DNA from: a virus
Length of the DNA: 23,940 bases
Virus record (IMG/VR): IMGVR_UViG_3300008120_000875
Coordinates: 1 to 23,940 of that record
Reading direction: 5' to 3' (one strand)
The translations under genes and the position numbers were made by a program. How positions within the stretch are numbered: position 1 is the first letter of the stretch; each line of letters opens with the position of its first letter. Below the pieces are notes generated by a model. That model saw nothing but the letters and a program-made list of their open reading frames with translations. It did no database searches and was not told the origin of the DNA. This document shows positions 1 to 23,940 of this stretch, piece after piece.

Positions 1-364
1 CCTGCGTGACCGTCTTCTTCCTGCCAAACAACCCGGCAAGACCACCGCGAGGCATTTCGACCTGCTCTGTCTTAGTGACGGTGGGATTTTTTTTAATTTC
101 TTCCAGTTGAGCCTGGAAAGCCTCGAGCGACTGCTGGTATGACTGACGTTGCTTCTCGTACTCAGGCAGCAGGGTGGTGCGGTACTGGTCCATCTGCTGT
201 TCATACGGGGCCATCGTCTCAGCGACCTGCCGGGTGTATGCGCCAAAGCTCTCAGCCTGCTGACCGGACAGCTCGCGCATCCGCTTATCGAACTCTGACG
301 CCAGTCGGTCGATGCCACTGGTTGCTCTGCGGGCTGCGGTTTTCCGCTGGTATGCGGTAGCCAT
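1..364 (-). CDS. Small coiled-coil virion-type protein, 3' end off the left edge
   Basis: An open frame starts at the ATG at 364-362 and runs off the left edge, giving at least 121 residues. The start overlaps the stop of the upstream gene as TGATG, so translation is probably coupled. The N-terminus is basic (MATAYQRKTAARRATSG). The body is Gln/Glu/Arg-rich and should form long helices or a coiled coil (for example YEKQRQSYQQSLEAFQAQLE). A Gly-rich segment, RGGLAGLFGRKKT, follows near the edge. I do not recognise the family. Its place after the terminase, where the portal gene would be expected next in a T7-like map, suggests a virion or head-tail assembly protein; that is inference. Confidence 0.7.
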   Translation of the reverse strand, partial: MATAYQRKTAARRATSGIDRLASEFDKRMRELSGQQAESFGAYTRQVAETMAPYEQQMDQYRTTLLPEYEKQRQSYQQSLEAFQAQLEEIKKNPTVTKTEQVEMPRGGLAGLFGRKKTVTQ

Positions 365-813
365 CAGATCATGCCCTGTGTGCCAAGCATCGGGCTGGTG
401 ATGCCCAGCTCCGGCGTTGTGCGTTCTTGGGACAGAAGCGCCCTGCGACCGCCGCGGGTTCTCGCTCGCAGCGCGGTGGCCTCGGCCTGCGCCGCCTTGC
501 GCCGCTCCTCGTCTGTCGCCTTCCGAACTTCCTCGGCCTGGCGCTCCATCATCAGCTTGTTCTCAGCGTACTGTGACTGGCTGGCCTCGAAGGATCGCTT
601 GGCAATCTCTGCCTGCTGCTCGAGCGATGCGCCTGTCCTGGCATAGGCTGCGGTCTGAGCATCGATTGCCTGACGCATCCGCTCTGCGTCTTGGGCCTGC
701 TGCGCGAGACTCTGAACCTGCGCTTCTGACGCTTGCTTCCGCGCTCGACGCGCCTCGTTCGCTTGCGCCGCAGATCCAGCAAGCACCGCCAAAGCCAGCC
801 AGGGAATAGCCAT
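364..813 (-). CDS. Putative tail/adaptor protein with T7 gp7.3-like C-terminal motif
   Basis: The product has 149 residues. The start ATG at 813-811 is preceded by a GAGGT Shine-Dalgarno about 5 nt away. The first 18 residues are hydrophobic (MAIPWLALAVLAGSAAQA), resembling a signal or membrane anchor. Residues about 20-115 are a Gln/Glu/Ala-rich helix likely to be a coiled coil. The C-terminus contains ARTRGGRRALLSQ followed by Gly-rich sequence. This resembles the ARAGGKKSLSVARS end of T7 gp7.3, a tail protein encoded just before the portal. The similarity is from memory and short, so the family call is tentative. It stop-start overlaps the next gene to the left. A candidate promoter lies just upstream. 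Confidence 0.7.
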   Translation of the reverse strand: MAIPWLALAVLAGSAAQANEARRARKQASEAQVQSLAQQAQDAERMRQAIDAQTAAYARTGASLEQQAEIAKRSFEASQSQYAENKLMMERQAEEVRKATDEERRKAAQAEATALRARTRGGRRALLSQERTTPELGITSPMLGTQGMI

Positions 814-1113
814 CTTAACCTCGAGTGATATCGCTCATGGAGGTGATTCTGCTGGGAGCAGCGTTTCGTGGCAATGCCTCGATATCGGTGCGATATCTGA
901 CGATAGTTCCCCCAGGGTGGAGCGCCGTAGCCAGAGTACCCGGAGGCTGCGATTGTTTCGATGCCTGGGTGGTCTACCACCGCTGTCCCAGGCGTCTACA
1001 CCAGTCCCTCGCAGACAGGCTGGTCGGCTCGCAATCAGGGTGAGGATTGGCCGGTGTTTTCCGCTGGCACCCATGCAGGTGCACTACTTCGTGAGCGGAA
1101 CGGCTGATGTGGG
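814..1113 (-). other. Intergenic control region between terminator and virion genes, possibly holding gene remnant
   Basis: About 300 bases with no convincing complete gene. It holds a candidate leftward promoter (846-874), three GATATC sites (827-832, 881-886, 892-897) and a hairpin with arms GCCTGGG/CCCAGGC at 963-969 and 987-993. A competing hairpin, GGTGGT/ACCACC, lies at 968-981. One minus frame reads like protein for about 52 codons, from the TAG near 974 down to a TAA at 815-817 placed one base before the next gene's ATG. It contains segments such as GGTIVRYRTDIEALPRN and ends SMSDITRG. It has no usable start codon, so it may be a remnant or chance. Confidence 0.45.
846..874 (-). promoter_or_regulatory. 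Candidate leftward sigma70-type promoter for the virion genes
   Basis: On the minus strand TTGCCA (874-869), a 17-base spacer and CAGAAT (851-846) match the -35 and -10 consensus at 5/6 and 4/6 positions. Transcription would start near 839, about 26 bases before the ATG of the 149-aa gene. Two GATATC sites 11 bp apart lie just upstream of the -35 and a third lies in the leader. This is a pattern match only. Confidence 0.3.
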
Positions 1114-1193
1114 AAACAAAAAAGCCACTATCTGCTGCCCCCCGGTAGGAACCCTGACCGGAGAGACAGGGCGAGGAGCATGAGATAGTGGCC
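1114..1193 (-). terminator. Large hairpin terminator, possibly a structured RNA
   Basis: Perfect 10-bp arms GCCACTATCT (1124-1133) and AGATAGTGGC (1183-1192) are inverted repeats 49 bases apart. On the minus strand the hairpin is followed at once by TTTTTTGTTT (1123-1114), as in a Rho-independent terminator. The long loop holds a second stem, CCCTG (1152-1156) with CAGGG (1167-1171), and an alternative pairing CCGGT/ACCGG. It sits 40 bases downstream of the 48-aa peptide gene and ends the terminase operon. The branched loop is larger than a terminator needs. Confidence 0.75.
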
Positions 1194-1233
1194 TTCAAAC
1201 TGTCGGTTCCTACACCAACAGCTTGATCTTACA

Positions 1234-1380
1234 TCAGAAGCAGGTGGTAGTGCAATTCCCTGCCCAGCAGCAGGTCTGGCACATGACCGTTCGTCCGTTC
1301 ACAAAGTAGGTGTGCATCGTGCAAGCAGCGACAGCGGCACCGGAGAGCAGAAGACCGACAGCGAAGACGATTGCTTTCAT
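1234..1380 (-). CDS. Small secreted cysteine-rich phage peptide
   Basis: A 48-residue frame from ATG 1380-1378 to TGA 1236-1234. It begins with a textbook signal peptide: positive start (MK), hydrophobic core IVFAVGLLLSGAAVA (4-18) and AxA-type cleavage near 16-20. The mature part is about 28 residues with Cys at 20, 34, 37, 38, 43 and 47; the core reads VMCQTCCWAGNC. I recall similar short phage proteins with a GRxxxCxTCC motif near terminase genes, but no function is known to me. It lies 21 bases after the terminase stop and just before the hairpin terminator, so it is probably the last gene of that transcript. A role in the periplasm or envelope is inferred from the signal peptide; Cys 20 might instead be a lipidation site, but no clear lipobox is present. 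Confidence 0.75.
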   Translation of the reverse strand: MKAIVFAVGLLLSGAAVAACTMHTYFVNGRTVMCQTCCWAGNCTTTCF

Positions 1381-1401
1381 GTTGACTCCATCAGGTTGAG
1401 A

Positions 1402-2946
1402 TCATGCAAACACATCAAAGTCAGATTTGGCGACAGTCTGCTGGACCATCGGTGATGCGCCGAGCTTCGAGGTCCGGGTCATGCGGTTGTACTCGCCACC
1501 GCCCAGCATTAGGTAGCCGAATGAGTCCCCGATGTGCGAATGCTCGTTCTTGTTGGGTGCGTCTCTGAATCGTTCCTGCCCCGCACCGACTGCAACGCGC
1601 TTGAAGTGATACCCGCCTCCCAGGGACTTCCTGAGCATCTTGCAGGAGCGATTGACGATCAGGCCAGGCTTACCCAGTATCAGCCTTTGCATTGGCGCTG
1701 CAGCGGCTTCACGGCGGACCTTGAAGTCATTGCTGGCTGTCGGCTGCGCTCGTAGCCCGAGCGTTCGCAGGAACTCGAAGGATGTGACCTCATAGATCGC
1801 ATCTCGCGCCATGCCTGCAGGATCGCCCCACAGCAGCACTTGGTGATTCGGGAAGCGCTGATTGAGTTCAGCCAGCAGCTGCAGCCCAAAGCGCTCGAGG
1901 CCCATGTCGAAGGTCACGATCTCATGGTGGATCACCCAGCGGCCATTACCGAGCCTCTGCCCGATGGTTGCCGCAGGCGTCAGACCAAAGTCCAGACCGA
2001 TCTGAATCGGTACGCTGGGATCGATCTCAGTCTCGCCGCTCATCGTATTGTCGTCGTACTCTGGCCAGACGGGTCGGCCTTCCTGAACGTAGGTGTACGC
2101 ACCCGCGGCATAGCACCTGATCCAGTCGAGGTTCTTACCCGGCAGCATGGCTTGGTAGTAGCCCCCCGGCAGGTTGTTGATGTTCTCGGCTTTGGGGTTG
2201 ACCTTCCACCACTTGCCGCCTGCCAGGACATGATCGTTGGCCTCGGGGTTGTCGGGTAGATCATCCGTGGGAACCTCGACGACACCGCCTGGCTGCTTCC
2301 AGAACTTCCAGCCCTTCGGCTTTTCCTTCTCAGCCATGTTGTGCCACCAATGGTCATCATCCATTGGGTTCGTATCCATCCAGATACCGCGCCAGGTGGC
2401 CCCGCCATCGCGCTTGGTAGGGTAGCGTCCAACCCGGTGCGTCAGACCGTCTATGACCGCCTTGGGCAGCTCCCTGGCCTCGTTGACCCATGCGCCTGTC
2501 AGCTCGAGGGACAGCAGCTTCCTGACGTCCTTGGGCTGGTCCAGCGCCAGGAAGATCACCTCGCAGTCGATGCCTGCCGCTTCACCGCGGGCGGGTAGCC
2601 TGATGTGGTGGGTGATGGGTGGCGTCCAGAGCATGGGACCGAATGTGGACTCAGGGAACAGATCCAGCCAGGTCTTGATGGTAGTGGTCTTCAGCATGGG
2701 GTAGCTGTTCCGCACCACCGCCCAGCGCGAGTATCGGATGTTGTCGATGGGTGAGGGTTTCTGCTGGACAGCCCTGATGAATATCTTGGCAGCACAGGCG
2801 TATGACTTCCCGCTGCCGACCGGCCCCATGACACCGCCAACGAATGATCGGTCCTGCACGAAGTCGAAGACGACAGGGGACTCGCTGAAATCGAGATTCA
2901 GCCCGCCAGCACCGACTTCCTTTGCGCTCTGTTCTTTCGTTCTCAT
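1402..2946 (-). CDS. terL: Terminase large subunit (packaging ATPase-nuclease)
   Basis: The 514-residue protein powers DNA packaging into the prohead and cuts the concatemer. Walker A is GPVGSGKS (41-48). Walker B is LTGAWVNEA (149-157) with E156 as the likely catalytic glutamate. MDTNP (190-194) is a likely coupling motif. The RNase H-like nuclease domain shows D319 (IGLDFG), D375 (WGDPAG) and D473 (HIGDSFGY), the expected three acidic residues. The length is normal for TerL. The ATG overlaps the stop of the upstream zinc-ribbon gene as ATGA and has no close Shine-Dalgarno, so it is probably translated by coupling. No small terminase gene is recognised nearby; one of the unknown small upstream genes could fill that role. 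Confidence 0.95.
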   Translation of the reverse strand: MRTKEQSAKEVGAGGLNLDFSESPVVFDFVQDRSFVGGVMGPVGSGKSYACAAKIFIRAVQQKPSPIDNIRYSRWAVVRNSYPMLKTTTIKTWLDLFPESTFGPMLWTPPITHHIRLPARGEAAGIDCEVIFLALDQPKDVRKLLSLELTGAWVNEARELPKAVIDGLTHRVGRYPTKRDGGATWRGIWMDTNPMDDDHWWHNMAEKEKPKGWKFWKQPGGVVEVPTDDLPDNPEANDHVLAGGKWWKVNPKAENINNLPGGYYQAMLPGKNLDWIRCYAAGAYTYVQEGRPVWPEYDDNTMSGETEIDPSVPIQIGLDFGLTPAATIGQRLGNGRWVIHHEIVTFDMGLERFGLQLLAELNQRFPNHQVLLWGDPAGMARDAIYEVTSFEFLRTLGLRAQPTASNDFKVRREAAAAPMQRLILGKPGLIVNRSCKMLRKSLGGGYHFKRVAVGAGQERFRDAPNKNEHSHIGDSFGYLMLGGGEYNRMTRTSKLGASPMVQQTVAKSDFDVFA

Positions 2947-3158
2947 CGCCTGGCAATGCCTCCATTCGGGTCAATCGGAACAAAGTCTCGCAGGGGTACG
3001 CTGCTGGCCGGTATCTCGTAGCTCTCGAATATCTCACCGCAGCCAAGACAGCTTCTGCGCCGCCAGGTGAACCCGTATCGTGTGTCCATGCGGGTTTCTT
3101 TCACATCGCTCCCAGTACCCTTCGGACAGTTGCAATCGGTGCAATCAAGTCGTTTCAT
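2943..3158 (-). CDS. NrdR-like zinc-ribbon small protein
   Basis: The product has 71 residues with two CxxC pairs, C6/C9 and C37/C40. The second is in the context DTRYGFTWRRRSCLGCG, followed by ESYEIPAS. This closely resembles the N-terminal zinc ribbon of NrdR and of small phage zinc-finger proteins. The ATP-cone domain of NrdR is absent, so a full NrdR function is unlikely; a nucleic-acid-binding role is inferred. A Shine-Dalgarno AAGGA lies 5 nt before ATG 3158. Its stop overlaps the terminase start as ATGA, and it begins inside the end of the preceding small gene. Confidence 0.8.
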   Translation of the reverse strand: MKRLDCTDCNCPKGTGSDVKETRMDTRYGFTWRRRSCLGCGEIFESYEIPASSVPLRDFVPIDPNGGIARR

Positions 3159-3273
3159 TCTTTTCCTTCAGCTTTGCTTCGAGGTAGCGAGCAAACTGTT
3201 GACACCAATCGTCCGGGTCGGTGTTCCAGTCGTTTGGGGTTTCGTACTCGACATGGCAAAACCCCTGATGCAC
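3145..3273 (-). CDS. Small acidic phage protein, C-terminal part of a TGA-interrupted gene
   Basis: The frame from GTG 3273-3271 to TGA 3147-3145 encodes 42 residues (VHQGFCHVEYETPNDW...), ending KLKEKNETT. GTG has GGAGG 5 nt upstream, so independent initiation is possible. However, the same frame stays open upstream through CKLGKREWVGLTEEE until a TGA at 3327-3325, which is the stop of the preceding gene. Phage proteins with an N-terminal ALEAL...ALRxAIEQAEK helix and a later WVGLT(D/E)EE motif are common, so both parts look like one gene split by an in-frame stop. It overlaps the zinc-ribbon start by 14 nt. The function is unknown. Confidence 0.55.
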   Translation of the reverse strand: MHQGFCHVEYETPNDWNTDPDDWCQQFARYLEAKLKEKNETT

Positions 3274-3324
3274 CTCCTCCTCCGTCAGCCCGACCCATTC
3301 ACGCTTGCCGAGCTTGCAGACACC

Positions 3325-3492
3325 TCACATACATTCCACCGGCTTTTCTGCCTGCTCGATGGCGGCGCGGAGGGCGGTGATGGCTTCGGGCGTCCAGATC
3401 GTGACTTGCTCAACAAACCCGCTCTCCTCAGAGCAAAGTTCTTGCAAACTTTCCAGCGCCTCCAGCGCCTGCTTCATTGCTTCGATGCTCAT
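3325..3492 (-). CDS. Small helical phage protein, N-terminal part of a TGA-interrupted gene
   Basis: The product has 55 residues, starting MSIEAMKQALEAL. The chosen ATG (3492-3490) has GGAG 5 nt upstream and overlaps the stop of the gene before it as ATGA; a GTG further upstream would extend it by 15 residues but has neither feature. The protein is a typical phage helix of the ALEAL...ITALRAAIEQAEK type, of unknown function. It ends at TGA 3327-3325, after which the same frame continues with sequence that looks like the missing C-terminal half (see the feature at 3145-3273). Confidence 0.65.
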   Translation of the reverse strand: MSIEAMKQALEALESLQELCSEESGFVEQVTIWTPEAITALRAAIEQAEKPVECM

Positions 3493-3689
3493 GCTTTCTC
3501 CTTCAGTTTTGCTATTGCTTTCCACGCCGGTCGCCACGTTTCGCAGTCTTTGCAGGACGGATCACCGCAATCTGGCTCTGCGCCTTCGACCAGACCTTCG
3601 ATGATCTTCACCAACTGACCGACAATATGCTCATGCTCCATCATCGTCATTGTTGGAACCCCGTCGATGATGCGTGTGAATTTGGTCAT
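3489..3689 (-). CDS. Hypothetical small Cys-containing phage protein
   Basis: A 66-residue protein (MTKFTRIIDGVPTMTMMEHE...). A strong Shine-Dalgarno, GGGAGGA, directly precedes the ATG at 3689. The middle is helical (HIVGQLVKIIEGLVEGA) and a Cys cluster PDCGDPSCKDCETW follows, which could bind a metal. The end is Lys-rich. I do not recognise the family. It overlaps its upstream and downstream neighbours by four bases each (ATGA), so it is firmly part of the operon. Confidence 0.7.
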   Translation of the reverse strand: MTKFTRIIDGVPTMTMMEHEHIVGQLVKIIEGLVEGAEPDCGDPSCKDCETWRPAWKAIAKLKEKA

Positions 3690-3954
3690 TCCTCCCCCCT
3701 CGGTGCAACCACATTCACATCGATCACACTCGGCTTGTCACCGTCACCCTCCGGCGAATCCAGCAAGCCACTCGCCTTCGCCAAGATCCGCAACACCGCG
3801 ACCTTGTCGCCGTGATCTGAGCACTCGCCATCGCCAGCATCTGATACGCAATCGCCTCACGATTCATCGTGATCGTGACCGAGCGCTCCAGCTTCCGCTG
3901 AATCGACGCTACCCCGCTCCACCCACCCAGCTCACTCGGACCCCTCGTCGCCAT
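3686..3954 (-). CDS. Hypothetical phage protein interrupted by a frameshift
   Basis: The reading begins at ATG 3954 with a GAGG Shine-Dalgarno 8 nt upstream and encodes MATRGPSELGGWSGV... through ITMNREAIAYQMLAMASAQI. After about position 3805 this frame turns into improbable Arg/Cys-rich sequence and stops at 3724. The -1 frame instead gives GDKVAVLRILAKASGLLDS and SVIDVNVVAPRGEE, ending in a TGA at 3688-3686 that overlaps the next ATG as ATGA. That overlap is the rule in this operon, so the joined product (about 88 residues) is the intended one. No slippery heptamer is visible; one missing base explains it. The family is unknown. Confidence 0.6.
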
Positions 3955-3964
3955 CTCTTACCCC

Positions 3965-4231
3965 TCAAAACGGAATGTCATCATCACCACCAGACCTCTG
4001 ATACCCGTTCGACTTCTCAACCTCATGCCGACTCACCGCACCAGGTCCAACCTCCCTCCCGATCCTCAACGATAACCACCGACCCTTCGCACCAACACGC
4101 TCCTTCACATCAACCCAATGCACCACACCACCAGGCAACATCACTTTCCCTCGAAACTCAGGATGCCACTCCTCACTCTTCCGATCATTCGCAAACAACG
4201 ATCCCTGACCCTCTCTCATCTCATACGACAT
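3965..4231 (-). CDS. Small OB/DUF736-like phage protein with SSB-type acidic tail
   Basis: The product has 88 residues. ATG 4231-4229 has GGAG 6 nt upstream; a GTG directly before it is less likely. The start SYEMREGQGSLFANDRKSEE and the later GRWLSLRIGREV resemble a widespread phage/plasmid small beta-barrel family (DUF736-like, starting MSYE...GxLFxN). The last six residues are DDDIPF, almost the same as the C-terminal tip of bacterial SSB that recruits replication and repair proteins. A role in ssDNA handling or in docking to host replication proteins is inferred. It is followed after 10 nt by the frameshifted gene and preceded by a 249-bp gap. Confidence 0.75.
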   Translation of the reverse strand: MSYEMREGQGSLFANDRKSEEWHPEFRGKVMLPGGVVHWVDVKERVGAKGRWLSLRIGREVGPGAVSRHEVEKSNGYQRSGGDDDIPF

Positions 4232-4480
4232 CACTCACTCCTTTAAGAAAAAACACAGGAAAATTTTTGGGAGTCCCCCACACGCTACCGGGCGACCGGG
4301 GGGGCAAGGGGTCGCCTTCCTCGCCGCCGCCCTCTCGCCGCCTGGCCCCCGCCTCTCGAGCGCATCGCAGCTTCGCTGCTGGCTGACGCTGGACACGCTG
4401 CACCCCCCTGTCCAAAACCAAACGTCCGATTGAGTTTTGACACGGATCGATTAGAGGCTCTACAACGCGCTGGAAGCACA
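4232..4480 (-). other. Intergenic region upstream of the SSB-tailed gene
   Basis: There are 249 bases without a credible gene; open frames here are Arg/Gly-rich and not protein-like. The region holds a G/C-rich hairpin GGCGACC (4291-4297) / GGTCGCC (4310-4316), a smaller GCAGC-TTC-GCTGC hairpin near 4365-4380, and an A/T stretch around 4245-4268. It could carry an internal leftward promoter, attenuator or part of a replication origin. No strong -10/-35 pair was found on the minus strand. Confidence 0.4.
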
Positions 4481-5134
4481 TCAGGCTATGTCGCCCTTAC
4501 CCGGCGCCTGATCGTGCGCTGTAGGCGATCCTGACGCGATCTCGGGGCATTGCCGCATCAGGTCGGCGACCGATTCAGCGATCAGCGCCTCAGATGGTTG
4601 CGGCAACCCTTCGGCAGCGTATCGCTCGATCACCGCCGTTCGCAGCCTTTCGTCGATCGTCGAACTTTCTTTCTTTTTATTTATTTTTCTTTCTTTCTCT
4701 CTTTCTTTTCTTTTATCTACGTTCATATTCGTTACCTTCCCTGTGATGCGTTGAGCGAGGTGTTGCCGGTACTCTGCTGCTGCGTCCTGGTCGTAGACGA
4801 TGCGCCAGGTGATGCCGCGCTTGCCTCGCTTGGGGTCGGCGAGTCTGGCGATGTAGAGGTGTTCGGCGAGTGTCTTGATCTGTCTGCTGACTGCTGGTCG
4901 CTGGACTCCGAGTGCGTTGGCGATGCGCTGCTGACTGACTTTTGTGATGCCGTTGACGCTCGAGTGATGAGCCATTGCGATGAGGACTCGGATCGCTGCT
5001 GGCCTGATTGCCGGGTCGTAGGCGACCGCAGCCGGGATGACCGCGAATGCTTCCCGCGGGTTTGTCTGCGCTGCCCGGATGCTTCGCTTTGCTGGTCGCT
5101 TGGCAAGCCTGATCTTTGGCGGTCCATCGGTCAC
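4481..5134 (-). CDS. Winged-helix DNA-binding protein, candidate replication initiator
   Basis: The product has 217 residues. The start is GTG 5134-5132, with GAGG 6 nt upstream, and it overlaps the preceding stop as GTGA; a GTG 30 nt earlier lacks a good ribosome site. Residues about 35-110 look like a winged-helix domain: RPAAIRVLIAMAHHSS, then helix-turn-helix VSQQRIANALGVQRPAVSRQ, then a wing GKRGITWRIVYD. A highly charged linker (KRKEREKERKINKKKE, about 141-156) leads to a helical C-terminal domain. The architecture recalls lambda O-type initiators, with DNA-binding N-terminus, low-complexity linker and partner-binding C-terminus. A transcriptional regulator is the alternative. Confidence 0.7.
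   Translation of the reverse strand: MTDGPPKIRLAKRPAKRSIRAAQTNPREAFAVIPAAVAYDPAIRPAAIRVLIAMAHHSSVNGITKVSQQRIANALGVQRPAVSRQIKTLAEHLYIARLADPKRGKRGITWRIVYDQDAAAEYRQHLAQRITGKVTNMNVDKRKEREKERKINKKKESSTIDERLRTAVIERYAAEGLPQPSEALIAESVADLMRQCPEIASGSPTAHDQAPGKGDIA
4665..4718. repeat. 54-bp pyrimidine/purine strand-asymmetric tract
   Basis: The plus strand is almost pure pyrimidine (three A residues) and T-rich, in an otherwise GC-rich genome; the minus strand is all purine save three T residues. It encodes the Lys/Glu/Arg linker of the winged-helix protein. Mirror-symmetric purine tracts can melt or form triplex DNA, and the lambda origin has an AT-rich, purine-biased segment inside gene O, so an origin function is conceivable. 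Confidence 0.6.
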
Positions 5135-5340
5135 AACGGTCCTCGAGGCATCGCCGCCCAGCACCGCACCAGTCCTGGCCTGTAGGGTTGCATCCCGCAG
5201 GCATCACGGTACTGCTGGCCATCCCAGACTGCAACCCAGCACCAGCGCTGCCGGTCATCGTCCAGAGTCACCAGCACCGTCTCATCGCGCTCGGGGTGAT
5301 CGCCTGCCGGGTGCCAGATGATCAGTTCCGTGTGCTTCAT
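5131..5340 (-). CDS. DUF551-like small phage protein
   Basis: The product has 69 residues (MKHTELIIWHPAGDHPERDE...). It has the pattern of phage DUF551 proteins: a conserved start around W-x-P, then ETVLVTLDD, a W-rich beta segment WCWVAVWDGQQYRDA, and a closing RCWAAMPRGP in place of the usual THWMPLPEPP. The function of the family is not known. The ATG at 5340 has GGAGG 7 nt upstream. The start lies inside the preceding gene and the stop overlaps the GTG of the winged-helix gene. Confidence 0.75.
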   Translation of the reverse strand: MKHTELIIWHPAGDHPERDETVLVTLDDDRQRWCWVAVWDGQQYRDACGMQPYRPGLVRCWAAMPRGPL

Positions 5341-5629
5341 TCATCGCCCTCCATGCTTTGATCAGATCCATCCGCAGCCTGTCAGCAGCTGCATCGCCGC
5401 GCTTGGCCCGGACCTCGTTGATGTACATCGCCTTCGTCCACTTCTTGCTGCGCGGCCCGACTCGATCCGGCAGACGCAGCGCCCATTGCACCTCGCAGTG
5501 ATGCCGCCATGCTTCACTCTGCAACCCCACCAGCGTCCCGTCTGGCAGCTGCATCAGCTTCGCGTTGCTGTGTTGCTGCCCGCAGGCGTGACATGCAAGA
5601 CCCACACTGCCATCGTCTGTTCCGTCCAT
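5282..5629 (-). CDS. Hypothetical phage protein with HNH-like Cys/His start, overlapping two genes
   Basis: The product has about 115 residues from ATG 5629-5627. It begins with LACHACGQQHSNAKLMQLPD and HHCEVQWALRLPD, suggesting a small zinc site. It continues with a basic helical part, KKWTKAMYINEVRAKRG and DRLRMDLIKAWRAMNEA. Codons in this frame are GC-rich at third positions from 5629 onward, whereas upstream extension to 5701 is not, so the internal start was chosen; it has only a weak GGAAG about 11 nt away. It overlaps the 63-aa zinc-finger gene by 116 nt in another frame and the DUF551-like gene by 59 nt. The family is not recognised. Confidence 0.6.
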   Translation of the reverse strand: MDGTDDGSVGLACHACGQQHSNAKLMQLPDGTLVGLQSEAWRHHCEVQWALRLPDRVGPRSKKWTKAMYINEVRAKRGDAAADRLRMDLIKAWRAMNEAHGTDHLAPGRRSPRAR

Positions 5630-5705
5630 GATTGCTGATCTTCCAGTCGCCACCCTCGACCCTGCTGCGCTGCTGGCAGTGGCTGCAATGTCTCGTCCCA
5701 TCCAT
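5514..5705 (-). CDS. Small CxxC...CxxC zinc-finger protein
   Basis: The product has 63 residues (MDGTRHCSHCQQRSRV...). CSHC (7-10) and CGSC (35-38, in RRWQCGSCMSRLR) form a four-cysteine zinc site with about 24 residues between, followed by an Arg/Ala-rich helix. The start ATG overlaps the RusA stop as TGATG, fitting the coupled style of the operon. More than half of it overlaps the 115-aa gene in another frame. Third-position GC falls in its second half, so a frameshifted single gene is an alternative reading. Confidence 0.6.
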   Translation of the reverse strand: MDGTRHCSHCQQRSRVEGGDWKISNHGRNRRWQCGSCMSRLRAATQQREADAAARRDAGGVAE

Positions 5706-6130
5706 CAGTCATTCACCTCGTGCATGTGTACTTCAATCCCCGGCGCTGCCCCGTAGCGCTTGCTGACAGTCAGCTTGATCACCTGCTTGTCGTCGACATA
5801 CGCGACCCCGTTGCAAGCGTCCAGCACCGCCTTGGCGACGTTGTCCAGATCAGGCTTGCCCGGTATCTCCACACCCTGCAGCGCTGCTTCCCGGCGCTTC
5901 CTGGGCCAGCTGGCAGGCACCCGGCAACTGATGTCGATCCGCACCGCCCAGGCGCTCTCAGTCGGGGCCAGCGAACCCATAGCACCCTGACACGCATCAG
6001 CGACCTGGCGCTCCCATGCCGCGGTCTTGGCTGGGGTGTACAGGCGCGGCCTGCCGCCAATCGTTGACACTCGCGGCCTGCCCTTGCCGACAGCATCGCC
6101 GTCGAGCCACCAGTAGAGCGACAGGCTCAT
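5705..6130 (-). CDS. rusA: RusA-type Holliday junction resolvase
   Basis: The product has 141 residues and should be a dimeric endonuclease that resolves Holliday junctions before packaging. The diagnostic segment is GKPDLDNVAKAVLDAC (91-106) and YVDDKQV (111-117), giving the acidic residues D94, D96 and D113/D114 expected at the metal site. KGRPR (16-20) is also typical. The chosen ATG (6130-6128) overlaps the stop of the gene before it as ATGA; an in-frame extension upstream is Arg/Pro-rich shadow sequence. Together with RecT and the YqaJ nuclease on the opposite strand it suggests recombination-based replication. Confidence 0.92.
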   Translation of the reverse strand: MSLSLYWWLDGDAVGKGRPRVSTIGGRPRLYTPAKTAAWERQVADACQGAMGSLAPTESAWAVRIDISCRVPASWPRKRREAALQGVEIPGKPDLDNVAKAVLDACNGVAYVDDKQVIKLTVSKRYGAAPGIEVHMHEVND

Positions 6131-6336
6131 TCGCGCCACGCTGCCCGCTGCAGCACCCGGACATGACAGCTGTGGTGCAGCGTCGTCAGCTTTGCTTGGC
6201 CCTGCTTGCGAACCCAATGGCGAGTCCCGCCAGGCGTCTCCAGATCGCGGTGGTGGTACTCGTAGACCTCGCCGGTGCGCGACAGCTCGAACCAGTCGCC
6301 GACCTGCATGTTGCGGACTCTCACGATATCGCTCAT
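6127..6336 (-). CDS. Hypothetical small beta-rich phage protein
   Basis: The product has 69 residues (MSDIVRVRNMQVGDWFELSR...). The sequence MQVGDWFELSRTGEVYEYHH followed by RHWVRKQGQAKLTTL suggests a small five-stranded barrel, perhaps SH3- or KOW-like; this is a guess from pattern. Both ends overlap neighbours as ATGA (RHH gene upstream, RusA downstream). No clear Shine-Dalgarno is present, so it probably depends on coupling. The family is not recognised. Confidence 0.7.
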   Translation of the reverse strand: MSDIVRVRNMQVGDWFELSRTGEVYEYHHRDLETPGGTRHWVRKQGQAKLTTLHHSCHVRVLQRAAWRE

Positions 6337-6518
6337 CGCCGCGGCCCCAGCAAGCGCTGCAGCCTGACCTGCACATCCCCGGTCTGCACCAGGTGAGCGT
6401 GGATCAGCCCCTCGATGATGCTGGCCCTGCTTTGCCGCTGCTGATCTGCAGCACGGTCGAGCAGCGCCCTGGCATCCGGTCGCAGCCGGATCAGTATTGG
6501 CTTCAATGGTGTCTTCAT
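6333..6518 (-). CDS. Ribbon-helix-helix (Arc/CopG-type) regulator
   Basis: The product has 61 residues. KPILIRLRPDARALLDRAAD and QQRQSRASIIEGLIHAHLV match the ribbon-helix-helix fold: a short beta strand (ILIRL, about 8-12) followed by two helices, with the turn at QSRAS. Such proteins bind DNA as dimers and often repress their own promoter. It is the first gene of the leftward operon and faces the recombinase across a control region rich in GATRTC sites. The ATG at 6518 has no visible Shine-Dalgarno. It is probably an autoregulator or phage switch factor; its targets are inference. Confidence 0.8.
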   Translation of the reverse strand: MKTPLKPILIRLRPDARALLDRAADQQRQSRASIIEGLIHAHLVQTGDVQVRLQRLLGPRR

Positions 6519-6713
6519 GCGATCATGATATCGGCGCGGTATCAGATGTCCAGCACACCACCAGCACCTGCTGCTCAGAGGAGGATTAGATTTTGCCTAT
6601 CGGGTCAGCGTTGACGATAAAAAAATATTCCAACACAGACCTTCGATTCGCTGGCATAGTTCAGTCCATGCGATGTCACAACGATATCGCAACACACAAC
6701 AGGAGCAGACGAC
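6519..6713. promoter_or_regulatory. Divergent control region with clustered GATRTC sites
   Basis: The 195 bases between the leftward RHH gene and the rightward recombinase contain GATATC/GATGTC sites at 6527-6532, 6545-6550, 6672-6677 and 6683-6688. An imperfect inverted repeat, TGATATC (6526-6532) / GGTATCA (6538-6544), lies just upstream of the RHH start, and CGATATCG (6682-6689) lies just upstream of the recombinase start. An A-rich segment, ATAAAAAAATATTCC, lies between. The sites are good candidates for RHH operators. Confidence 0.5.
6653..6681 (-). promoter_or_regulatory. Candidate leftward promoter of the RHH-terminase operon
   Basis: On the minus strand TTGTGA (6681-6676), a 17-base spacer and TATGCC (6658-6653) form a fair sigma70-type pair. 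The GATRTC pair at 6672-6688 overlaps the -35, which would allow repression. The leader to the RHH ATG would be about 128 nt. Pattern match only. Confidence 0.3.
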
Positions 6714-7367
6714 ATGACCTTCATCGCGTACTACCGCGTCAGCACCGACCGCCAGGGAAAGTCTGGCCTTGGCCTCGAAGCCCAGCGTTCAGCAGTTCTG
6801 TCGCACATCGCCGGAGCGCCGCTGCTGGCCGAGTACACCGAGGTCGAGTCCGGTCGCAAGACCGACCGCCCTCAGCTGATCGCTGCACTCGCTGCAGCGC
6901 GTAAGGCGAAGGCCACGCTGATCATCGCCAAGCTCGACCGCTTGGCTCGCAATGTGCACTTCATCTCCGGCCTGCTGGAGTCCGGTGTGGCGTTCCGCTG
7001 CGCCGACATGCCCGAGGCTGATCGGACATGGCTGCAGATGAGCGCCGTATTCGGCGAGTGGGAAGCCCGCAAGATCGGGGAGCGCACCAGCGCGGCCCTA
7101 CAAGCCGCCAAAGCCCGCGGTGTGGTGTTGGGGTCGCCCAGCCCCGAGAAAGGCGCTGCAGCCGTTTCTGACGCCGCCCAGCGCTATGCTGCTACGCTGG
7201 CCCCGGTCATCGCCGAGATCCGCGCAGCCGGTGCTGTCACCCTGCGTGACATCGCAGCCCAGTTGCAGGCCCGCAGCGTCAAGACCGCCCGCGGTGGCCT
7301 GGCATGGTCAGCGCAGCAGGTCAGCAACCTGATCAACCGTCTCAACCAAGAGGAGATCGCAGCATGA
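6714..7367 (+). CDS. Small serine recombinase (resolvase/invertase family)
   Basis: The product has 217 residues. The N-terminal catalytic domain begins FIAYYRVSTDRQ with nucleophile S10 and R8. It continues with E44-SGRKTDRPQL and LIIAKLDRLARN (69-80) with the conserved DRLxR. A basic linker (ERTSAALQAAKARGV) leads to a short C-terminal DNA-binding region (VTLRDIAAQLQARSV, then WSAQQVSNLINRL). The size is that of resolvases and invertases, not large serine integrases. AGGAG about 8 nt before the ATG is a good ribosome site. It heads the rightward operon. It might resolve genome multimers, invert a segment or integrate the phage; no attachment site was identified. Confidence 0.92.
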   Translation: MTFIAYYRVSTDRQGKSGLGLEAQRSAVLSHIAGAPLLAEYTEVESGRKTDRPQLIAALAAARKAKATLIIAKLDRLARNVHFISGLLESGVAFRCADMPEADRTWLQMSAVFGEWEARKIGERTSAALQAAKARGVVLGSPSPEKGAAAVSDAAQRYAATLAPVIAEIRAAGAVTLRDIAAQLQARSVKTARGGLAWSAQQVSNLINRLNQEEIAA

Positions 7368-7567
7368 ACGACAAACCGCTCTGCAAGGTCGCCATCGGGT
7401 CGGCCTACCAGCGCCCGCTTCGGCGGGACTTCACCTCCGAGGAGATTTTCTGGCAAGCGAAGCTGCTGGACAAACGACAGAGGCTGACCGCATCGCAAGT
7501 CATCGGCAGCGTCATCCAGCTGCTGTTGTGGGTTGGAACGATTGGAGTCATGTTATGGATCGCGTGA
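7364..7567 (+). CDS. Small tail-anchored membrane protein
   Basis: The product has 67 residues from ATG 7364, which overlaps the recombinase stop as ATGA. The N-terminal two thirds are polar and basic (YQRPLRRDFTSEEIFWQAKL). The C-terminus is a single membrane segment, VIGSVIQLLLWVGTIGVMLW (about 46-65). It would be held in the inner membrane with the polar part in the cytoplasm. I do not recognise it. A role in early host takeover or exclusion is possible but unsupported. Confidence 0.7.
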   Translation: MNDKPLCKVAIGSAYQRPLRRDFTSEEIFWQAKLLDKRQRLTASQVIGSVIQLLLWVGTIGVMLWIA

Positions 7568-7965
7568 TGCTTGACGATGCCTTTCAGACAAGGCAATGCC
7601 AGAAGCTGCTTGCCTCGGTCGTGGCGACCGCACTGCGCGATTTAGCTGCAGGAAGGGACCAGCGCTGGGACCGCAGCCGGAAACCTGGCGAACGTGAGAT
7701 GACCATCAGCGGTCATTCGTTCACCGCTGCGCGCTTTTTGTTTGACGAAGAATCGACCGGCGTCGATGTTTACCTCGAATGGCTCGACATCGATGTTGGG
7801 AATTTCCGCAAGCGCTTGCTCGAAACGATCTACGATCCCAGTGCGAGGGGCGTAGGTGGCTGGGACTCAAGCCAGCGCCGAGCAATGCGGATCAATTACG
7901 AACTCTGGCGCAAGCTGCGCCACAGCCACACCAGTGAATTCGAGGAGGACGAAGATGACAACTGA
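7555..7965 (+). CDS. Hypothetical phage protein
   Basis: The product has 136 residues from ATG 7555, which has GGAG 7 nt upstream and overlaps the previous gene by 13 nt. Residues about 58-90, FTAARFLFDEES and VYLEWLDIDVGNFRKRLLE, match a pattern common in small phage proteins in which an A-x-x-FLF(D/S) helix is followed by a short helix-turn-helix-like segment ending RRR/KR. The C-terminus is very acidic (EFEEDEDDN). DNA or protein binding is possible. Function unknown. Confidence 0.7.
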   Translation: MDRVMLDDAFQTRQCQKLLASVVATALRDLAAGRDQRWDRSRKPGEREMTISGHSFTAARFLFDEESTGVDVYLEWLDIDVGNFRKRLLETIYDPSARGVGGWDSSQRRAMRINYELWRKLRHSHTSEFEEDEDDN

Positions 7966-8248
7966 AGCACAGGAACTGAAAGAGCAGGCGCTTGACGCGC
8001 ATGAGGAGCGGCATCGGGAATGGGTGCTGCAGGCCCGCGATGTCGCCGTGAAGGTCGCGCTGGACTTCGGCAGCGTGTCGATCAATGACATTCGGCCCCG
8101 CTGCCCGCTGCCAGAGGGAGCGCACCCCTCGCTCTACGGTGCGGTGTTTCGCACCCGAGTCCTGCGGCCTGCCGGTTATGTGGTCGCCTTTCACCGCGAG
8201 TCGCACGGCAGGGTTGTGCGTTCGTACAAAGTCACAGGAGAACAGTAA
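7955..8248 (+). CDS. Hypothetical winged-helix-like phage protein
   Basis: The product has 97 residues from ATG 7955, with GAGGAGG upstream. The N-terminal half is a charged helix (AQELKEQALDAHEERHREW). The second half reads VSINDIRPRCPLPEGAHPS, YGAVFRTRVLRPAGYVVAF and RVVRSYKV, which resembles the wing and recognition helix of small phage DNA-binding proteins. Function is unknown. It overlaps the previous gene and its TAA overlaps the next start as TAATG. Confidence 0.7.
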   Translation: MTTEAQELKEQALDAHEERHREWVLQARDVAVKVALDFGSVSINDIRPRCPLPEGAHPSLYGAVFRTRVLRPAGYVVAFHRESHGRVVRSYKVTGEQ

Positions 8249-9146
8249 TGGTCGGAAAGGTAACACCCAACACGATGATGTCAGCGTCACGCATCCCGGC
8301 GCTGCTTGGGATGAGCAAGTACGCCAGCCGCAACGACACCCTGCAGGCGGTGATTGCCGCCCACCAGGGCATCGAAGAACCCTGGAAGGGATCGGAGGCT
8401 GCAGACTGGGGCAACACCCTCGAGCCGACGATTCTCGCTGAAGCTGCCCGCCGCCTGCAGCTGCGTGATCTGCAGCTCGATCACCCCGAGGCCCGGTTCC
8501 ACCCTGATCTGCCGCTGGCCTGCAGCCTGGACGGGACGTCGGTCAGGACAGCATCGCCCTCGACGGCATCGGTGTCCTCGAGGCCAAGCTCACCAGCTCA
8601 TGGCCAGAGGATGTCCCGGCGCTCGACCGCGGCCCTCTCCAGCTGCAGGCGCAGATGGACATCATCGGTGCGAAATGGGGGGCGGTGTGCGTTCTCTATC
8701 AGGGAATCGAATTGCGGATCTTTCTGTTCGCGCCGCACCCCGAGTCGCTGGCTGCGATCAGCAATGCGGTCTATGACTTCGACCGCCGCATCCAGTTCTG
8801 GCGGGACACCGGAGCGATTGATTGGTACCCGGCTGACCAGGCTGGCGACACGGAGCGCATCTTCCCGGTCGCGGAAGACACGCAGATCGACCTGCCTGCT
8901 CACGCTGCCGTGCTGATCGACGACATGCAGAAAGCCGCCGCAGACATCGAGGATGCGCAGGCTCGCAAGACCAAGGCAGAGACGGACCTGAAGCTGCTGC
9001 TTGGCACGGCAACAGAAGGCAGGCTCGGATCGACAATCGTGCGCTGGCCGATGCGTCACTACAAGGCGCAGCCCGAGAAGATCACCCCGGCGAAAGCCGC
9101 CTACAGCATCCGGCAGTCAACGCTCGCCTTGAAAGAGGCAAAATGA
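8248..9146 (+). CDS. YqaJ-type phage exonuclease, frameshifted
   Basis: This should be the 5'-3' exonuclease that makes single-stranded tails for the RecT-type partner. The first frame (from ATG 8248) encodes SASRIPALLGMSKYASRNDT, WGNTLEPTILAEAARR and CSLDGT. After about 8537 it becomes Ser/Arg-rich nonsense. The -1 frame then gives VGQDSIALDGIGVLEAKLTS with the E-x-K nuclease motif, GPLQLQAQMDIIGAKWGAV with the QLQ.QM motif, and a helical C-terminus, ending in TGA 9146. Adding one base after 8537 gives an uninterrupted protein of about 299 residues. No slippery heptamer is visible. The end overlaps the next gene as ATGA, so the joined frame is the natural one. Confidence 0.8.
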
Positions 9147-9316
9147 GAGTCAGCGCACACACTCTGGCAATCGCCCTGCGAGCAATCGAGGAGTCGCTCG
9201 CGGTGCTGCCGCCCAAATCATCGAGACGCACTCAGCTGATTCTTGCAATGACCGAGCTGCGGTTCGCACTCGAAAACCTGAAGATCCAGATCAAGGAGGA
9301 AAGCAATGGAAGATGA
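9143..9316 (+). CDS. Hypothetical small helical protein
   Basis: The product has 57 residues (MRVSAHTLAIALRAIEESLA...), below common ORF length cut-offs. The start overlaps the exonuclease stop as ATGA. It is predicted to be two amphipathic helices (LAIALRAIEESLAVL and TELRFALENLKIQIKEE). Its 3' end carries the AAGGAGG ribosome site of the next gene. Lying between nuclease and annealing protein, it may assist recombination, but nothing in the sequence proves this. Confidence 0.65.
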   Translation: MRVSAHTLAIALRAIEESLAVLPPKSSRRTQLILAMTELRFALENLKIQIKEESNGR

Positions 9317-9467
9317 CCCGATTCTGTTTGCCTATGACCGAGCGGTGCTGGCCCTGCAGTCGGCCATCCCCGGCCTGGAGGAAGAGCGAGCGTATGAGGT
9401 GGTCGCCGCGATCAGCCTGGCCGTTATTGAAAACATTAAAGAACACCTTCAGGAGCAACCGAAATGA
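9306..9467 (+). CDS. Hypothetical small acidic protein
   Basis: The product has 53 residues (MEDDPILFAYDRAVLALQSA...). ATG 9306 is preceded by a strong GGAGG. The sequence is acidic and helical (EERAYEVVAAISLAVIENIK). It overlaps the previous gene by 11 nt and the RecT-type gene as ATGA. I do not recognise it. Confidence 0.65.
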   Translation: MEDDPILFAYDRAVLALQSAIPGLEEERAYEVVAAISLAVIENIKEHLQEQPK

Positions 9468-10555
9468 CAGCACTCACCACCCACCGCGGGTTTGCGCCCG
9501 CCACCATGAGCGAGGCTATCGAGTTCAGCCGTATGCTCGCCGAATCGAGCATGGTCCCCAAGGCGTATCAGAACAAGCCGCAGGACATCATGGTCTGTGT
9601 GCAATGGGGATATGAGATCGGCCTGGCCCCGATGCAGGCGCTCCAGAACATCGCCGTGATCAACGGCAAGCCCAGCGTCTACGGTGACGCGGCAATGGCG
9701 CTGGTGCAGGCCAGCCCCGTCTGCGAGGATGTGCAGGAGTTCTTCGAGGGTGAAGGCACTGCAAACCCGGTCGCCGTTTGTGTGGCCAAGCGCCGCGGTC
9801 GCAACCCTGTCACCGCACGGTTCAGCGTCGAGGATGCGAAACGCGCTGGTCTGTGGGGCAAAGCCGGTCCCTGGCAAGCGTATCCCAAGCGCATGATGCA
9901 GATGAGAGCGCGAGGCTTCGCGCTGCGCGATGCGTTCCCCGATGTATTGAAAGGACTCATCACGGCAGAGGAAGCGCAGGATTATCCGGCAGAGGCAGCG
10001 CCGCGGGAGCGCGACATCACCCCGCGCAACCCGCTGGATCGGATCGCCGCCCCGGTCGGTGTGCCGATCACCGCCCCGGCAGTCATCGAACAGCAGCTGG
10101 CCGACACGGTCGAGCCTAGCGAGGCAGCGACATTCGAGCAGATCACCGCCGAGTTCGCCGCTGCAGGCGTCGAGGTGATCGAGATCCCCGAGGTGGTTGA
10201 GGCAATTGAGGAACGTGCCGCGATCATCGAGGAGTCAGGTGTGCCGCCCGATCAGGCGCTGCAACAGGCAGTCGAGCAGGAAGGATACCCGCTGCGAGTA
10301 CCCGGCAAGACCGAGCCGCACTCGATGCACATCAGTCTGGAGGATTGGCTCGTTGCCTACAACCAACTGGCAGACAAGACTGCTACCGCTGGCCGAGCAG
10401 AGCCGCGCACCCGCATGACCAAGCTGCGCGAACTGAAGGAGGCCAATGAGAAGGTCACCGACAGGCTGGCCCCGGTGCTGCAGTCGGTGCTGAATGCTGC
10501 TCACCAGCGCCGCCTGAAGATCCTCGGTGCAAGCCTGGACCCTAGCCAGAAGTGA
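9464..10555 (+). CDS. recT: RecT-type single-strand annealing protein
   Basis: The product has 363 residues. The conserved region is residues about 10-175: MSEAIEFSRMLAESSMVPKA, GYEIGLAPMQALQNIAVING (49-68), KPSVYGDA, and GPWQAYPKRMMQMRARGFAL followed by RDAFPD (131-160). This pattern is that of phage RecT-family annealing proteins in which QNIAVINGKP is invariant. The acidic, low-complexity middle (about 180-280) and a C-terminal helical segment are less typical. With the YqaJ-type nuclease it makes a Red/RecET-like pair for recombination-dependent replication or repair. Its stop lies 14 nt inside the 3' end of the convergent endolysin gene. Confidence 0.85.
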   Translation: MTALTTHRGFAPATMSEAIEFSRMLAESSMVPKAYQNKPQDIMVCVQWGYEIGLAPMQALQNIAVINGKPSVYGDAAMALVQASPVCEDVQEFFEGEGTANPVAVCVAKRRGRNPVTARFSVEDAKRAGLWGKAGPWQAYPKRMMQMRARGFALRDAFPDVLKGLITAEEAQDYPAEAAPRERDITPRNPLDRIAAPVGVPITAPAVIEQQLADTVEPSEAATFEQITAEFAAAGVEVIEIPEVVEAIEERAAIIEESGVPPDQALQQAVEQEGYPLRVPGKTEPHSMHISLEDWLVAYNQLADKTATAGRAEPRTRMTKLRELKEANEKVTDRLAPVLQSVLNAAHQRRLKILGASLDPSQK

Positions 10556-11054
10556 TCATCTCGAGCGCGGTGCGCCTGACATCCAAGACGCGCCGCGCCC
10601 AGCCCCGCCCGAATGTCTCCCAGGTCTTAAGCTCCTGCAGGAACGCGAGCCGCTTGTCGCAGTAAGCGTTGATGAGTTCCTGCTGGTCCATCTCATTGAC
10701 CGCGGCCAGGGTCCGAGGCCCGATTGCTCCGTCTTGCGTGGCACCGACCACAGCCTGCAGGAACTTCGCCGCCCTACCTGGCCCACTGTTGATCGCCGTA
10801 TCGAAGACGCAATAGGCAACACCCGCAGGCATCGCGTCTGCCGCCACCGCATCCCAGTATTTCTTGCGGTAGAGCGGTGCGACATCATCGGGAGTCAAAT
10901 CTTTGATCGCTTGCACATCGACCGGGTGACCGCACCATTCTTCCCACACCGCCTTCGTGCAGCCGAGATTCGTTGCCCCACCGGGATCAGCCGGGTGATC
11001 GACGAATCCACCCTCGTGCGCCAGGACATGCTTCAGGCATTCTTCAAAGCTCAT
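10542..11054 (-). CDS. Endolysin, GH108 family peptidoglycan hydrolase
   Basis: The product has 170 residues. It starts MSFEECLKHVLAHEGGFVDH with the catalytic E14 in HEGG, then PADPGGATNLGCT, as in the GH108 muramidase family. The C-terminal part, with FDTAINSGPGRAAKFLQAVV followed by GAIGPRT, matches the PG_binding_3 domain usually attached to GH108. There is no signal peptide, so release depends on the holin. Its start overlaps the HNH gene stop as ATGA, and its 3' end overlaps the convergent recT gene. Confidence 0.92.
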   Translation of the reverse strand: MSFEECLKHVLAHEGGFVDHPADPGGATNLGCTKAVWEEWCGHPVDVQAIKDLTPDDVAPLYRKKYWDAVAADAMPAGVAYCVFDTAINSGPGRAAKFLQAVVGATQDGAIGPRTLAAVNEMDQQELINAYCDKRLAFLQELKTWETFGRGWARRVLDVRRTALEMITSG

Positions 11055-11548
11055 TTGTTACCCTTCCGCAAATTGTCAATCGCTGGGATTACTTGAAGGT
11101 TATCAACACAATGCAGCCCACCCTTGCTCAACGGAACAATGTGATCGACATGAAATTGCTCACCTAAAGACATCTCACAATAAAAATCTCGCAAACAATA
11201 GATCGCTAATATTTCGTTTGAAATTTCTCCACGAATCATTGCTCGACGATTTGCGTTGTCGGCCAGTATTCTTGCTTTGTTATTTGTTCGATCAGCTCTT
11301 TTCCAAAGAAATACTTTCTCAGGGTTTTCTGATCTGTACTTGCGATTGCGTTCTAATTTTGCATCGTAATGTTTGACCGTGCTTTTCTTAACGGCTTCGC
11401 GATGTCGCTCCGGATTTTGAGAACGCCTATCGCGCATTATTTCAGCGTAGCAACTTTTGCATCTGCTTTGCAAACCAGATGCGATCCGTTTGTCTGGACT
11501 AAACATTGACAATGATTTTTCAATCATACATACCGTGCATCGCTTCAC
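11051..11548 (-). CDS. HNH homing-type endonuclease inserted in the lysis cassette
   Basis: The product has 165 residues. The N-terminus has CTVCMIEKSLSMF and CKSCYAEIMRDR, a four-cysteine zinc site (C4/C7, C30/C33) seen in phage HNH proteins. The C-terminus has the HNH signature HVDHIVPLSKGGLHCVDNLQ followed by VIPAIDNLRKGNK. The gene is markedly more AT-rich than its GC-rich neighbours, which suggests recent acquisition as a selfish free-standing nuclease. It sits between holin and endolysin genes with ATGA overlaps at both ends, so its insertion has been fitted into the operon. Confidence 0.9.
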   Translation of the reverse strand: MKRCTVCMIEKSLSMFSPDKRIASGLQSRCKSCYAEIMRDRRSQNPERHREAVKKSTVKHYDAKLERNRKYRSENPEKVFLWKRADRTNNKARILADNANRRAMIRGEISNEILAIYCLRDFYCEMSLGEQFHVDHIVPLSKGGLHCVDNLQVIPAIDNLRKGNK

Positions 11549-11958
11549 TTCTTCATCAAATCCTTTTGTTGAGAACTATTGGAAGAACCTAGCCAAAAGT
11601 TGTAAACACTTGCCGTTTCCCTTGCAAGAACACCAAGAAGAAGCATCATCACATCAGATCCAGTAAGCGTCATATAACCAAGCGCGCTGCCGACAAGCAA
11701 ACCAAAAAACCCAAGAACTGTAACGATACTAAGCATCGCAGGAATGTGGCTGCGTGTAGCAATCTGCATCTGTCGAGCTGAGTCAGTATTTTTGACATTC
11801 AATTCAAACAGCTTTGTTTCGTTTGCCATCTTCGCCAGCTCGCCATTTTGCTCCAGTTGAGCAAGCTCAGCTTTTGCTTTTGCTGCGGCTTCGGGATCAG
11901 GCAAGACCCGCTCGAGGATCTTGCCGCCGACCTCAAGTAGTGGACCGAGAGGGATCAT
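11545..11958 (-). CDS. Three-TM holin-like protein (GTA_holin_3TM type)
   Basis: The product has 137 residues from ATG 11958-11956, with GGAG upstream; a longer frame starting at 12018 overlaps more and is less likely. IPLGPLLEVGGKILERVLPD and a charged helix (AAKAKAELAQLEQNGELAKM) precede RSHIPAMLSIVTVLGFFGLL and SDVMMLLLGVLARETASVYN. The pattern matches phage holins of the 3TM family, which make the membrane lesion that frees the endolysin. Its second half is AT-rich like the neighbouring HNH gene. Confidence 0.75.
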   Translation of the reverse strand: MIPLGPLLEVGGKILERVLPDPEAAAKAKAELAQLEQNGELAKMANETKLFELNVKNTDSARQMQIATRSHIPAMLSIVTVLGFFGLLVGSALGYMTLTGSDVMMLLLGVLARETASVYNFWLGSSNSSQQKDLMKK

Positions 11959-12202
11959 TCCGTTTCTCCAGCGCAGTTGATAGGGACTTGCGACCGACGA
12001 CACCACCGATGGCCCCAATGCAGAGCAGCATGATGTCCTTCAGGATTGCGAGAAAAGCCTCGTCGATTGGACTGATGCGCTCCATGTCATGCTCGACGAA
12101 CAGCACCCCGCCGAGTATCGTCAGCACCGATATGACCAGAATGCCGGTCAGCGACAGCGTGATAATTGCCCACACCCGAACCTCGATCTCGTCGTTGCTC
12201 AT
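11933..12202 (-). CDS. Two-TM membrane protein, possible second holin or antiholin
   Basis: The product has 89 residues (MSNDEIEVRVWAIITLSLTG...). Two membrane segments, about 10-35 (IITLSLTGILVISVLTILGG) and 52-70 (AILKDIMLLCIGAIGGVVG), are separated by an acidic loop, with a charged tail KRNDPSRSTT. Size, topology and its place before the 3TM holin suggest a holin or antiholin. It overlaps the holin gene by 26 nt and the preceding gene as ATGA. Family membership is not certain. Confidence 0.65.
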   Translation of the reverse strand: MSNDEIEVRVWAIITLSLTGILVISVLTILGGVLFVEHDMERISPIDEAFLAILKDIMLLCIGAIGGVVGRKSLSTALEKRNDPSRSTT

Positions 12203-12714
12203 GATGCTTGCTCGATGATGAATGCGATGATGTGCCAGAGGATCAGCCCTCCGGTGAACACGATCATTGCAATGAAAGCGTAATCGGTCACCATCCTGAT
12301 CAGCTTCTTGCGCCTGCGGATCTGCTCATAGACCTGCTTCTCACGCTTCTCTTTGATCGAGCGACGCATCAGGATGAACTCGTTATATCCCTCTTTGCCC
12401 AGCCACCAGAGTTCGCCCAGCGTGAACATGTGCCGGATCTCTTCCTCCATCTGCTGGATCTTGATCTTCGCAGCATACGCATCGAATGCTTCAGCAGTCG
12501 CTGATTTAGCGAACACCAGTTTCTTAAACAATGGAGGAGGCTTGTTTGCGTTCTCTTCTTCGGTGCTCATCCACTCCTGCAGATCAGCGACCGCGCCAGC
12601 CCACTTGCCCAGCTGCGAGAACACATCCTCGGCCTCGCGCCCGACCTCGACCGCGGCCTTCAGACCGTTGAAGACCGCCGTGGCGGTGGCGAGCAGCGAG
12701 ACGGGATCAAGCAT
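12199..12714 (-). CDS. Conserved T7-like phage membrane protein of the lysis region
   Basis: The product has 171 residues from ATG 12714 (MLDPVSLLATATAVFNGLKA). The N-terminal helix VFNGLKAAVEVGREAEDV and QLGKWAGAVADL is followed by PPPLFKKL, a coiled coil (KIKIQQMEEEIRHMF), WWLGKEGYNEFILMRR, a very basic stretch (RRRKKL) and a C-terminal membrane segment (AFIAMIVFTGGLILWHIIAF). I recall near-identical layouts next to the tail fibre in marine T7-like phages; no function is established. The upstream in-frame extension to 12831 is shadow sequence. Confidence 0.7.
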   Translation of the reverse strand: MLDPVSLLATATAVFNGLKAAVEVGREAEDVFSQLGKWAGAVADLQEWMSTEEENANKPPPLFKKLVFAKSATAEAFDAYAAKIKIQQMEEEIRHMFTLGELWWLGKEGYNEFILMRRSIKEKREKQVYEQIRRRKKLIRMVTDYAFIAMIVFTGGLILWHIIAFIIEQAS

Positions 12715-12716
12715 GG

Positions 12717-12881
12717 CTAGACTTTTGCAACCAAGCCGATGAGAAGCACGATGATCGTGCCAGCGCTCGCCATCAGTATCTGCTCGAGCCTCTTCAATCG
12801 TGCGTTGATGCCAGCGTAACGCTCGGCACACACTGCTTCATGCGTCATCAGCTTTGCCTCGAACTCGTTGATGTTGCCCAT
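12717..12881 (-). CDS. Small XhlA-like coiled-coil membrane peptide
   Basis: The product has 54 residues (MGNINEFEAKLMTHEAVCAE...), too short for common cut-offs. A coiled coil, THEAVCAERYAGINARLKRL, is followed by a single membrane segment at the C-terminus (MASAGTIIVLLIGLVAKV). This matches the layout of haemolysin XhlA-type phage peptides that act with holins. It lies 2 nt before the next gene and 5 nt after the preceding one. Confidence rests on layout and spacing. Confidence 0.7.
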   Translation of the reverse strand: MGNINEFEAKLMTHEAVCAERYAGINARLKRLEQILMASAGTIIVLLIGLVAKV

Positions 12882-12886
12882 GTCTA

Positions 12887-13213
12887 TCACGCCCACGGCA
12901 ACGCCTGGTCAACGACAGGCGGGTTGATCTGTTCGTCAAACTGTCGCTGGATGTTCGCCTCGACCAACGCCTTGTCAACGCCACTCGCCCACACCCAGCC
13001 AAGCACTTGATCCTGCGTTAGATTCGCATAGGGCGTGAACGGATCACCGGGAGCGGAGAATCCGCAAGTGCCGTAAGCGGTAGCGTACCAAGTCTTGCCG
13101 TCTTGGACTTGAGTGCCATTGACCAGCCAGCCTACGGTGACCACGCACTCGGGAGGATTCGCCGAGGTCGGGGTGGTTTTCATCCACTCGATTTGCCAAA
13201 CGATTGATGCCAT
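12887..13213 (-). CDS. DUF7936-like small phage protein
   Basis: The product has 108 residues. ATG 13213 has AAAGGAG upstream. The sequence has a beta-rich start (VWQIEWMKTTPTS), a Trp/Tyr-rich middle (TVGWLVNG, TWYATAYGTCGFSAPGDPF) and LTQDQVLGWVWASG near the end, closing DQALPWA. This matches a small family (DUF7936) that commonly follows tail fibre genes in marine T7-like and cyano-podoviruses. Its role is unknown, possibly virion-associated. It directly follows the tail fibre gene. Confidence 0.75.
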   Translation of the reverse strand: MASIVWQIEWMKTTPTSANPPECVVTVGWLVNGTQVQDGKTWYATAYGTCGFSAPGDPFTPYANLTQDQVLGWVWASGVDKALVEANIQRQFDEQINPPVVDQALPWA

Positions 13214-13215
13214 GA

Positions 13216-15510
13216 TTAAGCTCCTTTGCTTTCAAGAGCAGCGATTCGCTGCGTCAGTCTTTCGATGATGGCTTGCTGTTCTTGAATGGCTTTCACAAGC
13301 CTCGCTTCTGTTTTACTCCATGCGGTAATTGTTTTCATACCATCTGCCCGTTCTCCAACAACGTCCGGGTAAATCTGCTCCATCTCTTGAGCAATGAATC
13401 CAATCTGGTGCCCGCCGCCTTCGGATTGAATGTAATCAAACTCAACAGGACGAAGCGCCAATATGTTGGCTAATTGGGACGGCAGATCGATAACGCGTTC
13501 TTTTAACCGAGCGTCTGAGTATGTGCCAAAAGCAGCAGTATTAGCTCCATTGGCGTTAATTTGTCCACAATTTGAGCTGTCTTGATTAACCGCAAACTGA
13601 ACAAAAACTTGTGATGTTGTTGTGTTGTTGTCATATTTAACAACACGCACTCCTGCGATTGCTGTGCTAGACGCAAAATTAACACTGGCTACAACTGGGA
13701 ACCCAGACCCGCCACTGGTTGAAAAATGCCCTCCCTGACCGGAGGATGTTGTAACAGTTAACTTGCCTGAGGAAGTCGTCGTCCCAATCCCGAGGTTGCC
13801 GGAGGAGTCGAGGCGCATGCGTTCGGTGTCGCTTCCGACGTTAAACGTCATGTAGTCATCACCGTAAACAGCCGCGTTTATAGACGCCTTAATGGCACCG
13901 TTACTATCAAAACCAAGTTTTACAAGCTGCGTAGAAACAGTGTTGTTATTCCGCAAAATCAACGGTGTTGTGGATCCTGACCCATCAACTTTGAAAACAC
14001 CCGAGCCAACCACATCTAACTTTGCCCCCGGCGAACTCGTACCAATCCCGAGGTTGCCGGAACCATCGATACGCATCCGTTCGGTGTTGTTGGTTAGTAA
14101 TTTAACAGCGGCCGCAGCGTTGTTACCAATAACAACTTCACCAGATTCAGACCATAACTCTATGGTGTTTTGCGCACTAAACAGATAACCTTTATTTGTG
14201 CCTCCTTGCATGAACGCTAATATCGCGCCCTCTCCTGCGCCAGAGCCGCCGTTCAATGCTAATACTTTCCTATTTGTTGCCGAATAACCCGGAGAAGCCG
14301 TACCAATCCCGAGGTTGCCGGAGGAGTTGAGGCGCATGCGTTCGGCTTGATTGGTTCCAAATGCAATAGCATCGAAACCGGAAACAGTAAGCGCAGGATT
14401 AGTTTGACCCGTTAAGACGCCGTAAGCAATACCGTAGTTTGGAGACGTAATCCCAGTAAGCGTATAGGTGCCAACTTCTCCAGCCGCGAAAATGCTGGTT
14501 CCGGAACCTGTAGAAGCAACAATACCGACAACTTGTAGCTTTGCACCCGGCGAACTCGTACCAATCCCCACATTCCCCGACGTATCCACCCGAACGCGCT
14601 CTGAGCCGCCGGTGTAGAAGGTCAGCGGGAGGTAGGTGCCGGTGCCGACTTTATCTGCAGATATACGCACATCAGTTGGGTTAATTCCTAAAATACCAAC
14701 TGAAGCGTTGGCTGGATCATTTGTGTTGAATACAGCAAAATTAGTTTGATTTATGGCTGTACCATTTGGCATTGCGCCAACAGATGTACCGTCGTTCGAT
14801 GTTGTGGTTTGAAAAATCACCCGGCTGGCAAGCGTCGCATTGCTGAAGTCGCCAGTGATTCTGCGCCCTGTGCCGGTGATCGTGATGTTGCCTGCGACTG
14901 TCGCACCACTTAGCGTCGGGTTGGTTGCGAACACCAACGCACCCGTGCCAGTTTCGTCCGTGACAGCAGCCGCTAGGTTCGCTGATGAAGGCGTCGCCAG
15001 CCATGTTGCAACTCCAGCGGTAGCATTAGCCACAACAGCCAGGCCCGCAACCGGATTGCCGTTCGCGTCAAAGTTCAGCGTCTTGTTCGCCCGGTCAGAT
15101 GCCCGCGGCAGCGTCATGTTGATCGATGTCGGATCAGTCTGCGGTGCTTGCATTGCCCTACCCAGCCCCTCGGCATTCTGCTGCGCGAAGATCGTCTGCT
15201 GGTCGAGTTCGTCGTTCAGGGTGTTGGCGAAAAAATCACCGCCGGTCACGAAGTCAGACAGTCGCTGGATCGTGCGGTTGCCGACGATGGCGATCTGCGT
15301 TGCCCCGGTCGGTGTCGCTGTCAGCGTGACCGAGCCGGTGCCGTTCGCGTTGATCGTCACCGTGTAGTCGGTTGTCAGCGTCAGCAGCGTGTCGTCACGG
15401 TAAACCGCAATGTCGGTCGCCGCCAGAATCTCAAACGTGAAAGCATACGGACCCGTGCCGCTCGCCGCGTAGACGACACGCCGTGTGACGTTGTTAATTG
15501 GGATTGCCAT
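13216..15510 (-). CDS. Tail fibre with T7-type N-terminus and S74 chaperone C-terminus
   Basis: The product has 764 residues. The first ~150 (YAASGTGPYAFTFEILAATD, GGDFFANTLNDELDQQTIFA) match the T7 gp17-type domain that attaches fibres to the tail. The middle has at least four copies of the ERMRLDSSGNLGIGTSSPG type, which form trimeric beta structures. The last ~100 residues are a Peptidase_S74 intramolecular chaperone: SDARLKERVIDL (from 665) with S665 and K669 as likely self-cleavage residues, LRPVEFDY, IGFIAQEMEQIYPDVV and a closing coiled coil. It should bind the host receptor. The central part is less GC-rich than the ends, as expected for swapped receptor modules. GAGGTGAACG precedes ATG 15510. 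Confidence 0.93.
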   Translation of the reverse strand: MAIPINNVTRRVVYAASGTGPYAFTFEILAATDIAVYRDDTLLTLTTDYTVTINANGTGSVTLTATPTGATQIAIVGNRTIQRLSDFVTGGDFFANTLNDELDQQTIFAQQNAEGLGRAMQAPQTDPTSINMTLPRASDRANKTLNFDANGNPVAGLAVVANATAGVATWLATPSSANLAAAVTDETGTGALVFATNPTLSGATVAGNITITGTGRRITGDFSNATLASRVIFQTTTSNDGTSVGAMPNGTAINQTNFAVFNTNDPANASVGILGINPTDVRISADKVGTGTYLPLTFYTGGSERVRVDTSGNVGIGTSSPGAKLQVVGIVASTGSGTSIFAAGEVGTYTLTGITSPNYGIAYGVLTGQTNPALTVSGFDAIAFGTNQAERMRLNSSGNLGIGTASPGYSATNRKVLALNGGSGAGEGAILAFMQGGTNKGYLFSAQNTIELWSESGEVVIGNNAAAAVKLLTNNTERMRIDGSGNLGIGTSSPGAKLDVVGSGVFKVDGSGSTTPLILRNNNTVSTQLVKLGFDSNGAIKASINAAVYGDDYMTFNVGSDTERMRLDSSGNLGIGTTTSSGKLTVTTSSGQGGHFSTSGGSGFPVVASVNFASSTAIAGVRVVKYDNNTTTSQVFVQFAVNQDSSNCGQINANGANTAAFGTYSDARLKERVIDLPSQLANILALRPVEFDYIQSEGGGHQIGFIAQEMEQIYPDVVGERADGMKTITAWSKTEARLVKAIQEQQAIIERLTQRIAALESKGA
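13784..14603 (-). repeat. Imperfect repeats in the tail fibre gene
   Basis: Four copies of a roughly 43-base unit lie near 13784-13827, 14041-14085, 14302-14345 and 14560-14603. Each contains CCAATCCCGAGGTTGCCGG or a variant and encodes the GNLGIGTxSPG motif with the ERMR that precedes it. A further 30-base stretch containing CCCGGCGAACTCGTACCAAT is nearly identical at 14028-14050 and 14547-14567. These could promote module loss or gain by recombination. Confidence 0.7.
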
Positions 15511-15518
15511 CGTTCACC

Positions 15519-18506
15519 TCATTTGATGTAGTTGCCGACCCTGGCTCGACGCCGCTGCGCCGCTTCAGCCCGAGCCTCGATGCGTGGTCCGAATGTCGGA
15601 TGCGCGAACAACTCCCCTCGCGCCATCTCCGTGAACTGCGAATACACCGCCCGGATGTTGTTCTGCTGGACATCCTTTGGGTCATCGTAGAAACCAGGTG
15701 TTTTCGCCGCCTCAACGATTGCATCCTGAATGTTCAACGCCTTCGGCTTCCCGCCGCTCATCGTCGTGATCGACACACGCCCGAGCTGCTTCATCAGGTA
15801 ATCGTACTCGTCCACCTCGAGCTTGACGTTGACCCCGCCAACCGTCACATCCATGCCAGGCTTCTGAATCGACATGCCCAGCTGGATCATAATCTTGTCG
15901 GCCATCCGCTGCTTGGTGGCGCTGTACCGAATGCCGCTCATCCCGGCCAGCCAGGGATTCGCTGGATCGATGTCAGTGATGATCTCGCCGAGATAGTCGC
16001 GCTGGGCTGGCAGCGTCTCACTCAGCACCGGAGTCCGAGAGATCGAGCGATTGAGCGCCTCATAGAATCCTTTGAGTCCAGTCGGGACCAGCGGTGACTC
16101 GGCAGTCATGCGCCTGACCGGATCGTAAACTCGCTCGATGGTTGCCCTCGCGCTGCTGAAGATCCCGACCGGCGAACCCTCGACCGCGTAAGACGTTGCG
16201 CTGCCAGCGACTTGATTGAGCGCGTTCTTGAATGCCTGCTTCGGATTCGGGATCGTCGCGCTAAATGCACCAGCAATGCTGCTGACACCCTGCAGGAACG
16301 GTGACTGCCCGACATAACCGTACAGACCCCACACCGCACCGAGCAGCACCTCGCCTGCCAGATCCTGATCGTCCTCATACCGAGCATATTCGACCGCATC
16401 TGCGATCATTGCCATCGGCCCCGCAACCGGATCGATCCCGCGGAACGGGACGTACAGTTTGCCGTCCTTGCTGATGCTGGGATCAATCCCCATCGTCTTC
16501 AGGTATTCGACGAACTCTCCGTCCCACTCCTCTTTTTGGAAGACGAACGAATACGGTCGCCATCCGCTGTCAAGATAGACGCGCCGCAGGTTCTGGTCGC
16601 CTGGCCCGCCGCCGGTCATGCGACCGTCAGCAACAAGCGATCCAGCGCCCATCATGATCATCGTCCCCATGCCCCACTTCGCCATTGCCAGCTCGCGCTT
16701 TGCGCCGCCTGCAGCGAAGTCCTGTCGCCATTGCTTCGACATCGGAGCGAATGCCGAATGTTGCATCCCCTCAGACGCAACCCACACCGGAGTCTTGACG
16801 AACGGGAGGGTGATGCGACCGAGCAGGTTGTCCTGCGCCAACTCTTGAATCTTCGCCGCGCTGCCGGTCAGCTGCCGCGAGAACGTGACCATGTGGCCAA
16901 AGTCCTTCGCCAGCTCATCGATCTCAGCAGGTGGATCAGAGATTATCTCTGCCATCTTCTGAAGGCCCAGCATCTCTGCCTGATCCCGCGGCACACCGGC
17001 ATCCTCAGCGCTGCGAATCACTTGCCGCTGCGTCCGGTACGCTTGGGCATATAGCTCTGCACGGTAAGCCATCGTTTTGAACAACTCGTCCATTGCCATG
17101 ATCGGGCGACCGCCGAGCAGCGTCACAAAGTTGGCGTAAGCGTTGATACCCTTGACCAGACCCTCAGTTTCGATGCCGTAGTTCCGAGCGTCGAAGATGT
17201 GGTACTGGCCCTCGAGCTTCTGGCCCGCATCCGACAACACGCCAGCGCCCTCGCGCATCTCGCGGGTCGTCCCGGTTCGCAGCGCGGTGCCAGCCAGCGA
17301 CATCCCCTCGCGGAATGAATGAACCATCCCGGCGACCAGCGCACCAGCTTCACCTAGCTCGACCTCGCCCTGCATTCCGACCGAGCGTTTCGCCGTTCCG
17401 ATCGCCCCAGCCAGCGCCCTCGTTGCGACCGTGCTGGCCAGGAAGGTCGTCGAACTGGTGAGGTTCACGACATGCGTTCCGATGCCTGATAGCAGGCCGT
17501 TCTTCCAGGTGCGATCCCACAGGTCAGCGATCAGCCCGACCTTGCCGACCTTGTTGATCAGCCCCTCTCGCGCTGCCTCGGTTTCCAGCTGCACGAACTT
17601 CTCGACGAACACCTTCAGGTTCTGCGAGACATTCGGATCGGCCAGCATCTGCTGGATCTCGGCGCTGTTGGGTGCCGGGATCTTCACATCGCCGACCTGG
17701 TCGAGGAATCCCGCCGCCCGCGCCTCGGTCAGTTGAATGCGCCCCGCTGCGGTGGCCTGCGCTGCCCGCGTTCGCGCAGACAGATACGCATCGTTGACCG
17801 CGTTCTGCAGGTTGAGCTTGTAGAGCAGCTGCGCCTGCAGGTCCACATCGTCAGGGTTCAGGTACGCTCGACGCGCCAGGTTGTAGAACTCTCGGGTGTT
17901 CTGGTAGCTCGCCAGCCGCAGCCGCACGACATCGACCGGCAGATCACCGTATTGCTTTTTCAGCGCCTGCAGCTCGCCAATGATGTTGCCATCGACACCC
18001 TTCTTGACCGCCTTGCCGACCATCTCCTCGAACGTCATGCGCTCAAGTTCGATGCCGCTGGTCTTGGCCAATGACTCGACCGTCTGCTTGAAGTCAGCAG
18101 GCCCATCGATGCGGTTCAGGTTCATCAGCGTGTCAGGCGGTGTGCCTGCCGCTGGTGTCTCGGTGATGGTCAGCTCGATGTTCTCAAGCTGCTTCTGCGC
18201 TGCTTGCGGTGGCGCAGCGGTGGTGCCTGGCGGTGTCGGTGTCGGAAGCGCATCGGCAGCTTCCTGCGCCGCCTTCCTCGCAGCCACGCCTTCCTGATAG
18301 ACCTTCGCCCCGCCGGTCACCAGTCTGCGAAGACCGGCAACCTGCACCACATTGTCGTCAGCGGTGTGCGCTGGCTCGTACTGAGGGATCGGCTCGTCAG
18401 GCTCGGCGCTGCTGACGCGCTCCGGCAGAGCGCCATCAGTCTTCGCGCCCTCCGGCAGGATCTCGCTCAGTCGCTCTTCAAGAGGTGCTTGTGAGATTGC
18501 CATCAT
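15519..18506 (-). CDS. Large internal virion (ejection) protein with LPD38-like domain
   Basis: The product has 995 residues. The start ATG overlaps the stop of the preceding gene as ATGA; a second ATG follows directly. Residues 85-125 are Pro/Thr-rich. Membrane-compatible stretches lie at about 340-372 and 608-626. From about 565 onward the sequence reads LPFVKTPVWVASEG, AGGAKRELAMAKWGM, MTGGGPGDQNLRRVYLDSGW and RPYSFVF. This closely follows the LPD38-type domain that I know from phage polyvalent proteins. No lytic transglycosylase motif is seen. The position between nozzle and tail fibre genes is that of T7 gp15/gp16-type proteins ejected into the host. The domain call is by pattern and needs a profile search. 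Confidence 0.8.
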   Translation of the reverse strand: MMAISQAPLEERLSEILPEGAKTDGALPERVSSAEPDEPIPQYEPAHTADDNVVQVAGLRRLVTGGAKVYQEGVAARKAAQEAADALPTPTPPGTTAAPPQAAQKQLENIELTITETPAAGTPPDTLMNLNRIDGPADFKQTVESLAKTSGIELERMTFEEMVGKAVKKGVDGNIIGELQALKKQYGDLPVDVVRLRLASYQNTREFYNLARRAYLNPDDVDLQAQLLYKLNLQNAVNDAYLSARTRAAQATAAGRIQLTEARAAGFLDQVGDVKIPAPNSAEIQQMLADPNVSQNLKVFVEKFVQLETEAAREGLINKVGKVGLIADLWDRTWKNGLLSGIGTHVVNLTSSTTFLASTVATRALAGAIGTAKRSVGMQGEVELGEAGALVAGMVHSFREGMSLAGTALRTGTTREMREGAGVLSDAGQKLEGQYHIFDARNYGIETEGLVKGINAYANFVTLLGGRPIMAMDELFKTMAYRAELYAQAYRTQRQVIRSAEDAGVPRDQAEMLGLQKMAEIISDPPAEIDELAKDFGHMVTFSRQLTGSAAKIQELAQDNLLGRITLPFVKTPVWVASEGMQHSAFAPMSKQWRQDFAAGGAKRELAMAKWGMGTMIMMGAGSLVADGRMTGGGPGDQNLRRVYLDSGWRPYSFVFQKEEWDGEFVEYLKTMGIDPSISKDGKLYVPFRGIDPVAGPMAMIADAVEYARYEDDQDLAGEVLLGAVWGLYGYVGQSPFLQGVSSIAGAFSATIPNPKQAFKNALNQVAGSATSYAVEGSPVGIFSSARATIERVYDPVRRMTAESPLVPTGLKGFYEALNRSISRTPVLSETLPAQRDYLGEIITDIDPANPWLAGMSGIRYSATKQRMADKIMIQLGMSIQKPGMDVTVGGVNVKLEVDEYDYLMKQLGRVSITTMSGGKPKALNIQDAIVEAAKTPGFYDDPKDVQQNNIRAVYSQFTEMARGELFAHPTFGPRIEARAEAAQRRRARVGNYIK

Positions 18507-19822
18507 TCCACCTTGACGATCTTGATCTGATCTTCACCACCAGGGAAGACAACGATGTTGCGGGTGCCATCTCCTGCGCCTCGAGAACCTTGGTCTAGGT
18601 AGCGAACACCAGGAATGCCAGCATCTGACAGTATCTTGGCCCCATCTGGCTTCTTGGCATTGACAGCAGCAATCAAGTCGCCACCCATGTGATCCGGGTC
18701 AGTCAGTCCGTATTGTTTAGCCAATTGTTGGACCTCTTGCGATTGTTGGCTTATAAGAGCATCCCAATCCAGCATCTTGCCGATCATTTCGTCGGGAATG
18801 TCTACGGTGTAGAAATTACCTTTGGCTTTCGTAGGATTAAGAGCTTCAACAGAATCCGCAATCCCTTTATACATGTTTGCGTACTTTGATTCTCTTATTG
18901 CTTTTACTATTGACTCAGGACTACTTCCCATAATTAAATCTCTGACAACTAAATTAGCTTTTGAATAGAGCGCAGCTTGAAGCTGCCGGTCAACTTGACC
19001 GACATTTTTAAGAATTTCATCAGCAAGGTCTTGAGATCTCACCATGCCATTTGTTGTTTCATATTGGTTTGCGGATGTTGAGATTTTATATTGCCCAGCA
19101 ATTGCTGGATTTTCAGCAAAGTACAACCCATGCCCGTACGCTTGCGCTCCTTCGCCTGTGCCGATCTTCTCTGAACGGAACCGACCAAGCGGCGCCCCCT
19201 CTTCGGCAGGAAGCCTGTGCGGTGTGCCGTGATAGGCCATCAGGTCCATCGTCATGCCGGTGCGCCGCATGTAGCTGTCGAGCATCTCCCCGACTTTTGG
19301 CGCAGCGAACTTTGCGCCAGCCGCGGCAGTCTTCGCCGCAGCCTTCGCACCTTCAATCATCGTCTTGCCGCCGCCGCCCAGCTCGCCAATAAACTCTGGC
19401 ACCGCTGCCGCTTTGCGCCTGGCCTCGTCTGTCTCGCTCTCAGGAACCACCGGCCCGAGCGTCCGGTCGAGAAAGTCCCGCACATCCTCGGTCGTCGGGA
19501 ATAGCGTCTTGCCTTCCATGCCGCGCAGGAAAGCGTCTACCCGGCCTTCTCCGGCATTCGGCCTGATCGCCGCCGCTATCCCCTTACCGAGGCTGATCAG
19601 ATCGCCTGGCAATCCTATGGTTCCTTGTATGCCGCCCTTCAGTAGCGCAGCCGGAATGTCCATCGCCGCCTTGCCAAACTGCTTGGCTGTGATGTTGGTC
19701 GTGTCCTGCGGCAATGTCCCGACCAGCGCCTGCTGCGCCGCATCCTCAAGCGAGGTGCCAGGCTCGTCTGGATACGAAAAGCGCAGGTACTGATCGACGA
19801 TGCGCTGCTCGAGGTCTGTCAT
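18503..19822 (-). CDS. Virion-region protein with ADP-ribosyltransferase-like domain
   Basis: The product has 439 residues. Residues 50-90 form an Ala/Gly-rich, membrane-compatible segment (LLKGGIQGTIGLPGDLISLG), and 150-175 is an Ala/Lys-rich helix. From about 195 an ADP-ribosyltransferase-like domain begins: MAYHGTPHRL (H198), then IGTGEGAQAYGHGLYFAENP (Y234). FYTVDIPDEMIGKMLDWDAL follows, and the end reads GIPGVRYLDQGSRGAG and RNIVVFPGG. This is the pattern of the ART-PolyVal-like families. The third catalytic residue cannot be assigned safely. The middle, about 18650-19100, is clearly AT-rich. Its place among ejection proteins suggests delivery into the host cell, where it might modify a host protein; that is inference. 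Confidence 0.75.
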   Translation of the reverse strand: MTDLEQRIVDQYLRFSYPDEPGTSLEDAAQQALVGTLPQDTTNITAKQFGKAAMDIPAALLKGGIQGTIGLPGDLISLGKGIAAAIRPNAGEGRVDAFLRGMEGKTLFPTTEDVRDFLDRTLGPVVPESETDEARRKAAAVPEFIGELGGGGKTMIEGAKAAAKTAAAGAKFAAPKVGEMLDSYMRRTGMTMDLMAYHGTPHRLPAEEGAPLGRFRSEKIGTGEGAQAYGHGLYFAENPAIAGQYKISTSANQYETTNGMVRSQDLADEILKNVGQVDRQLQAALYSKANLVVRDLIMGSSPESIVKAIRESKYANMYKGIADSVEALNPTKAKGNFYTVDIPDEMIGKMLDWDALISQQSQEVQQLAKQYGLTDPDHMGGDLIAAVNAKKPDGAKILSDAGIPGVRYLDQGSRGAGDGTRNIVVFPGGEDQIKIVKVE

Positions 19823-21555
19823 CGTGATGCCCCTTGCAGGATTCGCTGCTGCTGCCGCAGCGCGGTGATGTCATCTTGCCGCAGCCGCGGATAGCGCAGC
19901 AGCAGATCATCGAGGTTTGTGGTCGCATCGATCTTCACGGTTTCGGCCAGCTTGTTCTCTTTCACCAAGTCAACAACGATTGCATTTAGTCTCGTCAGCG
20001 CTTGTGTCTTTTGCAGGTCAGCCCGCTCTGTTGTGTTGTAAGCGTCAATCGATTGCTGCGCCAGATCGCGGAACGGGACAGCCTGGCCCTCGTTCGTTCT
20101 GCGGAAGTCTGTGACCAGTTGCTGATAGCGAGCGGTTATAGCTTCTGCTTTGGCAATCTGCGCTTCGTTGTCTTTCGTGGCGAAGACAGACCGAACATCA
20201 GGAACGCCAGCGGTCGCATTGATCAGGCGTTGTGCAGCAGACGCATCGGGGTTTTCGTTCTCACGCATCCGCTGGTAGAGCCTGTTGATCTGGTCGCCAT
20301 TCATTCCCGCTCGCGTTGTCAGCGGAAGCAACTCGTTCCAACCGCGGATAAACCCGTTGTCGATCTGATACTGAATCGCCGTGAACGTCAGCATGTCGCC
20401 GGGTGGCTGAGTCGGGTTCAGCAGGCGCTCGGTCTGCTCAATGGACATCACCCGCAGGTTGACCAACTGGTCAGCAATCGCAGACTTCACCGATGGTAGG
20501 GTATTCGGTCGATAGTATTGTGCGATCAGGTCGCTGGCCTGCAGCTCCCTGTTGCGCTTGTCGAGCGCATCATCCTGATCGAGCTTAGTGATCCTCGCGG
20601 AAATCTCAGCCCGAAAGTTCTTGATGACCTCTTCGCCAGCCTTCGGGTCTTGCGCCACCATCGACCGCAGCACCTCGTTGAAGCGCTCGTCCGGTAGGAA
20701 CTGGCCATTGCGTATGCCATTGATCACCGCCAGCGAATTCGCTGCAGCAAAGTCGCTGGTCATCAGTTTGCGGGACAGCACACCCACTTGAGCATCGACC
20801 GCTTCCTTGCGGATCTTCGCCGCATACTCGCGCTGCATCGTTGCATCGCCCAGCGCAATCGCAGCGCGGTTGATGTTCTGTTCGTGCATCGCAATGAGCT
20901 GGGTCGATTGCTCGGGGTTTTGCTCAATCGTGTCCTGCAGCACTCGAGCGACATCATTGAAGTACACATCGAACTTGATGCGGTTCCGCTCCCGGTCTTG
21001 CCGGATCTCAGTCTCGAGCGCTTTCCTGACAATCGTGTTGCCCGACGCCGCCATGCTCGCGTTGAACTTCATCGCGGCCTGCGGGTCCAACTTGGCAAGC
21101 GATGCTGTCAGCCCGCTGTTCATCTCGCGCAGCTTCAGGATCACCTGCTCGGAACTCATGCGACCGGCTTCAATGTCGGGCAGCAACCGTGACATCGTGT
21201 TGATGCCCTCGGCCTCGAAATGACTCGCCAGTTGCAGACTGCGAGCCTTCCTGAAAGCGTCATCGAAGATCCGGCCTGTCGGCTTTGTGATCGCCCCGTC
21301 TCTGGCCAGCGCGATCTCTTCGTCGGTCAGCGGGTTCTCGGCTGCGTACCGGAATCCCTCCTGCTCGGCCATCTGACCGGCTTCCTTGAAGAGCGACTCG
21401 CTCATGCGCTGGATCAACTGCGCCATGCGGCCCTGCTCCTGCGCCGCAACCTGGAACCCAATTGGCTGCACGGTCGGCATCTGCGCCTGAACCATCGGCA
21501 CACCGCCAGGTCGCGCAAGTTGCATCTGCCCTGATTCGATTCGCGTTGCCATCAT
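19819..21555 (-). CDS. Internal virion protein, hypothetical
   Basis: The product has 578 residues, starting MMATRIESGQMQLARPGGVP. The N-terminal ~60 residues are Gln/Met/Pro-rich. The rest is almost wholly alpha-helical, with many short charged helices (YNTTERADLQKTQALTRLNA, RLRQDDITALRQQQRILQ). There is no enzyme motif that I recognise. Its length, helical nature and position after the gp14-like gene match the middle internal core protein of T7-like phages (gp15 position). Both ends overlap neighbours as ATGA. Confidence 0.75.
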   Translation of the reverse strand: MMATRIESGQMQLARPGGVPMVQAQMPTVQPIGFQVAAQEQGRMAQLIQRMSESLFKEAGQMAEQEGFRYAAENPLTDEEIALARDGAITKPTGRIFDDAFRKARSLQLASHFEAEGINTMSRLLPDIEAGRMSSEQVILKLREMNSGLTASLAKLDPQAAMKFNASMAASGNTIVRKALETEIRQDRERNRIKFDVYFNDVARVLQDTIEQNPEQSTQLIAMHEQNINRAAIALGDATMQREYAAKIRKEAVDAQVGVLSRKLMTSDFAAANSLAVINGIRNGQFLPDERFNEVLRSMVAQDPKAGEEVIKNFRAEISARITKLDQDDALDKRNRELQASDLIAQYYRPNTLPSVKSAIADQLVNLRVMSIEQTERLLNPTQPPGDMLTFTAIQYQIDNGFIRGWNELLPLTTRAGMNGDQINRLYQRMRENENPDASAAQRLINATAGVPDVRSVFATKDNEAQIAKAEAITARYQQLVTDFRRTNEGQAVPFRDLAQQSIDAYNTTERADLQKTQALTRLNAIVVDLVKENKLAETVKIDATTNLDDLLLRYPRLRQDDITALRQQQRILQGASR

Positions 21556-22088
21556 GTCGTCCTGTAAAGCTGCAGCGCCGCGCCAGCCAACTGCACATCA
21601 GCCATCAGGCCACCATAGCGCCGGGTCGTCGCCGCTGCTGCCTCGAGTCCACCAGCCTGACGTTGCGCCGCGAACGTGCTGAGATAATTCTGGAACTCGG
21701 TACTCTGCAGCATGGCCGTTGCATCCTCGAATCCGAGAACCTGCGCCGTCAGCGCGTTGAGGTCAGCGATGCCGACATCCCGCATCGTTGCCCCGACATT
21801 CTCGCCCTGCAGCGCCAGCATCGAACCCTCGCCGAATGCCACACCGTTCGCCGCGGCCCTGGCCCTGATCGCCGCATTGCTGCGCCGCAAGTTCTTCAGC
21901 AGCGTGTTGCCAGCGATCTTGTAATTCAGCGCCTCCAGATAGGCTGTCTGCTGGTTGATCGCCGCAGCCTTGCCCATCTGGTTCGCGGCATAAGCATTCG
22001 CAAACGCAGCGCCAGCCACCATTGCAGATGCAGCAGGCATCGCCATGCCACCACCGACTGCGCTTGGTGATCCTTCAACGATGTCCAT
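21552..22088 (-). CDS. Internal virion protein, T7 gp14-like position
   Basis: The product has 178 residues from ATG 22088-22086, two bases before the stop of the nozzle frame and with GGGACG upstream; a start 24 nt earlier is possible. An Ala/Gly-rich hydrophobic segment, AMPAASAMVAGAAFANAYAA, lies at about 16-35, followed by helices with NTLLKNLRRSNAAIRARAAA and NGVAFGEGSMLALQGENVG. This pattern is typical of the smallest internal core protein of T7-like phages (gp14), which inserts in the outer membrane on infection. The ID rests on pattern and gene order. Confidence 0.7.
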   Translation of the reverse strand: MDIVEGSPSAVGGGMAMPAASAMVAGAAFANAYAANQMGKAAAINQQTAYLEALNYKIAGNTLLKNLRRSNAAIRARAAANGVAFGEGSMLALQGENVGATMRDVGIADLNALTAQVLGFEDATAMLQSTEFQNYLSTFAAQRQAGGLEAAAATTRRYGGLMADVQLAGAALQLYRTT

Positions 22089-22089
22089 G

Positions 22090-23130
22090 TTACGTCCCTG
22101 AGTAGACCGCAACGCGGTAGTCGAGTCCGAGCAGCGTCAGCTTCAGCGGCAGGGACTGCTCAATCTCAATGGCCTGCTCCCTGCTGTCCCCCAGCACTCC
22201 GTTGACGCGCTTGATGCCGGTGAATGTCGGGACCGGCAGATCCAGCAGCGGGTTGTCCAACAGCCTGAACTGGATCACCTGGTCATTCAGGATCAACTCT
22301 TGCGAGTCCTTGACCACCGCGCTGATCTCGACCACCCGCTTCTTCATCGACAGCCTGCTGCCAGTCTGCAGCGCCAGCTCAACCGGCATCGTCTTCGCGT
22401 AGATCGTGATCGGCAGTCCGACCTCGTAGCTCGTCGTGCTGGCCCGGTCGAACGTGACCGACCCGCCGCCGCTCACCGTCTCATTGCTCTGCGGCACACC
22501 ATCGCAGATCACGTTGAGCGACTTACCGATGTGCGGCAGGCTCGATGCACTCGCTGCAGCCCCGCCGGTAAACGCGCAGTCGGTGAACAGGCTATCGCTA
22601 AACATCTCGACGAACCAGCGATCAACCGAGTTGAAGGTTCGCTTCGTCACCACATAGATCGTGCTGACATCAACACCGACATCGACGAACCGACCGTCTG
22701 TCGTGAACTCGCTCGGGCTGGTGATCTGCTGGGACCGCATCACGCTGTAGACCGCCAGGCTCCCGTCCGAGTCATTCGTCAGCATCAGCAGGTCGCCCTC
22801 ATCCGTCGAGGTGGCCTTCCGCAGCGCGATCCGCTTGGGTGTCTTCAGCAGGTGACCGGACAGCAGGCTGATCCGCTCGGTGATGTAGGTCAGCTGCGAG
22901 TCGCTGAATCGGAACTCGTTGAGCGACTTGCCGAGCCGCTGCACATAGACCGACCCGGACTCAAGCGGTTGCACCCGCGTACCGGCCTCGATGCCGTTCC
23001 TGCTCACGTTCTTGAACGTGAACGTCAGCGGTGTGACCGGATCGGTTCCCTGCTGCGGAATGTAGAACTCGCCGCCGCTCGTGAATACCTGCAGGTCGCG
23101 CCCGCTGATGATGTCGGTGATGACGTTCAA
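22090..23130 (-). CDS. Tail nozzle (tubular protein B) C-terminal part
   Basis: The product has 346 residues. The only upstream start is TTG 23130-23128, overlapping the previous stop. The open frame extends back to DTNDLNVITDI just before a TGA at 23145-23143. GRDLQVFTSGGEFYIPQ is the segment that in T7 gp12-type nozzles follows ...D-Q-N-A-I..., and later parts such as SVYVQRLGKSLNEF also fit. It therefore appears to be the C-terminal half of a nozzle protein whose N-terminal half is the next gene. The linking region seems to be missing (see findings). Whether a working protein is made is unclear. Confidence 0.75.
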   Translation of the reverse strand: MNVITDIISGRDLQVFTSGGEFYIPQQGTDPVTPLTFTFKNVSRNGIEAGTRVQPLESGSVYVQRLGKSLNEFRFSDSQLTYITERISLLSGHLLKTPKRIALRKATSTDEGDLLMLTNDSDGSLAVYSVMRSQQITSPSEFTTDGRFVDVGVDVSTIYVVTKRTFNSVDRWFVEMFSDSLFTDCAFTGGAAASASSLPHIGKSLNVICDGVPQSNETVSGGGSVTFDRASTTSYEVGLPITIYAKTMPVELALQTGSRLSMKKRVVEISAVVKDSQELILNDQVIQFRLLDNPLLDLPVPTFTGIKRVNGVLGDSREQAIEIEQSLPLKLTLLGLDYRVAVYSGT

Positions 23131-23940
23131 ATCATTGGTGTCTCAATCTCCCAACTGCCAGCAGCGATCACGCTGGTCGAGAAGAAGGGATATTCCACAA
23201 TCGCATTCACCACCGTCGAGCTGACGTACTGCACGATCTTCGCTCGGCCCTGCGGTGATACGTTGACGTACTGATTGACCGACAACGATGACCAGGTGGT
23301 GACCTCATAGGTCGATGTGCCGTTGGGTGCAGTCGCCCATGCAGGCGATACCGTTGCAACCTTCGTCGATCCCACATAGTCGCTGATCAGGCGCACTTGG
23401 CCAGATCCCGTTCCTCCGGTGATCGTGACATACATGCCCGAATAGATGTCGTCTGTCGCGCTGGATGTCGTCTTGAGCGTGATCGTTGTGCTTGATCCGG
23501 CCTGCGCCGTGCCGCTGTCGTGATGCGTTGTCGATGCGGTCAGAGTTACATTCCCGCTGACCGCCGAGGGTGTCAGCGTAGAGCCGGTTTGCGTGAATGT
23601 CTGCAGCGTGTAAGCGTATTTGGTGATGCTGTCGAAGGTGATCGTGCTGGCGGTCCATGTCGCATCGGTCGCGCCGCGCACAATCCGCACAGGCTGCAGA
23701 TCCGGGTGGACAACGATCAGCGTGTCAGCGCTCTGCGTCCAGCAGAGATTCGCCAGCAGCGATGATCCGATTGTCGTCGTCAGGTAATCGTTGCCGCTGC
23801 CGTTGATGTTGGTCACCACCGCGCCATTCTTGATGACGTACATGCGGTTATGCGTGAAGCAGAGCATGTAGCTGTCTGCCACGCTGAACTGGAACGGCAC
23901 CAAGCGCACACCGTTCCCGGCAGACTCGGTGCCGGTGTAC
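23127..23940 (-). CDS. Tail nozzle (tubular protein B) N-terminal part, 5' end off the right edge
   Basis: The frame is open to the right edge, where it reads YTGTESAGNGVRLVPFQFSV. VRLVPFQFS followed by YMLCFTHNRMYVIKNGA matches the start of T7-like nozzle proteins (VRLIPFQFS...Y). A beta-rich section follows, with LCWTQSADTLIVVHPDLQPV and a Thr/Ser-rich part (about 100-200). The frame ends SWEIETPMI at TGA 23129-23127. In relatives the residues after SWE(L/I)E continue with a GYPR...FHE(G/D)RL propeller blade, absent here. The true start lies outside the window. Confidence 0.75.
   Translation of the reverse strand, partial: YTGTESAGNGVRLVPFQFSVADSYMLCFTHNRMYVIKNGAVVTNINGSGNDYLTTTIGSSLLANLCWTQSADTLIVVHPDLQPVRIVRGATDATWTASTITFDSITKYAYTLQTFTQTGSTLTPSAVSGNVTLTASTTHHDSGTAQAGSSTTITLKTTSSATDDIYSGMYVTITGGTGSGQVRLISDYVGSTKVATVSPAWATAPNGTSTYEVTTWSSLSVNQYVNVSPQGRAKIVQYVSSTVVNAIVEYPFFSTSVIAAGSWEIETPMI

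What the first reader, a model, noticed from the sequence alone, without database searches (positions are those of the whole stretch)
18503..19822. ADP-ribosyltransferase-like protein encoded among phage ejection proteins
Seen: YHGTPH, GTGEGAQAYGHGLYFAE and GIPGVRYLDQGSR motifs in a 439-aa protein whose gene lies between internal virion protein genes with ATGA overlaps. Known: such ART domains occur in phage polyvalent proteins, and T4 injects Alt to modify host RNA polymerase. Inference: this T7-like phage packages an ART and injects it to alter a host target, here as a separate virion gene rather than part of a giant polyvalent protein. The N-terminal Ala/Gly-rich segment could serve in packaging or membrane passage.
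Basis: partly seen in the sequence, partly recalled or inferred. Interest (0 to 1): 0.7.

Follow-up and report, generated by a model that had tools for sequence, protein, structure and literature searches.

The report
Swappable effector slot in phage ejectosome
The gene encodes an ADP-ribosyltransferase-type enzyme that a short-tailed phage probably packs and injects at infection, and the same gene position in relatives carries different, swapped enzymes behind a shared N-terminal tag, like an exchangeable payload.

Summary
Observation confirmed: 19822..18503 on the MINUS strand encodes 439 aa, with ATGA overlaps to a gp15-like gene upstream and a gp16-like (internal virion protein D) gene downstream. 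The C-terminal 247 residues form an ART fold. The catalytic signature is H198-Y234-D410 (H-Y-D, invariant in 41-42 homologues), not H-Y-E.

The larger finding is the position. In about 100 related loci this slot always lies directly between the gp15-like and gp16-like genes. Of 72 non-redundant slot proteins, 66 carry one of ten C-terminal cargo clusters (window-type ART, canonical ART-PolyVal, a ParB-C-terminal-like ART candidate, PBECR5 nuclease, DUF7178, LPD-like and others); six carry none. The ~22-residue N-terminal leader is shared by nearly all. It follows the neighbouring ejection genes (Mantel r 0.80/0.83), not the cargo (partial r 0.008), and phages with near-identical ejection genes carry different cargo.

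Best reading: a polymorphic, probably ejected effector; an address leader plus an interchangeable payload borrowed from polyvalent proteins. This is a podophage counterpart of MuF toxins. Virion presence, injection, activity and target are inferred, not shown. 'T7-like' is not supported beyond tail and ejection gene order.

The parts
18503..19822 (-). slot gene: 439-aa protein, leader + module A + H-Y-D ART
   Evidence: homologues; dN/dS
19757..19822 (-). leader, residues 1-22 (MTDLEQRIVDQYLRFSYPDEPG); putative ejectosome address, predicted helix 3-16
   Evidence: motif in 68/72 slot proteins against 2/551 control ORF starts; E 68/72, P 70/72; covaries with gp15/gp16; helix, low confidence
19334..19741 (-). 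module type A, about residues 28-163; swapped for type B, C or D in relatives; occurs without cargo in L003 and in phage MEP301 gp25
   Evidence: 97% DNA identity to L003
19263..19328 (-). junction box J2 (AAAGAKFAAPKVGEMLDSYMRR), kept between unlike modules and cargos
   Evidence: 92-93% DNA blocks in L008, L013, L015
18506..19246 (-). ART domain, residues 193-439
   Evidence: model pLDDT mostly 82-97 over 193-439; VIA-align Z 8-9.9 to ART structures; Foldseek BFVD to ART-PolyVal proteins down to 4.8e-16
19229..19231 (-). H198 codon (predicted NAD-binding His, strand 1)
   Evidence: invariant 42/42
19121..19123 (-). Y234 codon (predicted NAD-stacking Tyr, strand 2)
   Evidence: invariant 42/42
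18593..18595 (-). D410 codon (predicted catalytic acidic residue)
   Evidence: invariant 41/41; H-Y-D definition in PMC5512222
18450..18507 (-). junction box J3 at the start of the gp16-like gene, kept although flanks diverge
   Evidence: 96.6% over 58 nt to L003 and L015, whose gp16 is 27% identical
19819..21555 (-). gp15-like (internal virion protein C position) gene, P0002
   Evidence: position and conserved pairing with the slot; no family hit in PHROGs
15519..18506 (-). gp16-like (internal virion protein D) gene, P0003
   Evidence: PHROG 6651 1e-19; annotated internal virion protein D homologues
21552..22112 (-). probable gp14-like (internal virion protein B) gene, P0005
   Evidence: position only; conserved in relatives

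Best explanation
The gene encodes one form of a polymorphic, virion-ejected effector. An N-terminal leader (~22 aa, helix then [FY]P) probably docks the protein to the gp15/gp16-like core during assembly. A short middle module may be structural; the C-terminal domain is an interchangeable payload. In this phage the payload is an H-Y-D ADP-ribosyltransferase that most likely enters the host with the ejection proteins and ADP-ribosylates a host macromolecule early in infection. Payloads are exchanged by recombination at short conserved junction boxes. Shown by computation: ART fold and invariant triad; fixed slot position; shared leader; exchange of modules and payloads on near-identical backbones. 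Inferred: packaging, ejection, enzymatic activity, target, and leader function.
For: ART fold: confident model of 193-439. The top 50 VIA-align rows are ARTs (diphtheria toxin Z 8.9, tankyrase 8.7, cholix 8.5). The top row (Z 9.9) is 9k3a_B, a protein of the cyanophage A4 pre-ejectosome, whose YHGT...GSGTYFSKS stretch at about residue 1424 lies inside the matched range. BFVD matches named ART-PolyVal. Triad invariant. Slot: directly between gp15-like and gp16-like genes in 104 loci. Cargo: 72 non-redundant proteins in ten clusters plus six cargo-free. Pfam, above cut-off: ART-PolyVal in five (9.6e-14 to 9.3e-23), PBECR5 6e-23, DUF7178 to 1e-26. Exchange: 57 of 85 close-backbone pairs differ in cargo, for example L218/L212 with gp15 0.99 and gp16 1.0; DNA mosaic with sharp edges. 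Leader: r 0.80/0.83 with gp15/gp16, 0.008 with cargo after control; 68/72 against 2/551 control starts. The same domain kinds sit inside giant gp16-position proteins of podophages DC33 and ctQRb9.
Against: No proteomics, structure or assay exists for these uncultured phages. The leader adjoins the gp15 gene, so its covariation with gp15 may partly be linkage; the leader motif was also defined on the same set it was tested on. The Pfam ART-PolyVal model does not detect the window protein. Foldseek against PDB alone was not significant (best E 0.59). Residues 1-190 are modelled with low confidence.
Confidence: 0.68

Rival explanations
1. The slot protein is primarily a structural ejectosome component. 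The C-terminal domains are decorations that stay in the conduit or periplasm and need not be active enzymes.
For: Cargo-free forms of 145-192 aa exist on close backbones (L131-L134 against L135, L141-L144, L003), so the N-part has a use of its own. In cyanophage A4 an ART-like domain lies in a pre-ejectosome protein.
Against: Catalytic triad invariant over 41-42 sequences. Cargo types include enzymes of conflict systems (ART, PBECR nuclease), and exchange among unlike domains fits payload better than structure.
Confidence: 0.15
2. The gene is an accessory (moron-type) late gene: the ART acts in the producing cell, for example as superinfection exclusion or host takeover, and is not injected.
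For: Related ARTs also occur outside the slot, for example between portal and scaffold genes in phiGT1 and elsewhere (L004-L010).
Against: Fixed place in every locus with both flanks, translational overlap with both ejection genes, shared leader that follows gp15/gp16, and presence of cargo-free forms.
Confidence: 0.1
3. Variation in the slot is ordinary phage mosaicism with no delivery logic; the leader is conserved only because it adjoins the gp15 gene.
For: The leader adjoins gp15, ejection proteins are known to be mosaic (PMC8954989), and short junction boxes favour recombination.
Against: Only four bases overlap gp15, so coding overlap cannot conserve 22 residues. The leader keeps E in 68/72 and P in 70/72 across divergent gp15. 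Where identified, the cargo consists of polyvalent-type domains, not random genes.
Confidence: 0.07

Closest known systems
Phage polyvalent proteins with ART domains (Tox-ART-HYD2; Pfam ART-PolyVal), PMC5512222
   Same: H-Y-D ART; same pool of domains (ART, PBECR, LPD-like); encoded among virion genes; proposed to be injected
   Different: One payload per small protein with a shared leader in a fixed slot, not many domains in one giant polypeptide; the window ART is below the Pfam cut-off
MuF polymorphic toxins of temperate phages, PMC5576092
   Same: Constant N-terminal part tied to virion assembly, variable toxic C-terminal part, exchange between relatives
   Different: No MuF domain; MuF is mostly in siphophages and a head component; here a short leader tied to the podophage ejection genes; no immunity gene was looked for
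T4 Alt
   Same: Head-packaged ART injected at infection (known for Alt, inferred here)
   Different: Alt is R-S-E class; the window protein is H-Y-D and in a podophage ejection operon
Cyanophage A4 (Anabaena phage A-4L) gp27, PDB 9K3A chain B
   Same: gp16-position ejection protein with an ART-like domain inside a solved pre-ejectosome
   Different: ART is fused into a 1717-aa protein; here it is a separate small protein

Membership tests
ADP-ribosyltransferase superfamily | ART fold | tested here: met
Tox-ART-HYD2 (polyvalent-type ART) | His strand 1, Tyr strand 2, Asp strand 5 | tested here: met
   H198, Y234 in 42/42 and D410 in 41/41; residues lie at strands 194-200, 233-236 and just after 405-409; strand numbering itself not checked in the model
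Pfam PF18760 ART-PolyVal | score over the curated cut-off | tested here: not met
   no match for P0001; homologue P0016 30.0 against 31.2 bits; P0014 E 0.13; so described as a relative, not filed as a member
T4 Alt/VIP2 ARTs | R-S-E active site | tested here: not met
   H-Y-D instead
Active ADP-ribosyltransferase | NAD+-dependent transfer | not testable with these tools
   needs purified protein
Polyvalent protein | two or more unlike effector domains in one polypeptide | tested here: not met
   one recognisable domain in 439 aa; N-part weakly modelled
MuF polymorphic toxin | N-terminal MuF domain | tested here: not met
   no MuF hit in Pfam or PHROGs
MuF polymorphic toxin | constant N-terminus, variable C-terminal effector | tested here: met
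Ejected virion protein | present in virion and delivered to the host | not testable with these tools
   genomic context only
T7-like (Autographiviridae) phage | T7-type RNA polymerase gene | tested here: inconclusive
   none in the window or seven related contigs; positive controls found; contigs may be incomplete

The most novel reading that the evidence does not exclude
A widespread clade of uncultured podophages has a dedicated payload slot in its ejectosome operon. A ~22-residue leader acts as a transferable address tag that loads any of ten or more unlike effector domains into the capsid for injection, with payloads exchanged at conserved junction boxes.
Probability: 0.5. Interest if true: 0.82.

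Novelty: new variant of a known kind. Interest (0 to 1): 0.64.

Why it matters
It would extend the polymorphic-toxin principle (constant delivery part, variable effector) to the podophage ejection machinery, where what enters the host besides DNA and conduit proteins is poorly known. The leader offers a directly testable packaging signal, and the slot is a place to mine for early-acting host-takeover or counter-defence proteins, several of them (DUF7178 types, two clusters without any family hit) of unknown activity. No paper describing such a slot was found in the library searched, though that library is incomplete.

Tried and rejected
Pfam and PHROGs on the window protein gave only weak chance-like hits (PhiKZ_gp85 0.0029, below cut-off), rejected. 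PDB sequence searches with the protein and with the 43-row profile found nothing relevant. Foldseek against PDB alone was not significant; the ART fold rests on the VIA second look and BFVD. No nucleotide match of the window in the phage collection. N-module B or gp16 relatives in 84,980 prokaryote genomes: none confirmed, so no host and no prophage found. MEP301 gp25 against the type B profile: no similarity; against type A: 30%, E 1e-4, accepted as a weak relative; it does not match the leader pattern. Transmembrane role of the N-part: no segment hydrophobic enough. The L013 cargo as a second ART class: VIA rows are mostly ARTs but Z is at most 4.8, so only suggestive. The A4 pre-ejectosome paper is not held.

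Full report
What is there. The ORF is on the minus strand, 19822 to 18503, 439 aa. It overlaps by ATGA the end of P0002 (21555..19819) and the start of P0003 (18506..15519). P0003 matches PHROG 6651, an internal virion protein (1e-19), and proteins annotated internal virion protein D in cultured phages. Upstream lie a probable gp14-like gene and a tail tube B gene. The window is a 23,940-base IMG/VR record.

Is it an ART. Pfam, PHROGs and PDB sequence searches do not name the domain. Its homologues do: phiGT1 gp5 (32% identical) scores 30.0 bits against ART-PolyVal, just under the cut-off. With 43 sequences AlphaFold2 models residues 193-439 mostly at pLDDT 82-97; the first 190 residues are poorly defined helices. 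VIA-align gives ART structures throughout its top rows, Z 7.7-8.9 for diphtheria toxin, tankyrases, cholix and ParT. The best row (Z 9.9, 162 residues) is chain B of the cyanophage A4 pre-ejectosome, 9K3A. That chain is Anabaena phage A-4L gp27, which carries YHGTR...GVGEWGSGTYFSKS at about residue 1424, inside the matched range 954-1602. So a gp16-position ejection protein with an ART-like domain has already been seen inside a virion. Foldseek on predicted viral structures matches proteins named ART-PolyVal-like and large polyvalent proteins, E down to 4.8e-16 for a named one. Foldseek against PDB alone was not significant.

Active site. H198 and Y234 are invariant in 42 of 42, D410 in 41 of 41 sequences with a letter there. 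This is the H-Y-D pattern that PMC5512222 gives for polyvalent-protein ARTs, not H-Y-E and not the R-S-E of T4 Alt. The domain is under purifying selection (dN/dS 0.08 to L002). Activity itself is not shown.

The slot. Using gp15-, gp16- and N-module-based searches, loci with both flanks have one gene directly between gp15-like and gp16-like: 104 loci. The slot proteins range from 145 to 971 aa. After removing near-duplicates, 72 remain. Their C-terminal parts fall into ten clusters: DUF7178 (15), a large DUF7178-related group (14), window-type ART (11), L040-type with PHROG 7348 (5), L186-type (5), canonical ART-PolyVal (5), L015-type (5), L135-type (4), PBECR5 (1) and a ParB-C-terminal-like domain (1); six have no cargo. 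Some clusters may be distant relatives of each other (two are DUF7178-related, two are ARTs). The ParB-C-terminal-like cargo has invariant R, GDWVT and E and a weak ART-like fold (Z up to 4.8). It also occurs inside giant polyvalent proteins. The L015-type domain and ART-PolyVal occur together inside 3,125-3,209 aa proteins at the gp16 position of Limnohabitans phage DC33 and podophage ctQRb9. So the same domain pool is used fused in some podophages and split into a slot here.

Exchange. The window and L008 are 96% identical through gp15 and the first 27 codons of the slot, differ in the middle module, then match again from the J2 box into the ART. The window and L003 share the middle module at 97% although gp15 and gp16 are diverged. 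A 58-nt box at the gp16 start is kept between window, L003 and L015. Among 85 pairs with closely related gp15 and gp16, 57 have different cargo. L131-L134 have no cargo where L135 and L137 carry an 803-aa slot protein. The recombination mechanism is inference.

The leader. The first ~22 residues are shared by nearly all slot proteins: E in 68 of 72, [FY] in 70, P in 70. The pattern occurs in 68 of 72 slot proteins and 2 of 551 other ORF starts from the same loci; the pattern was derived from the same set, so this overstates the contrast. Leader similarity follows gp15 (r 0.80) and gp16 (r 0.83), and not cargo once gp15 is controlled (r 0.008, p 0.37). Linkage to gp15 could produce part of this; four overlapping bases cannot conserve 22 residues. 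The best reading is a docking or packaging tag.

What is inferred. Packaging, ejection, cytoplasmic entry, activity and target are not shown. I put the ART fold at about 0.95, activity 0.8, virion presence 0.75, and delivery into the host cell 0.65.

Known relatives. Polyvalent proteins (PMC5512222) supply the domains; MuF toxins (PMC5576092) supply the constant/variable logic, mostly in siphophages. PMC9503650 states that about 44% of phage ARTs lie in contexts suggesting packaging, so a packaged ART alone is not new. The polymorphic slot with a shared leader in podophage ejection operons is what I could not find described, within an incomplete library.

Phage type. No T7-type RNA polymerase was found in the window or seven related contigs, while two Autographiviridae controls were positive. 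A serine recombinase is present in six of eight. 'T7-like' fits only the tail and ejection gene order.

Noticed in passing
window 22090-23939 (-): The tail tube B gene is split by a frame change with about 195 nt missing compared with the intact 840-codon ORF of L001; may be a deletion or an assembly fault.
   Followed up: partly
window 6723-7124 (+): Serine recombinase (PF00239, 2.2e-27), found in 6 of 8 related contigs, yet no relatives found in prokaryote genomes, so whether these phages are temperate is open.
   Followed up: partly
L012 4918-6081: Sulfitobacter phage phiGT1 has a homologous ART gene between portal and scaffold genes, a second virion-type context for the same domain.
   Followed up: partly
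L127 20116-25269 (-): Anabaena phage A-4L gp27, annotated only as tail protein, is the solved pre-ejectosome chain 9K3A_B and carries an ART-like motif that Pfam does not name.
   Followed up: partly
L004-L007, L009: Window-type ART genes outside the slot, each followed by a gene that looks like a 2-oxoglutarate oxygenase (recognised by eye, not tested).
   Followed up: no
L025, L027-L034 slot proteins: Two different cargo types end in the same short tail (GxAPQxGAQ), perhaps another junction or a C-terminal signal.
   Followed up: no
L186, L135 and their clusters: Two slot cargo clusters of 740-803 aa without any Pfam hit (PHROGs also empty for those tested): candidate unknown effectors.
   Followed up: no
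L088, L094 (slot-like ART proteins of 1164-1202 aa): ART followed by a further ~700 aa in one protein, a possible intermediate between slot proteins and polyvalent proteins.
   Followed up: no
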